Shown: one piece after another, positions 1-64,000 of the stretch
Layout of the letters: each line of letters starts with the position of its first letter
How positions within the stretch are numbered: the first letter of the stretch is position 1
NCBI RefSeq assembly: GCF_001546115.1
Contig: NZ_KQ955208.1
Span: forward strand, 2,061,198-2,125,197
Origin: Paracoccus aminovorans
GTDB lineage: Bacteria > Pseudomonadota > Alphaproteobacteria > Rhodobacterales > Rhodobacteraceae
DNA length: 64,000 bases
Direction of reading: 5' to 3'
The notes under the pieces: generated by a model
Database searches by the model: none
Told to the model about the DNA's origin: nothing
Seen by the model: only the letters and a program-made list of their open reading frames with translations
Position numbers and translations under genes: made by a program

Positions 1-1709
1 AGCCAGTCGGCCTTGTTCGGCTTGAAGTTCTTGCCGACCTCGAACTCGTCGTTCAGATGCGCCTGGAAGGCGGCCTTCATTTCCTCGATCTCGCCCTCGG
101 GCACCAGCCCGTCGGCGACCAGCCGGTCGGTGTAAAGCTGCAAGGTGGTCTTGTGACCCTTGATGCTTTTATACATCGCCGGGTTGGTGAACATCGGCTC
201 GTCGCCTTCGTTGTGACCGAAGCGGCGATAGCAGAAAATGTCGATGACCACGTCCTTGTGGAATTTCTGCCGGAACTCGGTCGCCACGCGGGCGGCATGC
301 ACCACCGCCTCGGGGTCGTCGCCGTTGACGTGGAAGATCGGCGCCTCGACCATCAGCGCGATGTCGGTCGGATAGGGCGAGGTGCGGCTGAAATGCGGCG
401 CCGTGGTAAAGCCGATCTGGTTGTTCACCACGATATGGATGGTGCCGCCGGTGCGGTGGCCGCGGATGCCCGAAAGCTGGAAGCATTCCGCGACGATGCC
501 CTGGCCGGCGAAGGCCGCGTCGCCATGCAAGAGGATCGGCAGCACGGCCGAGCGATGCGCCTGGTCCGACAGCTGGTCCTGCTTGGCGCGGACCTTGCCC
601 AGCACCACCGGGTTCACCGCCTCGAGGTGGCTGGGGTTCGCGGTCAGCGACAGGTGCACGGTATTGTCGTCGAAGGTGCGGTCCGAGCTGGCGCCGAGGT
701 GGTATTTCACGTCGCCCGAGCCGTCCACGTCCTCGGGCTTGTAGCTGCCGCCCTGGAATTCGTGGAAGATGGCGCGATAGGGCTTGTTCAGCACATTGGC
801 CAGAACCGACAGCCGGCCGCGGTGCGGCATGCCGAAGACCACCTCCTTGACGCCAAGCGCGCCGCCGCGCTTGATGATCTGCTCCATGGCCGGGATCAGC
901 GCCTCGCCGCCGTCAAGGCCGAAGCGCTTGGTGCCCATGTATTTGACATGCAGGAACTTCTCGAAGCCCTCGGCCTCGACCAGCTTGTTGAGGATGGCGC
1001 GGCGGCCTTCGCGGGTGAAGGCGATTTCCTTGCCGTAGCCCTCGATGCGTTCCTTCAGCCAGGCGGCCTGCTCGGGGTCCGAGATATGCATGAACTGCAG
1101 CGCGAAGGTGCCGCAATAGGTGCGCCGCATCAGGTCGGTGATCTGCCGGACCGAGGCGATCTGCATGCCCAGCACATTGTCGATGAAGATCGGCCGGTCC
1201 AGGTCGGCGTCCGAGAAGCCGTAGGTCTTGGGGTCCAGCTCGCCATCGCCGGGGACCTCGCGCATGCCGAGCGGATCCAGGTCGGCATGCAGATGGCCGC
1301 GGATGCGGAAGGCGCGGATCAGCATGATGGCGCGCACGCTGTCCAGCACCGCGCGCTTCAGCTGCTCGTCGGTCAGGCTGACGCCCTTTTCGCCGGCCTT
1401 GGCGGCGATCTTGTCCAGCGCGGCCTTGGCCTCGGACTTGGACGACATCGGCCATTCGCCGGTCAGCGCCGAGGTCAGCTCGTCCGACGGCATCGGCGGC
1501 CAGTCGCGGCGTTGCCAGCTTGCGCCCTTGGCCTCGCGCGTGACGGTGGCTTCCTCGTCGCCGAGGCTGCGGAAGAAGGCGTCCCAAGCCTGATCGACCG
1601 CCGCCGGATCCTGGGCCCAGCGGCCATAGAGCTGCTCGACATAGGCGGCGTTATGGCCTTGCAGGAAACTGGAATCGTGGAAGGCCGAGTTGGGAGATTG
1701 ATCGTTCAT
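1..1709 (-). CDS. sucA: 2-oxoglutarate dehydrogenase E1 component, N-terminal part (gene continues past the window edge)
   Basis: Thiamine-diphosphate-dependent E1 subunit that decarboxylates 2-oxoglutarate in the TCA cycle. About 569 codons are inside the window; the C-terminal part lies outside. The protein begins MNDQSPNSAFHDSSFLQG and continues with a segment (HNAAYVEQLYGRWAQDP) typical of the SucA N-terminal region. The ATG at 1707-1709 is preceded by GGAGG, which fixes the start. It lies 20 bp downstream of a glycosyltransferase gene on the same strand and should belong to the suc operon starting at sucC. The identity rests on family recognition and on the neighbours sucC and sucD. Confidence 0.93.
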   Translation of the reverse strand, partial: MNDQSPNSAFHDSSFLQGHNAAYVEQLYGRWAQDPAAVDQAWDAFFRSLGDEEATVTREAKGASWQRRDWPPMPSDELTSALTGEWPMSSKSEAKAALDKIAAKAGEKGVSLTDEQLKRAVLDSVRAIMLIRAFRIRGHLHADLDPLGMREVPGDGELDPKTYGFSDADLDRPIFIDNVLGMQIASVRQITDLMRRTYCGTFALQFMHISDPEQAAWLKERIEGYGKEIAFTREGRRAILNKLVEAEGFEKFLHVKYMGTKRFGLDGGEALIPAMEQIIKRGGALGVKEVVFGMPHRGRLSVLANVLNKPYRAIFHEFQGGSYKPEDVDGSGDVKYHLGASSDRTFDDNTVHLSLTANPSHLEAVNPVVLGKVRAKQDQLSDQAHRSAVLPILLHGDAAFAGQGIVAECFQLSGIRGHRTGGTIHIVVNNQIGFTTAPHFSRTSPYPTDIALMVEAPIFHVNGDDPEAVVHAARVATEFRQKFHKDVVIDIFCYRRFGHNEGDEPMFTNPAMYKSIKGHKTTLQLYTDRLVADGLVPEGEIEEMKAAFQAHLNDEFEVGKNFKPNKADW

Positions 1710-1729
1710 GGCATTGCCTCCGGGAAATC

Positions 1730-2869
1730 CTATCGGTTGGCACCCTGGTCCAGGGCGTCCTTGGTCTTGTGGCCGTGGCTGGCCCGCGTGCCGGCCATCA
1801 GCGTTGTCTGTCGATCCTGGTACCATTGCGGCAGGCCGGCGCGCGGCTGGCGCAGCAGGGCCGGAAGTTGCCGCCCGGCCAGCAGGGCGCCGCGCAGCTG
1901 CGGCAGATCCCAGCGCCCGCCCGCCAGGTCCTTGGGCAGCTCGGCCAGCACCATGCGCAGATACCACAGCGCATAGCGGGCGAAATCGCGCCCCTGCCGG
2001 TCCGAATTGCGGCGGATGAAATAGGCGATGTTCAGAAGCGCCAGGGCGGTATTCACCCGGCGCCGGTCGCGGCCGGCCGCCGCCTCCAGGTGATGGATCG
2101 GCGCGTCGGGGGCAAAGGCCAGGATCCCGTGCCGGCCGAAGCGATAGCTCGCGTCCAGATCCTCGCCGATGGCGCTGCCGACCAGCCCGTCGTCGAAGGG
2201 CTCGGCCAGCGCCACGGAACGGCGCAGGGTCAGGGCGAAGCCGGTGATGAAATCCACGCGCGCCAGCCCCTCGGGCAGGCCGGCGTCGCCGTGCCAGCGC
2301 CGCTCGGGCCGGTCGTAGCCGACGAAGCGCTGGTCGGCCGGGATCATCAGCAGGTGGCGCAGCGCCAGGTCGAGGCCGCGCGAGCGCCGGTTCGCGACCA
2401 GGGCGCCGGCGCGGTTGGTCGCCTTGATCACGGCACCCGGCTGCGGCGCCCGGTCCAGCGGCGTGTTGCAGCAGGAGATCGCCACGATCCGGCCGCGGGC
2501 GTCGGCGCGGTAATGCGCCATGATCCGCGCCGCCGCCTGGCGGTGCAGCATGGCGTCATCGTCGATCAGGAACAGGATGTCAGCGCCGGCCAGCGCGATG
2601 CCCTGGTTGCGCTGCGCGGTCAGCGACTTGCGATGGGCGGGCACATAGGTCAGCGGGCAGGGGCCGGTCTCGGCGATCACCGCCTCGACGCCGGCGCGGT
2701 TCTGCTGCCAGTCGTCGCTGGCATCGACGATGACGATCTCGGCCGGTGGTTCGCTCGAGGTCAGCGCATGGCGCACGCAGTCGCAGAGCATGGCGCCGCG
2801 ATTGTAGGTCGAGACGCACAGCGCCCAGCTTTCGGCGCGCTGCGGGTCGGGGGCAGGCGCGGGGGTCAT
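1730..2869 (-). CDS. Family 2 glycosyltransferase
   Basis: Predicted GT-A fold glycosyltransferase of 379 residues, soluble or peripheral, that would transfer a sugar from a nucleotide donor. Near the N-terminus it has CVSTYNRGAMLCDCVRHAL, then VIVDASDDW, and around residue 100 the acidic FLIDDDAML that supplies the DXD metal-binding site. An ATG with GGGAGG 8 bp upstream sets the start. It sits between sucD and sucA on the same strand. That is an unexpected place for a glycosyltransferase, and nothing in the sequence links it to 2-oxoglutarate metabolism. Donor and acceptor cannot be told from sequence. Confidence 0.85.
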   Translation of the reverse strand: MTPAPAPDPQRAESWALCVSTYNRGAMLCDCVRHALTSSEPPAEIVIVDASDDWQQNRAGVEAVIAETGPCPLTYVPAHRKSLTAQRNQGIALAGADILFLIDDDAMLHRQAAARIMAHYRADARGRIVAISCCNTPLDRAPQPGAVIKATNRAGALVANRRSRGLDLALRHLLMIPADQRFVGYDRPERRWHGDAGLPEGLARVDFITGFALTLRRSVALAEPFDDGLVGSAIGEDLDASYRFGRHGILAFAPDAPIHHLEAAAGRDRRRVNTALALLNIAYFIRRNSDRQGRDFARYALWYLRMVLAELPKDLAGGRWDLPQLRGALLAGRQLPALLRQPRAGLPQWYQDRQTTLMAGTRASHGHKTKDALDQGANR

Positions 2870-3048
2870 CCTCGCCTCCCGCAGGGGACGGGCCGGGACG
2901 CCGCCGCGCGACAGGGCCGGGCCTGGGCGGGTCGAAAGGCGATCTGGCGACGGGGGCGGTCCACTCTGGCACCTGGCTTGGATGGTTTCGGCGCGGCCCC
3001 CGCAAGGTAGGCAGGGACCACGCCTAAGTCAAAAACCCTACGAAGACG

Positions 3049-3933
<885 letters not shown>

Positions 3934-3935
3934 GT

Positions 3936-4286
3936 TCAGCCTGCTCCTTCAGAATGGGTTTGCGCCGACGCGCGTCGCGTCCGGCGATGTCGCGAGATGA
4001 AATAGGCTGCCAGCGCCGGCCAAAGCGCCATGATCGGCATGATGACCATCGGCGCCCGGCTGCGCGTGACCAGCGGCGGGGTGATGCCGGTTTCGGCAAG
4101 GGCCAGCAGCCAGAACACGGCGGCGAGGATGACCAGCATCATCGCCAATCCCTGCGCCAGCCGCCAGACGCCCAGCAGGGCCGGCAAGCCCACCACCGCG
4201 ACGGTCAGCAGGATCGAGATCAGCGACCAGACCGCGAAGAACAGCCCGGCCCAGAGAGCCAGAACCACGATGTTCGCGATCAGCAT
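3936..4286 (-). CDS. Small membrane protein between sucC and sucD
   Basis: Hypothetical inner-membrane protein of 116 residues. Three to four hydrophobic segments are visible, at roughly residues 3-25, 27-48, 48-66 and 80-98, followed by an Arg-rich cytoplasmic tail (SRHRRTRR). It starts 24 bp after sucC and ends 2 bp before sucD, so it is almost certainly translated from the suc mRNA. I do not recognise the family and see no catalytic motif. Small membrane proteins between sucC and sucD occur in related bacteria, but no role can be assigned here. Confidence 0.75.
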
Positions 4287-4310
4287 GGCAAGATCCCGAC
4301 ATGGCGAGCC

Positions 4311-5504
4311 TTACCCCTTCACCGCCTTGACGATCTTCTGCGCCGCATCCGACAGATCATCCGCCGCGATCACGTTCAGGCCCGAATCGCTGATGATTTT
4401 CTTGCCCAGATCGACGTTGGTGCCTTCCAGGCGCACGACCAGCGGGACTTGCAACCCGACCTCTTTCACCGCGGCGATGATGCCCTCGGCGATGATGTCG
4501 CAGCGCATGATGCCGCCGAAGATATTGACCAGGATGCCCTTCACGTTCGGGTCCGAGGTGATGATCTTGAACGCCTCGGTGACCTTTTCCTTGGTGGCGC
4601 CGCCGCCGACGTCAAGGAAGTTCGCGGGCTCGGCCCCGAACAGCTTGATGATGTCCATGGTCGCCATGGCCAGGCCCGCGCCGTTCACCATGCAGCCGAT
4701 CTCGCCGTCCAGCGCGATGTAGTTCAGGTCGAACTTCGAGGCGGCCAGTTCCTTGGGGTCTTCCTCAGTCTCGTCGCGCAGAGCCATGATGTCGGGCTGG
4801 CGATAAAGCGCGTTGTTGTCGAAGCCCATCTTGGCGTCCAGCGCCTTGAGATTGCCTTCCTTGGTCACGATCAGCGGGTTGATCTCCAGCATCTCCATGT
4901 CCTTCTCGATGAACATGCGATACAGGTTGCGGATCAGCGCCACGCATTGCTTGACCTGGCCGCCGGTCAGACCTAGCGCGAAGGCCACGCGGCGGCCGTG
5001 GAAGTCCGAGAGCCCCGAGGCCGGATCGACCGAGAAGCTGACGATCTTTTCCGGGGTCGAGGCCGCGACTTCCTCGATGTCCATGCCGCCTTCGGTCGAG
5101 GCGACGAAGCTGACGCGCGAGGTCTGGCGGTCGACCAGCAGCGCCAGGTACAGCTCGCGCTCGATGTCGCTGCCGTCCTCGATATAGATGCGGTTGACCT
5201 GCTTGCCGGACTCGCCGGTCTGGTGCGTGACCAGGGTGCGGCCCAGCATCTGCCGGGTCAGTTCCTCGGCCTCGGCCACGGATTTCGCCAGGCGGACGCC
5301 GCCTTTTTCACCAGCGGCCGCTTCCTTGAAATGGCCCTTGCCGCGGCCGCCGGCGTGGATCTGCGCCTTGACGACCCAAAGCGGCCCGTCCAGCTCGCCC
5401 GCGGCGGATTTCGCCTCGTCGGCCTTGACGACGACGCGGCCGTCCGAGACCGGGGCGCCGTATTGGCGCAGCAGCGCCTTGGCCTGGTATTCGTGGATGT
5501 TCAT
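4311..5504 (-). CDS. sucC: Succinyl-CoA synthetase beta subunit (ADP-forming type)
   Basis: Beta subunit (397 residues) of succinate-CoA ligase, with an ATP-grasp N-terminal domain and a C-terminal CoA-ligase domain. It begins [16 protein letters not shown], the hallmark start of SucC. The ATP-grasp lysine/glycine loop [14 protein letters not shown] is near residue 50. It is first in the suc operon (sucC, membrane protein, sucD, glycosyltransferase, sucA). About 110-140 bp upstream lie two TGTGATCACA-type dyads, also found before sdhC, which are probably its operator. Confidence 0.97.
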
Positions 5505-5611
5505 CTGAGTTCCCCCGCATTAGTCGGTTGGCCGGGCTTGTGGCACATCCGCGCCGGCCTCCAAAGCACTATGCGCCGGGATTTGCAGAAAACCCGCCGC
5601 TTTTGCGGGTT

Positions 5612-5642
5612 TGTGATCACAGCCGTTCAGGCTGTGATCGCA
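5612..5642. promoter_or_regulatory. Paired TGTGATCACA dyads in the sucC / RTX intergenic region
   Basis: A perfect dyad TGTGATCACA (5612-5621) and a near-copy TGTGATCGCA (5633-5642) have centres 21 bp apart, two helical turns. Part of this region forms a perfect 10-bp inverted repeat (GATCACAGCC / GGCTGTGATC around GTTCA). The pair lies between divergent sucC (start 5504) and the RTX gene (start 5780) and could serve either. The same arrangement with identical spacing is found before sdhC, which favours a TCA-cycle regulator. The cognate factor is unknown. Confidence 0.6.
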
Positions 5643-5779
5643 AAAGCCCGAACCGTTACCGCAAGCAGGATCGGAGCGGTCGCGGTTGCCCCTGCGTCAA
5701 CCTGCTTTTGCTTTGACTTTGCCGCTGCCGGCGCCAGAACTGACCGGGCGAAAATTTCTGGAAACGCAGGATTTGAAAC

Positions 5780-8239
5780 ATGGCGGATTATCCCACGAAC
5801 GACAACGATACGTTGCGGGGCACCGAATCGTCCGAGACGATCGACGGCCTGGCGGGCAATGACACGATCTATGGCTACGGCGGCAACGACACGCTGATCG
5901 GCGGCACGGGCGACGACGTCTTCGCGATCGGCGGCACCGGACCGGGCACGGATTTCTTCAACGGCGGAGACGGTAACGACCAGATCCGGCTCTATTCCGA
6001 CCTGACGGTGTCGAGCCTGCTGCTGGATGCGGCGCATCTGTCCAGCACCGAGACGCTGAACTTCTATGGCTATGATATCGAGGGCACCGGCGGCAACGAT
6101 GTCTTCGACATCAGCGGCATCACCTATACCAGCAGCTATGACCGCATCTATATGAATGACGGCAACGACAGCTTTACCGGCTATCAGGGCAACGACAATG
6201 TCGATGGCGGCTCGGGCAATGACACGCTGCGCGGCGGGGCGGGCAACGACACGCTGATCGGCGGCTCGGGCGACGATTCGCTCGTTGGCGGCAGCGGCAG
6301 CGACGTGTTCTATATCGGCGGTACCGATTTCGGCCGCGATACCTTTGCCGGCGGCGACGGCGCGGACGAGATCCGCATGGTCTCGGACGTGACGGTGTCG
6401 AGCCTGCAACTGACCTCGGCCAATGTGCTCAGCACCGAGACGCTGAACTTCTATGGCTACGATATCGAAGGCACGGGCGGCGCGGACAATTTCAACATCA
6501 GCGGCATCACCTACGCCAGCAGCTACGGCCGCATCTATATGTATGACGGCAATGACAGCTTCATCGGCTATCAGGGCAACGACAATGTCGATGGCGGTTC
6601 GGGCAACGATACGCTGCGCGGCGGGGCGGGCAATGACACGCTGATCGGCGGCTCGGGCAACGATTCGCTGGAGGGTGGCAGCGGCAGCGACGTGTTCTAT
6701 ATCGGCGGCACGGAATTCGGTCGCGACGTCTTCAACGGCGGCGATGGCGCCGACGAGATCCGCATGGTCTCGGACGTGACGGTGTCGAGCCTGCAGCTGA
6801 CCTCGGCCAACGTCCTCAGCACCGAGACGCTGAACTTCTATGGCTACGACATCGAAGGCACCGGCGGCGCGGACAGTTTCAACATCAGCGGCATCACCTA
6901 CGCCAGCAGCTATGGCCGCATCTATATGTATGACGGCAATGACGTATTCACCGGCTATCGCGGCAACGACAACGTGGATGGTGGTTCCGGCAATGACACG
7001 CTGAACGGCGGCGCCGGCAACGACACCCTGATCGGCGGATCGGGCAACGACCGGCTGGTCGGGGATAGCGGCGACGACGTCTTCTATCTCTGGGGCACCG
7101 ATATCGGCCAGGACACCTTTTTCGGGGGCGACGGCGGCGACCAGATCCGGCTGGTGGGCGATCTGACCGTCTCGCGCCTGATCCTGACGGCCGATACCGC
7201 CAAGAGCATCGAGACGCTGAACTTCTATGGCTATGACATCGAAGGCACCGGCGGCGCCGACGTCATCAACATCAGCGGCGTGGGTGGGGCCAGCAGCTAT
7301 GACTGGATCGAGTTGAACGACGGCAACGACCTGTTCATCGGCCACCGCGGCGACGATTATGTGCGCGGCGGGGCGGGCAGCGACACGCTGAACGGCGGGG
7401 CGGGCAATGACCGGCTGGACGGCGGCGCCGGCGTCGACCTGGCCGCCTATGGCGCGGCGACCGGCGGCGTGAGGGTGAACCTGTCGCTGACCACGGCTCA
7501 GGTCATCGGCGGCGGGCAGGGCACCGACACCCTGCTCAACATCGAGAACGTGGACGGTTCGGCCTTTGCCGATGTGCTGACCGGGAATGGCGCGGCCAAC
7601 GTGCTGTTCGGCGCTGCGGGCAACGACCTGCTTGTCGGCGGTGCAGGCAACGACGTGCTGAACGGCGGGTTGGGCGTCGATACCGCCGGCTATGGCGGTG
7701 CCAGCGCCGGGGTCACTGTCAACCTGGCGTTGACTGCGGCGCAGTTCATCGGCGGCGGGCAGGGCTCCGACCGGCTGAACAGCATCGAGAACGTGAACGG
7801 CTCGAATTTCGCCGACCGGCTGCTGGGCAATGCCGCGAACAACGTGCTGAATGGCGCCGGCGGCAACGACCGGCTGGAAGGGCAGGGCGGCAACGACACG
7901 CTGAACGGTGGCATCGGCGCCGATACCCTTCTGGGCGGGCTCGGCAACGACGTGCTGAACGGCGGCGTGGGCAACGACCTGCTGAACGGCGGCGCCGGGG
8001 CCGATGCCTTCGTCTTTGCCGTCAACAACGGCGCCGACCGCATTGCCGATTGGCAGGACGGCATCGACCGCATCCGCATCGTCTCGGGCAACTGGCAGGG
8101 TGAGCGTTACGACAGCTTCGACGACCTCGACATCCGCCAGACCGGGGCAGGGGCGGAGGTCAGCTTCGGCGGCACCACCATCACGCTGGCCGGCGTGCAG
8201 GCCGGGGTGCTGAACGCCGGAGATTTCGTCTTCGTCTGA
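5780..8239 (+). CDS. RTX-type calcium-binding repeat protein, probable type I secretion substrate
   Basis: Large acidic protein of 819 residues with no N-terminal signal peptide, built of Gly/Asp-rich nonapeptides such as GGSGNDTLRGGAGNDTLIG. These form Ca2+-binding parallel beta-rolls and usually mark proteins exported by type I secretion through a C-terminal signal. Residues about 25-515 contain four copies of a 129-residue module, each with ETLNFYGYDIEGTGG. Residues about 545-690 hold two larger repeats (VNLSLTTAQVIGGGQGTDTL and a close relative), followed by more RTX nonapeptides. The C-terminus is aliphatic and acidic-poor, as in T1SS substrates. No enzymatic domain is visible, so an adhesin or surface-layer role is possible. 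No transporter genes lie nearby. Confidence 0.88.
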   Translation: MADYPTNDNDTLRGTESSETIDGLAGNDTIYGYGGNDTLIGGTGDDVFAIGGTGPGTDFFNGGDGNDQIRLYSDLTVSSLLLDAAHLSSTETLNFYGYDIEGTGGNDVFDISGITYTSSYDRIYMNDGNDSFTGYQGNDNVDGGSGNDTLRGGAGNDTLIGGSGDDSLVGGSGSDVFYIGGTDFGRDTFAGGDGADEIRMVSDVTVSSLQLTSANVLSTETLNFYGYDIEGTGGADNFNISGITYASSYGRIYMYDGNDSFIGYQGNDNVDGGSGNDTLRGGAGNDTLIGGSGNDSLEGGSGSDVFYIGGTEFGRDVFNGGDGADEIRMVSDVTVSSLQLTSANVLSTETLNFYGYDIEGTGGADSFNISGITYASSYGRIYMYDGNDVFTGYRGNDNVDGGSGNDTLNGGAGNDTLIGGSGNDRLVGDSGDDVFYLWGTDIGQDTFFGGDGGDQIRLVGDLTVSRLILTADTAKSIETLNFYGYDIEGTGGADVINISGVGGASSYDWIELNDGNDLFIGHRGDDYVRGGAGSDTLNGGAGNDRLDGGAGVDLAAYGAATGGVRVNLSLTTAQVIGGGQGTDTLLNIENVDGSAFADVLTGNGAANVLFGAAGNDLLVGGAGNDVLNGGLGVDTAGYGGASAGVTVNLALTAAQFIGGGQGSDRLNSIENVNGSNFADRLLGNAANNVLNGAGGNDRLEGQGGNDTLNGGIGADTLLGGLGNDVLNGGVGNDLLNGGAGADAFVFAVNNGADRIADWQDGIDRIRIVSGNWQGERYDSFDDLDIRQTGAGAEVSFGGTTITLAGVQAGVLNAGDFVFV
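5992..7370 (+). repeat. Four tandem 387-bp modules inside the RTX gene
   Basis: The motif encoding ETLNFYGYDIEGTGG starts at about 6050, 6437, 6824 and 7211, exactly 387 bp (129 codons) each time. Modules two and three are nearly identical at the DNA level (compare about 6361-6560 with 6748-6947). The outer modules are more diverged. This pattern indicates recent duplication and a site prone to copy-number change by homologous recombination. Confidence 0.9.
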
Positions 8240-8248
8240 GCCAAGAAA

Positions 8249-8277
8249 AAACCCCGCGGCTGCGTGCCGCGGGGTTT
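8249..8277. terminator. Bidirectional terminator between the RTX gene and mdh
   Basis: A perfect 12-bp stem (AAACCCCGCGGC / GCCGCGGGGTTT) with a TGCGT loop lies 10 bp after the RTX stop and 23 bp from the mdh stop. Read on the minus strand it ends in GGGGTTTTTTC, a classical U-tract for mdh transcripts. Confidence 0.9.
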
Positions 8278-8299
8278 CCCGTTTGCCGAAGGGCGCCGA

Positions 8300-9265
<966 letters not shown>

Positions 9266-9450
9266 TCAACCTCCGATTTCCATGATGGTTTCGCGGGGTG
9301 GGGTAGTCCCTTGGAATGGGAATCGCAAGCCATCTTGGCGCGCGAGCAAGAAGATTGCGCGCTGTCAACCGCTAACATGCCGAAACGGTCCCCGGCGTTG
9401 CCAAGGTCGGCGGGCTGGCGTAACCGGGACCGGGGATACCGGAGACGCGC

Positions 9451-10185
9451 ATGGATCTGCTGGGTTGGGTGCTGGCGGCGGTGGCCGCCTTTTCGATCGG
9501 CCTGGCCAAGGGCGGGCTGTCGATGGTGGGCACGATCTCGGTGCCGCTGATGGCGCTGGTGATGTCGCCGGTGCAGGCGGCGGGGATCCTGCTGCCGGTC
9601 TATGTCGTCTCGGACATCGGCGGGCTGATCGCCTTTCGCCGCGATTTCGACGCGAGGGTGCTGGCGACGGTGGTGCCGGGCGCGATCACCGGCATCGGCC
9701 TGGGCTGGGCCACGGCGCATCTGGTCGACGACCGCCAGGTTGGCCTGATCGTCGGCGTGATCGGCATGGCCTTCGCGCTGAACGCCCTGCTGCGGCGCGG
9801 CGCGGGCGGGGCGGCGCGGGCGCCGGATCGGCTGCGCGGCGGGCTCTGGGGCACGGTCTCGGGCTATACCAGCTTTGTCAGCCATTCCGGCGCCGCGCCC
9901 TATCAGGTCTATGCCCAACCGCTGCACATGCCGCCGCTGACCTATGCCGGCACCACGACGATCTTCTTTGCCATCTGCAATGCGGTGAAGCTGATTCCCT
10001 ATGCCATGCTGGGCCAGTTGTCGCTGCACAACCTGGCGATCTCGGCCGGGCTGATGCTGCCGGGCATCCTGGGCGTGCTGGCGGGGCTGTGGCTGGTCAG
10101 GCGCATGTCGCCGCAGGTTTTCTATGGGTTCATCACCTGGGCGCTGATGATCGTTTCGGCAAAACTGATCTGGGACGGGCTCTGA
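9451..10185 (+). CDS. TauE/SafE-family sulfite/organic anion permease
   Basis: Polytopic membrane protein of 244 residues with seven to eight hydrophobic segments and the two-fold repeat typical of TauE/SafE (DUF81) exporters. It begins with a membrane segment containing AFSIGLAKGGLSMVG and has a second-half repeat around SGYTSFVSHSGAAPYQVY. The family exports sulfite, sulfoacetate or related anions. The substrate here is unknown because no taurine or sulfur genes lie nearby. It is transcribed away from mdh, with the malyl-CoA thioesterase-like gene 80 bp downstream. Confidence 0.88.
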   Translation: MDLLGWVLAAVAAFSIGLAKGGLSMVGTISVPLMALVMSPVQAAGILLPVYVVSDIGGLIAFRRDFDARVLATVVPGAITGIGLGWATAHLVDDRQVGLIVGVIGMAFALNALLRRGAGGAARAPDRLRGGLWGTVSGYTSFVSHSGAAPYQVYAQPLHMPPLTYAGTTTIFFAICNAVKLIPYAMLGQLSLHNLAISAGLMLPGILGVLAGLWLVRRMSPQVFYGFITWALMIVSAKLIWDGL

Positions 10186-10265
10186 CGCCGCGCTGCGGCA
10201 AAACAGCTCTTGCGATTCGGATCGTTTGCGGGCAGTTTCGCGCAAGATTATTACGCGAGGCGCCG

Positions 10266-11105
10266 ATGACCCGTCCCTATCGCTCAGTTCTCTACATCCC
10301 CGCGGCCAATGCCCGCGCCATGGACAAGGCCCGCACGCTGCCGGCGGATGCGATCATATTCGACCTCGAGGACGCGGTGGCGCCCGGTGAAAAGCCGGCG
10401 GCGCGCGAGATGCTGAAACAGGCGCTGCAGACGGATTACGGCGCCCGCGCCCGGATCGTGCGCATCAACGGGCTGGATACCGAATGGGGCCAGGATGACG
10501 CCCGCGCCTTTGCCAGCGGCGCCGATGCGGTGCTGATCCCCAAGGTCAGCCGCCCCGAGGATCTGGACCGCGTGGCCGCGCTGGTGTCCGAAACCCCGCT
10601 CTGGGCGATGATGGAGACGCCGGCCGGGATGCTGAACGCCGGCGCCATCGCCGCCCATCCCCGCTTGGCCGGCATGGTCATGGGCACCAACGACCTGGCC
10701 AAGGACCTGGGCAGCCGCTTCCGCCCCGACCGCCTGCCGATGATGGCGGGCCTCGGCCTGTGCCTGCTGGCCGCCCGCGCGCATGGCCGGGTGATCGTCG
10801 ATGGCGTCTACAATGCCTTCAAGGACGACGACGGCCTGCGTGCCGAATGCGAGCAGGGCCGCGACATGGGCTTCGACGGCAAGACCCTGATCCACCCCGC
10901 CCAGGTCGAGATCGCCAATGCCGTCTTCGCGCCCAGCGGGGACGAGATCGACCTGGCCCGGCGCCAGATCGAGGCCTTCGACGCCGCCTCGGCGCAGGGC
11001 AAGGGCGTGGCCGTGGTCGACGGCCGCATCGTCGAGAACCTGCATGTCGCCACCGCGCGCGGCACGCTGGCCAAGGCCGAGGCCATTGCGCGTCTGGCCA
11101 GCTAG
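10266..11105 (+). CDS. HpcH/HpaI-CitE superfamily CoA-ester enzyme, probable (3S)-malyl-CoA thioesterase
   Basis: Protein of 279 residues related to citrate lyase beta subunit and malyl-CoA lyase. Near residue 30 it has IIFDLEDAVAPGEK with Mg2+-ligand acids. MMETPAGMLNAGAI is near residue 118 and HPAQVEIANAVF near residue 215. Length and N-terminus (RSVLYIPAANARAMDKA) fit the shorter Mcl2-type thioesterase better than the 318-residue Mcl1 lyase of the ethylmalonyl-CoA pathway. The mesaconyl-CoA hydratase gene 0.8 kb downstream supports that pathway. Mcl2 hydrolyses malyl-CoA to malate; a lyase activity on another acyl-CoA cannot be excluded. ATG follows a GAGGCGCCG ribosome-binding region. 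Confidence 0.8.
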   Translation: MTRPYRSVLYIPAANARAMDKARTLPADAIIFDLEDAVAPGEKPAAREMLKQALQTDYGARARIVRINGLDTEWGQDDARAFASGADAVLIPKVSRPEDLDRVAALVSETPLWAMMETPAGMLNAGAIAAHPRLAGMVMGTNDLAKDLGSRFRPDRLPMMAGLGLCLLAARAHGRVIVDGVYNAFKDDDGLRAECEQGRDMGFDGKTLIHPAQVEIANAVFAPSGDEIDLARRQIEAFDAASAQGKGVAVVDGRIVENLHVATARGTLAKAEAIARLAS

Positions 11106-11146
11106 GTCCAACCTGCGCCGGATACATCCAGCAAGGGGAAAGCCAG

Positions 11147-11689
11147 ATGTTGATCCTGATCCTTGGCGTGGCCCTGTGGTGGGCGGCGCATCTCTCGAAG
11201 CGGCTGGCGCCGGGCCTGCGCGCCCGGCTGGGGCGCGGCGGCGTAGCCGGGCTGCTGGCGCTGTCGGTGGTTCTGATGATCTTCGGCTATCGCATGGCGG
11301 ACGGGCCCTGGTGGTGGGGCGCCTCGGCGCCGGTCAAGGGCATCAACAACCTTCTGGTGCTGGTGGGTTTCTACCTGTTCGCGGCCGCCGGAATGAAGAC
11401 CCGCATCACCGCGCGCATGCGCCATCCGCAGCTGACCGGCTTCGCGCTCTGGGCCTTTGCGCATCTGCTGCCGAATGGCGACCTGCCCAGCTTTGTCCTG
11501 TTCGGCGGGCTGCTGGTCTGGGCGCTGGTGGAAATGGCGGTGATCAACCGCGCCCAGCCGGTCTGGACCCCGCCCGCCGGCCCGTTCCCGGTCCGCAAGG
11601 AAGTCATGGCCGCCGTCGGCGCCGTTCTGGTCCTGCTGGTGGTCGGGCTGATCCATCGCTGGCTGGGCTACAACCCCTTTGGAGGCTGA
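11147..11689 (+). CDS. NnrU-like membrane protein
   Basis: Integral membrane protein of 180 residues with five to six hydrophobic helices, resembling the NnrU family (COG4094). The segment LTGFALWAFAHLLPNGDLPSF, with its helix-embedded His and Asn-Gly-Asp, is characteristic. Family members are linked with denitrification or with carotenoid isomerase-like heme proteins, but biochemistry is poorly defined. It ends immediately before the DUF1737 start codon and so belongs to the small operon ending in mch. No nitrogen-oxide genes are nearby. Confidence 0.8.
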   Translation: MLILILGVALWWAAHLSKRLAPGLRARLGRGGVAGLLALSVVLMIFGYRMADGPWWWGASAPVKGINNLLVLVGFYLFAAAGMKTRITARMRHPQLTGFALWAFAHLLPNGDLPSFVLFGGLLVWALVEMAVINRAQPVWTPPAGPFPVRKEVMAAVGAVLVLLVVGLIHRWLGYNPFGG

Positions 11690-11896
11690 ATGCCCAAGAT
11701 CTATCGCCTGCTGACCGAGGAGGACACCTCGGCCTTCTGCCACAAGGTCAGCGCCGCCCTGTCCAAGGGCTGGGAGCTTTACGGCAGCCCGTCCTATGGC
11801 TTTGATGCCGCAAGCGGAAAGATGCGCTGCGCCCAGGCGGTGACCAAGGACATCGCCGACGACTACCACCCCGAGATGAAGCTGGGACAACAATGA
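11690..11896 (+). CDS. DUF1737 small protein
   Basis: Protein of 68 residues that starts at the base after the NnrU-like stop codon and overlaps mch by ATGA. It has the compact fold signature MPKIYRLLTEEDTSAFCHKV and a central GWELYGSP, typical of DUF1737, a widespread short domain of unknown function. Gapless spacing on both sides indicates translational coupling. No catalytic residues can be named. Confidence 0.82.
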   Translation: MPKIYRLLTEEDTSAFCHKVSAALSKGWELYGSPSYGFDAASGKMRCAQAVTKDIADDYHPEMKLGQQ

Positions 11897-12927
11897 GCAA
11901 GACCAATCCGGGCCGTTTCTTCGAGGATTACCGCATCGGCCAGGTGATCCGCCACGCCGTCCCCCGCACCGTGGCCGAAGGCGAGCGCGCGCTGTATCAC
12001 GCGCTTTATCCGGCGCGGCATGCGCTGTATTCCTCGGACGATTTCGCCGCCGATTGCGGGCTGGAGGGCTCGCCGCTGGACGACCTGATCGCCTTTCACA
12101 CCGTTTTCGGCAAGACGGTGCCGGATGTCAGCCTGAACGCCATCGCGAACCTGGGTTATGCCGAGGGCCGCTGGCTGCGGCCGGTCTGGCCCGGCGACAC
12201 GCTGCGCTCGGAATCCGAGGTGATCGGGCTCAAGGAGAACTCGAACGGCAAGTCCGGCGTGGTCTGGGTCCGCACCCGCGGCATCAACCAGGTCGGCGCG
12301 GTGGTGCTGGACTATGTGCGCTGGGTCATGGTGCGCAAGCGCGACGCCGCCAGCCCGGCGCCCGATCCGGTGGTGCCGGACCTGGCCAAGGTCGTGGCCG
12401 CCGCGGATCTGGTGGTGCCCGAGGGGCTGGATTTCAGCCGCTATGATTTCGAGCTGGCCGGCGAGCCGCATCGCTGGGGCGACTATGCCGTGGGCGAGAT
12501 CATCGACCATGTCGACGGTGTCACCATTGAGGAGGCCGAGCATATGCTCGCCACGCGCCTGTGGCAGAACACCGCCAAGGTGCATTTCGACGTCACCGCG
12601 CGCGAGGACGGCCGCCGGCTGATCTATGGCGGCCATGTCATCAGCATGGCCCGGGCGCTGTCCTTCAACGGGCTCGCCAATGCGCAGATGATCGTGGCGC
12701 TGAACGGCGGCGCCCATGCCAACCCGTGCTTTGCCGGCGACACCGTGCGGGCTTGGTCCGAGGTGCTGGACAAGGCCCCGACCCCGGCGCCCGGCGTCGG
12801 TGCCCTCCGGCTGCGGCTGGTGGCGCAAAAGGGCGCGGCCGGCGATCACGCGCTGAAGGACGAACAGGGCAAATACGCCCCGAACGTGTTGCTGGATCTG
12901 GACTACTGGGCGCTGATCCCGACATGA
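11893..12927 (+). CDS. mch: Mesaconyl-CoA hydratase (MaoC-like, ethylmalonyl-CoA pathway)
   Basis: Double-hotdog MaoC-type hydratase of 344 residues that interconverts mesaconyl-C1-CoA and beta-methylmalyl-CoA during acetyl-CoA assimilation. The N-terminal FFEDYRIGQVIRHAVPRTVAEGE is the family's characteristic start. Further family-like segments are GRWLRPVWPGDTL and the second-domain HVISMARALSFNGLAN. Length equals known Mch proteins. ATG overlaps the previous stop codon and its own stop overlaps the next start. A malyl-CoA thioesterase-like gene just upstream completes the last steps of the pathway. Key carboxylase and mutase genes are not in this window. Confidence 0.88.
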   Translation: MSKTNPGRFFEDYRIGQVIRHAVPRTVAEGERALYHALYPARHALYSSDDFAADCGLEGSPLDDLIAFHTVFGKTVPDVSLNAIANLGYAEGRWLRPVWPGDTLRSESEVIGLKENSNGKSGVVWVRTRGINQVGAVVLDYVRWVMVRKRDAASPAPDPVVPDLAKVVAAADLVVPEGLDFSRYDFELAGEPHRWGDYAVGEIIDHVDGVTIEEAEHMLATRLWQNTAKVHFDVTAREDGRRLIYGGHVISMARALSFNGLANAQMIVALNGGAHANPCFAGDTVRAWSEVLDKAPTPAPGVGALRLRLVAQKGAAGDHALKDEQGKYAPNVLLDLDYWALIPT

Positions 12928-13358
12928 GACCGGCGGCGCTTGCTCTTCTGACGCTGGCATGGGCCGGGCAGGCGCTGGCGCAGACCCCGCCCTGCGCCCT
13001 GAACGGGCTCGCGCCGCTGGCCGTGCAGGACGAGGCCAAGGCCGCCTTCCTGGCCGGCCGCTACGATGCGTTCTATCGCCTTGCCACGCCGCTGGTCCCC
13101 GAGGCGAAGGAGCGTTACGGCGCGGTGATCGGCAAGCTGCCCGTGCTGCTGCCCTCGGGCTTCGCCGATTGCTCGACCATCCTGCGGCGACAGGATCCGG
13201 GCGGAATGACGCAGGAAATCAGCCTGTTCAGGCTGAAGCCGCCCGGCACCGGCGTGCTTGCCCTGCTGCTGGCCACCGCCCCCGTCGGCGGCAAGGATCA
13301 GGTCATATTCTTCAGTTTCAACGAGAAAATTACTCAGGTTCTTGAGGATTTGCGGTGA
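12924..13358 (+). CDS. Secreted hypothetical protein downstream of mch
   Basis: Protein of 144 residues with a cleavable signal peptide (MRPAALALLTLAWAGQALAQ, probable cut after AQA or ALA). The mature part has two to three cysteines (PPCALNGL, FADCSTIL) that could form a periplasmic disulfide. The start overlaps mch by ATGA, so it is cotranslated with the hydratase. I do not recognise the family. Annotated homologues are likely just 'hypothetical'. Confidence 0.75.
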   Translation: MRPAALALLTLAWAGQALAQTPPCALNGLAPLAVQDEAKAAFLAGRYDAFYRLATPLVPEAKERYGAVIGKLPVLLPSGFADCSTILRRQDPGGMTQEISLFRLKPPGTGVLALLLATAPVGGKDQVIFFSFNEKITQVLEDLR

Positions 13359-13391
13359 GACGGGAGGTGATACCGCTAGCAGAATGGCGCA

Positions 13392-13422
13392 TGTGATCAC
13401 ATGGGGCAAGTGCGTGATCACA
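13392..13422. promoter_or_regulatory. Paired TGTGATCACA dyads upstream of sdhC
   Basis: A perfect dyad TGTGATCACA (13392-13401) and CGTGATCACA (13413-13422) have centres exactly 21 bp apart. A half-like TGTGATATTC (13436-13445) follows. They lie 150-180 bp before sdhC. The same pair with the same spacing occurs before sucC, which supports a shared dimeric regulator of TCA-cycle operons. Confidence 0.62.
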
Positions 13423-13573
13423 AAGGCCGAAAATTTGTGATATTCGCCCTTTCATCTGGCCTCGCCCCGTGACAGATGCGACAAAACCACTAGAAGCAGA
13501 CCCAATTTCTCGGCCAGCCCTCGCCGCCAGCCGCTTGTCGCGCCGAGGGCCCCTGAACGCAGGAGAGCGCATC

Positions 13574-13966
13574 ATGGCTGACGTCAACCGGGGCAACCGG
13601 CCGCTGTCACCGCATCTGCAGGTCTATCGCCTGCCACTCGCCGCCATCACCTCGATCATGACGCGGATCACCGGCCATGCGCTGGTGGCCGGGATCCTGC
13701 TGATCGTCTGGTGGCTGGTCGCCGCCGTCGCCTCGCCGGGCGCCTTCGCCTGCGCCGACTGGGTGGTCCGGTCCTGGCTGGGCTTCATCATCCTGACCGG
13801 CTCGATGTGGGCGCTGTGGTACCACCTGCTCGCCGGGCTGCGCCACCTGTTCTACGACGCCGGCCGCGGGCTGGAGATCCAGACGGCGCAGAAATCCAGC
13901 CAGGCGATCATCGCCGGCTCGGTCGTGCTGGCCGTGCTGACGCTGATCATCTTCTTCGTGTTCTAA
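13574..13966 (+). CDS. sdhC: Succinate dehydrogenase cytochrome b556 subunit
   Basis: Membrane anchor (130 residues) of respiratory complex II with three hydrophobic helices, at about residues 32-52, 62-85 and 105-128. It has the family motif RPLSPHLQVYRL near the N-terminus, SIMTRITGHAL before helix 1 and HLLAGLRHLFYDAG around residue 85, which holds the heme-ligand and quinone-site histidines. AGGAG precedes the ATG. It is the first gene of sdhCDA-lipoprotein-lipoprotein-sdhB. Confidence 0.96.
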   Translation: MADVNRGNRPLSPHLQVYRLPLAAITSIMTRITGHALVAGILLIVWWLVAAVASPGAFACADWVVRSWLGFIILTGSMWALWYHLLAGLRHLFYDAGRGLEIQTAQKSSQAIIAGSVVLAVLTLIIFFVF

Positions 13967-13977
13967 GGGGGCCGGAC

Positions 13978-14367
13978 ATGCGCTACATCACCCCGCTGAA
14001 AGCCGCCGAGGGCCTGGGTTCCGCCCATGAGGGCACCCAGCACCACTGGGCCATGACCGTTTCCGCCGTCGCGCTGACCGTGCTGACGCCGCTGTTCATG
14101 ATCGTCGTCGCCCGCGCCATCGGCCTGCCGCATCCCGAGCTGGTCGCCTATTTCGGCCGGCCGCTGCCGGCACTGATCACCGCGCTGTTCGTCATCGTGG
14201 GCATGGTGCATTTCATCAAGGGCACCCGCATCATGATCGACGACTATTTCCACGGCGGCGTGCGCAAGGGCGCGATCATCTTCTCCGTCATCTTCGGCTG
14301 GGCGGTCATCGCCTGCGCCGTCTACGCGCTGGCCCGCATGGGTCTGGGCGCGATCGTCGTGCTTTGA
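13978..14367 (+). CDS. sdhD: Succinate dehydrogenase membrane anchor subunit
   Basis: Second membrane anchor of complex II (129 residues) with three predicted helices. The N-terminal GSAHEGTQHHWAMTVSAVAL and the loop HFIKGTRIMIDDYFHGG near residue 80 match alphaproteobacterial SdhD, where His and Asp contribute to heme b and quinone binding. The ATG follows a GGGGGCC site 11 bp after the sdhC stop. Confidence 0.95.
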   Translation: MRYITPLKAAEGLGSAHEGTQHHWAMTVSAVALTVLTPLFMIVVARAIGLPHPELVAYFGRPLPALITALFVIVGMVHFIKGTRIMIDDYFHGGVRKGAIIFSVIFGWAVIACAVYALARMGLGAIVVL

Positions 14368-14376
14368 GGTTCCGCC

Positions 14377-16179
14377 ATGGCTGATTACAAGATCCAGACA
14401 CATGATTACGATGTCGTGGTGGTCGGCGCCGGCGGCGCGGGCCTGCGCGCGACGCTGGGCATGGCCGAGCAGGGGCTGCGCACCGCCTGCGTGACCAAGG
14501 TCTTCCCGACCCGCTCGCACACGGTCGCGGCGCAGGGCGGCATCGCCGCCAGCCTGTCGAACATGGGTCCCGACAACTGGCAGTGGCACATGTATGACAC
14601 CGTCAAGGGCTCGGACTGGCTGGGCGACACCGACGCCATGGAATACCTGGCGCGCGAGGCCCCGAAGGCGGTCTATGAGCTGGAGCATTACGGCGTCCCG
14701 TTCAGCCGCACCGAAGAAGGCAAGATCTACCAGCGCCCCTTCGGCGGCCACACCACCGAATTCGGCGAAGGCCCGCCGGTGCAGCGCACCTGTGCCGCCG
14801 CCGACCGCACCGGCCACGCCATCCTGCACACGCTCTATGGCCAGTCGCTGAAGGAAAAGGCCGAGTTCTTCATCGAATATTTCGCGCTGGACCTGGTCAT
14901 CACCGACGGCGCCTGCACCGGCGTGGTGTGCTGGAAGCTCGACGACGGCACCATGCATGTCTTCAACGCCAAGATGGTGGTGCTGGCGACCGGCGGCTAT
15001 GGCCGGGCCTATTTCAGCGCCACCTCGGCCCATACCTGCACCGGCGACGGCGGCGGTATGGTGGCGCGCGCGGGCCTGCCCTTGCAGGACATGGAATTCG
15101 TGCAGTTCCACCCGACCGGCATCTATGGCTCGGGCTGCCTGATCACCGAGGGCGCGCGCGGCGAAGGCGGCTACCTGACCAACTCGGAAGGCGAGCGCTT
15201 CATGGAACGCTATGCCCCGACCTACAAGGACCTGGCGTCCCGCGACGTGGTCAGCCGCTGCATCACGCTGGAGATCCGCGAGGGCCGCGGCGTGGGCGAG
15301 CACAAGGACCACATGTTCCTGAACCTGCAGCACCTGCCGCCGGAAAGCCTGGCCGAACGCCTGCCGGGGATCAGCGAATCCGCCCGAATCTTCGCCGGCG
15401 TGGACGTGACGCGCGAGCCGATCCCGATCCTGCCGACGGTGCATTACAACATGGGCGGCATCCCGACCAACTATTGGGGCGAGGTGCTGAACCCGACCGA
15501 GGAAAACCCGGACGCGGTCTTCCCCGGCCTGATGGCGGTGGGCGAGGCCGGCTGCGCCTCGGTCCATGGCGCGAACCGCCTGGGCTCGAACTCGCTGATC
15601 GACCTCGTGGTCTTCGGCCGGGCGGCGGCGATCCGCGCGGCCGAGGTGGTGGACCGCGCCGCGCCGATCCCGCTGATGAACAAGCCGGCGGTGGACGCGA
15701 TCCTCGACCGTTTCGACCGCATCCGCAATGCCAACGGTTCGGTGCCGACGGCCGAGCTGCGGCTGGAAATGCAGCGCACCATGCAGGCCGACGCGGCGGT
15801 GTTCCGCACCGACAAGACCCTGGCCGAAGGCGCCCAGAAGATGGAGGCGATCGCCGCCAAGCTGAACCACGTCAAGGTCACCGACCGCAGCCTGATCTGG
15901 AACAGCGACCTGATGGAAACGCTGGAGCTGACCAACCTGATGCCGAACGCGCTGGCCACCATCGTCGCCGCCGAGGCGCGCAAGGAAAGCCGCGGCGCGC
16001 ATGCGCATGAGGACTGGCCCGAGCGGGATGATGCCAACTGGCGCAAGCACTCGCTTGCCTGGGTCGAAGGCAACCATGTTAGACTGGCCTATCGGCCCGT
16101 TCATCTGGACCCCCTGACCACCCAGGACGAGGGCGGGATCGACCTGAAAAAGATCGCACCCAAAGCGAGGGTTTATTGA
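14377..16179 (+). CDS. sdhA: Succinate dehydrogenase flavoprotein subunit
   Basis: FAD-containing catalytic subunit (600 residues) that oxidises succinate to fumarate. It has the dinucleotide-binding [15 protein letters not shown] near residue 15, the flavinylation segment [14 protein letters not shown] (His near residue 48), [20 protein letters not shown] near residue 207 and the active-site region [11 protein letters not shown] near residue 245. It ends KARVY with a TGA that overlaps the ATG of the next gene by one base. Length and motifs are typical. Confidence 0.98.
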
Positions 16180-16532
16180 TGCGTCTTCCTCTGATCCTGA
16201 CCATGGCCGCGCTGGCCGTTTCCGGCTGCGTGGTCCAGAATCCCGGCATGGCGCCGGGGCCTGCGCCGCTGCCGCCGGTGGCGGGGCCGTCGCCGGATGC
16301 GGCCATCCGCTCCTCGGCCCGCGTGGTCGTGAACCGCGAGATGGCCCGGCGCCTGCCCGGCGCCAATGTCGCGCCCTATACCGATTGCGTGATGTCGAAC
16401 GCGACCACGGCCGAACTGGCCAGCATCGCCGACAGCGCCAATGCCAGCGGCGCGGTCGCGGCCATCGTCGGCCGTCCGGCGACCTCGCAATGCATCGCCG
16501 GCGCCGCGGCCGCGGCCAAGCGGACCGCCTGA
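16179..16532 (+). CDS. Small lipoprotein encoded inside the sdh operon (first of two)
   Basis: Protein of 117 residues with a lipoprotein signal: [17 protein letters not shown], lipobox AVSGC with Cys17 as the lipidated residue. A Pro-rich linker (GMAPGPAPLPPVAGP) is followed by an Ala-rich domain with two cysteines (TDCVMSN, TSQCIAG). I chose the ATG at 16179 because it overlaps the sdhA stop and gives a clean signal. An upstream TTG adds just one residue. Stop and next start overlap (TGATG). Function unknown. Confidence 0.82.
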   Translation: MRLPLILTMAALAVSGCVVQNPGMAPGPAPLPPVAGPSPDAAIRSSARVVVNREMARRLPGANVAPYTDCVMSNATTAELASIADSANASGAVAAIVGRPATSQCIAGAAAAAKRTA

Positions 16533-16843
16533 TGCGGCGCGGCGCGCAGATGCTGCTGGTCCCGGCCCTGCTGCTGGGCCTGGCGGCTTGCGCGCCGATC
16601 CCGGTCGAGCAGGCCGAGCGCGCCTGCCTGGCCGATGCCCGCGACGCCACCGGCCCGCGCACCGAGATGGGCATCGGCGTCGGCTCGCATGGCGTGCGCG
16701 GCGGCTTCGTCCAGATCGGCGTTTCCTCGGACTATATCATGGGCCGCGATCCGTCGCAGGTCTTCCAGGAATGCGTCCAGCGCCGCTCGGGCCAGGTGCC
16801 CACACGGCCGCTTTACGAACAACCGGGCTGGCGGGCGCGCTGA
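16532..16843 (+). CDS. Small lipoprotein encoded inside the sdh operon (second of two)
   Basis: Protein of 103 residues with signal sequence and lipobox LGLAAC (Cys near residue 20). The mature part includes [15 protein letters not shown], a Gly-rich [19 protein letters not shown] and a final Cys (FQECVQRR). It overlaps the preceding lipoprotein stop and ends 58 bp before sdhB. Its position suggests cotranscription with complex II, but lipoproteins face the periplasm while SdhA/B face the cytoplasm, so no direct role in catalysis is implied. Not recognised beyond this. Confidence 0.8.
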
Positions 16844-16901
16844 AGCCCCCGGCCGCTCTGACCCGAACCGCACCGGCGGTCTGACCACCAGGAGTTACCC
16901 A

Positions 16902-17684
16902 ATGGTCCAACTTACCCTTCCCAAGAACAGCCGCATGCGGGTCGGCAAGACCTGGCCGAAGCCGGCGGGCGCCAAGAATGTCCGCCGCTTCAACATCTAT
17001 CGCTGGGATCCTGATACCGGGGAAAACCCGCGCATCGACACCTATTTCATCGACCTGGACAAATGCGGGCCGATGGTTCTGGACGCGCTGATCAAGATCA
17101 AGAACGAGATCGACCCGACCCTGACCTTCCGCCGCTCCTGCCGCGAGGGGATCTGCGGCTCCTGCGCGATGAACATCGACGGCGGCAACCGCCTCGCCTG
17201 CATCTTCGGCATCGACGAGGTCAAGGGCAAGGACGTGAATATCTATCCGCTGCCGCATATGCCGGTGGTCAAGGACCTGATCCCCGACCTGACGCATTTC
17301 TATGCCCAGCACGCCTCGGTCCAGCCCTATCTGATCACCGAGACGCCGACCCCGGACAAGGAATGGCGCCAGTCGATCGAGGACCGCAAGAAGCTGGACG
17401 GCCTCTATGAATGCGTGATGTGCGCCTCGTGCTCGACCTCCTGCCCGAGCTACTGGTGGAACGGCGACCGCTACCTGGGGCCGGCGGCGCTGCTGCACGC
17501 CTATCGCTGGATCATCGATTCGCGCGACGAGGCGACGGGGCATCGGCTCGACAGCCTGGAAGACCCGTTCAAGCTGTATCGCTGCCACACGATCATGAAC
17601 TGCACCAACACCTGCCCCAAGGGGCTGAACCCGGCCAAGGCCATCGCCTCGATCAAGCACATGATGGTCGACCGCATCGTCTGA
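16902..17684 (+). CDS. sdhB: Succinate dehydrogenase iron-sulfur subunit
   Basis: Electron-transfer subunit (260 residues) of complex II. The [2Fe-2S] motif [16 protein letters not shown] is near residue 75, the [4Fe-4S] motif [16 protein letters not shown] near residue 170, and the [3Fe-4S] motif [17 protein letters not shown] near residue 225. I chose the ATG at 16902 because it follows CAGGAG and gives the usual N-terminus. It closes the sdh operon. Confidence 0.97.
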
Positions 17685-17813
17685 CCTGCACGGGGAACAT
17701 AGCCGGTATACCACGGCGCACCAGTTACGCCGCGTCGCAGAGGTTTATTTTTCTGCAGCGCGGCGTTATCTTTTCCGACGGGGAGAATGCAATGATCGAC
17801 CCGGAGACTACAG

Positions 17814-17978
17814 ATGAAAACCCAAGTCGAAACCAGCAAGAAGCCGGCCAAACTGTCCGTCCTGCAAGCCAAGACCAGGACCGACGTGCAGGGGCTGGCG
17901 GTCTTGGAACAGATGTTCGGCTACTTCAGCTTTGATCCGATGCCGCTGGAAGCTGCCGAGCCTCGTCTCGCCGCCTGA
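17814..17978 (+). CDS. Small hypothetical protein downstream of sdhB
   Basis: Short reading frame of 54 codons beginning MKTQVETSKKPAKLSVLQAK and ending PMPLEAAEPRLAA. Its ATG is preceded by CCGGAGACTACAG. Composition (basic start, then QMFGYFSFDP) looks protein-like, and an intrinsic terminator 30 bp downstream supports a separate unit. A competing frame starting at 17791 reads MIDPETTDENPSRN but becomes Gly/Arg-rich and less natural. Family unknown. Confidence 0.5.
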   Translation: MKTQVETSKKPAKLSVLQAKTRTDVQGLAVLEQMFGYFSFDPMPLEAAEPRLAA

Positions 17979-18007
17979 GAACGAGCGCTGGCCCTTCGGG
18001 GCCTCTC

Positions 18008-18036
18008 AGCGCGGCTTTGCGGCCGCGCTTTCGTTT
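18008..18036 (+). terminator. Intrinsic terminator after the small hypothetical gene
   Basis: Perfect 8-bp stem AGCGCGGC / GCCGCGCT with loop TTTGCG, followed by TTCGTTT. Confidence 0.75.
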
Positions 18037-18062
18037 GTCCGGCCCCTGCCGCACCGCAGCAG

Positions 18063-18114
18063 GAGTATTTGGAAAACAGTGAAGGCGATGGGCTTCACCG
18101 TTTCCCAAATACTC
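18063..18114. repeat. GAGTATTTGG palindromic intergenic element, copy 1
   Basis: Two 22-bp arms, 18063-18084 and 18093-18114, are reverse complements with two mismatches and enclose an 8-base spacer. The arm begins GAGTATTTGG and ends GTGAAG. A second copy with the same arm and spacer length is at 36541-36592, and a half copy is at 51165-51186. Confidence 0.85.
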
Positions 18115-18183
18115 ATGCAGCCGCGCGCCCTGTCGCCGGGGCGGCGCTTGCGCGGGAACGGCTTCCGGGCTTAGCATCCGGCC

Positions 18184-19026
18184 ATGAACCAGAACATCCC
18201 CCAGGACGCCGCCGAACGCCGGGCCATCGCGCCGGTCATCTGCTATCCGAACGATACCCTGCCCGATCCCGATCTGCCCGGGCTGGCCGAGGCGCGGCGC
18301 CTGGCGCGCAAGACCGGCGAATGCTTGGTGCCGCCGCGCGAGGCGCGCTGTTTCCGCGTGCCGGCCGGGCATTTCTTTCGCGTGACCAGCGTGGAGGGGC
18401 CGCAGGTCGGCGACCTGAACCTGTGGTCCGCCGCCGATCCGCGCGAGCGGTTCTATTCCGGCAAGACCCGCGCCCTGCATGGCACGCATCTGACGCGGGG
18501 CGACCGGCTGTGGTCCTCGTTCCCCTGGCTGCGGCCGATGGCCACGGTGGTTGAGGATACGCTGGAATGGTATGGCATCGACGAGCATGGCGGCTCGGTC
18601 CATGACGTGATCGGCACCCGCTGCGACCCCTATACCCACCACCTGCTGAGCGGCGGGCAGGATTATCACCATTGCTGCCACTCGAACCTGACCCATGCGC
18701 TGATGGACGCATTGGGCCTGGACCGCGCGGCGGCCGAGCCGCTGGTGCATGACGTGCTGAACGTCTTCATGTGCACCGGCTTCACCCGCGACACCGGGCA
18801 ATATTTCATGAAGGCGAGCCCGGTGCGGCCGGGCGACTGCATCGAATTCCATGCCGAGATCGACCTGATCGGCGGCCTTTCCGCCTGTCCCGGCGGCGAT
18901 TGCAGCGCCGAGCATTCCAGCGACGCCGCCCGCTGCCATCCGCTGCTGGTCGAGATCTTTGCGCCGCAGGGGCCGGCCGCACGGCCAGAGCCCGCCCCCA
19001 GCGGCTATCGCTGGCCTAGAGACTGA
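18184..19026 (+). CDS. DUF1989 / urea carboxylase-associated family protein
   Basis: Protein of 280 residues of the DUF1989 family, some members of which accompany urea carboxylase or act in guanidine and amine metabolism. It has the conserved core VPAGHFFRVTSVEGPQVGDL near residue 60, HDVIGTRCDPYTHHLL near residue 143, DYHHCCHSNL and VFMCTGFTRDTGQYFMKASP. The Cys/His pattern suggests metal binding. Its 3' end overlaps the convergent hydrolase gene by 11 bp. No urea or guanidine genes are adjacent, so the substrate is open. Confidence 0.85.
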   Translation: MNQNIPQDAAERRAIAPVICYPNDTLPDPDLPGLAEARRLARKTGECLVPPREARCFRVPAGHFFRVTSVEGPQVGDLNLWSAADPRERFYSGKTRALHGTHLTRGDRLWSSFPWLRPMATVVEDTLEWYGIDEHGGSVHDVIGTRCDPYTHHLLSGGQDYHHCCHSNLTHALMDALGLDRAAAEPLVHDVLNVFMCTGFTRDTGQYFMKASPVRPGDCIEFHAEIDLIGGLSACPGGDCSAEHSSDAARCHPLLVEIFAPQGPAARPEPAPSGYRWPRD

Positions 19027-19708
19027 TCGGCACCATCACCTCGGGCTCGATCACCTGCACGACGGGCAGACCGCGCTTCAGCGGCTCGGCATCCTGCGCC
19101 AGCAGCGGGAAGGTCTTGTAATGACAGGGGATCACCGTCTTGAAGTCGAAATACTTCCGCGCCGCCCAGGCCGCGCGGTCCATGTCCATGGTGAAATGCC
19201 CGCCCGCCGACAGGATGCCGATGTCGGGCTGGTGATATTCGCCCATCCAGCCCATGTCGGCCATGATGTCGGTATCGCCCGAGACATAGATGACATGGCC
19301 CTCGCCCGCGATCATGTAGCCCGATTCGTGGCCGGCATAGACCGGACCCTCGCTGCCCTCGATCGAGGAGGAGTGGCTGGCGTTCACCATCGTCACCCTG
19401 GCCCCGCCCAGGTCGACGGTGCCGCCCTTGTTGTAGCCGATGCCCTCGATCCCCTGATGCGTCTGCCAGGTCGAGATCAGGTCGTAGATGCCGGCGACCG
19501 GGATCTTCAGTTCTTTCGCGATGGCCAGCGTGTCGCCGGTATGGTCGCCATGGCCATGCGTGATCAGGATATGGGTGGCCCCGGCGACGGCCTCGGCGCG
19601 CTTGTCGTCCGGGAACATCGGGTTGCCCGACAGCCAGGGGTCGATCAGGATCACCGCCTGCTCGATTTCAAGCCGAAAGCCGGAATGGCCAAGCCAGGTC
19701 AGTTTCAT
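19016..19708 (-). CDS. UPF0173 metal-dependent hydrolase (metallo-beta-lactamase fold)
   Basis: Protein of 230 residues with a metallo-beta-lactamase fold. It starts MKLTWLGHSGFRLEIEQA, has the zinc motif HILITHGHGDHTGDTL (HxHxDH) near residue 50, further ligands in NASHSSSIEGSEG and ISVSGDTDI-like YVSGDTDIM, and a terminal PCHYKTFPLL. The family is assigned as UPF0173; the natural substrate is unknown. AAGGAG precedes the ATG, which excludes longer upstream starts. It is divergent from gatC. Confidence 0.9.
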   Translation of the reverse strand: MKLTWLGHSGFRLEIEQAVILIDPWLSGNPMFPDDKRAEAVAGATHILITHGHGDHTGDTLAIAKELKIPVAGIYDLISTWQTHQGIEGIGYNKGGTVDLGGARVTMVNASHSSSIEGSEGPVYAGHESGYMIAGEGHVIYVSGDTDIMADMGWMGEYHQPDIGILSAGGHFTMDMDRAAWAARKYFDFKTVIPCHYKTFPLLAQDAEPLKRGLPVVQVIEPEVMVPISL

Positions 19709-19834
19709 GCGCGGGCTCCTTCTGCTACGTCGGCGCATCCTGCCAAGCCGCCGCCCGCGCGTAAAGTTCCGCCGCGCGGCGCTTGCCCCCTTCGGGTCGC
19801 GGCGGTAAACCCGCCCCAAGCGAAAGGAGCCCCC

Positions 19835-20122
19835 ATGGCGATCACCGAGGACGAGGCCCGCAAGGTCGCGCATCTGGCGCGGATTGCGGTCAAGGACGCC
19901 GACCTGCCCGCATTGGCGCAGGAGCTGAACGGCATCCTGCATTTCATGGAACAGCTGAACGAGGTCGACGTCGCGGGCGTCGAGCCGATGACCGGCGTCG
20001 AGCCGATGCGGCTGAAGCGGCGCGAGGATGTCGTCACCGACGGCGAGATCCAGGCGCTGATCCTGAAAAACGCCCCCGACGCGCGCGAGGGCTTCTTTGC
20101 CGTGCCGAAGGTGGTGGAATGA
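19835..20122 (+). CDS. gatC: Asp/Glu-tRNA amidotransferase subunit C
   Basis: Subunit C (95 residues) of the GatCAB complex, which amidates mischarged Glu-tRNA(Gln) and Asp-tRNA(Asn). The protein starts [21 protein letters not shown] and includes [21 protein letters not shown], the belt segment that wraps GatA and GatB. AAAGGAG lies 7 bp before the ATG. It overlaps gatA by ATGA. gatB is not in this window. Confidence 0.96.
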
Positions 20123-21600
20123 GCGATCTGAACCGGCTGACCATTGCGAGCGCCCGCGACGGGCTGCGCAAGGGCGATTTCACCAGCCTTGAGCTGACCG
20201 AGGCCTGCCTTTCGGCCATCGAGGGGGCGGGGGCGCTGAACGCCTTTGTCCACAACACCCCCGAGCGTGCGCGCCAGATGGCCGCCGCCGCCGACAGCCG
20301 CATCGCGGGTGGCGACGCGCCGGCGATGTGCGGCATTCCGCTGGGCATCAAGGACCTGTTCTGCACCAAGGACGTGCCTTCGCAGGCGGCGAGCCGGATC
20401 CTCGACGGCTTCCTGCCGCAATATGAATCGACCGTGACGCAGAACCTGTGGGACGCGGGCGCGGTCATGCTGGGCAAGCTCAGCATGGACGAATTCGCCA
20501 TGGGCTCCTCGAACGAAAGCGCCTGCTACGGGCCGGTGGTCAGCCCGTGGAAGGTCGATGACCGGCAGCTGACGCCGGGCGGTTCTTCGGGCGGCTCGGC
20601 GGCGGCGGTGGCGGCGGACCTGTGCCTGGCCGCGACCGGCACCGATACCGGCGGCTCGATCCGCCAGCCGGCGGCCTTCACCGGCACGGTCGGGCTGAAG
20701 CCAACCTATGGCCGCGTCAGCCGCTGGGGCGTGATCGCCTTTGCCAGCTCGCTGGACCAGGCCGGGCCGATGACCAAGACCGTGCGCGATGCCGCGATCA
20801 TGCTGGGCGCCATGGCCTCGGTCGATCCGAGGGATTCGACCAGCGCCGAGCGCGCGGTGCCGGATTACGAGGCGGCGCTGACCGGCGACATTCGCGGCAA
20901 GAAAATCGGCATCCCGCGCGAATACCGCGTCGAGGGGCTCTCGGCCGAGATCGACGCGCTTTGGCACAAGGCGACCGAGATGCTGCGCGATGCCGGCGCA
21001 GAAGTTGTAGACATCAGCCTGCCGCATACAAAATATGCGCTGCCGGCCTATTATGTCATTGCCCCGGCCGAGGCGTCCTCGAACCTCGCGCGCTATGACG
21101 GCGTGCGCTACGGCCGCCGCGCCAAGCTGGGCGCGGGCGACGGCGTGGTCGAGATGTACGAAAAGACCCGCGCCGACGGCTTCGGCCCCGAGGTGCAGCG
21201 CCGCATCATGATCGGCACCTATGTGCTGTCGGCAGGGTTCTACGACGCCTATTACAACCGCGCCCGCAAGGTGCGCGCGCTGATCAAGCGCGACTTCGAC
21301 GAGGCCTTCGCGGCGGGGGTCGATGCCATCCTGACCCCGGCCACCCCCAGCGCCGCCTTCGGCCTGGGCGAGATGGCGGGCAAGGACCCGGTCGAGATGT
21401 ATCTCAACGACGTCTTCACCGTGACCGTCAACCTGGCCGGGCTGCCCGGGATCTCGGTTCCGGTCGGGCTGGACCGGCAGGGCCTGCCGCTGGGCATGCA
21501 GCTGATCGGCCGGCCCTGGGACGAGGGCAACCTGTTGAACCTTGCACAAAGCCTCGAATCTGCGGCAGGCTTCACGGCGAAACCCTCGCGCTGGTGGTGA
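20119..21600 (+). CDS. gatA: Asp/Glu-tRNA amidotransferase subunit A
   Basis: Amidase-signature subunit (493 residues) that hydrolyses glutamine to ammonia for tRNA amidation. The catalytic Lys is in [17 protein letters not shown] near residue 80, the cis-Ser in [18 protein letters not shown] near residue 155 and the nucleophile Ser in [14 protein letters not shown] near residue 178. Length and motif order match GatA. It is translationally coupled to gatC. Confidence 0.97.
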
Positions 21601-21623
21601 CCGGCCTTTCACGGGAGAACGCG

Positions 21624-22181
21624 ATGCGGAACCTGTCCCTGGCTCTTGTCCCGCTGCTGGCGCTGGCCGCCTGCGGCGAGAACACCGGCTGGAATCCGAA
21701 TTACAGCGCCATGCACAACGGCTCGGCCTATGCGGATTACCTGCAGAAGCGCGAGGTCGCCCTGCATGGCCGGGGCCCGGTGCCGGACGCGATTCCGGTG
21801 CAATTGCCGGCCAAGGCGCCGACCGCCGCCGACATTGCCGGCGTGCCGGCGAAAAAGCCCGGCACGGTGACCGTGACGACCCGGCCCGTGACGACCCGGC
21901 CCTTGACGGCGGCGCCGGTTGCGGCCAGCGGCGCGACGCCGGTGCTGGTGCGTTATGCGCATCAGGAAAGCCAGAACCCGGGCCAGACCAAATACCCGCG
22001 CTCGGGCGTCTCGGCCAATGCGGCGGCGCGGGCCTGCCTGGCGTTTCCCAGCGTGAACGCGGCGCAGACCGCCTTCATCGCGGCGGGCGGGCCGGTGATC
22101 GACCCGCGCGGGCTGGACCCGGACGGCGACGGTTTCGTCTGCGGCTGGGATCCGCGCCCCTATCGCCAACCCCGGCTTTGA
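21624..22181 (+). CDS. Lipoprotein with C-terminal Excalibur-like calcium-binding motif
   Basis: Protein of 185 residues with lipoprotein signal MRNLSLALVPLLALAACGE (lipobox LAAC, Cys near residue 17). The middle is low-complexity (TVTVTTRPVTTRPLTAAP). The C-terminal part ends GLDPDGDGFVCGWDPRPYR, close to the DxDxDGxxCxW motif of Excalibur domains that bind Ca2+. GGGAG precedes the ATG. The amidase gene starts on a TTG overlapping this stop, which suggests a joint envelope role. Confidence 0.83.
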   Translation: MRNLSLALVPLLALAACGENTGWNPNYSAMHNGSAYADYLQKREVALHGRGPVPDAIPVQLPAKAPTAADIAGVPAKKPGTVTVTTRPVTTRPLTAAPVAASGATPVLVRYAHQESQNPGQTKYPRSGVSANAAARACLAFPSVNAAQTAFIAAGGPVIDPRGLDPDGDGFVCGWDPRPYRQPRL

Positions 22182-22807
22182 GCCTGTCGCCCAATCACGG
22201 GGACCGGCGCGGGCAGATCCCGTCGCTGGTGGTGATCCATTACACCGGCATGGCGGATGGCGCCGCGGCTCGCGCCCGGCTCTGCGACCCCGAGGCCGAG
22301 GTCAGCGCGCATTGGCTGATCCATGAGGACGGGCTGGTCGAAGCGCTGGTGCCCGAGCACCGCCGCGCCTGGCACGCCGGCGCCGGCAGTTGGCGGGGCC
22401 TGGACGATGTGAACTCGCGCAGCATCGGCATCGAGCTGGTCAATCCCGGCGACCGGCCCTTTCCCGAGCCGCAGATGGCGGCGCTGGAGCAGCTGCTGCG
22501 CGGCATCATGGCGCGCTGGGACATCGGCCCCGAGGGCGTGATCGCCCATTCCGACATGGCGCCCGACCGCAAGACCGACCCCGGCCCACGCTTCGACTGG
22601 CGCCGGCTGGGTTTGCAGGGGCTGGCGCTGTGGCCTTTCGAACCCGGTGCGGACCTGCCCCTTGAGGAAAGCTTGGCCCGGATCGGCTATCCCGACAGCC
22701 CCGCGCGGTTGGCGGCCTTTCGCCTGCGGTTCCGGCCTTGGGCGGAAGGGCCGGAGGATGAGGCGGATCGAAAGGCGGCGGCTGCGCTTCTCAAAGTGCT
22801 TGCTTGA
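22178..22807 (+). CDS. N-acetylmuramoyl-L-alanine amidase (AmpD/Amidase_2 type)
   Basis: Zinc amidase of about 209 residues that cleaves the lactyl-amide bond of muropeptides. It has SLVVIHYTGMADG (first Zn His) near residue 18, EHRRAWHAGAGSWRG near residue 60, SIGIELVNPG, and VIAHSDMAPDRKTDPGPRFDW near residue 125 with the remaining ligands. No signal peptide is visible, so it is probably a cytosolic recycling enzyme like AmpD. The start is a TTG (22178) overlapping the preceding TGA; no in-frame ATG fits before the catalytic domain. Confidence 0.87.
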   Translation: MSLSPNHGDRRGQIPSLVVIHYTGMADGAAARARLCDPEAEVSAHWLIHEDGLVEALVPEHRRAWHAGAGSWRGLDDVNSRSIGIELVNPGDRPFPEPQMAALEQLLRGIMARWDIGPEGVIAHSDMAPDRKTDPGPRFDWRRLGLQGLALWPFEPGADLPLEESLARIGYPDSPARLAAFRLRFRPWAEGPEDEADRKAAAALLKVLA

Positions 22808-22834
22808 ATCAAAAATCAATCATATGATTGATTT
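22800..22834 (+). promoter_or_regulatory. Promoter and 22-bp palindromic operator abutting the tetR start codon
   Basis: A perfect 22-bp palindrome spans 22813-22834 (AAATCAATCAT then its reverse complement) and ends one base before the ATG at 22835. A sigma70-like promoter overlaps it: -35 TTGCTT (22800-22805), a 17-bp spacer and -10 TATGAT (22823-22828). The expected start of transcription is at or next to the ATG, so the mRNA may be leaderless and the regulator autorepressing. Confidence 0.65.
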
Positions 22835-23446
22835 ATGAATGACAAGCACGCCTATATCCGCAAGGATGGCCGCCGCGCGATGATTGCCCGGGCCGCGCGT
22901 GCCCTGATCGTGGAAAACGGCTATGCCGCCTTGCGCACGCGCGACGTGGCGGCGCGGGTCGGGATCAATATTTCGACCCTGCATTTCCACGTCGCGAACA
23001 AGTCCGCATTGGTGGCGCTGGTCGCCGAAACTACGCGCGACGCCTTTCTGGACCTGCTGCCGCCCGCACCCGATCCGACCCGGCCGGCGCAGGCGCAACT
23101 GCGTGCCGAGGCGCAAGCCTATTTCTTCAGCCTGCGCGACCGGCCCGAATTGGCCGCCTGTTTCGCGCAACTGATGCAACTGGCCGGGGCCGAGCCGGCA
23201 ATTGCCGTTCAGATGGACAGCTTTGCGCAGAGTTGGTGCCAGCGCTATGCCGAGATTTTGGCCATCGGCCGCACGCAGGGTGTATTTCGCGCCAATCTGG
23301 ACCCGCTGGCGGCGGCGTTGGCGATGACCGGCGCGCTGACGGCTTTTGCGCCACGCGGTCCCAAGGGGCTGGCGATGTTCTGGCCGGTCTTCGGCGAACT
23401 GGAGCGCGGCTTTCTTGCCGCATCGGACAGGGAGGGGCGGCAATGA
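22835..23446 (+). CDS. TetR/AcrR-family transcriptional regulator
   Basis: Regulator of 203 residues. The N-terminal helix-turn-helix domain (about residues 12-60) contains ALIVENGYAALRTRDVAARVG and NISTLHFHVANKSALVALV, the TetR recognition-helix pattern. The C-terminal ligand domain is variable. No Shine-Dalgarno site precedes the ATG; instead the operator palindrome abuts it. The DUF1992 gene overlaps its stop by ATGA and is the only obvious cotranscribed partner. Ligand unknown. Confidence 0.88.
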   Translation: MNDKHAYIRKDGRRAMIARAARALIVENGYAALRTRDVAARVGINISTLHFHVANKSALVALVAETTRDAFLDLLPPAPDPTRPAQAQLRAEAQAYFFSLRDRPELAACFAQLMQLAGAEPAIAVQMDSFAQSWCQRYAEILAIGRTQGVFRANLDPLAAALAMTGALTAFAPRGPKGLAMFWPVFGELERGFLAASDREGRQ

Positions 23447-23760
23447 AATTCTCGAACATGGCCGAGCGGCAGATCCTGAAGGCGCAGGCCGAGGGGCAGT
23501 TCGATAATCTGAAGGGTGCGGGCAAGCCGCTGAACCTTGCCGATGACGGCAGCGCGGATGCCATCGGTTTTCGGATTATGGCCGACGCCGGCGCTCTGCC
23601 GCGCGAGATCCAACTACGCAAGGCCGTTGCCGAGCAGACGAAAGTCGCGCAAGCCACGTCCGACGCGGCCTCGCGCAAGATGGAGATGAATAAGCTGGCC
23701 GATCTGCAATTACGGCTAGATATAGAGCAGGAAGCGCGGCATCGATTCTATGGCGACTAA
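23443..23760 (+). CDS. DUF1992 (DnaJ-homologue subfamily C28-like) protein
   Basis: Protein of 105 residues with the DUF1992 pattern: MAERQILKAQAEGQFDNLKGAG, KPLNLADD, and a charged C-terminal helix LADLQLRLDIEQEARHRFYGD. In eukaryotes this module is in DNAJC28; bacterial versions are uncharacterised. Its ATG overlaps the tetR stop (ATGA), so it is controlled with that gene. It converges on rlmJ with no gap, so some transcript overlap is likely. Confidence 0.83.
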   Translation: MKFSNMAERQILKAQAEGQFDNLKGAGKPLNLADDGSADAIGFRIMADAGALPREIQLRKAVAEQTKVAQATSDAASRKMEMNKLADLQLRLDIEQEARHRFYGD

Positions 23761-24537
23761 CTAGATTGCGGCGAAGAAGCGCTTCACCCGCTCCGCCTCC
23801 TCCTCCAGCCCATAAGGCGGATTGACCACGAACATGCCCGAGCCGACCATGCCATGCCCCGGCCGGGCCGGCGGGAAGCGGACCTCGGACAGCAGCGCCT
23901 CGGGATGGTCGCGCAGCAGGGCCTGGACCATCGGGCGCTGGCGGCCGTCCAGCAGCAGCGGATACCACAGCGCAATGACGCCGACGTTCCATTTGCGCGC
24001 GAGCTTGGCGATGTGGCGCGGGATGGAATCGTAATCGGCCTTCACCTCATAGCTCGGGTCGATCAGCAGGAGACCGCGCCGCGGTGTCGGCGGGCAGAGC
24101 GCGTTCGCCATCTGGAAGCCGTCCTGCCGGTGCAGATGCGCGAAGCCGGCGACGCGGGCCAGCGCCGCATGCTCGGCCGGGTGCAGCTCGGCCAGGTGCG
24201 CCTCGTCTTCGGGGCGCAGGAAGTGGCGCGCAATCAGCGGCGAGCCGGGATAGGCATGCGGGCCGTGCAGGGCGCGGATCTGCTCCAGCGCCTGGCGCAG
24301 CGGGTGGTTCTCGGGCAGCCAGTCCTGCGCTAGGGCGCGGGTGATGCCGGCAGCGGCCTCGCCCGTGCGGGCCGATTCGGGGCCGGAGAGATCGTAGAGC
24401 CCGCGCCCGGCGTGGGTTTCCAGATAGCTCAGCGGCTTCGGCTTGGCGGTCAGGTAGTCCAGCATCGACGCCAGCAGCGCGTGCTTGTGCAGGTCGGCCA
24501 GGTTCCCGGCGTGATAGGCGTGCTGATAGGACAACAT
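23761..24537 (-). CDS. rlmJ: 23S rRNA (adenine(2030)-N(6))-methyltransferase
   Basis: SAM-dependent methyltransferase of 258 residues that modifies A2030 of 23S rRNA. It starts MLSYQHAYHAGNLADLHKHALL, diagnostic of RlmJ. The SAM motif YLETHAGRGLYDLSG is near residue 40 and the catalytic motif LLIDPSYEVKADYD near residue 163. E. coli-type RlmJ has DPPYE; here the second Pro is Ser. No strong Shine-Dalgarno site precedes the ATG. The gene begins 36 bp after the last hairpin of the small-RNA array on the same strand, with no clear terminator between. Confidence 0.92.
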   Translation of the reverse strand: MLSYQHAYHAGNLADLHKHALLASMLDYLTAKPKPLSYLETHAGRGLYDLSGPESARTGEAAAGITRALAQDWLPENHPLRQALEQIRALHGPHAYPGSPLIARHFLRPEDEAHLAELHPAEHAALARVAGFAHLHRQDGFQMANALCPPTPRRGLLLIDPSYEVKADYDSIPRHIAKLARKWNVGVIALWYPLLLDGRQRPMVQALLRDHPEALLSEVRFPPARPGHGMVGSGMFVVNPPYGLEEEAERVKRFFAAI

Positions 24538-24572
24538 GCGCTGCGCTTAAACCGAAGGGCCGGAAATGAAAA

Positions 24573-25071
24573 GCGGCGGCGCCCAGGGAGGAGGAGGGGG
24601 CACCGCCGCGCAACGCTGGCCCAGGGAGGAGGAGGGGCCGCGTATGGGGTGCGGCAATGGCAGGGAGGAGGAGGCCATTACCGCATGTCGACGATCCCAG
24701 GGAGGAGGAGGGGACCGTCGCATCCGAACCCGCCTTGCGGCGGAAGTTTTGGGCGGCACCTCCAGGGAGGAGGAGGGAGGCGCCGCCGGAACAGCCAGGC
24801 CCAGGGAGGAGGAGGGGCCGGACCGTATCGGTTTGGCGGCGCCCCAGGGAGGAGGAGGGGGCGGCCGCCGGAACCGCGAAACCCAGGGAGGAGGAGGGGT
24901 TTCGCCGTATGGGGTGGCGGCATCCCCAGGGAGGAGGAGGGGGAGCCGCCTTAAGTGCAAGACCCAGGGAGGAGGAGGGGTCTTACCTTATCTGAGCGGC
25001 GGCATCCTCTAGGGAGGAGGAGGGAGGATGCCGCCTGAACCCGGACCCAAGGGAGGAGGAGTGGGTCGGGT
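24573..25071 (-). ncRNA. Twelve-hairpin CcsR/'cuckoo'-type small RNA array with anti-Shine-Dalgarno loops
   Basis: On the plus strand AGGGAGGAGGAGG recurs at 24585, 24623, 24662 (12 of 13 bases in the loop), 24699, 24764, 24803, 24846, 24885, 24928, 24966, 25011 and 25050 (variant, AGGGAGGAGGAG), spaced 37-65 bp. Each copy is flanked by an inverted repeat of its own: for example GGCGGCATCCT / AGGATGCCGCC around 25011, GCGAAACCC / GGGTTTCGC around 24885, and TGCGGCAATGGC / GCCATTACCGCA around 24662. The stems differ but stay paired. Nearly all imperfect pairs are G-U on the minus strand. The RNA therefore reads minus, with loop CCUCCUCCUCCCU, and starts 10 bp after the DUF1127 stop. R. sphaeroides CcsR RNAs share the loop motif and DUF1127 linkage. 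Confidence 0.88.
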
Positions 25072-25081
25072 GTCCGAATTC

Positions 25082-25309
25082 TTACTTCGCGCCCCAGGCG
25101 GCTTCGTAGGCCACGCTGCGGATCGAGCCACGGTTCAGGCCCAGGTCGGCCAGGTCGCGGTTCGACAGTTGGTTCAGCTCGCGCAGGGTCTGGCGATACA
25201 GCGCCCGGCGGGCCATATTGTCGCGGACATTGGCCACGAAGGTCGCGATCGCGCCGTGACCGGCGACATTGCGGTGCGAACCGCTATGGATCAGATCGAG
25301 AACAGCCAT
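25082..25309 (-). CDS. DUF1127 protein upstream of the small-RNA array (CcaA-like)
   Basis: Basic protein of 75 residues: MAVLDLIHSGSHRNVAGHG, then ARRALYRQTLRELNQLSNRDLADLGLNRGSI, the DUF1127 core. In R. sphaeroides the homologous gene ccaA precedes the CcsR small RNAs and its product has been reported to bind RNA. I chose the ATG at 25309 because GAAAGAG lies upstream and the preceding in-frame extension is unlike protein. The hairpin array begins 10 bp after the stop, so mRNA and small RNAs probably derive from one primary transcript. Confidence 0.9.
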   Translation of the reverse strand: MAVLDLIHSGSHRNVAGHGAIATFVANVRDNMARRALYRQTLRELNQLSNRDLADLGLNRGSIRSVAYEAAWGAK

Positions 25310-25395
25310 TTCATACACTCTTTCGTCTTGCGGATGGCGCGTTGAGGTTCGCTTGCTTTCGCTTTGCGGTGATCCTCGGTGCGTTGTTGGAGCTA

Positions 25396-25485
25396 ACATG
25401 GCCCGTTTGCTGCGCTTGCACAATGGACGAAGACGCCATGCTGCTATGCAGAAACGGCATGGCTGTTTCGGGAACCCTGTTGCAA
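25396..25485 (-). promoter_or_regulatory. Candidate RpoH-type promoters for the DUF1127/small-RNA unit
   Basis: Reading the minus strand, two candidates resemble alphaproteobacterial heat-shock sigma promoters (TTG in -35, CCATNT-like -10). The proximal one is TTGTGC (25423-25418), 16 bp, CCATGT (25401-25396). The distal one is TTGCAA (25485-25480), 17 bp, CCATGC (25462-25457). Assignment rests on motif similarity and on the known RpoHI/RpoHII control of the R. sphaeroides counterpart. Confidence 0.4.
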
Positions 25486-25662
25486 ATCGTTAATATTTCG
25501 TGAGTTTTCGTGAGCCCAAGCGCCGCCTGCACGGGATAACCGACTTCGCCGGTCGTATTTTACCCGAGGTCACAGCGACTTAGCCTGGGATGCGCGTTTG
25601 TCGCGCCTTGCCGAGCCTGTCGCGAATTGCCATGCTGCGGGCGCTGCAATTGGGGGCCTGCC

Positions 25663-26772
25663 ATGACCATTTCACGGGAACGTGTGCTCGAGGAGCTTTC
25701 GCGGATCGCGATTCCCGGGGGCGGAACCCTGGTTTCGCGCGACCTAGTGCGGGCCCTGAACGTCGAATCGGGCATCGTGCGATTCGTCATCGAGGCTCCG
25801 GACCCCACGCTTGCCCGCGCGCTGGCCCCGGTCGAGGCCGAGGCGCAGCGGCTGCTTTCGGCGCTGCCGGGGGTCGAGAAGGTGCAAATCGTCACCACCG
25901 CCCCCGCCGGGCCGCGCGGCGCCGCGCCGCAGGTGACGGCGCGCTCGGGCCCGGCCGGGGCGCCGGCGCCCAGCCTGAAGATCGGCCGGCATCCGACGCC
26001 GCAGGCCGGCCCGGCGCCGGTCAGCGGCGTGGCGCGGATCCTGGCCATCGGCTCGGGCAAGGGCGGGGTCGGGAAATCGACGCTGACCTCGAACCTCGCC
26101 GTGGCGCTGGCGCGCAAGGGGCGCCGCGTCGGGCTGCTGGATGCGGATATATACGGTCCCTCGCAGCCGCGCATGCTGGGGCTGACCGGGCAGCGCCCGA
26201 AAAGCGACGGCGACATGATCGAGCCGCTGCACGCGCATGGCGTCACCACCATGTCGCTGGGCCTGATGATGAAGGAAGGCGAGGCGGTGGTCTGGCGCGG
26301 TCCCATGCTGATGGGCGCGCTGCAGCAGATGCTGAACCAGGTGAAATGGGGCGAGCTCGACGTGCTTCTGGTTGACCTGCCGCCCGGCACCGGCGACGTG
26401 CAGCTGTCGCTGTGCCAGAAGGCGCAGGTCACCGGGGCGATCATCGTCTCGACGCCGCAGGACGTGGCGCTGATCGACGCCCGCCGCGCCATCGACATGT
26501 TCGACAAGCTCAAGACGCCGGTGCTGGGGCTGGTGGAAAACATGTCCACCTATATTTGCCCGAACTGCGGGCACGAGGCGCATCTTTTCGGCCATGGCGG
26601 CGTCGCGGCCGAGGCGGCGAAGCTGAACCTGCCCTTCCTGGGCGAGATTCCCCTGAACCTCGAGGTGCGGCTGGCGGGCGATGCCGGCACGCCGGTCGCG
26701 GCCAAGGACGGGCCGGTGGCCGAATCCTTTGCCCGATTGGCCGACCGGCTGATCGGCGGCGGCATGGCCTGA
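25663..26772 (+). CDS. mrp: Mrp/ApbC family iron-sulfur cluster carrier ATPase
   Basis: P-loop ATPase of 369 residues that delivers Fe-S clusters. It has an N-terminal MIP18-like domain (residues 1-80), a Pro/Ala-rich linker, the deviant Walker A AIGSGKGGVGKSTLTSNLAV near residue 127, VDLPPGTGDVQLSL near residue 240, and the cluster-binding CPNCG near residue 300. Length is normal. It is monocistronic between the DUF1127 promoter region and the mra cluster. Confidence 0.94.
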   Translation: MTISRERVLEELSRIAIPGGGTLVSRDLVRALNVESGIVRFVIEAPDPTLARALAPVEAEAQRLLSALPGVEKVQIVTTAPAGPRGAAPQVTARSGPAGAPAPSLKIGRHPTPQAGPAPVSGVARILAIGSGKGGVGKSTLTSNLAVALARKGRRVGLLDADIYGPSQPRMLGLTGQRPKSDGDMIEPLHAHGVTTMSLGLMMKEGEAVVWRGPMLMGALQQMLNQVKWGELDVLLVDLPPGTGDVQLSLCQKAQVTGAIIVSTPQDVALIDARRAIDMFDKLKTPVLGLVENMSTYICPNCGHEAHLFGHGGVAAEAAKLNLPFLGEIPLNLEVRLAGDAGTPVAAKDGPVAESFARLADRLIGGGMA

Positions 26773-27124
26773 TTCCCGACCCGTTCGGCGGGTCTGGGAA
26801 AGCATGGGAACGGGCGCCGGGAATGCACGGGACAGGCGCAGTTTCCGAATCACTGCCGCGTGATGCTCCGTGATTCTGCCGCTCCTTTCCGATTCCCGGC
26901 CGGCCCAGGCCGGCTGACAGGGCGCCCTTCGGGGGCGCCCATGTCGATTCCGGGAATTGCTGGGATTTATTTGCCACAGCCCAAGGATGCACCAGATCTT
27001 GTGGTTAACGGCGGCTGGGCCGCGATACCTTCCCCGCACTCCGCCAAGATATGAAATTGTTCGCCGGCTGTTCACGCGCGGAGGCCCGCCTGCTGCCCCG
27101 GTCGGTCCAAACAAATCCATTGCG
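26773..27124. other. Non-coding stretch between mrp and the mraZ control region
   Basis: No supported gene. A perfect inverted repeat GGGCGCCC / GGGCGCCC (26920-26927 and 26933-26940, loop TTCGG) could end mrp transcription but lacks a T-tract. GAATCAC and GTGATTC near 26850-26875 form a second weak inverted repeat. RNase P RNA motifs (GAGGAAAGTCC) were looked for and not seen. Confidence 0.6.
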
Positions 27125-27149
27125 TCCCATAAATTCCCATGCCATCCCT
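27125..27149 (-). promoter_or_regulatory. MraZ boxes (three TGGGA-type repeats, 10-bp period)
   Basis: On the minus strand AGGGA, TGGGA and TGGGA are separated by 5-bp spacers (plus-strand TCCCA at 27125 and 27135, TCCCT at 27145). This is the known MraZ operator arrangement of TGGGN units every 10 bp. It lies 264 bp upstream of mraZ and predicts autorepression of the division/cell-wall cluster. Confidence 0.78.
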
Positions 27150-27326
27150 TTGCTCACGGAGACGGGCTACAGGGGCACCAAGACCCCAAGGCGACAAGCA
27201 GGCTTCATACAGGCACCCGCTTCCGAAAAATGGCCTCTGCGACGCGCGAGCAGCACCTCCCCCAGGTGGCGTGAAACGCAGGGCACGATCCCCGAAACTA
27301 CGGGGCCCAGAGATGGGAACGAGGGC

Positions 27327-27386
27327 GGCGGATCGGGCGGTGGCAGCAGCCCGATCCGCCCTTTCCTTTTCGGGAGACCGGAAAGG
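27327..27386 (+). promoter_or_regulatory. Terminator-like hairpin with overlapping alternative stem in the mraZ leader
   Basis: A perfect 12-bp stem GGCGGATCGGGC (27327-27338) / GCCCGATCCGCC (27349-27360) is followed by CTTTCCTTTTC. A second stem, CCTTTCC (27360-27366) / GGAAAGG (27380-27386), overlaps its 3' base. Both lie within 27-86 bp of the mraZ start. They may form an attenuator, or the first may simply be a terminator of upstream transcription. Confidence 0.55.
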
Positions 27387-27412
27387 TCGGACAGTGAAAG
27401 GAGGGCGCGCCC

Positions 27413-27919
27413 TTGGCACGCCGGTTCAGAGGGTCGGAAGAGGTCAAGGTGGACGCGAAGGGCCGCGTTTCCATCCCGGCCAAGTTCCGTCGCGTCTTTG
27501 AATCCTCCGATCCCGACTGGCAGGCCGGCAAGCGCGCGCAGCTGGTCATCGTCTATGGCACCCGCGATTGGAACTGGCTGCAGCTTTTCACCATCGACGC
27601 CATGGAAGAGATCGAGGACGGCATCGCCCGCATGCCGCGCGGCTCGGCCGCCCGCAACCTTCTGGAAAACATCTATCAGGGTCACGCCGACGAGGCCGAG
27701 ATCGACGGCGACGGCCGGCTGGTCCTGCCGCAGAAACTGCGCGAGAAGATCGGCCTGACCGACAGCGCCTTCTTCATCTCGGCCGGCGACAGCCTGAAGG
27801 TCTGGACCCCCGAGGCCTATGCCGAGGAAGAGCGTGCGCTGGAGGCCCGCGTGCCGGAACTGGAACCGGGCGCCGACCCGCTGTCGCTGCTGGCTCTTGC
27901 CGCAAGGGATGAGGGTTAG
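27413..27919 (+). CDS. mraZ: Transcriptional regulator MraZ
   Basis: DNA-binding repressor of the dcw cluster (168 residues) with two SpoVT/AbrB-like repeats: VKVDAKGRVSIPAKFRRVF near residue 12 and AEIDGDGRLVLPQKLREKIGL near residue 92. The start is a TTG at 27413, preceded by AAAGGAGG at 9 bp, giving MARRFRGSEEVKVD. No in-frame ATG lies between it and the first domain. Three MraZ boxes are 0.26 kb upstream. It is the first gene of a tightly packed operon through mraY. Confidence 0.94.
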   Translation: MARRFRGSEEVKVDAKGRVSIPAKFRRVFESSDPDWQAGKRAQLVIVYGTRDWNWLQLFTIDAMEEIEDGIARMPRGSAARNLLENIYQGHADEAEIDGDGRLVLPQKLREKIGLTDSAFFISAGDSLKVWTPEAYAEEERALEARVPELEPGADPLSLLALAARDEG

Positions 27920-28888
27920 ATGGCGTCCGACCCGCATATCCCCGTCCTGCTTGGCCCGCTGTTGCGGGCCGTTGCGCCTGTTGAGGGCACCTGGGTCGAC
28001 GGCACCTTCGGCGCCGGCGGCTATGCCCGCGGCCTGCTGGCCCAAGGCGCCGCGCAGGTCATCGGCATCGACCGCGATCCCAGCGTGTTCCGCATGGCCG
28101 AGGCCTGGGCCGGCGAATACGGCGACCGGCTGCGGCTGGTTCAGGGCACCTTCTCGGATCTCGACACGCTGGCCGGCGGGCCGGTCGACGGCGTGGTGCT
28201 GGACCTGGGCGTCAGTTCGATGCAGCTCGACCAGCCCGAGCGCGGGTTCTCGTTCCTGCGCGACGGGCCCTTGGACATGCGCATGGGCGGCGACGGGCCG
28301 ACGGCGGCCGATCTGCTGAACACCGCGCCCGAGCAGGTCATTGCCGACGTGCTTTACCTTTACGGCGAGGAGCGCGCCTCGCGCCGCATCGCCAAGGCCA
28401 TCGTCGCGGCCCGGCCGCTGAGCCGCACCGGGCAGCTGTCCGACATTGTCGCCGGCTGCCTGCCGCGCGCCAAGCCGGGGCAAAGCCACCCCTCGACCCG
28501 CGCCTTCCAGGCGATCCGCATCTGGGTCAACGACGAATTCGGCCAGCTCGTCGCCGGGCTGGCGGCGGCAGAGCGCGCGCTGCGGCCGGGCGGCAAGCTG
28601 GCGGTGGTCAGCTTCCACTCGCTCGAGGACCGCATCGTCAAGCGCTTCATGCAGGCGCGCTCGAACAGCGCCGGCGGCGGCAGCCGCCATGCGCCCGAGA
28701 CCCGGCGGACCGAGGCCGCCTTCACGCTGCCCTTCCGCCGCGCCATCGGTGCGGACGAGCAGGAGCTGGCGGTGAACCCGCGCTCGCGCTCGGCCCTGCT
28801 GCGGGTCGGCATCCGCACCACGGCGCCGGCCGGCCGCGTCGATCCCGAATCGCTGGGGCTGCCCCGTCTCGACGAAAGGGGGGCGTGA
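27920..28888 (+). CDS. rsmH: 16S rRNA (cytosine(1402)-N(4))-methyltransferase
   Basis: SAM-dependent methyltransferase (322 residues, formerly MraW). It starts [18 protein letters not shown] and has the SAM motif [16 protein letters not shown] near residue 30. Family segments [18 protein letters not shown] near residue 95 and [12 protein letters not shown] near residue 195 are present. The ATG directly follows the mraZ stop, and the stop overlaps the ftsL start. Confidence 0.97.
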
Positions 28889-29265
28889 TGCGCTCGGTGC
28901 TTTATCTGCTCACCACGCTGGTCGTCATGGGCCTGGCCTTCTGGGCCTATCGCGAGAATTACCGCACCCAGGCCGCGATCGGCGAAATGTCCGAGATCCA
29001 GCGCCAGATCGGCCATCTGCGCGAGGAGCTGGGCGTGATGCGCGCGGAATGGGCGTTCCTGAACCGGCCCGAGCGGCTGCGCCAGCTGGTGAACTTGAAT
29101 TTCGACAAGCTGAAGCTGGTGCCCTTCGGCTCGGACCAGTTCGTCGACGTGGGCCAGGTCGCCTTCCCGACGCCCAAGGCACCCGAGCCGCCCGCCGGCA
29201 CCGAAGTTCCGACCGAACGTCCCGCCGGCTATCCGCCGCGCCGTCCACAGGAGAGCACGCCATGA
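28888..29265 (+). CDS. ftsL: Cell division protein FtsL
   Basis: Bitopic division protein of 125 residues. One hydrophobic segment (VLYLLTTLVVMGLAFWAY) is followed by a periplasmic coiled coil (QAAIGEMSEIQRQIGHLREELGV split by leucines) and a Pro-rich tail. FtsL recruits FtsI/FtsW together with FtsB/FtsQ. The ATG at 28888 overlaps the rsmH TGA; an in-frame GTG three bases upstream is an alternative start. Identification relies on topology and gene position as well as sequence. Confidence 0.88.
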   Translation: MRSVLYLLTTLVVMGLAFWAYRENYRTQAAIGEMSEIQRQIGHLREELGVMRAEWAFLNRPERLRQLVNLNFDKLKLVPFGSDQFVDVGQVAFPTPKAPEPPAGTEVPTERPAGYPPRRPQESTP

Positions 29266-31073
29266 TCCGCACCCCGCTGCGCCCGCTGGCCCGCATCCTT
29301 CGCGCCCGCGAAAAGGGCGAGAATCCCGACGCCATCGAGGCCGAGAACCGCGCCCAGCGTCACGCCGAGATCCAGGAAAGGGCGCGCGGCAGCGCCCGGA
29401 CCCGGCTGTTCTTCATGTCCTGCGCCTTTGCGGCGGCGTTTTGCACCGTGGGCCTGAAGATGGGCGTGCTGGCCTCGTCCCACCCGGCCGAGCCGCGGGT
29501 GCAGACCTCGGGCGCGCAGATCATCTCGCAGCGCGCCGACATCACCGACCGCCACGGCCGGGTGCTGGCGACGAACCTGCTGACGCATTCGCTCTATGCC
29601 CATCCGCATCAGATGGTGGACCCGCAGGGCGCGGCCAAGGCGCTGGTCGGGATCTTTCCCGACCTGAGCCTGGAGCGGCTGCAGAAGGATTTCACCGGCA
29701 AGCGCACCTTCGTCTGGATCAAGAAGAAGATCAGCCCCGAGCAGATGCAGGCCGTCCACGACATCGGTGAGCCGGGCCTGCTGTTCGGCCCGCGCGAGAT
29801 GCGGCTTTATCCGAACGGCCATATCGCCAGCCATATCCTGGGCGGCGCCACCTTTGGCAAGGAGGGCGTGGCCGACGCCGAGGTCGTCGGCGTGGCCGGC
29901 GTCGAAAAGGCCTTCGACCGCTGGCTGCGCGATCCGGCCAACGACGGCGCGCCGCTGAGCCTGTCGCTGGACCTGACCGTTCAGGCGGCGATGGAGGAGG
30001 TGCTGGGCAATGGCATGAAGGTCATGAACGCCAAGGGTGCCACCGGCATCCTGATGGAGGTCAAGACCGGCGAGATCGTGGCCATGGCCAGCCTGCCCGA
30101 TTTCGACCCGAACGACCGGCCGCGGCCGCTGCTCAAGGGCGATCCCTCGGACAGCCCGCTGTTCAACCGCGCGGTGCAGGGCCAGTATGAACTCGGCTCG
30201 ACCTTCAAGATCTTCCCGGTGGCGCAGGCCATCGACCTGAAGCTGGTCAGCCCGACGACGATGATCAACGGCAAGTCGCCGCTGCGCATCGGCAAATATC
30301 TGATCAGTGAATTCAACGGCCACCAGTATGGCGCGCAGATCTCGGTCGCCGACATCATCGCCAAGTCGTCGAACGTCGGCACGGTGCGCGTGGCGCAGCT
30401 CTTGGGACCCGAGCGGCAGAAGGATTTCCTGGAGCGGCTGGGCCTGTTCGAGCCGACGCCCATCGAGATGAGCGAGGCGCCGACCGGCAAGCCGCTGGTG
30501 CCGACGCGCTGGCCCGCCGTGACCTCGGCCACGGTGGCCTTCGGCCACGGGTTGGCGGCCAGCCCGCTGCACCTGGCCTCGGCCTATGCCACCATCGCCA
30601 ATGGCGGCAAGCGCGTGCGCCCGACGCTGATCCACGACCGCTCGCGCCGCGAGGGCGAGCAGGTGCTGTCGGAATCCGCCGCCCATACCGCGATGCAGCT
30701 TCTGCGCCAGGTGGTGACGCGCGGCACCGCGCGCTCGGCCAATGTCGAGGGCTATGAGGTCGCCGGCAAGACCGGCACCGCCGACAAGCCGCGCCCGACC
30801 GGCGGCTATTACAAGAACAAGGTGGTGGCGACCTTTGCCTCGGCCTTCCCGGCCAGCGATCCGCGCTATGTGCTGGTGGTGACGCTGGACGAGCCCTCGG
30901 CCGGGCTGGCCGGCGGCGGCGAAAGCCGCACGGCGGGCATGACCGTGGCCCCCGTCGCGGGCGAGATGATCCGTCGCGTCGCGCCGCTTCTGGGCCTGCG
31001 TCCCAGCACCGAAACCCAGTTGCCGACGGTTGAACGGCCTTTGCCGGATGGGCTAAAGCTCGTCTCGAATTGA
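29262..31073 (+). CDS. ftsI: Peptidoglycan D,D-transpeptidase FtsI (PBP3)
   Basis: Septal class B penicillin-binding protein of 603 residues. A short cytoplasmic tail and one membrane anchor (about residues 50-70) are followed by the pedestal and transpeptidase domains. The SXXK motif is in QYELGSTFKIFPVAQ (Ser near residue 310), SXN in IIAKSSNVGTV near residue 368, and KTG in GYEVAGKTGTADKP near residue 505. The start overlaps ftsL by ATGA; a longer upstream frame is out of register with the operon spacing. Confidence 0.96.
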   Translation: MIRTPLRPLARILRAREKGENPDAIEAENRAQRHAEIQERARGSARTRLFFMSCAFAAAFCTVGLKMGVLASSHPAEPRVQTSGAQIISQRADITDRHGRVLATNLLTHSLYAHPHQMVDPQGAAKALVGIFPDLSLERLQKDFTGKRTFVWIKKKISPEQMQAVHDIGEPGLLFGPREMRLYPNGHIASHILGGATFGKEGVADAEVVGVAGVEKAFDRWLRDPANDGAPLSLSLDLTVQAAMEEVLGNGMKVMNAKGATGILMEVKTGEIVAMASLPDFDPNDRPRPLLKGDPSDSPLFNRAVQGQYELGSTFKIFPVAQAIDLKLVSPTTMINGKSPLRIGKYLISEFNGHQYGAQISVADIIAKSSNVGTVRVAQLLGPERQKDFLERLGLFEPTPIEMSEAPTGKPLVPTRWPAVTSATVAFGHGLAASPLHLASAYATIANGGKRVRPTLIHDRSRREGEQVLSESAAHTAMQLLRQVVTRGTARSANVEGYEVAGKTGTADKPRPTGGYYKNKVVATFASAFPASDPRYVLVVTLDEPSAGLAGGGESRTAGMTVAPVAGEMIRRVAPLLGLRPSTETQLPTVERPLPDGLKLVSN

Positions 31074-32572
31074 TGAACGGGGGTTTCGTGGCGGATCGGG
31101 CGATGCGGCTGTCCCTTCTGGGGCTGAGGGGGGACAAGGGGCGCGACCCCGAGGTGACAGGCATGGCCGTCGATTCGCGGCAGGTGAAACCGGGCTTCCT
31201 GTTCGCGGCGCTGCCGGGCTCGGCGACGCATGGCGGCGAATTCATCCAATATGCGCTGCGTCAGGGCGCCGGCGCGGTGCTGACCGACCGCAAGGGCGCC
31301 GAGATCGCCGCGGCCGAACTGGCCGGCTCGGATGCGGCGCTGGTGGTGGCCGAGGATCCGCGCGCCGCGCTGGCCGGCGCCGCCGCGCTGTGGTTCGCCG
31401 CCCAGCCGGAAACCATGGTCGCCGTCACCGGCACCTCGGGCAAGACCTCCGTCGCCACCTTTACCCGACAGATCTGGCAGGCGCTGGGCCACAAGGCGAT
31501 CAGCCTGGGCACCATGGGCGTGCAGGGCGACTATCAGGCCAAGCTGGCCCATACCACGCCCGAGCCGATCACCCTGCACCGCGTGCTGGCCGAGGCCGCC
31601 GCCGAGGGCGTCACCCATGCCGCGATGGAGGCATCGAGCCACGGGCTCGACCAGCGCCGGCTGGATGGGGTGCGGCTGAAGGCCGGTGCCTTCACCAATT
31701 TCAGCCAGGACCACTTGGACTATCACAAGAACTTCGACGAGTATTTCGCCGCCAAGGCCTTGCTTTTCAACCATATCCTGGACGAAGGCTCTACGGCGGT
31801 GGTCAATGTCGACGACCCGCGCGGCCGACAGATGGCGCAGATCGCGCGCGAACGCGGCCTGGCCCTGACCACAATCGGCCAGGCCGAGGGTGCCGACCTG
31901 CGCATCCTGGGCCAGCGCTATGATGCGACCGGGCAGGATCTGCGCTTTTCCTGGCACGGCCAGGCGCATCTGGTCCGGCTGGCGCTGATCGGCGGCTTCC
32001 AGGCCGAGAACGTGCTGGCCGCCGCCGGCCTCGCCATCGCCGCCGGCGACGAGCCCGCCCGGGTGATCGAGACCCTGCCGGGCCTGACCACCGTGCGCGG
32101 CCGCATGGAACTGGCCGCGGTGCGCGACAATGGCGCGGCGGTCTTCGTCGATTACAGCCACAAGCCGGGCGCGCTGGCCTCGGCCCTGCAATCGCTGCGC
32201 CCGCATGTCATGGGCCGCATCGTCGTGGTCTTCGGTGCCGGCGGCGACCGCGACCGGCTGAAGCGCCCCTTGATGGGCGAGGCGGCGCGCGCCTTTGCCG
32301 ACGTGGTCTATGTCACCGACGACAACCCGCGCTCGGAGGAGCCGGCCGCGATCCGTGCCGAGGTCATGGCCGGCGCCGGCCCCGATGCGGTCGAGATCGG
32401 CGACCGCGCCGAGGCGATCCTGCGCGGCGTCGATGCCCTGCAACCCGGCGACGCGCTGCTGATCGCCGGCAAGGGCCACGAGACCGGCCAGATCATCGGC
32501 AGCGACGTCTATCCCTTCGATGATGCGGAACAAGCCTCGGTCGCCGTCGCCGCGCTGGATGGCAAGATATGA
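31073..32572 (+). CDS. murE: UDP-MurNAc-tripeptide synthetase MurE
   Basis: ATP-dependent ligase (499 residues) adding the third amino acid to UDP-MurNAc-L-Ala-D-Glu. It has VAVTGTSGKTSVATFTRQIW (ATP loop) near residue 117, the carbamylated-Lys region and HKPGALASALQSL near residue 362. VTDDNPRSEEP near residue 420 contains DNPR, the signature for meso-diaminopimelate specificity. The start overlaps the ftsI stop by one base and the stop overlaps murF (ATGA). Confidence 0.96.
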   Translation: MNGGFVADRAMRLSLLGLRGDKGRDPEVTGMAVDSRQVKPGFLFAALPGSATHGGEFIQYALRQGAGAVLTDRKGAEIAAAELAGSDAALVVAEDPRAALAGAAALWFAAQPETMVAVTGTSGKTSVATFTRQIWQALGHKAISLGTMGVQGDYQAKLAHTTPEPITLHRVLAEAAAEGVTHAAMEASSHGLDQRRLDGVRLKAGAFTNFSQDHLDYHKNFDEYFAAKALLFNHILDEGSTAVVNVDDPRGRQMAQIARERGLALTTIGQAEGADLRILGQRYDATGQDLRFSWHGQAHLVRLALIGGFQAENVLAAAGLAIAAGDEPARVIETLPGLTTVRGRMELAAVRDNGAAVFVDYSHKPGALASALQSLRPHVMGRIVVVFGAGGDRDRLKRPLMGEAARAFADVVYVTDDNPRSEEPAAIRAEVMAGAGPDAVEIGDRAEAILRGVDALQPGDALLIAGKGHETGQIIGSDVYPFDDAEQASVAVAALDGKI

Positions 32573-33954
32573 CGCTCTGGACCTCTGACGCCGCCGCGCG
32601 GGCCACCGGCGGCCGCGCCACCCGCGACTTTGCGATCACGGGCGTCTCCATCGACACCCGCACCCTGCAGCCCGGCGACCTGTTCGTGGCGCTGAAGGAT
32701 GTGCGCGACGGCCATGACTTCGTCGCCCAGGCGCTGGACAAGGGCGCCGCCGCCGCGCTGGTCAGCCGCATCCCCGAGGGCGTGGCCGAGGACGCGCCGC
32801 TGCTGGTCGTCCCCGATGTGCTGGCCGCGCTGGAATCGCTGGGCCGGGCCGGCCGCGCTCGGATGCGGGGCAGGGTCATCGCCATCACCGGCTCGGTCGG
32901 CAAGACCTCGACCAAGGAAATGGCCCGCATCGCGCTGGCCGGCCAGGGTGCGATCCACGCCGCCGAGGCCAGCTACAACAACCACTGGGGCGTGCCGCTG
33001 ACCTTGGCGCGGATGCCCGAGGACACCGACTTCGCCATCGTCGAGATCGGCATGAACCACCCCGGCGAGATCGCGCCGCTGGCCCGCCTTGCCCGCCCGC
33101 ATGTCGCGATGATCACCACGGTCGCAGCGGCGCATCTGGAAGCCTTCGGCGCCATCGAGGGCATCGCCCGCGAAAAGGGCGCGATCTTTGCCGGCCTGGA
33201 ACCCGCCGGCCATGCCATCATCCCCGAGGACCTGGCGGTGACGCAGATCCTGCGCGACTGCGCCGATGCGGCGGGCGCGCTGGTGATCGGTTTCGGCCAG
33301 CATGGCATGGCGAAGCCGGTCAAGGCCGAGACCGTGGACGGCGCAACCCGGGTCCGCGCTCGCATCCTGGGCGAGACGGTGGATTTCACCCTCGCCACCG
33401 CCGGCACGCATTTCGTGATGAATGCGGTCGGCGTGCTGGCCGCGCTCTCGGCCGCCGGCGCCGATCTGGCCGCGGCGGCGCAGCATCTTTCGGACTGGAA
33501 CCCGCCGCTGGGCCGGGGCGCGGTCGAGGATCTGGCCGGCGTCCGGCTGATCGACGACGCTTACAACTCGAACCCGACCTCGCTCTCGGCCGGCCTTGCG
33601 ACGCTGGCGCGGCTGACCGGCGGGCGGCGGGTGGCGATCCTGGGCGACATGCTGGAACTGGGCCCCGAAGAGATCGCCATGCATGCCGGCATGGCGCAGG
33701 ACCCCTCGATCCCGGCGGTCGATCTGGTCCATACCGCCGGCCCGCGCATGCGCGCACTGCACGAGGCGCTGCCGGAAAGCCGCCGCGGGGTGCATGCCGA
33801 GACCGCCGCCGAGCTGGCCCTGCGCATCGGCGAGCTGGTCGCGACCGGCGATATCGTGCTTGTGAAGGGCTCCAAATCCTCGCGGGTCTCGACTGTGGTT
33901 GACGCGCTGCGGCGGACACGCCAAAGCACGGCGCCTGGCGAAAGGACAGCGTAA
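32569..33954 (+). CDS. murF: UDP-MurNAc-tripeptide:D-Ala-D-Ala ligase MurF
   Basis: Ligase of 461 residues that completes the UDP-MurNAc pentapeptide. The ATP loop is [21 protein letters not shown] near residue 107. [17 protein letters not shown] near residue 137 and [17 protein letters not shown] near residue 327 are MurF-specific. ATGA overlap with murE and one-base overlap with mraY support coupled translation. Confidence 0.96.
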
Positions 33955-35036
33955 TGCTCTATTGGCTCACGAACCTCTCCGACGGCGGGGATTTTTTCAA
34001 TCTTTTCAGATATATCACCTTTCGCGCCGGCGGCGCCTTCTTCACCGCGCTGGTCTTCGGCTTCTTCTTCGGCCGGCCGCTGATCGACCTTCTGCGCCGC
34101 AAGCAGAAAAAGGGCCAGCCGATCCGCGACGACGGCCCGCAAAGCCACCTGTCCAAGGCCGGCACGCCGACCATGGGCGGGCTGCTGATCCTCGCGGCGC
34201 TGACGCTCGGCACGCTTCTCTGGGCGCGGCTCGACAATGGCTATGTCTGGATCGTGCTTTTGGTGACGCTGGGCTTTGCCGCCATCGGCTTTGCCGATGA
34301 TTACGCCAAGGTCACGAAACAGCACCACGCCGGGCTCTCGGGCCGGGTCCGGCTGCTGATCGGCCTCTGCATCGCCGGTGCCGCCGGCGCCGCCGCCGCC
34401 TGGCTGCACCCGGCCGCCCTCAGCGGCGAACTGGCGCTGCCCTTCTTCAAGAACGCGCTGATCAACCTGTCGATCCTCTACGTGCCCTTCACCGTCATCG
34501 TGATCCTCGGCGCCGCCAATGCGGTGAACCTCACCGACGGCCTCGACGGGCTGGCCATCATGCCGGTGATGATCGCCGCCGCGACCTTCGCGGTGATCGC
34601 CTATATGGTCGGCAACGCCAATTTCGCCAATTACCTCGGCGTGCATTTCGTCCCCGGCACCGGTGAGCTTGCAGTCTTCGTCGCCGCGCTGATCGGCGGC
34701 GGCCTGGGCTTTCTGTGGTACAACGCCCCGCCCGCCGCGGTCTTCATGGGCGACACCGGCAGCCTGGCGCTCGGCGGCGCGCTCGGCGCCATCGCCGTGG
34801 TCACCAAGCACGAGATCGTGCTGGCCATCGTCGGCGGCCTCTTCGTGGTCGAGGCGCTGTCTGTCATCATCCAGGTGCTCTACTTCAAGCGCACCGGCAA
34901 GCGCGTCTTCCTGATGGCCCCGATCCACCACCATTTCGAAAAGAAGGGCTGGGGCGAGGCGCAGATCGTCATCCGCTTCTGGATCATCGCGCTGATCCTC
35001 GCGCTGATCGGCCTCGCCACGCTCAAGCTGCGCTGA
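33954..35036 (+). CDS. mraY: Phospho-N-acetylmuramoyl-pentapeptide-transferase MraY
   Basis: Polytopic enzyme (360 residues, about ten membrane helices) that transfers phospho-MurNAc-pentapeptide to undecaprenyl phosphate, forming lipid I. Motifs include [20 protein letters not shown] near residue 50 and [19 protein letters not shown] near residue 115. [19 protein letters not shown] is near residue 187 and [14 protein letters not shown] near residue 320. Confidence 0.97.
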
Positions 35037-35040
35037 TCCT

Positions 35041-35092
35041 TCTTTGTTCCAGAAATACCCTCGGGGGGTCCGGGGGGCGAAGCGCCCCCGGC
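35041..35092. repeat. CTTCTTTG...CAGAAATACCC plus GC-hairpin intergenic element
   Basis: CTTCTTTGTTCCAGAAATACCC (split here as CTTCTTTG at 35040 and GAAATACCC at 35052) is followed by a G-rich hairpin CCGGGGG / CCCCCGG around GCGAAGCG. The reverse complement (GGGTATTT...AAAGAAG next to a GC-rich hairpin) recurs after recA at 47160-47240 and, without the hairpin, at 55866-55890. It is likely a dispersed, family-wide intergenic repeat. Confidence 0.5.
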
Positions 35093-35114
35093 CTTCCATA
35101 GCGAAGGCAGAACC

Positions 35115-36515
35115 ATGATCCCCGTCCAAGGCGTCCAGAACCAGACCATCGCCGTGCTCGGCCTCGGCCGCTCGGGCCGCGCCACCGCCGCCGCCCTGAC
35201 CGAGGGCGGCGCCCATGTCGTCGTCTGGGACGACGGCGCCGACACCCGCGACCAGGCGGCCGCCGACGGCATGAGCGTGCTCGACCTGACGCGCGAGGCG
35301 AATTGGGACGGCGTCAGCGCGCTGATCACCAGCCCCGGCATCCCGCATCTCTATCCCAAGCCGCACCCGGTCATCGCCATGGCTTACGCGCTCGGCGTGC
35401 CGGTCGACAACGACATCGGCCTGTTCTTCCGCAGCTTCGCCACAAGCGACTGGGAAGGCTACGACATCACGCCGCGCGTCATCGCCATCACCGGCTCGAA
35501 CGGCAAATCCACCACCACGGCGCTGATCCACCACATCCTGCGCGAGGCCGGCCGCCCGACCCAGATCGGCGGCAATATCGGCACCGGAGTCCTGTCGCTC
35601 GACCCCGCCCATGACGGCGAGGTGGTGGTGCTGGAGCTCTCCAGCTATCAGACCGACCTGGCCCGGGCGCTGACCCCCGACATCGCGGTCTTCACCAACC
35701 TCTCGCCCGACCACCTTGACCGTCACGGCGGCCCCGGCGGCTATTTCGCCGCCAAGCGCCGGCTTTTCGCCGAGGGCGGCCCCGACCGCGCCGTGATCGG
35801 CGTCGATGAGATCGAGGGCCGCTACCTCGCCGACCAACTCGCCATGGCGCCCTCGGACGACCGGGTGATCCGCATCTCCTCGGGACAAAAGCTGGAACGC
35901 TTCGGCTGGTCGGTCTTCGCCCGCAAGGGCTATCTCGCCGAATGGCGCAAGGGCCGCCAGGTCGCCGCGATCGACCTGCGCGCGGTCACGGGCCTGCCGG
36001 GCGAACACAACCACCAGAACGCCTGCGCCGCCTATGCCGCGACCCGCGCCCTGGGGCTCGCCCCGCGCGAGATCGAGCGCGCCTTCCACAGCTTCCAAGG
36101 CCTGCCGCACCGCAGCCAGCGCGTGGCCGAGATCGACGGCGTGGCCTGGGTGAACGACAGCAAGGCCACCAATGTCGACGCCGCCGCCAAGGCGCTGGCG
36201 GCTTTCCGCAACATCCGCTGGATCGCCGGCGGCATGGGCAAGGACGGCGGCATCGAGGCGCTGCAACCCTGCCTCGGCCACGTGGTCAAGGCCTATCTGA
36301 TCGGCCATTCCGCACGCGATTTCGCGCTGCAACTGGGCCAGACCCCGCATGAGGTGCTGGAGACCATGGACCAGGCCGTGGCCCGCGCCGCGGCCGAGGC
36401 GCAGCCCGGCGACACCGTGCTGCTCGCTCCGGCGGCGGCCAGCTTCGACCAATACCCGAATTTCGAAAAGCGCGGCGAGCATTTCACCGCCCTGGTCAAG
36501 GCCCTGCAGGGCTGA
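35115..36515 (+). CDS. murD: UDP-MurNAc-L-alanine:D-glutamate ligase MurD
   Basis: Ligase of 466 residues adding D-Glu to UDP-MurNAc-L-Ala. The N-terminal Rossmann part reads [18 protein letters not shown] near residue 10, the ATP loop [21 protein letters not shown] near residue 128, and the C-terminal domain begins near [17 protein letters not shown] at residue 345. It is separated from mraY by 78 bp holding a repeat hairpin. murG, murC, ftsQ, ftsA and ftsZ do not follow; the next gene is a porin on the other strand. Confidence 0.96.
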
Positions 36516-36540
36516 GATCGCGCCCGCGGCACGGCCGCAG

Positions 36541-36592
36541 GGGTATTTGGAAAACAGAGAAAGCAGGCGATTTCACCGTTTCCCAAATACTC
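36541..36592. repeat. GAGTATTTGG palindromic intergenic element, copy 2
   Basis: Arms 36541-36562 (GGGTATTTGG...GAGAAA) and 36571-36592 (TTTCACCG...AATACTC) are imperfect reverse complements around an 8-base spacer, the same geometry as the copy at 18063-18114. It lies just after murD. Confidence 0.82.
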
Positions 36593-36631
36593 GAATCCCA
36601 GCTGGCCACGCCCAGCGGCCGGGCCAATGAA

Positions 36632-36657
36632 AAGGCCCCGGGGGCAACCGGGGCCTT
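36632..36657. terminator. Bidirectional terminator between murD and the FadL-type gene
   Basis: Perfect 10-bp stem AAGGCCCCGG / CCGGGGCCTT with loop GGGCAA; A-rich before and TT after on both strands. Confidence 0.85.
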
Positions 36658-36677
36658 CTGCATCATGCCGGCAGGGA

Positions 36678-37817
36678 TCAGAAGGAATAGCCGATCCGCA
36701 CGCCAATCCCCCAGACCTCGCTGTCGTCCATGTTGGCAACCTCGCGCTTGGCGCCGCTGGGACCGACGCCCAGGGTCGCATCGCCCAGCTTGGTATAGTT
36801 GATGCCGGTGGTGATCTTGATGTTGTCCATCGTATAGATCGCCGCCACCGTCACCGCCTTGCGGCCGTTCACCGGCGCCAGGGGCGAGACCGTGTCGCCC
36901 TCGCTCGGCTCATAGAGGAACGAGACCGAGCCCGACCAGTTGTCGGTGAACTTGCGGCCGACGCCCAGCGTATAGGTGGTGGTGTCCTCGACCTCGACCA
37001 GTTCGGCGCCGGTGATCGTCGGGAACACAAAGTTGTCGACCCTGAACTCCGACCATTTCACCCAGCGGATCGAGCCGAACAGCAGGGTATCGGCCGCGAT
37101 GCCGGTTTGACCCTCTAGTGTCCAACTGCGCGGGGTCTTGACCTCGTAGCTGTCGTTGCCGACCGGAACCGTGCCGACGCCGGGGATCGTGAAGGTTTCC
37201 TTCATTCCGAAATCATGCTCGATGGGCGAATTATAGGTCAAGGAGACCCGCGCCGCGATCTCGGGCATCTCATAGGCAATGCCCGCGACCCAGCCGATGC
37301 CCCACGCGCCGTCGATATCCAGGTCGTAGCCCGAGACCCCGGCCGGGGGCGGACCGTTGTATCCAAGCCCGCGCAGGCTGAGCTTTCCGTCGGCATGCGA
37401 GCCGCGCAACCCGCCGTGCACCGAGAAGTTGTTGTCGAACTTGTAGCGCAGCAGGGCGGTATAGGTGGTCGAGTTGACCTCGACCGCGGTGCCGCCCAGG
37501 ACCGGGGAATTCGCGCCCGGATACAGGATGTCGGCGCCGAAGGGCTGCTCGACGATGATGGCGCCGGACAGGTTCGGCGTGAACTGGTGCTTGTAGGCCA
37601 GGCCAAAGAAGCCGTAGCCCTGCGCGACGTCGCCGGTGGCGAAGCCGGCGACATCCGTGCCCTTCACGCTGGGATTGACGCCGCCGAAGCTCAGCTCGGC
37701 ATAGTTACCGTTCTCGAACAGCGGTGCCAGCGATTGCGGCGCACGCTCGATCCCGCCGGCAAGGACGGGCGCGGCGCTGGCCAGCAGGGCGCCGATGCCG
37801 GTGACGATCCTATTCAT
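36678..37817 (-). CDS. OmpP1/FadL-family outer membrane transporter
   Basis: Outer-membrane beta-barrel of 379 residues with signal peptide MNRIVTGIGALLASAAPVLAG. The mature N-terminal plug-like segment GIERAPQSLAPLFENGNYAEL and alternating aromatic strands (TYTLGVGRKFTDNWSGSVSF) fit FadL/TodX proteins that import long-chain fatty acids or hydrophobic compounds. The C-terminus ends in Phe (GVRIGYSF), the usual barrel-assembly signal. GGGGAGG precedes the ATG. No degradation genes are adjacent, so the substrate is open. Confidence 0.88.
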   Translation of the reverse strand: MNRIVTGIGALLASAAPVLAGGIERAPQSLAPLFENGNYAELSFGGVNPSVKGTDVAGFATGDVAQGYGFFGLAYKHQFTPNLSGAIIVEQPFGADILYPGANSPVLGGTAVEVNSTTYTALLRYKFDNNFSVHGGLRGSHADGKLSLRGLGYNGPPPAGVSGYDLDIDGAWGIGWVAGIAYEMPEIAARVSLTYNSPIEHDFGMKETFTIPGVGTVPVGNDSYEVKTPRSWTLEGQTGIAADTLLFGSIRWVKWSEFRVDNFVFPTITGAELVEVEDTTTYTLGVGRKFTDNWSGSVSFLYEPSEGDTVSPLAPVNGRKAVTVAAIYTMDNIKITTGINYTKLGDATLGVGPSGAKREVANMDDSEVWGIGVRIGYSF

Positions 37818-38084
37818 GAAATTCCTCCCCTTGAACCGGCCCTTGCAGAACCGCTGGGTTCAGCCTGCGACACGCGCGCCGGTTGCGTCAATCGGCTGAC
37901 CCCCATGACGCGGCGTTCCGACGCAGGCGGCGCCTCTGGCGTGGCGCGGCGGCAACGATGGTGGCAACGACGATGACGGCGCCGGCGACGGCCCGATCCG
38001 GCCGAAACCGGCGGCCGGGGCGTGCGATGCTCTGGACATTCCGGCCGGCCCGTGAAATGGGAAACTGCCAAACGAACCCCGTGA

Positions 38085-39545
<1,461 letters not shown>

Positions 39546-39714
39546 TCAACGGGTTATCTGGTTTTTCGGTTGGTGCCCGGCTGATGTTCGGGCACCGGAA
39601 ATCAGCGACTTACCTCGATATCAGCGCGGTTTGCTGATGCAAACTGATGCTGAATCGATAGGGTTGCCGATTTACTGATGCAGCCTCGGCGGCATCATGA
39701 ATGATCGCCCTGGG
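39546..39714. other. Left end of the integrated element, no gene
   Basis: Contains CTGATGC repeats at 39633-39640, 39644-39650 and 39674-39681 that resemble integrase arm-type sites. GTGCCCG / CGGGCAC near 39572-39596 forms a hairpin that may terminate guaB transcription. No reading frame of note. Confidence 0.5.
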
Positions 39715-39999
39715 TCAGATCACAAGGTCGGCGGCGTAGGCCGTCAGGATCCACTGGCGCAGGATCGGTGACGTCTTGATAAGCCGGCCATTGGCAAAGA
39801 CAAGCATCTGCTGCTGCGGTGTGTTCAGCCGCGAATTGTCGAAGACCATGCCGCGATCAGCCCGCAGCACGGCTTCCCGGACAAGGGGCCGACTGCGCTC
39901 GTAGCGGGCGCGGATCTTGTCCTCGGGGACATCATGCCCGCCCTCCTCGGTGCGGGCCTTGACCCGGCCCACAGAAAGATCGGGACTGTCCACGCTCAC
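39715..39999 (-). pseudogene. C-terminal fragment of a zeta-toxin-like P-loop kinase
   Basis: About 94 codons with RVKARTEEGGHDVPEDKIRA, YERSRPLVREAVLRADRG and MVFDNSRLNTPQ. These resemble the C-terminal region of zeta-toxin/AAA-type proteins (GGHDVPED-I-RY motif). The P-loop and N-terminal half are absent, because upstream on this strand the sequence runs into integrase remnants. It is probably a truncated, non-functional cargo gene. Confidence 0.6.
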
Positions 40000-40796
40000 A
40001 CCATGACGATGACAAGGTATCGGGCTGCCGGCATCGCCGATATTGTCCGTCCGGTGATCGAGTTCTGTTCGCTGCCCAAAAGATGGGCCTCACCGATATC
40101 GCACCGCTGCCGCAGATTACCGGGCTGACCGCGCCTGCGGATCGCTCCAAAAAAGGCCGCTATCTGTCATTTAACGAGATTGCGGCGCTGATCGATGCGG
40201 CAGAACGCGAACATATGCGCGACCTCCTGATCCTGGCGCTGGGCACTGGTGCCCGCGTCGGTGTCCTGTGCGGCATCGAGGGCGCATATATCCATTCCGA
40301 TCTGGCGTCATCAACCTGATGAAATGAAGATAGCTTCAGTCGAATAAGCGCAAGCCCATCGTTCCAATCAGCGGGTCTATGAAGGCCGTGCTTGATCGGC
40401 TGCTGGCGCAGCATGGGTGGATATCTTCCGCGAGCAGGGGGCGCGCGCCTGGCCGAGGATTCGTGCAACTGGACCCAGATGATCCACCGGCTTGTCGTCC
40501 GTGCGGGCGTCGACGATGGTCTGGCAAAAGGACAGACCGGCGCGAACTGCTATTCGATCCGGCATACCTTCGGCGATTTCCTCGCCGGGCGCGTGCCGGA
40601 TTTTGCCATCTCGGCGGTGATGGGTCATACCTCGATCACCATGTCGGAACGGGATCGCCTGTTCGCCAGAGGCTCGCCTACAACCGAGATCTACAAGCGC
40701 AGGCAGCTTCAGCCGGTCCTGGATGTGGGGCAGGCGCCGGAGGCGGAGTGGTGGCCAGAGATCGTGATGCGGTCGGCAACCTTGCAAGCAGACTGA
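39990..40796 (+). pseudogene. Decayed tyrosine recombinase (integrase) gene
   Basis: Fragments of one phage-type integrase lie in different frames. KKGRYLSFNEIAALIDAA and DLLILALGTGARVG (about 40145-40262) contain the first catalytic Arg. SNKRKPIVPISGSMKAVLDR (about 40338-40397) follows in-frame stops. YSIRHTFGDFLAGRVPDF and VMGHTSI (about 40552-40632) hold the Arg and His of the active site. The terminal Tyr is probably in PTTEIYKRR. Several frameshifts and stops make it non-functional as read. It lies between the two guaB-derived repeats. Confidence 0.78.
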
Positions 40797-40843
40797 CCGG
40801 TCCCATGCAGCGGCATTATGCCTGACAAGCAGGGGCCTGGCCC

Positions 40844-40905
40844 TTGCATCAGTTGGCTGATGCAGCGCTGATGCAAGGGTCAGGCAACTGATGGAACTGA
40901 TGCGA
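40844..40905. repeat. Cluster of CTGATGC units at the right end of the element
   Basis: CTGATG(C) occurs at about 40857, 40868, 40888 and 40897, with an inverted copy (TTGCATCAG) at 40844. Similar units flank the left end at 39633-39681. Repeats at both ends inside the att sites suggest integrase arm-binding sites. Confidence 0.55.
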
Positions 40906-40955
40906 TTCAAAAAAACACCATCGTATCAAAACTATGAGCGTAAACGAAGCTCATA

Positions 40956-40987
40956 TCCACGACGTGCAGATCACCCGCGAAAGCCCG
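40956..40987 (+). repeat. attR-like direct repeat (displaced guaB 3' end)
   Basis: Partner of 39496-39527 with one mismatch. Read in the guaB frame it continues as ESPLGLKAANPILTGLP and a TAA at 41030, which overlaps an intrinsic terminator. This right flank may be the original end of guaB. Confidence 0.78.
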
Positions 40988-41030
40988 CTTGGGCTGAAGG
41001 CCGCTAACCCGATCTTAACCGGACTGCCGT

Positions 41031-41063
41031 AAAGGTCGCGAGGGAACCACCTTCGCGGCCTTT
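41031..41063 (+). terminator. Intrinsic terminator after the displaced guaB end
   Basis: 11-bp stem AAAGGTCGCGA / TCGCGGCCTTT with one G-U pair; the stem begins in the TAA stop codon. It immediately precedes the transglycosylase ATG. Confidence 0.7.
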
Positions 41064-41064
41064 C

Positions 41065-41904
41065 ATGCTTTTCCGGGCTTTCCTTTTCCTTCTGGCGCTC
41101 GGCGCGCTGGCCCTCGGACCGGGGCACGGCATGGCGCTGCCCTCGGCCGATGTCTGCGAATGGGCGGCCGAGCAGGCGGCGCAGGAATATGGCGTGCCGG
41201 TGGACATCATGGGCGCGCTGACCCTGACCGAGACCGGGCGGCGGCTGGACGGTCTCGTGCGTCCCTGGGCCTGGAGCGCCAATGCCGAGGGCGAGGGCAC
41301 CTGGTTCGACGACCCCGCCAGCGCCGTGGCCTTTGCCGAGGATCGCGTGGCGCAGGGCCGCACCAATATCGACATCGGCTGCTTCCAGCTGAATTTCCGC
41401 TGGCATGGCGAGAATTTTTCCTCGGTCGCGCAGATGTTCGACCCGCTGGAGAATGCCCGCTATGCGGCGCGTTTCGTGCGCGGGCTCTACACCGAGACCG
41501 GGGACTGGCGCGCGGCGGCGGGGGCCTTTCATTCCCGCACCCAGGTCCATGCCCAGAAATATCTGGCGCGCTTCGACACGCTGCGGCAGATGCTGCGCGA
41601 GCGCGGCTTCCAGGGCCTGACCGACGGGCCCGAGACCTACAACAGCTTCGCCGCGATCACCTCGGGGCAGCGCAAGCAGGTGCGCGAAAGGGTAATGCTG
41701 CTGGGCGCGCCTCTGGGCACCGGCGTCACCGGCACGCCCGGCTCGCTCGCCGCCATCGGTCAGGGACGCGGCGCCACGCTGACCCGGGCGCGGGGGCCGC
41801 TGCTTCTGGCATCGCGCGGGCCGCTGGCCGGGGGCGCGGGCGGGCAGGACCCGGAGGCGGCCGCCGGGCCCGATCCGCCCGAGCCGCCGCCCGGCTGGGA
41901 TTGA
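41065..41904 (+). CDS. Transglycosylase SLT-domain protein
   Basis: Secreted protein of 279 residues with a signal peptide (about residues 1-24, cleavage near GMA). An SLT-like lytic transglycosylase domain follows: the catalytic Glu is probably in GALTLTETGRRLDG near residue 57, and NIDIGCFQLNFRWHG near residue 100 matches the second motif of the fold. The C-terminal 60 residues are Gly/Pro-rich and disordered. It would cleave peptidoglycan glycan strands. The start follows the terminator hairpin directly. Confidence 0.82.
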   Translation: MLFRAFLFLLALGALALGPGHGMALPSADVCEWAAEQAAQEYGVPVDIMGALTLTETGRRLDGLVRPWAWSANAEGEGTWFDDPASAVAFAEDRVAQGRTNIDIGCFQLNFRWHGENFSSVAQMFDPLENARYAARFVRGLYTETGDWRAAAGAFHSRTQVHAQKYLARFDTLRQMLRERGFQGLTDGPETYNSFAAITSGQRKQVRERVMLLGAPLGTGVTGTPGSLAAIGQGRGATLTRARGPLLLASRGPLAGGAGGQDPEAAAGPDPPEPPPGWD

Positions 41905-41968
41905 CAAATGCGCCGCAGCGGCCTTTCTGCCGCTTGTCCTTCCCATCCGCGCCGGGGGCGCAGGCCAC

Positions 41969-43120
41969 ATGACCCCAGCCGCCCGCATCGCCGCGGCCAT
42001 CGAGATCCTCGACCGTATCCTGGCGGGCGATCCGGCCGAGCCGGCGCTGTTGCGCTGGTCCCGCGCCAGCCGCTTCGCCGGCTCGGGCGACCGCGCCGCG
42101 GTGCGCGACCTGGTCTTCGACAGCCTGCGCCGCCTGCGCTCGCGCGCGGCGCTGGGCGGGGCGATGACCGGGCGCGGGCTGATGCTGGGCCTGTGCCGCG
42201 ACGAGGGCATCGACCCGGCCACGATCTTTACCGGCGAGGGCCACGCGCCTCCGCCGCTGTCGCTGGCCGAGCACGCTGCCGGAACGCCGGCCGGCTTGGG
42301 CGAGCGGCTGGACCTGCCCGACTGGCTGCTGCCGCTGTGGCAGCAGTCGCTGGGCGACGCGGCCGAGCCGGTGGCGCTGGCCCTGCGCGACCGCGCCCCG
42401 GTCTGGCTGCGCGTCAACCTGCGCCGCGCCACCCCCGAGGCTGCCGTGGCCGCCTTGGCCCGCGACGGCATCGCCGTGGCGCCGCATGCCGCGCTTGCCT
42501 CGGCCCTGCGCGTGACCGAGGGCGCACGCCGGCTTTCCGGCTCGGCCGCCTATCGCGACGGGCTGGTCGAGTTGCAGGATCTGTCGCCGCAGCTCGCCTG
42601 CGCGCTGCTGCCGGCGCAGGGCAGCCTGCTCGACCTTTGCGCCGGCGGCGGCGGCAAGGCGCTGGCCCTGGCCGCGCGCGGCGCGGGGCCGGTCGTGGCG
42701 CATGACATCGACCCCGGCCGGATGGCCGACCTGCCGGCCCGGGCCGAGCGCGCGGGCCTGCGTATCCGGCTGGCCGCGCCGGGCGGCGTCTCGGGCCGGT
42801 TCGACCTGGTCGTTGCGGACGTGCCCTGTTCCGGCAGCGGCACCTGGCGGCGCACGCCCGATGCGAAATGGCGCCTGACCGCCGCCGACCTTATGCGCCT
42901 GCAGCAGACCCAGGCGCAGATCCTGGACCAGGCCGCGGAATTCGTCGCGCCGGGCGGGCACCTGGCCTATATGACCTGTTCGCTGCTTGACGGCGAAAAT
43001 GCGGGTCAGGCCGGGGCTTTCCTGTCCCGCAACGCCGAGTTCAGCCTGCTCGAGCAACGGCGGTATTCGCCGCTGACGGCCTCGGACGGATTTTTCCTGG
43101 CGCTGATGTGCCGGTGTTAA
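41969..43120 (+). CDS. RsmB/NOP-family rRNA cytosine-C5 methyltransferase
   Basis: SAM-dependent RNA m5C methyltransferase of 383 residues. An N-terminal NusB-like region (about residues 1-130) is followed by the catalytic domain with LLDLCAGGGGKALALAARG near residue 218. Motif IV VADVPCSGSGTWRRTPDAKW is near residue 283 and motif VI YMTCSLLDGENAGQ near residue 333. The PCS and TCS cysteines are the catalytic pair. The family includes RsmB (C967 of 16S rRNA); the exact target is not certain. Its TAA stop forms part of a CtrA-type site before cckA. Confidence 0.88.
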   Translation: MTPAARIAAAIEILDRILAGDPAEPALLRWSRASRFAGSGDRAAVRDLVFDSLRRLRSRAALGGAMTGRGLMLGLCRDEGIDPATIFTGEGHAPPPLSLAEHAAGTPAGLGERLDLPDWLLPLWQQSLGDAAEPVALALRDRAPVWLRVNLRRATPEAAVAALARDGIAVAPHAALASALRVTEGARRLSGSAAYRDGLVELQDLSPQLACALLPAQGSLLDLCAGGGGKALALAARGAGPVVAHDIDPGRMADLPARAERAGLRIRLAAPGGVSGRFDLVVADVPCSGSGTWRRTPDAKWRLTAADLMRLQQTQAQILDQAAEFVAPGGHLAYMTCSLLDGENAGQAGAFLSRNAEFSLLEQRRYSPLTASDGFFLALMCRC

Positions 43121-43131
43121 CCGCCTGTTAA
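43117..43131. promoter_or_regulatory. CtrA-type binding site (TTAA-N7-TTAA) upstream of cckA
   Basis: TTAA at 43117-43120 and TTAA at 43128-43131 are separated by exactly seven bases (CCGCCTG), the canonical full CtrA site. It lies 48-62 bp before the preferred cckA start, a suitable promoter position, and would close a loop from CtrA to its own kinase. Confidence 0.65.
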
Positions 43132-43178
43132 CCCGCATGCGCTACTCCGAGCGGAAACGACTGGTGGCGAGGCGGCTG

Positions 43179-45215
43179 ATGATTTCCGAACGGGCAGAGA
43201 TCCTGCGCTCGGCGCAGATCCTGGTGCCTTTCCTGGTGCTGCCGGTCTTGGCCGGGGCGCTGTGGCTGGCGCTGACGAACGGACCGGCGCCGGGCGGCAC
43301 CACGCTGCTGGCGGCGGGGGCGGCGGCGCTGGCCTGGTACCTGCTGGGCGGCGCGATCTCGGCCCGGCACCTGCATCGCGGGCTGGCGGTGCGGCGCGAA
43401 CTGGCGCGGGCCATGCCGGCCGTGCTGGCCCATGACCTGCCCGCCCTTGCCGTCGATCCGCAGGGGCTGATCCTGGCGCAGAACGCGCTGGCGCTGGACC
43501 GCCTGGGCGATCTGGTCGGCCGCCCCGTCACCGATCTGCTGCGCCGCCGGCACGCCGATCCGCAGGCGCAATGGCACGCCCTGGGCATCGGCCTGGCCCG
43601 CAGCGGGCGCGGGTGCAGCGACCTGGGCGAGTTCGGCCATTTCGCCATCGCGCGCGAGGCGGGCGGGCTGGTGCAGCTGTGGCTGGCGACAGAGCCCGAG
43701 CCGGCGGCGCTGATCCCGGCCGAGCCGCCCCGCGCGACGGATGACGATTTCGACCTGCTGCCGGTGGCACTGCTGATGCTGGACCCCTCGGCCCGGATCC
43801 TGCGCGCCAATGCCGCCGCCTGCCAGCTGCTGGGCAGCGACATCGCCGGGCAGGGGCTGGCCGCGCTGCTGGACGGGTTGGGCCGCGAGCTGGGCGACTG
43901 GGTCGGCGACATCTGCGCCGGCCGTACGCTTGGCGGCTCCGAGGTGCTGCATGTCAAGGCCGAGGGTCCCGAGCGTTTCGTCCAGGTCACGGTGGCGCGC
44001 GGCCGGGGCGATCACGCCACGGCGGTGCTGTCGGACGCCAGCGCGCTGAAGACGCTCGAGGCGCAGTTCGTGCAAAGCCAGAAGATGCAGGCCATCGGCC
44101 AGCTTGCCGGCGGAATCGCGCATGACTTCAACAACCTGCTGACAGCGATCACCGGCCATTGCGACCTGTTGATGCTGCGCCACGACAAGGCCGACCCGGA
44201 TTACGCCGATCTGGACCAGATCAGCCAGAACGCCAATCGCGCGGCGGCGCTGGTGCGGCAGCTGCTGGCGTTCTCGCGCAAGCAGACGCTCAAGCCGCAG
44301 ATCATGGACCTGCGCGACACGCTTTCTGACCTGACGCATCTCTTGAACCGGCTGGTGGGCGAGCGGATCGTGCTGACCTTCGACCACGATCCCTCGCTGC
44401 GCATGATCCGCGCCGACCGCCGGCAGCTGGAACAGGTCATCATGAACCTGGTGGTGAACGCCCGCGACGCCATGCCCGAGGGCGGCGACATCACCGTCAG
44501 CACCGACAATGTCCGGCTGGACAGCCCGTCGGGTGTCGGTCGGGCGACGTTGCCGGCGGGGGATTACGTGCGGGTGCAGGTGCGCGACCAGGGCTGCGGC
44601 ATCGCGCCGGACGACCTGGCCAAGATCTTCGAGCCCTTCTTCACCACCAAGCGCCTGGGCGAGGGCACGGGGCTTGGCCTCTCGACCGCCTATGGTATCG
44701 TCAAGCAGACCGGCGGCTATATCTTCTGCGACAGCACGCCGGGCGAAGGCAGCTGCTTCTCGCTGTTCTTCCCGGCGCATGACCGTGGCGCCGTCGATGA
44801 GCCGGCGCCCGAGCCCGCCGCGCCGATCCGGACCCGGCGCGAGGTCGAGGCCACGGTGCTGCTGGTCGAGGACGAGGCCCCGGTCCGTGCCTTTGCCAGC
44901 CGCGCCCTGAAGCTGCAGGGTTTCAACGTACTGGAAGCCGCCTGCGCCGAGGATGCACTGTCGCTGCTTTCCGACCAGCGGCTGCTGGTCGATGTCTTCG
45001 TGACCGACGTGGTGATGCCGGGCATGGACGGGCCGTCCTGGGTCAGGACCGCGCTGCGCGACCGGCCCGACACCAGGGTGATCTTCATGTCGGGCTATGC
45101 CGAGGACATCTTCTCGGAGGGCAGCCCGGTGCCGGACGCGGCCTTCCTGGCCAAGCCGTTCTCGCTGTCCGACCTGACCGCGCTGGTCACGCGCCAGCTG
45201 GAGGCGGCGCATTGA
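43179..45215 (+). CDS. cckA: Hybrid histidine kinase CckA
   Basis: Membrane hybrid kinase that feeds phosphate through ChpT to CtrA and CpdR. Two N-terminal membrane segments are followed by PAS-like regions (about residues 60-290). The H-box [19 protein letters not shown] carries the phosphoacceptor His. The ATP domain has [14 protein letters not shown] and [15 protein letters not shown]. The C-terminal receiver has [12 protein letters not shown] with the phosphoacceptor Asp. I chose the ATG at 43179 because GAGGCGG lies 8 bp upstream. An in-frame ATG at 43137 would add 14 residues but has no Shine-Dalgarno site and sits five bases from a CtrA box. Confidence 0.93.
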
Positions 45216-45225
45216 GCGCGACTGT

Positions 45226-45810
45226 CTACAGCGACTGGTAAAGCTGGAAATCGCGCTGCATCAGCCGGCGCAGCTCGGCCTCGTGCCCGGGGCTCAGGCT
45301 GACGTCGACGGCCGGCGGCACGTTGACGCGCGGCAGGCTGATGGCGCAGTCGAGGCTGTCCTCGAGGAAATGGGTGAAGCTCTCGATGTCCTCGTAGCGA
45401 AAGATCCGGTCGACCCGGTCCTGGCCCGCGGTCAGGAAATCCGCCTGGTTGCCGATGCGCGCCACGGCGGCGCCCTGCGGATCGACATAGGCGCGGGCGA
45501 AATCGGCGAAATCCAGGCCGGTCATCGCATGTTCCGCGTCCTCGCTGTCGTCGCGCAGGCGAAAGCGATACCAGCTGCGCAGCCAGTCCAGCGGCTCGCG
45601 CATCAGCGCGATGGTGGTGAAGTGATCGCCGGTGACCGAATGCAGCCAGGGCGCGATATGGCTGCGGTAATGGCCAAGGTCGGTGTGCTTCAGCTCGGCG
45701 GGTCGGCGGACGGCGAGGCTGGCCAGCGGCTCGAGCGCGGTTTCGATCGCGGTCGAGCCGGCCTTCGGCGTCGCGAGAAACACCAGGCGGCGTTCCCAGA
45801 AGATCAGCAT
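45226..45810 (-). CDS. Sulfotransferase-like P-loop protein
   Basis: Protein of about 194 residues. The start MLIFWERRLVFLATPKAGST has the 5'-phosphosulfate-binding loop (PKAGST) of sulfotransferase-fold proteins. FTTIALMREPLDWLRSWYRF near residue 95 matches the 3'-phosphate-binding region (REP-R-S-Y). The family often modifies carbohydrates. The acceptor is unknown. The ATG at 45810 gives the canonical short N-terminus; a GTG six bases upstream is possible. It converges on cckA with an 11-bp gap. Confidence 0.8.
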   Translation of the reverse strand: MLIFWERRLVFLATPKAGSTAIETALEPLASLAVRRPAELKHTDLGHYRSHIAPWLHSVTGDHFTTIALMREPLDWLRSWYRFRLRDDSEDAEHAMTGLDFADFARAYVDPQGAAVARIGNQADFLTAGQDRVDRIFRYEDIESFTHFLEDSLDCAISLPRVNVPPAVDVSLSPGHEAELRRLMQRDFQLYQSL

Positions 45811-45964
45811 GTCCACATCTTTCAGCCAGGGGCGGAACAGCGGCGGGATAGTGCTTCGTCCGGCGCGTGTAAACCGTTTCTTAATCTTTCCGGCGCAGGC
45901 TGGGGATCGGCAGGGCTGATTCGTCACGCAGGACTTGCTTTTTCGCCCGGACGGGCACAAATAG

Positions 45965-45979
45965 GAACAACTCGTGAAC
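45965..45979. promoter_or_regulatory. LexA (SOS) box before recA
   Basis: GAAC-N7-GAAC (GAAC at 45965 and 45976) is the alphaproteobacterial LexA operator. It lies just downstream of a plausible promoter (TTGCTT at 45935, 17 bp, CAAATA at 45958) and 62 bp before the recA ATG. Confidence 0.8.
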
Positions 45980-46040
45980 AAATCACGGGCGGGCATCGAT
46001 TGCCCCGGCGGTCGGGGTGTGAAATAAGCATGAGGACGGC

Positions 46041-47111
46041 ATGGCAGGGGCAACACTTTTCGACATGAACGACAAGCGATCGGCAGACAAGCAGAAGGCT
46101 CTAGACAGCGCGCTGGCCCAGATCGAACGGCAGTTCGGCAAGGGCTCGATCATGAAGCTGGGCGCCGACAATCCGGTGGCCGAGATCGAGGCGACCTCGA
46201 CCGGCTCGCTGGGGCTCGATATCGCGCTGGGTATCGGCGGGTTGCCCAAGGGCCGTATCATCGAGATCTTCGGCCCCGAAAGCTCGGGCAAGACCACGCT
46301 GACGCTGCATGTGGTCGCCGAAGAGCAGAAGAAGGGCGGCGTCTGCGCCTTTGTCGACGCGGAACACGCGCTGGATCCGCAATATGCCAAGAAGCTGGGC
46401 GTGAACCTGGATGAGCTCCTGATCAGCCAGCCCGATACCGGCGAGCAGGCGCTGGAGATCGTCGATACGCTGGTGCGTTCGGGCGCGGTGAACCTGGTGG
46501 TGGTCGACTCGGTCGCGGCGCTGACGCCCAAGTCCGAGATCGAGGGCGACATGGGCGACATGCAGATGGGCAGCCAGGCCCGGCTGATGAGCCAGGCCAT
46601 GCGCAAGCTGACCGCCAGCATCGGGCGCAGCAACTGCATGGTGATCTTCATCAACCAGATCCGCATGAAGATCGGCGTGATGTTCGGCAACCCCGAGACC
46701 ACGACCGGCGGCAATGCGCTGAAATTCTATGCCTCGGTGCGGCTCGACATCCGCCGCACCGGCTCGATCAAGGACCGCGATGAGGTGGTGGGCAACGCCA
46801 CCCGCGTCAAGGTGGTCAAGAACAAGGTCGCGCCGCCCTTCCGCCAGGTCGAATTCGACATCATGTATGGCGAGGGCATCTCGAAAGTTGGCGAGCTGAT
46901 CGACCTGGGCATCAAGGCCGGGGTGGTCGAGAAATCGGGCAGCTGGTATTCCTATGGCGACGAGCGCATCGGCCAGGGTCGCGAGAATGCCAAGCAATAC
47001 CTGCGCGACAATCCCGAGGCGGCCTATGCCATCGAGGACAAGATCCGCGCCAGCCACGGCCTGGATTTCGGTGCGACCGACGAAGCGGACGACTCGCTGA
47101 CCGAGGAGTGA
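46041..47111 (+). CDS. recA: Recombinase RecA
   Basis: Strand-exchange ATPase and LexA co-protease of 356 residues. The Walker [14 protein letters not shown] is near residue 75. [19 protein letters not shown] (Walker B, loop L1) is near residue 150, and loop L2 with [17 protein letters not shown] near residue 215. The acidic C-terminus EADDSLTEE is typical. The LexA box upstream predicts SOS induction. Confidence 0.98.
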
Positions 47112-47175
47112 ACCCGGGCTGACAGGCCCGACGGGATGCGCGGCATGGCCGCTCTTCCCCGGGGGCTTTGCCCCC

Positions 47176-47240
47176 ACGCCTCCCGTGCCCCTCGATGGGG
47201 CGCGGGAGGCGTCCCCCAGGATATTTCTCCAAGAAAGAAG
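47176..47240. repeat. Long hairpin with GGATATTT...AAAGAAG tail after recA
   Basis: A 16-bp stem (ACGCCTCCCGTGCCCC at 47176-47191 with 47197-47212, one G-U) encloses TCGAT. It is followed by CCAGGATATTTCTCC and AAGAAAGAAG. There is no T-tract, so it may be a weak terminator. It belongs with the dispersed TATTT...AAAGAAG element also seen at 35041 and 55866. Confidence 0.55.
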
Positions 47241-47345
47241 CCGCGTCTGCCCATGCGGGATTGCTGGACAGCCGCCATGGCTGGGGCTAGACCGGGCGGC
47301 AAACCGGCCCTGGCCGGGGGAACCGCATTGCGATGAAGGCCTGCC

Positions 47346-49999
<2,654 letters not shown>

Positions 50000-50003
<4 letters not shown>

Positions 50004-50290
50004 CCGCGCTTTGGATTGCCCATGTGACCGTCACCGACCCCGAAGCCTATGGCGAATATGCCCGGCTGGCCGGCCCGGCCATCGCCGCGCATGGCGGGGT
50101 CTTCCTGGCCCGCGGCTCGCGCTTCGTGCAGCTGGAGGGGACCGAGCGCGCGCGCAATGTCGTCGCCCGCTTTCCCAGCGTCGAGGCCGCGGTGGCCTGC
50201 TACCAGTCGGCGGAATACCAAGCGGCGCTGGACCATGCCCGAAATGCCGCCGAGCGCGAGCTTGTGATCGTCGAGGAAAATCCCGCCTGA
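50000..50290 (+). CDS. DUF1330 protein
   Basis: Protein of 96 residues with a ferredoxin-like dimeric alpha/beta-barrel pattern: [37 protein letters not shown], and [20 protein letters not shown] (DUF1330 signature). Function is unknown for the family; some members resemble stress-response dimers. It overlaps alaS by ATGA. Confidence 0.9.
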
Positions 50291-50357
50291 CGGTTTTTGG
50301 TGATTCGTTAGGATTTCCGTGCTAGGCCTTGGAAAAGCACGGAAACGGGGGCAGGGA

Positions 50358-51152
50358 ATGTGTCGCTGGGCAGCCTATGTCGGCAGTCCGATCTATCTCG
50401 AGGATGTCATCTGCCGTCCCGGTCATTCGCTGGTGCGGCAAAGCCACGGCGCCATGCGCTGCCATACGCCGGTCAATGCCGACGGTTTCGGCTTGGCCTG
50501 GTATGGCGACCGGCCCGAGCCCGGCCTCTATCGCGACATCATGCCGGCCTGGTCGGACAGCAACCTGAAAAGCCTGACCGCGACGCTGAAATCGCATCTG
50601 TTCCTGGCGCATGTCCGCGCCTCGACCGGCACCGCGACCAGCCGCAACAATTGCCATCCCTTCGTCGTCGGCCGCTGGAGCTTCATGCACAACGGCCAGT
50701 TCGGCGGCTATGACGGCTATCGCCGCCATGCCGAGGCGCTGATCCCCGACGAATTCTATCCGCATCGCAAGGGCGCCACCGACAGCGAGGTGCTGTTCCT
50801 GATGGCCCTGGGCGAGAGGCTCGACAGCGATCCGGCCGGCGCCATGGCCCGCGCCACCGCGAAATTCGAGGCCGTGGCCCGCCAGCGCGGCGACGCGCCG
50901 CATGTGCGGCTGACGGCGGCGTTCTCGGACGGCGAGCGGCTCTATGCGCTGCGCTATGCCAGCGACGACCAGGCGCCGACGCTCTATCACCGCTGGTCGG
51001 ACAGCCGCAACGGCCGCGCCGTGGTGTCCGAACCCTTGGAAAGCGACGAGGCCGAATGGCAGGAAATCCCGCAGAAAAGCTTCTGCGTCTTCCAGGGCGA
51101 GCAGGTGGCGATCACGCCTTTCCTGCCCAACCCGATCAGCGCCGCCGCCTGA
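50358..51152 (+). CDS. Class II glutamine amidotransferase (EgtC/YafJ-like)
   Basis: Protein of 264 residues with an N-terminal nucleophile glutaminase domain. I chose the ATG at 50358 because it places Cys at position 2 (MCRWAAYVGSPIYLEDV), the required catalytic nucleophile. ADGFGLAWYGDRPEPGLY near residue 45, HVRASTGTATSRNNCHPF near residue 88 and WSFMHNGQFGGY near residue 112 are glutaminase motifs. The substrate is not determined. No ergothioneine genes are nearby, so EgtC itself is unproven. Confidence 0.87.
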   Translation: MCRWAAYVGSPIYLEDVICRPGHSLVRQSHGAMRCHTPVNADGFGLAWYGDRPEPGLYRDIMPAWSDSNLKSLTATLKSHLFLAHVRASTGTATSRNNCHPFVVGRWSFMHNGQFGGYDGYRRHAEALIPDEFYPHRKGATDSEVLFLMALGERLDSDPAGAMARATAKFEAVARQRGDAPHVRLTAAFSDGERLYALRYASDDQAPTLYHRWSDSRNGRAVVSEPLESDEAEWQEIPQKSFCVFQGEQVAITPFLPNPISAAA

Positions 51153-51164
51153 CGAAGGCGGGTG

Positions 51165-51186
51165 TTTCACCGTTTTTCAAATACTC
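51165..51186. repeat. Half copy of the GAGTATTTGG palindromic element
   Basis: TTTCACCGTTTTTCAAATACTC (51165-51186, split as TTTCACCG and CAAATACTC) matches the right arm of the elements at 18093-18114 and 36571-36592. The left arm is missing and the preceding bases are the end of the amidotransferase gene. Confidence 0.6.
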
Positions 51187-51298
51187 CAACCCGGCGCGCG
51201 CAAGCGGCCGGTGCCCCCCGCGGCGCCTGGCCAGCGCAGGAAGCGGCGCTCGTCGTTCCAGCACCGCGGCGTCGGATGCGCCAGAATGCGGCTCATCG

Positions 51299-51458
51299 CC
51301 CGGGCCCGCAAGAGCAGGGACGCCGGGCCGGCCCCGTAATCAAGGGCTTCCGGCGCCGACCGCTCCAACCCGCAAGGCAGGGGCGCGGTCAGACCCTGTT
51401 ATCCGGGAGTCCGGTGCCGGGGGCACCCACCGCTCCGGCCCGCAGGGCAGGGGCGCGG
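51299..51458 (-). repeat. Short tandem hairpin repeats downstream of the second DUF1127 gene
   Basis: Two 29-bp units at 51360-51388 and 51430-51458 share CCGCTCC, CCCGCA, GGCAGG and GGCGCGG; a degenerate third is near 51299-51327. On the minus strand each folds with outer stem CCGCGCC / GGAGCGG and inner stem GCCC-UGC-GGGC. Copy 51360 has GCCU-UGC-GGGU, that is G-U pairs retained on the minus strand. The array begins 25 bp after the DUF1127 stop. Confidence 0.5.
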
Positions 51459-51482
51459 CTTGGCCGATCCCGGCGGGTCGGA

Positions 51483-51701
51483 TCAGAACCAGATCCGGTC
51501 GGCAAAGACGTGATGCACGATCCGGTCGCGGGTCAGGCCCAGCTCGGCCAATTGCGCGTCGGATTTCGCTTGCAGCGCCTCGATCTCGGCACGGCGCGAC
51601 AGCCGGGCGAAATCGGCCTCGCCGCCCCTGCGGAACGCGGCCAGCAGGCGGTCGAACAGCGCCGGCAGGCGGGGCGCGTGGAAGTCGGTCGTGATAGCCA
51701 T
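51483..51701 (-). CDS. Second DUF1127 protein
   Basis: Protein of 72 residues: MAITTDFHAPRLPALFDRLL, then FARLSRRAEIEALQAKSDAQL and AELGLTRDRIVHHVF, the DUF1127 helix pattern. AAAGGG precedes the ATG. It is diverged from the DUF1127 protein at 25082-25309. It is also followed by tandem hairpins, but without the CCUCCUCC loop. It converges on the amidotransferase gene. Confidence 0.8.
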   Translation of the reverse strand: MAITTDFHAPRLPALFDRLLAAFRRGGEADFARLSRRAEIEALQAKSDAQLAELGLTRDRIVHHVFADRIWF

Positions 51702-52312
51702 GGGAAACCCTTTCGGTCTTGGCGAATGGTTTCCTCCCCTGCGGCGACAGATAGCGGTGCCGCGAACCCGTGACCATGTCCAGTTTTGCAAGGCTGCGTT
51801 GCGGTTGAGACCGGAAATGGTGCTACGCCGAGCAATCTGCCATCCGCGCGCACCCCGCAGGGACCGACGCCGACCCGCGTTGTTCGGCGCCATGCTGGCC
51901 TAGGCGCACCGGGATGGGCTTCGCACAGCCGGAATCCGCCCCGGCCTGAAACGAAGGTCACGAGCTTGCCCGCATTGGTCTGCGCCCGGTTCGAGCCGTT
52001 CGGAGCGCCCATCTACGCCCCGCCGATCATGCCGCCGCCCAGCACCGTCACGGGCTTGGCGCCGGACATGGCGGGACCCAGCAGATCCGCATGCTTGCCG
52101 AGCCGCTCTCATGCGCGGGCGATGGCCGGATCGACGGCGCATTTCGCGACTTGACGCCGGGGCGGAGAGCGTCGTTCGCCCCGGTTTTCTTGGCCAGCGG
52201 CCCGCGCTGCATCGCCCTCTTATGCGCGGTCCCCCGGGGCGTGACCGTCGCCCTCTGGCGGGGCGGGCCATGCATCCGGGCACGGCCGGCGCGGGCCGAT
52301 GGCCGGGGCCGC
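51702..52312. other. Gene-poor stretch of about 610 bp
   Basis: No reading frame here looks like a real protein. On the minus strand 52013-52069 reads MSGAKPVTVLGGGMIGGA and then a stop, and neighbouring frames continue with a further short protein-like stretch. This may be debris of a lost gene. The promoter of the DUF1127 gene should lie at its left end. Confidence 0.5.
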
Positions 52313-52711
52313 TCAATCCTCCAGGAAAAGCGGGTCGGTCGGCACCTGCAGGGCGGTGGCAAGCGCGTTGGTCTGGCTGGCCATGGCGATCACGGCCAGC
52401 AGTTCGGAATGCATCTCGGGCGTCATGCCCTTGGCGCGGGCGGCGGCGCTGTGCGAATGCACGCAATAGCCGCAGCCGTTTGCGCTCGAGACGGCGACAT
52501 AGATCAGCTCCTTGACCAGCGGATCCAGCGCGCCGGGCGCCATGACGGCCTGGACCCGTTCCCAGGTGGTGCGCAGCGCGGCCGGGTCATGCGCCAGCGC
52601 GCGCCAGAAGTTGTTGACGTAATCGGTGCCGCGCGCGGCGCGGATGGCGTCGAAGACGGCCCGCGATTCCGCGGGCGCCTCTTCGTCGGTCAGCAGGGGA
52701 ACCGTCGCCAT
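52313..52711 (-). CDS. Carboxymuconolactone decarboxylase/AhpD-like protein
   Basis: Protein of 132 residues with the CMD/AhpD helical fold. The redox-type motif SSANGCGYCVHSHSAAARAKG is near residue 80 (CxxC plus His), as in alkylhydroperoxidase-like proteins. The ATG overlaps the stop of the cyclase gene by one base, so both are cotranslated. Whether it acts as peroxidase or decarboxylase cannot be told. Confidence 0.86.
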   Translation of the reverse strand: MATVPLLTDEEAPAESRAVFDAIRAARGTDYVNNFWRALAHDPAALRTTWERVQAVMAPGALDPLVKELIYVAVSSANGCGYCVHSHSAAARAKGMTPEMHSELLAVIAMASQTNALATALQVPTDPLFLED

Positions 52712-53526
52712 CACAGCACCGCCATGACGCGGGCCGGGCCGCCGGTGCCGCGCGCGTGCTTGGGCGCGCCGACGAAGATGGTGGCGCCGGTCGCCGGAAG
52801 CTGGTCGACCTGGGCCAGGTTCTCGATGCCATAGCGCCCGCCCGGCAGCCATGAATTGTGCACCGCGAAATCCGCCGAACTGCCGGGGTCGAGCGACAGC
52901 GTGTCGCTGGCGATGGCGGCCACGTCCAGGCTGGCCAGAAGGTCGGTGGCCGATTGGCCGAAGCCCGGAAAGGCGAACTTGCCGTCCGGCGTGTTGCGAA
53001 ACTCCGGCGTCGCCACCTTGGCGCCCCAGCCCGAGTTCATCGCCACGCAGGCGCCTTTCGGGATCTCGCCGTGCTGGCTGATCCAGGCCTCGACATCCTC
53101 GGCCTCGAGCGCGGCATTGGCATCCTCTCTGGCCTTGGCGGTGATGTCGATGACGCAAAGCGGGCAGATCAGGTTTTCCGGCGCCAGCTCCGCCACCGAG
53201 ATGCCGTCTTTCGAGAAATGTAGCGGCGCGTCGATATGGGTGCCGGAATGTTCGAAGAAGGTGATCTTCCACAGCTGATAGCCCGACTTGTCGAAGTTCA
53301 CCGCCTCTTCATAGGCGATGCCCGGCACGCCGTCGAAGGTCGGGAACCGCTCGTCGAAGACATAGGTCAGGTCCAGCACCTTGCCGCTGGCCTGGGCCAG
53401 TGCCGGCTGGGCGCTGAGCGGCCCGGCGGCGATGGCGGCCGCGCCGCTGGCCGCCAGGCCGGCGAACAGGCTGCGCCGGCTCATCATGGCGTGTTTGACG
53501 CTTTCGATCACGCAGGCATTGCACAT
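52711..53526 (-). CDS. Cyclase-family protein with Tat signal (kynurenine formamidase-like fold)
   Basis: Protein of 271 residues. A twin-arginine signal SRRSLFAGLAASGAAAIAAG lies at about residues 15-34, preceded by MCNACVIESVKHAMM. The metal motif FFEHSGTHIDAPLHF near residue 90 (HXGTHXDXPXH) defines the cyclase/formamidase family. GGAGAGAC before the ATG at 53526 supports this start. It is probably a periplasmic Mn/Zn hydrolase of an amide or lactone. It is paired with the CMD protein. Confidence 0.86.
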   Translation of the reverse strand: MCNACVIESVKHAMMSRRSLFAGLAASGAAAIAAGPLSAQPALAQASGKVLDLTYVFDERFPTFDGVPGIAYEEAVNFDKSGYQLWKITFFEHSGTHIDAPLHFSKDGISVAELAPENLICPLCVIDITAKAREDANAALEAEDVEAWISQHGEIPKGACVAMNSGWGAKVATPEFRNTPDGKFAFPGFGQSATDLLASLDVAAIASDTLSLDPGSSADFAVHNSWLPGGRYGIENLAQVDQLPATGATIFVGAPKHARGTGGPARVMAVL

Positions 53527-53720
53527 GGTCCGTCTCTCCGAATGGCGCCGGGACTGCCCCGGTCGATGCGATGCTCCCACGTCTCGCGCGTCGAGGCCAA
53601 AGATTTCCGCGCCGGGCCGGGCGCATTGCGCAAACCGGCCTCAGGACGGAATGCGCTTTCCCCGCGCGGCCGGGGCCATTATACATCCCGCGGCATTCAT
53701 GACCGCGGAAGGGAACCAAT

Positions 53721-55013
53721 ATGGCCAATGTGGTGGTCGTCGGCGCGCAATGGGGCGACGAAGGCAAGGGCAAGATCGTCGACTGGCTGTCGGAACGCGC
53801 CGATGTGATCGCGCGCTTCCAGGGTGGCCACAACGCCGGCCATACGCTGGTCATCGGGAACACGGTCTACAAGCTGTCGCTCCTGCCCTCGGGCATCGTG
53901 CGCAAGGGCAAGATGGCGGTGATCGGCAATGGCGTGGTGCTGGATCCTTGGGCGCTGTTCGCCGAGATCGACAAGCTGACCGCCCAGGGCGTCGAGATCG
54001 GCCCGGACAACCTGATGATCGCGGAAAACACCCCGCTGATCCTGCCGCTGCACCAGGACCTGGACCAGCTGCGCGAGGAAGCCGCGGGCGCCAGCAAGAT
54101 CGGCACCACCGGCCGCGGCATCGGCCCGGCCTATGAGGACAAGGTCGGCCGCCGCACCATCCGCGTTGCCGACCTCGGCGACGAGGAAACGCTGGATTCG
54201 CGCCTCGACCGCCTGCTGGCGCATCACGACGCGCTACGCCAGGGCCTGGGCGCCACGCCCATCGACCGCGCCGAGCTGCGCGCGAAGCTCTTGGAGATCG
54301 CGCCGAAGCTGCTGCAATTCGCCCAGCCGGCCTGGAAGGTGATGAACGACTATCGCCGCGCCGGCAAACGCATCCTGTTCGAGGGCGCGCAGGGCTCGCT
54401 GCTCGACATCGACTTCGGCACCTATCCCTATGTGACCTCCTCGACCACCATGTCGGGCATGGCCGCGACCGGCACCGGCATGGGCCCCTCGGCCATCGGC
54501 TTCGTCCTGGGCATCGTCAAGGCCTATACCACCCGCGTCGGCTCGGGCCCGTTCCCGACCGAGCTTGACGACGCCGACGGCCAGCGCCTGGGCGAGCGCG
54601 GCCACGAATTCGGCACCGTCACCGGCCGCAAGCGCCGCTGCGGCTGGTTCGACGCCGTGCTGGTGCGCCAGACCTGCGCGATCTCCGGCGTGAACGGCAT
54701 CGCGCTGACCAAGCTCGACGTGCTCGACGGGTTCGAGACGCTGAAGATCTGCACGGGCTACGAGATCGACGGCCAGCATTTCGACCACCTGCCGACCGCC
54801 GCCGCGCTGCAGGACAAGGTGCGCCCGGTCTACGAAGAGATGCCCGGCTGGCAACAATCGACGCAAGGCGCGCGCAGCTGGGCCGACCTGCCGGCCGAGG
54901 CGATCAAATACGTCCGCCGCATCGAGGAGCTGATCCAGTGCCCGGTGGCGCTGCTCTCGACCTCGCCCGAGCGCGACGACACCATCCTCGTCACCGATCC
55001 CTTCGCGGATTGA
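53721..55013 (+). CDS. purA: Adenylosuccinate synthetase
   Basis: GTP-dependent enzyme (430 residues) joining IMP and aspartate in AMP synthesis. The GTP loop and catalytic Asp are in [18 protein letters not shown] near residue 7. [12 protein letters not shown] is near residue 35, [20 protein letters not shown] near residue 255 and [15 protein letters not shown] near residue 300. It leads a small operon with DUF2842 and thiamine pyrophosphokinase genes. Confidence 0.98.
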
Positions 55014-55014
55014 G

Positions 55015-55227
55015 ATGGACCTGAAAGCCCGCAAACGCTGGTCCCTGCTGATCCTGCTGATCGGCCTGCCGCTTTACATCGTGGTGGCCGTGACGCTGGT
55101 GAACTGGATGGACCGGGCCTGGGGCCGGCAGCCGATCCTCGTCGAGGTGCTGGTCTATGTCGCCCTGGGCATCCTCTGGGCGCTGCCGTTCCGCCGCATC
55201 TTCAGCGGCATCGGCAAGGAAGAATGA
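55015..55227 (+). CDS. DUF2842 small membrane protein
   Basis: Protein of 70 residues with two membrane helices (about residues 10-30 and 42-60): RKRWSLLILLIGLPLYIVVA and VEVLVYVALGILWALPFR. It matches the alphaproteobacterial DUF2842 pattern. It begins one base after the purA stop and overlaps the next gene by ATGA. Function unknown. Confidence 0.85.
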   Translation: MDLKARKRWSLLILLIGLPLYIVVAVTLVNWMDRAWGRQPILVEVLVYVALGILWALPFRRIFSGIGKEE

Positions 55228-55865
55228 TTCTCGACAGCCCCCGGGCGGTCACGCTGATCGGCGGCGCGCCGGTCAGCCGCGCCGACCTCGACGCGGCGTT
55301 GGCGCTGGCCCCGACCGTCGCCGCCGCCGACCGCGGCGCCGATACCGCGCTGGGCTTCGGCCTGGTGCCGCGGGCGGTCTGGGGCGATTTCGACTCGATC
55401 TCGGACCGCGCCCGGCAGGTGATCCCGGCCGGGAATCTGCACCGCATCGCCGAACAGGAGAGCACCGATTTCGAGAAATGCCTGACCCGCATCCGCGCCC
55501 CCTTGGTGATCGGCATCGGCTTTTCCGGCGCCCGGCACGACCATTTCCTGGCCACGCTCTCGACGCTGGCCCGCCGCATCGGCCCGCCCATGATCCTGAT
55601 CGCCGGCGATGACGCGATCACCCTGGCGCCGCCGAAAATCAGCCTCGACCTGGCGCCCGGCACCCGGCTGTCGCTTTTCCCCATGGGCCCGGCGACCGGC
55701 CGCTCCACCGGGCTGCACTGGCCCATCGACGGCCTGGGCTTCGCCCCGCAGGGCCGCATCGGCACCTCGAACCGCGCCACCGGCCCGGTCACGCTCCAGC
55801 TCGACGGCCCGATGCTGCTGATCCTGCCGCGCACGGAACTGCCGCGCCTGGCCGCGGCGCTCTAG
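55224..55865 (+). CDS. Thiamine pyrophosphokinase
   Basis: Protein of 213 residues that would convert thiamine to thiamine diphosphate, the cofactor used by the SucA encoded in this window. VAAADRGADTALGFGLVPRA near residue 33, VWGDFDSIS near residue 52, STDFEKCLT near residue 80 and GARHDHFLATLSTL near residue 100 match the TPK active site. It is cotranslated with DUF2842. Confidence 0.88.
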   Translation: MILDSPRAVTLIGGAPVSRADLDAALALAPTVAAADRGADTALGFGLVPRAVWGDFDSISDRARQVIPAGNLHRIAEQESTDFEKCLTRIRAPLVIGIGFSGARHDHFLATLSTLARRIGPPMILIAGDDAITLAPPKISLDLAPGTRLSLFPMGPATGRSTGLHWPIDGLGFAPQGRIGTSNRATGPVTLQLDGPMLLILPRTELPRLAAAL

Positions 55866-55890
55866 GCTTCTTTGCTCCCCAAATACCCAT
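55866..55890. repeat. Short TATTT...AAAGAAG element between thiamine pyrophosphokinase and oppC
   Basis: CTTCTTTGCTCC then CAAATACCC is the reverse complement of GGGTATTTG...AAAGAAG, as at 35041 and 47221. There is no accompanying GC hairpin here. Confidence 0.4.
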
Positions 55891-55902
55891 GCACCCGCGC
55901 CG

Positions 55903-56874
55903 TCAGCGCCCGCGGATCCGCGGGTCCATGGCGTCGCGCAAGCCGTCGCCGATATAGTTCACCGACAGCACCGTCAGCGAGATGAAGGCCCCCGGCAGGA
56001 TGACGCGCCAGGGATACATCTGCATCTGGTCCACCGCGTCGAACAGAAGCCGGCCCCAGGTCGGGAAATCCGGCGGGAATCCCAACCCCAGGAAGCTCAG
56101 CGCGCTTTCGGTGATGATCGCGGTGGCGATGCCCAGCGTCGCCGCCACCATGATGGGCGAGACGACGTTCGGCAGCACATGGCGCAGGATCATACGTGGC
56201 GCCGGCGTGCCGATGGATTTCGCCGCCAGGATGAACTCGCGCTCCTTCAGCCCCAGCACGTCGCCGCGCACGATGCGCGCGGTCTGCATCCACGAGGTCG
56301 CGCCGATGGCACAGACGATCAGCAGGAAGGTGCCGCCCGCCGGCCCCAGCGCCTTGCCCAAAGGCTCGCGGAACAGGGTCACCATCAGCAGAAGCAGCGG
56401 CAGCAGCGGCAAGGCCAGGAACAGCTCGGTCAGCCGCATCAAGGGCGCGTCGAGCCGGCGGAAATAGCCCGACAGCACCCCGACCAGGCTGCCGAGACTC
56501 AGCGCGATCGCCATGGCCACCAGCCCGACCGCGATCGAGACCTGGCCGCCCGCCATCATCCGCGCCAGCAGGTCGCGGCCCAGCTGGTCGGTGCCGAAGG
56601 GATGGGCCAGCGTGAAGCCCTGGTTCCGGGCGCGGTAATCGACGAAGGTCGGGTCGATCCGCCACAATACCGGTCCCAGGCTTACGAACAGCACGATGGC
56701 CGCGAAGATCACCAGCGCCAGCATGGCGCCGCGGTGGCTGCGGAACTGGCGCCAGACGTCGCGTCCCTGGCTGCGCATCGGCGCGCCCTCGACCGGGGCG
56801 TCGGGGGGCAGCGCCTCAGCCCCGGGGACGGCGGCGGGCGCGGCGGCTTCCTCGACCAGCTTCGGGTCAGTCAT
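55903..56874 (-). CDS. Peptide ABC transporter permease (OppC/DppC type)
   Basis: Inner-membrane permease of 323 residues with a long cytoplasmic N-terminus and six predicted helices. AHPFGTDQLGRDLLARMMAG near residue 85 is the OppC signature, and the EAA loop is FILAAKSIGTPAPRMILRHVLPN near residue 215 (split over 23 residues). The C-terminus is GDGLRDAMDPRIRGR. The ATG at 56874 overlaps oppB by 8 bp; it gives MTDPKLVEEAAAP. Confidence 0.94.
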   Translation of the reverse strand: MTDPKLVEEAAAPAAVPGAEALPPDAPVEGAPMRSQGRDVWRQFRSHRGAMLALVIFAAIVLFVSLGPVLWRIDPTFVDYRARNQGFTLAHPFGTDQLGRDLLARMMAGGQVSIAVGLVAMAIALSLGSLVGVLSGYFRRLDAPLMRLTELFLALPLLPLLLLMVTLFREPLGKALGPAGGTFLLIVCAIGATSWMQTARIVRGDVLGLKEREFILAAKSIGTPAPRMILRHVLPNVVSPIMVAATLGIATAIITESALSFLGLGFPPDFPTWGRLLFDAVDQMQMYPWRVILPGAFISLTVLSVNYIGDGLRDAMDPRIRGR

Positions 56875-57874
56875 AGCGGATCCTCGGGTCCAGAACGCCA
56901 TAGAGCAGGTCGGCGACCAGGGTGAAGACCACGATCAGCGCCGCGAAGATGAAGGTCAGCGTCATCACCATCGGAATGTCATTGGCATTGATCGCCAGGA
57001 TCAGCAGCTGCCCCAGCCCGTTCACCTTGAACACCTGCTCGGTGATGATGGCGCCGCCGAAGACCGCCGGCAGCCCCAGCGCGATCACCGTCACCACCGG
57101 GATCAGCGAGTTCCTCAGCACATGCTTCAGCACCACCACCCGCTCGCTCAAGCCCTTGGCGCGGGCGGTGCGCACGTAATCCTGCCGCAGATTGTCCAGC
57201 ATGGAGGCGCGCATGAAGCGGCTTATCTGCGCTGCGTTATACAGTGCCAGCACCGTGACCGGCATCACCATCTGCCGCACCTGAGCCAGGAAACTGTCCC
57301 AATCCGTCACCCGCAAGGTGGTGTCATAGATCGACGGAAACCATTGCAGCTTGATGCCGAAGACGATGATCAGCACCACCCCGGTAAAGAAGGTCGGCAG
57401 CGAAAACCCCACCATCGAGACGAAGGTGCCGATCTGGTCGAACCAGGAATATTGCCTGTAGGCCGAGACGATGCCGATCGGGACAGCGATCATCACCCCC
57501 AGCAGATAGGACAGCCCGACCACCGTCAGCGTCTGCGGCAGCCGCTGCGCGATGACGTCGAAGACCGGGCTGCGGCTCTGGAAGCTGATGATGCGCTGCA
57601 TGCCGGCGCTGAAATCCGTGCCGAAGGCGCGGTCGAACCAGTAAAGCGGCTCGACCCAGAAGAACTGCTTCAGCCACAAGGCGTAGCGGATATACCAGGC
57701 CTGCCCCAGTCCCAACGCCTCGCGCATGCGCTCCTTGACCTCGGGCGGCACGGTCAGCGGCACGTCGCCCAAGGGGTCGCCGGGCGAGGCTTCCAGCAGC
57801 AAAAAGATCACCAGCGAGATGAACAGCAGCGTCGGGATCGCCAGCATCAGCCGGCGCAGGGCAAAGTTCAGCAT
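56867..57874 (-). CDS. Peptide ABC transporter permease (OppB/DppB type)
   Basis: Inner-membrane permease of 335 residues with six helices, starting MLNFALRRLMLAIPTLLFIS, the usual OppB N-terminus. The EAA-type loop is YVRTARAKGLSERVVVLKHV near residue 225. GGAIITEQVFKVNGLGQLL is near residue 275 and DLLYGVLDPRIRYD at the end. GGGGGATC precedes the ATG at 57874; upstream in-frame codons read as non-protein. It partners with OppC. Confidence 0.94.
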   Translation of the reverse strand: MLNFALRRLMLAIPTLLFISLVIFLLLEASPGDPLGDVPLTVPPEVKERMREALGLGQAWYIRYALWLKQFFWVEPLYWFDRAFGTDFSAGMQRIISFQSRSPVFDVIAQRLPQTLTVVGLSYLLGVMIAVPIGIVSAYRQYSWFDQIGTFVSMVGFSLPTFFTGVVLIIVFGIKLQWFPSIYDTTLRVTDWDSFLAQVRQMVMPVTVLALYNAAQISRFMRASMLDNLRQDYVRTARAKGLSERVVVLKHVLRNSLIPVVTVIALGLPAVFGGAIITEQVFKVNGLGQLLILAINANDIPMVMTLTFIFAALIVVFTLVADLLYGVLDPRIRYD

Positions 57875-57890
57875 GGCGATCCCCCGGTGC

Positions 57891-59585
57891 TCACTCGGCG
57901 CGGCTCCAGTCGGCCACGTTCCACAACTGCCCCTCCCAGCCGTTCGGCGCGACGCCGGCAAGGCTGTTGGCATGGGCCGAAACCATGCCGCGATGGATCA
58001 GCGGCAGCAGGTAATGGCCGTCCGCCGTCAGCGCGTCCGTCAGCGTCCTGGCGATCTCCTGGCGCTTGCCGGGCTCGGCGCTGGCATGCAGCGCGGCGAT
58101 GCCGGCGTCATAGGCCTCGTCGCAGAAGCGCACGGAATTGTTGCCCTGCCACTGGTTCTCGGCCGAGGGGATGCGCGAACAGACGAACTTGTTCAGGAAG
58201 GAGGCGGGGTCGGGGATATAGAAGGCATCGGTGAACATCTGCGCATCGGCGTTGAAACGCTGCTGCGAATCCGGGTTGCCGGGGTCGCCGCCGAAGAATG
58301 AGGCGCCGTCCACCGCCTTCAGCTCGGTCGCGACGCCGATCTCGGACCACCATTGCTTGACCAGCGCCTGCACGTCCTGCCTGACCGGGTTCACCGTGGT
58401 CTGGAACAGCAGCGCCAGCCGGCGCCCGTCCTTTTCCCGCACCCCATCCGCGCCGGGCATCCAGCCGGCCTGGTCCAGCACCGCCTTGGCGCCCTCGATG
58501 TCCTGCGCCAGACAGTCGTCGCGGCCCGAGGCATAGGTAGCCGGCACCGGCACGATGGTGCAGGTCGGCTTGCCGGCCGGGCCATAGGTCAGCTCGGCCA
58601 GCACCGGGCGGTCGATGGCCATGGACAGCGCCTTGCGCACCGCCGGATCGCCCAGGACCGGATGCGGATGCGCCCGGGTCGAGCGTTCCTCGGCCGGCAG
58701 CTCGGGGCTGGGATCGGTCTGGTTCAGCTCGATCCGCTCGACCATCGAGCCAAAGCTGGCGACCAGCTTGCCCTTGCCCTGCGCCTCCATCGCGGCCACC
58801 GCTTCGGGCGGCAGTTGCAGGTTCCAGGCGAAATCGTATTCGCCCGATTCCAGCACCGCGCGCGCCGCCGCCATGGCATCGCCGCCGCCCTTGACCGTCA
58901 CCCGGTCGAAGGCGGGCTTGGACGCATCGCGATATTCCGGGTTGATCTCGAAGACCGCCACGTCGCCGGGCCGGAACTCGGTCACGCGATAGGGGCCGGT
59001 GCCGATGGGACCGAAGTTCTGCGCCGTGCAGCTGGCACCCGCCGCGCCGCGGCAAGCCTGAAACTGCGCCTTTTGCAGCACCGGCGTGCGCCCGCCGACG
59101 AAAGCCTGCAAGGGCGCATAGCGCGGTGCGTCGAAGTTCAGCCGCACCGTCTGCGCATCCAGCACCTCGGCCGAACGGATGCCCTCGAACTCGGCCAGCA
59201 CCGCGCAGCCAAAAGCCGGATCCATGCAATATTCGGCGGTAAAGGCCACGTCCTCGGCCGTCACCGGCGAACCATCGGACCAGGTCAGCCCCGGTTTCAG
59301 TTTCCAGGTGACCGAGGTGAAATCCTTGGCGATGCCGCCATTCTCGACGCTGGGGATCTCGGCCGCCAGCACCGGCAGCAGGCTGCCGTCATCGGCGACC
59401 AGCGCCAGGGGCTCGACCACCATCGAGGCCGGGTCCACGTCCTTGGCGCCGGTCGAGAGATAAGGGTTCAGCACCGTGGCGGCCTGCCAGTACAGCACCT
59501 TCAATTCGCCGTCGCCGCCGCGTTCGGCCAGCGCGGGGGTGGCAAGGCTCAGCGCCAGGGGCAAGGCGATCATGCGGGAAATCAT
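57891..59585 (-). CDS. Peptide ABC transporter substrate-binding protein, paralogue 1
   Basis: Periplasmic SBP family 5 protein of 564 residues with signal peptide MISRMIALPLALSLATPALA. The family motif TVLNPYLSTGAKD near residue 40 and DGSPVTAEDVAFTAEYCMDP near residue 115 are present. RKALSMAIDRPVLAEL near residue 345 is the conserved arginine/aspartate stretch. It is clearly homologous along its full length to the next gene. GGAAGAAAACG precedes the ATG. It lies 16 bp before oppB. Confidence 0.93.
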   Translation of the reverse strand: MISRMIALPLALSLATPALAERGGDGELKVLYWQAATVLNPYLSTGAKDVDPASMVVEPLALVADDGSLLPVLAAEIPSVENGGIAKDFTSVTWKLKPGLTWSDGSPVTAEDVAFTAEYCMDPAFGCAVLAEFEGIRSAEVLDAQTVRLNFDAPRYAPLQAFVGGRTPVLQKAQFQACRGAAGASCTAQNFGPIGTGPYRVTEFRPGDVAVFEINPEYRDASKPAFDRVTVKGGGDAMAAARAVLESGEYDFAWNLQLPPEAVAAMEAQGKGKLVASFGSMVERIELNQTDPSPELPAEERSTRAHPHPVLGDPAVRKALSMAIDRPVLAELTYGPAGKPTCTIVPVPATYASGRDDCLAQDIEGAKAVLDQAGWMPGADGVREKDGRRLALLFQTTVNPVRQDVQALVKQWWSEIGVATELKAVDGASFFGGDPGNPDSQQRFNADAQMFTDAFYIPDPASFLNKFVCSRIPSAENQWQGNNSVRFCDEAYDAGIAALHASAEPGKRQEIARTLTDALTADGHYLLPLIHRGMVSAHANSLAGVAPNGWEGQLWNVADWSRAE

Positions 59586-59649
59586 CGTTTTCTTCCAGTT
59601 GGTTGACGGGGCGGCCCGACCCACCCGGGGGCCGGGCCGCCAGCATGGC

Positions 59650-61353
59650 CTATTGCTTGACGCGATACCAGTCCGCGACATTCCACAGCTCGCTGTCCCA
59701 GGCGTTCAGCTTGACGCCGCCCAAGGTATTCGACACGGCCGAGGCGGTGCCGCGATAGACCAGCGGGATCACCGCATTGCTGTCCCTGGTCAGCATCTCG
59801 TTCAGCTTCTTGCCCATGGCGCCGCGTTCGGCCGGATCGACGATCTGCGTCATCTCGCCGATCATCCTGTCGAACTCCGGGTCGCAGAAGCGGCTGGTGT
59901 TCTCGCCCTGCCACTGGTTTTCCGGGCCGGGGATCTTGTCGCAGGTCTGGCGCGCCAGATAGGGCTCGGGGTTGTTGCCCTCGAAGTTGTTGGCATACAT
60001 CTCGACGTCGGCATAGAATTTCTGGAAGGTGTCGGGCGAGCCCGCGTCGCCGCCGAAGAACACCGACGGATCGACCGTCTTCAGCTCGGTCTCGACGCCG
60101 ATCTCGGACCACCATTGCTTGATGAGCGCCTGGAAATCCTGACGCACCGCGTTGACCGAGGACTGGAACACCAGCTTCAGCCGCTTGCCGTCCTTTTCGC
60201 GGATGCCGTCGCCCCCCGCGACCCAGCCGGCCTGGTCCAGCAGCGCCTTGGCGCCCTCGATGTCCTGGGCCAGGCATTCGGTATTGTCCGAGGCCCAGGC
60301 CGCCGGCGCCGGCACCAGGTTGCAGGTGGGCCTGCCGGCCGGGCCATAGCCGATCTCGGTCAGCAGCTGGCGGTCGATGGCCATGGACAGCGCCTTGCGC
60401 ACCGCTGCATCGGTCAGGATCGGATGCGGGTGCCGGGCGGTCGAGCGTTCGCCCTCGGGCAGGTCGGAACTCGGGTCGGTCAGGTTGACATGGATGCGCT
60501 CGACCAGGGAACCGAAGGCCGCCACGTTCTTGCCCTTGCCGGCCGCCTCCATGCCGGCGATGACCTCGGGCGCCAGCTGGGTGTTCCAGGCATAGTCGAA
60601 CTCGCCCGTCTCCAGCACCGCGCGCGCCGCCGCCGCCGAATCGCCGCCGCCCTTGACCACCAGCCGGGCGAAGGCGGGCTTCGCCGCATCGCGATATTCC
60701 GGGTTCGCCTCGAAGGTGATGGTGTCGTTGGTGCGGAACTCGGCCACCTTGAAGGCGCCGGTGCCCTGCGGGTTGAAGTTTTGCTCGGTGCAGGTCGGGG
60801 CCTTCTCGCCGGTGCAATTCTGAAACTGCGCCTTTTGCAGCACCGGCGACTGCGCGCCGACGAAGGCCGAGAACGGATCGGGCCGCGGCGAGACGAAGCT
60901 GATCTTCACCGTCAGCTCGTCCACCGCCTCGACCTTTTCGACGCCCTCGAACTTCGCCAGCTGTGCGCAGCCGCCGTTCGGGTCCAGGCAATAGGCGGCG
61001 GTAAAGGCCACGTCCGCGGCGGTGAAGGGGCTGCCGTCGGCCCATTTCACCCCCGGCTTCAATTTCCAGGTGACGCTTTTCAGGTCCTTGGCGATGCCGC
61101 CGTTGTCCAGGCTGGGGATCTCGGCCGCCAGCCGCGGCTCGATGGTGCCCTCGGTGGTGAAGCTCGCCAGCGGCTCCAGCGCGATGGAACTGGCGATGAT
61201 GTCCTTGGTCCCGGCCGACATATAGGGGTTCATCGTCGAGGGCGCCTGCCACATGATGACGTTCACCTGCCCGTCGGCGCCGCGTTCGGCCAGGGCGGCG
61301 GGGGCGGTCAGGGCCATGGTCGCGGCCCCCAGCATCAGGCATTTCAGTCGCAT
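59650..61353 (-). CDS. Peptide ABC transporter substrate-binding protein, paralogue 2
   Basis: SBP family 5 protein of 567 residues with signal peptide MRLKCLMLGAATMALTAPAA. It shares with paralogue 1 long stretches such as ERG-DG start, ENPEYRDA-KPAF, KQWWSEIGV and ENQWQG-N-RFCD. AAGGAG precedes the ATG. It is the first gene of the minus-strand operon (SBP2-SBP1-oppB-oppC) and is divergent from the ATPase gene. Two binding proteins could widen or diversify the peptide range. Confidence 0.93.
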   Translation of the reverse strand: MRLKCLMLGAATMALTAPAALAERGADGQVNVIMWQAPSTMNPYMSAGTKDIIASSIALEPLASFTTEGTIEPRLAAEIPSLDNGGIAKDLKSVTWKLKPGVKWADGSPFTAADVAFTAAYCLDPNGGCAQLAKFEGVEKVEAVDELTVKISFVSPRPDPFSAFVGAQSPVLQKAQFQNCTGEKAPTCTEQNFNPQGTGAFKVAEFRTNDTITFEANPEYRDAAKPAFARLVVKGGGDSAAAARAVLETGEFDYAWNTQLAPEVIAGMEAAGKGKNVAAFGSLVERIHVNLTDPSSDLPEGERSTARHPHPILTDAAVRKALSMAIDRQLLTEIGYGPAGRPTCNLVPAPAAWASDNTECLAQDIEGAKALLDQAGWVAGGDGIREKDGKRLKLVFQSSVNAVRQDFQALIKQWWSEIGVETELKTVDPSVFFGGDAGSPDTFQKFYADVEMYANNFEGNNPEPYLARQTCDKIPGPENQWQGENTSRFCDPEFDRMIGEMTQIVDPAERGAMGKKLNEMLTRDSNAVIPLVYRGTASAVSNTLGGVKLNAWDSELWNVADWYRVKQ

Positions 61354-61530
61354 CGCACACTCCTTGCTCGCATGGATTGCCGGGCGGGCAGGGGACGTCG
61401 CGCCATGCCTGCCAATGGGTTCGCCGATTTTCAGACGGGTTTCCCGGCAAAAGCAAGGCGCATCTTTTGCGGTTGCAATGCCGAGGCGCGGCATTAGCCT
61501 GAACGCCTCGGGGCATCGACAGGGGAAACC

Positions 61531-63354
<1,824 letters not shown>

Positions 63355-63694
63355 GGGGGCGATTTCTCAGCTTTGCGGTCTTGCCTCAGCGTGTTGGATG
63401 TGCGCTGCGAATGGCAGCTATCGGGGAAAGACCAGTGGATCACAGCTGATAACCCAGCCTTTCACCTTAGGGCTATCGCCTTAGACGAGCCTGCGCGGGG
63501 GTTGCGACCTGCGGCCAATACCCTTTGCGAAGCCGCGTGCGGCGGTTCGATCCTTTGTGCTCCCGCCCTTGTGGAGGCGGCCGGACAGAGGATCAACGCA
63601 ATGTTTGCAACTGATTATGGAATGGTTTGTCTTGGGTTGTGATTTATCTTAAACCAATGGCGGAATCAGTAACATAATTCTGAAAGGTGCATGT
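63355..63694. other. AT-richer non-coding stretch after the ABC ATPase
   Basis: No gene that I can support. Base composition drops in GC relative to the preceding genes. An 89-codon frame at 63373-63642 has no recognisable features and no good ribosome-binding site. GAAAGG at about 63682 serves the next gene. Confidence 0.5.
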
Positions 63695-64000
63695 TTGTTG
63701 ACATTCTCTGAAGACGACACGGCTTATCGCTTCCTTACCAAAGCGGCGATTAACGCGATGAAGGCAGATGGTTGGAGCGTTGCCAAAGCTCCCGGCTTTG
63801 GAAGGTCAAATATCTGGAATATAAGTAAAGTGGCAAATCTGGTCGTGTATCTATCCGCACGACACAGAACAGGTGGATCGCTTACCAGCCGCTAGATCGT
63901 GGAGGAAAATGGAAGACGCTTGATGATGCTGATTTTGTATGCGTTTCAGCGTTTTCGTATGATGGCGATGGTGCTTCCCCGACCAATGTAGACATTCACC
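63695..64000 (+). pseudogene. Hypothetical protein gene, apparently frameshifted, running off the window
   Basis: The frame from TTG 63695 reads LTFSEDDTAYRFLTKAAINA and GFGRSNIWNISK, then drifts to a stop at 63895. From about 63823 the +1-shifted frame reads SGKSGRVSIRTTQNRWIAYQ and PLDRGGKWKTLDDADFVCVS to the window edge, which is protein-like. The two halves join naturally, so one base seems lost or gained at about 63815-63825. Family not recognised. AT-richer codon use suggests acquired DNA. Confidence 0.55.

Follow-up and report, generated by a model that had tools for sequence, protein, structure and literature searches.

The window, a 64,000-nucleotide stretch of Paracoccus aminovorans DNA analysed as a whole, carries on its minus strand a DUF1127 gene, an array of anti-Shine-Dalgarno (aSD) hairpins directly behind it and, downstream, rlmJ (PF04378) on the same strand (Table 1). 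The preliminary description of this DNA had listed twelve motif copies 37-65 bp apart, following a DUF1127 gene. All 12 CTCCTCCTCCCT loops were found on the minus strand at 24585-25061, each within its own predicted stem, with loop cores spaced 39, 45, 38, 43, 39, 43, 39, 65, 37, 39 and 38 bp in order, and the gene directly upstream matched PF06568. Hairpins 8 and 9 are separated by the 65-nt spacing, and a thirteenth hairpin, without the motif, lies between them.

Table 1. Coordinates of the promoter elements, gene, hairpins and predicted terminator of the DUF1127-array locus in the window
Feature	Position	Strand	Details
Box 1, PhaR-operator-like palindrome CTGCATAGCAG	25441..25451	minus	Exact CTGCNNNGCAG match
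-35 TTG of predicted RpoH-type promoter	25421..25423	minus	Geometry compared with PMC3441632
Box 2, TGC-rich TTGTGCAAGCGCAGCA (TGCN4GCAG)	25408..25423	minus	Overlaps -35
-10 CCATGT	25396..25401	minus	A-12, T-11 and T-9 if TTG is taken as -36 to -34
DUF1127 gene, ccaF1-like, 75 aa	25082..25309	minus	PF06568, 45.2 bits, E 7.5e-12
aSD hairpin 1 (unit 1)	25038..25073	minus	Loop core 25050-25061; folds, arm-swap test
aSD hairpin 2 (unit 1)	24999..25034	minus	Loop core 25011-25022; folds, arm-swap test
aSD hairpin 3 (unit 2)	24954..24989	minus	Loop core 24966-24977; folds, arm-swap test
aSD hairpin 4 (unit 2)	24916..24951	minus	Loop core 24928-24939; folds, arm-swap test
aSD hairpin 5 (unit 3)	24873..24908	minus	Loop core 24885-24896; folds, arm-swap test
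aSD hairpin 6 (unit 3)	24834..24869	minus	Loop core 24846-24857; folds, arm-swap test
aSD hairpin 7 (unit 4)	24791..24826	minus	Loop core 24803-24814; folds, arm-swap test
aSD hairpin 8 (unit 4)	24752..24787	minus	Loop core 24764-24775; folds, arm-swap test
Plain hairpin CCGCC-GCAA-GGCGG, without aSD motif	24730..24743	minus	Between units 4 and 5
aSD hairpin 9 (unit 5)	24687..24722	minus	Loop core 24699-24710; inside RF02344 match 24608-24726
aSD hairpin 10 (unit 5)	24650..24685	minus	Loop core 24662-24673; inside RF02344 match
aSD hairpin 11 (unit 6)	24611..24646	minus	Loop core 24623-24634; inside RF02344 match
aSD hairpin 12 (unit 6)	24573..24608	minus	Loop core 24585-24596; GC-rich stem, predicted intrinsic terminator
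U run TTTTCATTT (RNA sense) of predicted terminator	24564..24572	minus	Directly after hairpin 12

Folding, unit structure and family of the array

We folded each copy with its loop held open and obtained 11-18 spanning base pairs per copy. In an arm-swap test, the 3' arms were reassigned randomly among the 12 units and the total constrained folding energies were compared. The results showed a total of -287 kcal/mol for the real arms versus -175 kcal/mol (sd 15) for the permuted ones, and 0/20000 permutations reached the real value. The 521-nt minus-strand stretch folded with z = -11.75, and all aSD loops were open in the minimum-energy structure. The claim that every copy lies in its own inverted repeat with pairing kept is thus borne out, with folding well beyond chance, and the loops are nearly invariant, as had been proposed: CCTCCTCCC is present in 12/12. 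The further claim that the stems differ almost completely did not hold. They alternate, with a GGCGG-type stem base in 5/6 second hairpins of pairs (hairpin 10 is the exception).

The spacings in the window alternate as well, the short one first (permutation P = 0.008). The same short-first alternation was found in 60 of 75 distinct array sequences of at least five hairpins from Rhodobacteraceae, among which a few may be truncated copies of others, and 0/5000 permutations were as extreme. From the alternating stems and spacings, we therefore read the array as six units, the building block being a unit of two hairpins. The spacing suggests that the array would give rise to 6 RNAs of 2 hairpins each. 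Among even-numbered arrays of the genus, AUA occurs in 51% of the 96 linkers between units and in 5% of the 118 linkers within units, an enrichment that is only suggestive of processing between units by RNase E or the DUF1127 protein.

A T run follows the last hairpin within 40 nt in 61/88 arrays and follows internal hairpins within 28 nt in 20/640, the two search distances being unequal. Given these array ends and the U run after hairpin 12 in the window, the terminator itself most likely bears an aSD loop.

The plain hairpin at 24730-24743 is of GNRA type, and a gap of 62-67 nt occurs at the same place in four fetched loci (L003, L004, L006 and L030). The spacer structure between units 4 and 5 may thus be conserved in relatives. 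One of these loci, the P. kondratievae array (L030), has 12 hairpins and an architecture very close to that of the window array.

We searched the genome with the Rfam covariance model RF02344 (ar14), the family of the cuckoo, CcsR and NfeR1 RNAs. The best match, on the minus strand at 24608-24726, scored 60.4 bits against a gathering threshold of 58.8, and a second match within the array was also above the cut-off (58.9 bits). All five matches with E <= 0.001 genome-wide lie at the window array. The kinship with CcsR and cuckoo RNAs proposed earlier is therefore supported, and the array almost certainly belongs to the ccaF1-CcsR (cuckoo/ar14) locus type. CcsR1-4 of R. sphaeroides are reported to share a transcript with the DUF1127 gene ccaF1, which starts from an RpoHI/RpoHII promoter, ends at a terminator and is processed by RNase E (PMC10253847). 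The window shares with that 'CIN1' locus type the DUF1127 gene followed by predicted aSD hairpin RNAs, a predicted RpoH-type promoter and a predicted 3' terminator, and each of its units, like RS0680a, has two aSD hairpins (PMC3927594). It differs in having six two-hairpin units rather than the four CcsR RNAs of R. sphaeroides (PMC10253847), and in a last aSD hairpin that is itself terminator-like. NfeR1 (alpha-r14, RF02344) of Sinorhizobium meliloti carries the same aSD motif, CCUCCUCCC, in hairpins with variable stems (PMC10746234). Unlike the window array, NfeR1 is a single RNA of three hairpins with its own sigma-70 promoter and NtrC/LsrB control, and the available text on it mentions no DUF1127 operon.

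That the repeats matter instead as DNA, as plus-strand RNA through its G-rich AGGGAGGAGGAGG runs, or merely as a barrier to transcription separating the DUF1127 gene from rlmJ is very improbable. The plus strand of the array does fold better than its shuffles (z = -4.5), and hairpin 12 with its U run lies just ahead of rlmJ. However, the minus-strand fold is far stronger, and it is to the minus strand that the Rfam match, promoter and U run point.

The preliminary description had regarded twelve hairpins as a strongly expanded array. Cuckoo-type RNAs are reported to have 2 to 4 hairpins per RNA (PMC4504443), and the four CcsR RNAs of R. sphaeroides would amount to about eight hairpins if all of them, like RS0680a, have two each. 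Motif pairs were found in 119/121 genomes of the genus and 245/295 of the family, although the pattern's backward control gives hits in many of them as well (7 in this genome) because loops such as CCCCTCCTCC match the pattern in reverse. Array presence was therefore judged from folds on fetched loci. The 37 distinct array sequences fetched from the genus have a median of 10 hairpins (range 2-16), the 67 from other genera of the family a median of 6 (maximum 26), and the 105 among the matches listed in a scan of named genomes a median of 3. These samples follow search order and are no random census, and the hairpin caller gives false positives, including four hairpins each at Akkermansia and Streptomyces loci among the matches listed. 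The counts do not support a strong expansion, and we rejected a reading of record length: twelve is ordinary for the genus, and the window array is a further, larger member of a locus type already described.

The longest array among those fetched, with 26 hairpins, is in genome G205 (locus L141, where the array starts at 386 on the minus strand) and also occurs once truncated to 25. It consists mostly of near-identical repeats of ~140 nt with three hairpins each, thus of three-hairpin rather than two-hairpin blocks, and looks like a recent tandem expansion. In Mesorhizobium/Rhizobiaceae, five loci (L036, L059, L060, L076 and L096) have six-hairpin arrays (five called in L060) arranged in two groups ~80-100 nt apart, with two DUF1127-motif matches in front. 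Another locus, L010 (G008:C4:72731-75841), has two aSD hairpins followed by a T run, with a PhaR-like CTGCAATGCAG upstream and no DUF1127 motif found nearby; it is possibly a second, separately controlled cuckoo RNA.

The predicted promoter and its PhaR-operator-like motif

The predicted promoter, absent from the preliminary description, holds the most informative signal at the locus. Box 1 lies 28 nt ahead of an RpoH-like TTG/CATGT pair and matches exactly CTGCNNNGCAG, which the introduction of PMC12542648 gives as the site of PhaR in R. sphaeroides. PhaR is reported to repress phasin genes and, in C. necator, to be sequestered from DNA onto PHB granules (PMC12542648). Box 2 recurs as TTGTGCANNYGCAGCA in relatives; its 4-nt spacer departs from the quoted PhaR consensus, and PhaR may bind there. 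Within the 64-kb window, CTGCN3GCAG has 4 matches versus 3.0 expected, neither rarer nor commoner than chance, so that the box match alone is no signal; what counts is where the box lies and how well it is conserved. A single PhaR-RpoH composite is present in this genome, and it lies at the array promoter.

PhaR is encoded in this genome (PF05233, 47.3 bits, C3:128714-128833), and its phaP promoter contains CTGCACCGCAG and CTGCGGTGCAG 30 nt apart. The array promoter thus resembles phaP promoters, which have two TGC palindromes ~30 nt apart around the -35, both in this genome and at S. meliloti phaP1/2 (PMC12542648). The phaP promoter differs in driving a granule protein and in having a sigma-70-like rather than an RpoH-like -10.

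We counted CTGCN3GCAG over the 340 nt preceding the DUF1127 motif and found it in 49/68 non-redundant DUF1127-array loci versus 4/511 control windows. RpoH-like elements ahead of the motif were present in 29/68 loci versus 4/511 control windows. Box and RpoH-like element occurred together in 28/68 loci, 28-29 nt apart in 26 of these 28. The box was also found, within one mismatch, in 46/51 arrays versus 0/69 control windows, leaving five arrays without a good box; this set comprised arrays with at least four hairpins and sufficient sequence upstream, not individually checked for PhaR.

The looser -35-based pattern CTGCATNGCAG-N13-23-TTGTGCA hit 87 places in 84/198 family genomes, with 0 in the reversed control. 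Among 30 places fetched, 29 precede called aSD hairpins and one lies elsewhere; two or more hairpins follow at 27 of the 29, and one hairpin at two places near contig ends. The PhaR-RpoH composite, tried as a finder, was rejected as less specific than this pattern (45 places in 41/198 genomes, backward control 2): of its 30 places fetched, 14 precede hairpins, one has a DUF1127 motif without called hairpins and 15 look like chance.

PF05233 matches were found in 190/198 family genomes, leaving eight without a match. Two of these eight, G043 and G190, are complete and have arrays, and in both the box has decayed (ACGCATAGCGG and, by eye, GCGCATGGCGG), while the TTG and a promoter-like skeleton remain (by eye). 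An intact box in 0/2 of these genomes versus 46/51 arrays gives a Fisher P = 0.015, in a comparison that rests on two genomes and has low power because 190/198 genomes have PhaR. Among the remaining six, G138 (84% complete) has the operator exact, G206 (71% complete) has it with one mismatch, and G073, G130, G176 and G197 have no motif pair. Taken together, box 1 is probably read by PhaR.

The locus may instead be an ordinary ccaF1-CcsR stress operon, which RpoHI/RpoHII would induce under heat, under oxidative stress or in stationary phase, and whose RNAs would adjust C1 and redox metabolism with no role for PHB. The TTG/A-12/T-11/T-9 arrangement is compatible, in sequence geometry, with RpoH promoters, at which A-12, T-11 and T-9 are reported to be important (PMC3441632), and the R. 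sphaeroides precedent includes the RpoHI/RpoHII promoter, the target flhR and an effect of CcsR1-4 on the glutathione pool (PMC8307010, PMC10253847). In other family members the -10 is often TATCTT or TAAATT, with strict RpoH geometry in 9/30 and relaxed geometry in 20/30, and sigma specificity is therefore uncertain. On this reading the TGC-rich palindrome would be the site of another regulator or a structural element of the promoter. Against it, the box equals the published PhaR consensus and recurs in the phaP promoter of this genome, and neither of the two complete genomes that have an array but no PhaR match has an intact box. We consider the plain stress operon rather unlikely.

Control by PhaR has a precedent in MmgR (alpha-r8) of S. 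meliloti, a PHB-linked sRNA with an aSD loop that is repressed by AniA/PhaR (PMC7143759, PMC12542648). MmgR differs from the window array in belonging to another RNA family and having one aSD loop, and the available text of these sources mentions no array or DUF1127 gene. The available text of PMC10253847 mentions no PhaR-type operator for the R. sphaeroides ccaF1-CcsR1-4 locus, unlike the window. Literature searches pairing PhaR with CcsR, CcsR1 or CcaF1 gave no report of such an operator among the papers listed, a coverage that excluded the primary CcsR, cuckoo and CcaF1 papers. Within that coverage, a PHB-granule operator would be the new element of cuckoo arrays, the array type itself being known.

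At short arrays (3-6 hairpins, among the matches listed in the scan of named genomes), CTGCN3GCAG was found upstream in 10/78 versus 4/189 control windows. The box positions vary, and the matches include one from Rhodobacterales (L044) and one of unclear origin (L016). We therefore do not extend the operator claim to rhizobia. One rhizobial locus, L120 of Shinella sp. SUS2, has a three-hairpin array with a PhaR-like palindrome, TGCTGCAATGCAGCA, ~40 nt upstream of the first loop and near the RNA start.

Candidate targets and proposed function

The loops match the mRNA-binding tail of the ribosome and are complementary to AGGGAGGAGGAG. We searched this genome for start codons preceded by loop-complementary Shine-Dalgarno (SD) sequences. 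The pattern GGGAGGAG-N2-8-ATG occurred at 29 places versus 2 in the reversed control, and 15/29 were uptake-type transporter genes by Pfam: periplasmic binding proteins, DctP, TctB/TctC, two ABC ATPases, a branched-chain-type permease, GntP, AmiS/UreI and two MFS proteins, the import direction of the ABC ATPases and MFS proteins being assumed. The control pattern AAAGGAGA-N2-8-ATG occurred at 27 places (reversed control 4) and included two transport genes, one of exporter type. Uptake genes were significantly more frequent behind GGGAGGAG than behind AAAGGAGA in this genome (15/29 vs 2/27, P = 0.0003). These counts come from scans of 26/29 target matches (excluding the antisense of the array itself and frames of 28 aa and 6 aa) and 24/27 control matches (excluding a second copy of an IS110 gene already scanned and two very short reading frames).

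The same search was made in G205, G194, G170 and G141, which gave 27, 14, 27 and 23 matches, of which 22, 12, 15 and 18 were scanned (only reading frames of at least 100 aa were included, and five G170 matches lacked fetched sequence). The scans give family counts rather than the individual matching proteins, with one protein counted per transporter family match and paired families (SBP_bac_1/8, Peripla_BP_5/6) counted once. Uptake-type genes made up 8/22 and 3/12 in array-bearing genomes versus 1/15 and 3/18 in array-less ones, and pooled 11/34 versus 4/33 (P = 0.044). As counted by these SD matches, the transporter bias is strong in this genome and weak elsewhere, and GGGAGGAG could just be an SD that transporter genes often have. 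For NfeR1, predicted targets are reported to be mostly transport genes, along with silencing of ntrBC (PMC7143759, PMC10746234), and its aSD motifs act on specific mRNAs (PMC10746234). With this precedent and the bias in this genome, SD pairing, raised earlier as a possible action of the loops, appears likely.

Alternatively, the twelve loops could serve as a sponge that absorbs the DUF1127 protein or a translation factor, or that lowers free SD sites globally, with no chosen mRNAs. Such a role would suit a hairpin number that ranges from 2 to 26 while the loop motif recurs (the motif being required in the search), and in R. sphaeroides CcaF1 binds RNA and affects CcsR maturation (PMC10253847). 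It is improbable, however, since the GGGAGGAG-SD genes are strongly biased to uptake in this genome and the NfeR1 motifs have specific targets.

One GGGAGGAG-SD gene encodes a LuxR-type response regulator whose best match, ErdR, is below the cut-off. Beside it lie an ABC transporter and NosP-like and ErcS-like genes (both below the cut-off); ~7 kb away is a quinoprotein-relay gene (above the cut-off). The setting is reminiscent, by analogy of neighbouring genes, of that expected for flhR, the C1 regulator that is the CcsR target in R. sphaeroides and is not a transporter (PMC8307010). Such a gene in an flhR-like setting also speaks for the stress-operon reading set out above, and the non-transporter target in R. 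sphaeroides weighs against a brake on import.

We lean, by a narrow measure, towards the DUF1127-array operon as a whole being a carbon-storage-controlled translational brake on nutrient import. When PHB is scarce, the operon would be repressed by PhaR bound at box 1 (25441-25451) and possibly also at box 2 (25408-25423). As PHB granules build up, they would draw PhaR away from the DNA, a shift reported for phasin genes in Cupriavidus necator, and the operon would then be transcribed with an RpoH-type sigma factor. Transcription would stop at hairpin 12, and cleavage between units, of the kind that RNase E performs in R. sphaeroides, would yield about six two-hairpin RNAs. By pairing with SDs of the GGGAGGAG type, each CCUCCUCCUCCC loop would silence mainly solute-uptake genes, in parallel with a C1/alcohol-type response regulator. 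What is seen comprises the predicted folds, the covariation, the family match, the two-hairpin periodicity, the conserved operator motif with its link to arrays and the uptake excess in this genome; from these we infer expression of the operon, PhaR binding, processing and silencing.

A wider extension, which we hold more tentatively and would put somewhat below even, is that the cuckoo arrays of Rhodobacteraceae form the output arm of a PHB gauge, in which PhaR leaving DNA for storage granules would let a multi-copy set of aSD RNAs stop translation of carbon and nitrogen importers, with hairpin copy number setting the gain. If true, a physical carbon store would directly throttle uptake, and the conserved operator of a storage-granule repressor would offer a reason for the metabolic effects that CcsR RNAs have in R. 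sphaeroides. The purpose of aSD arrays would then become directly testable, and a route from intracellular polymer level to nutrient import would be relevant to bioplastic production.

Elsewhere in this genome, the only perfect TGCTGCNNNGCAGCA lies at G000:C1:271696-271710 (L191 ~1501-1515), between a HAD-type gene and a MaoC-like frame, the gene names coming from reading translations. It stands directly upstream of the MaoC-like frame, which has 148 aa and is, from this position, a candidate for a further PhaR-controlled gene.
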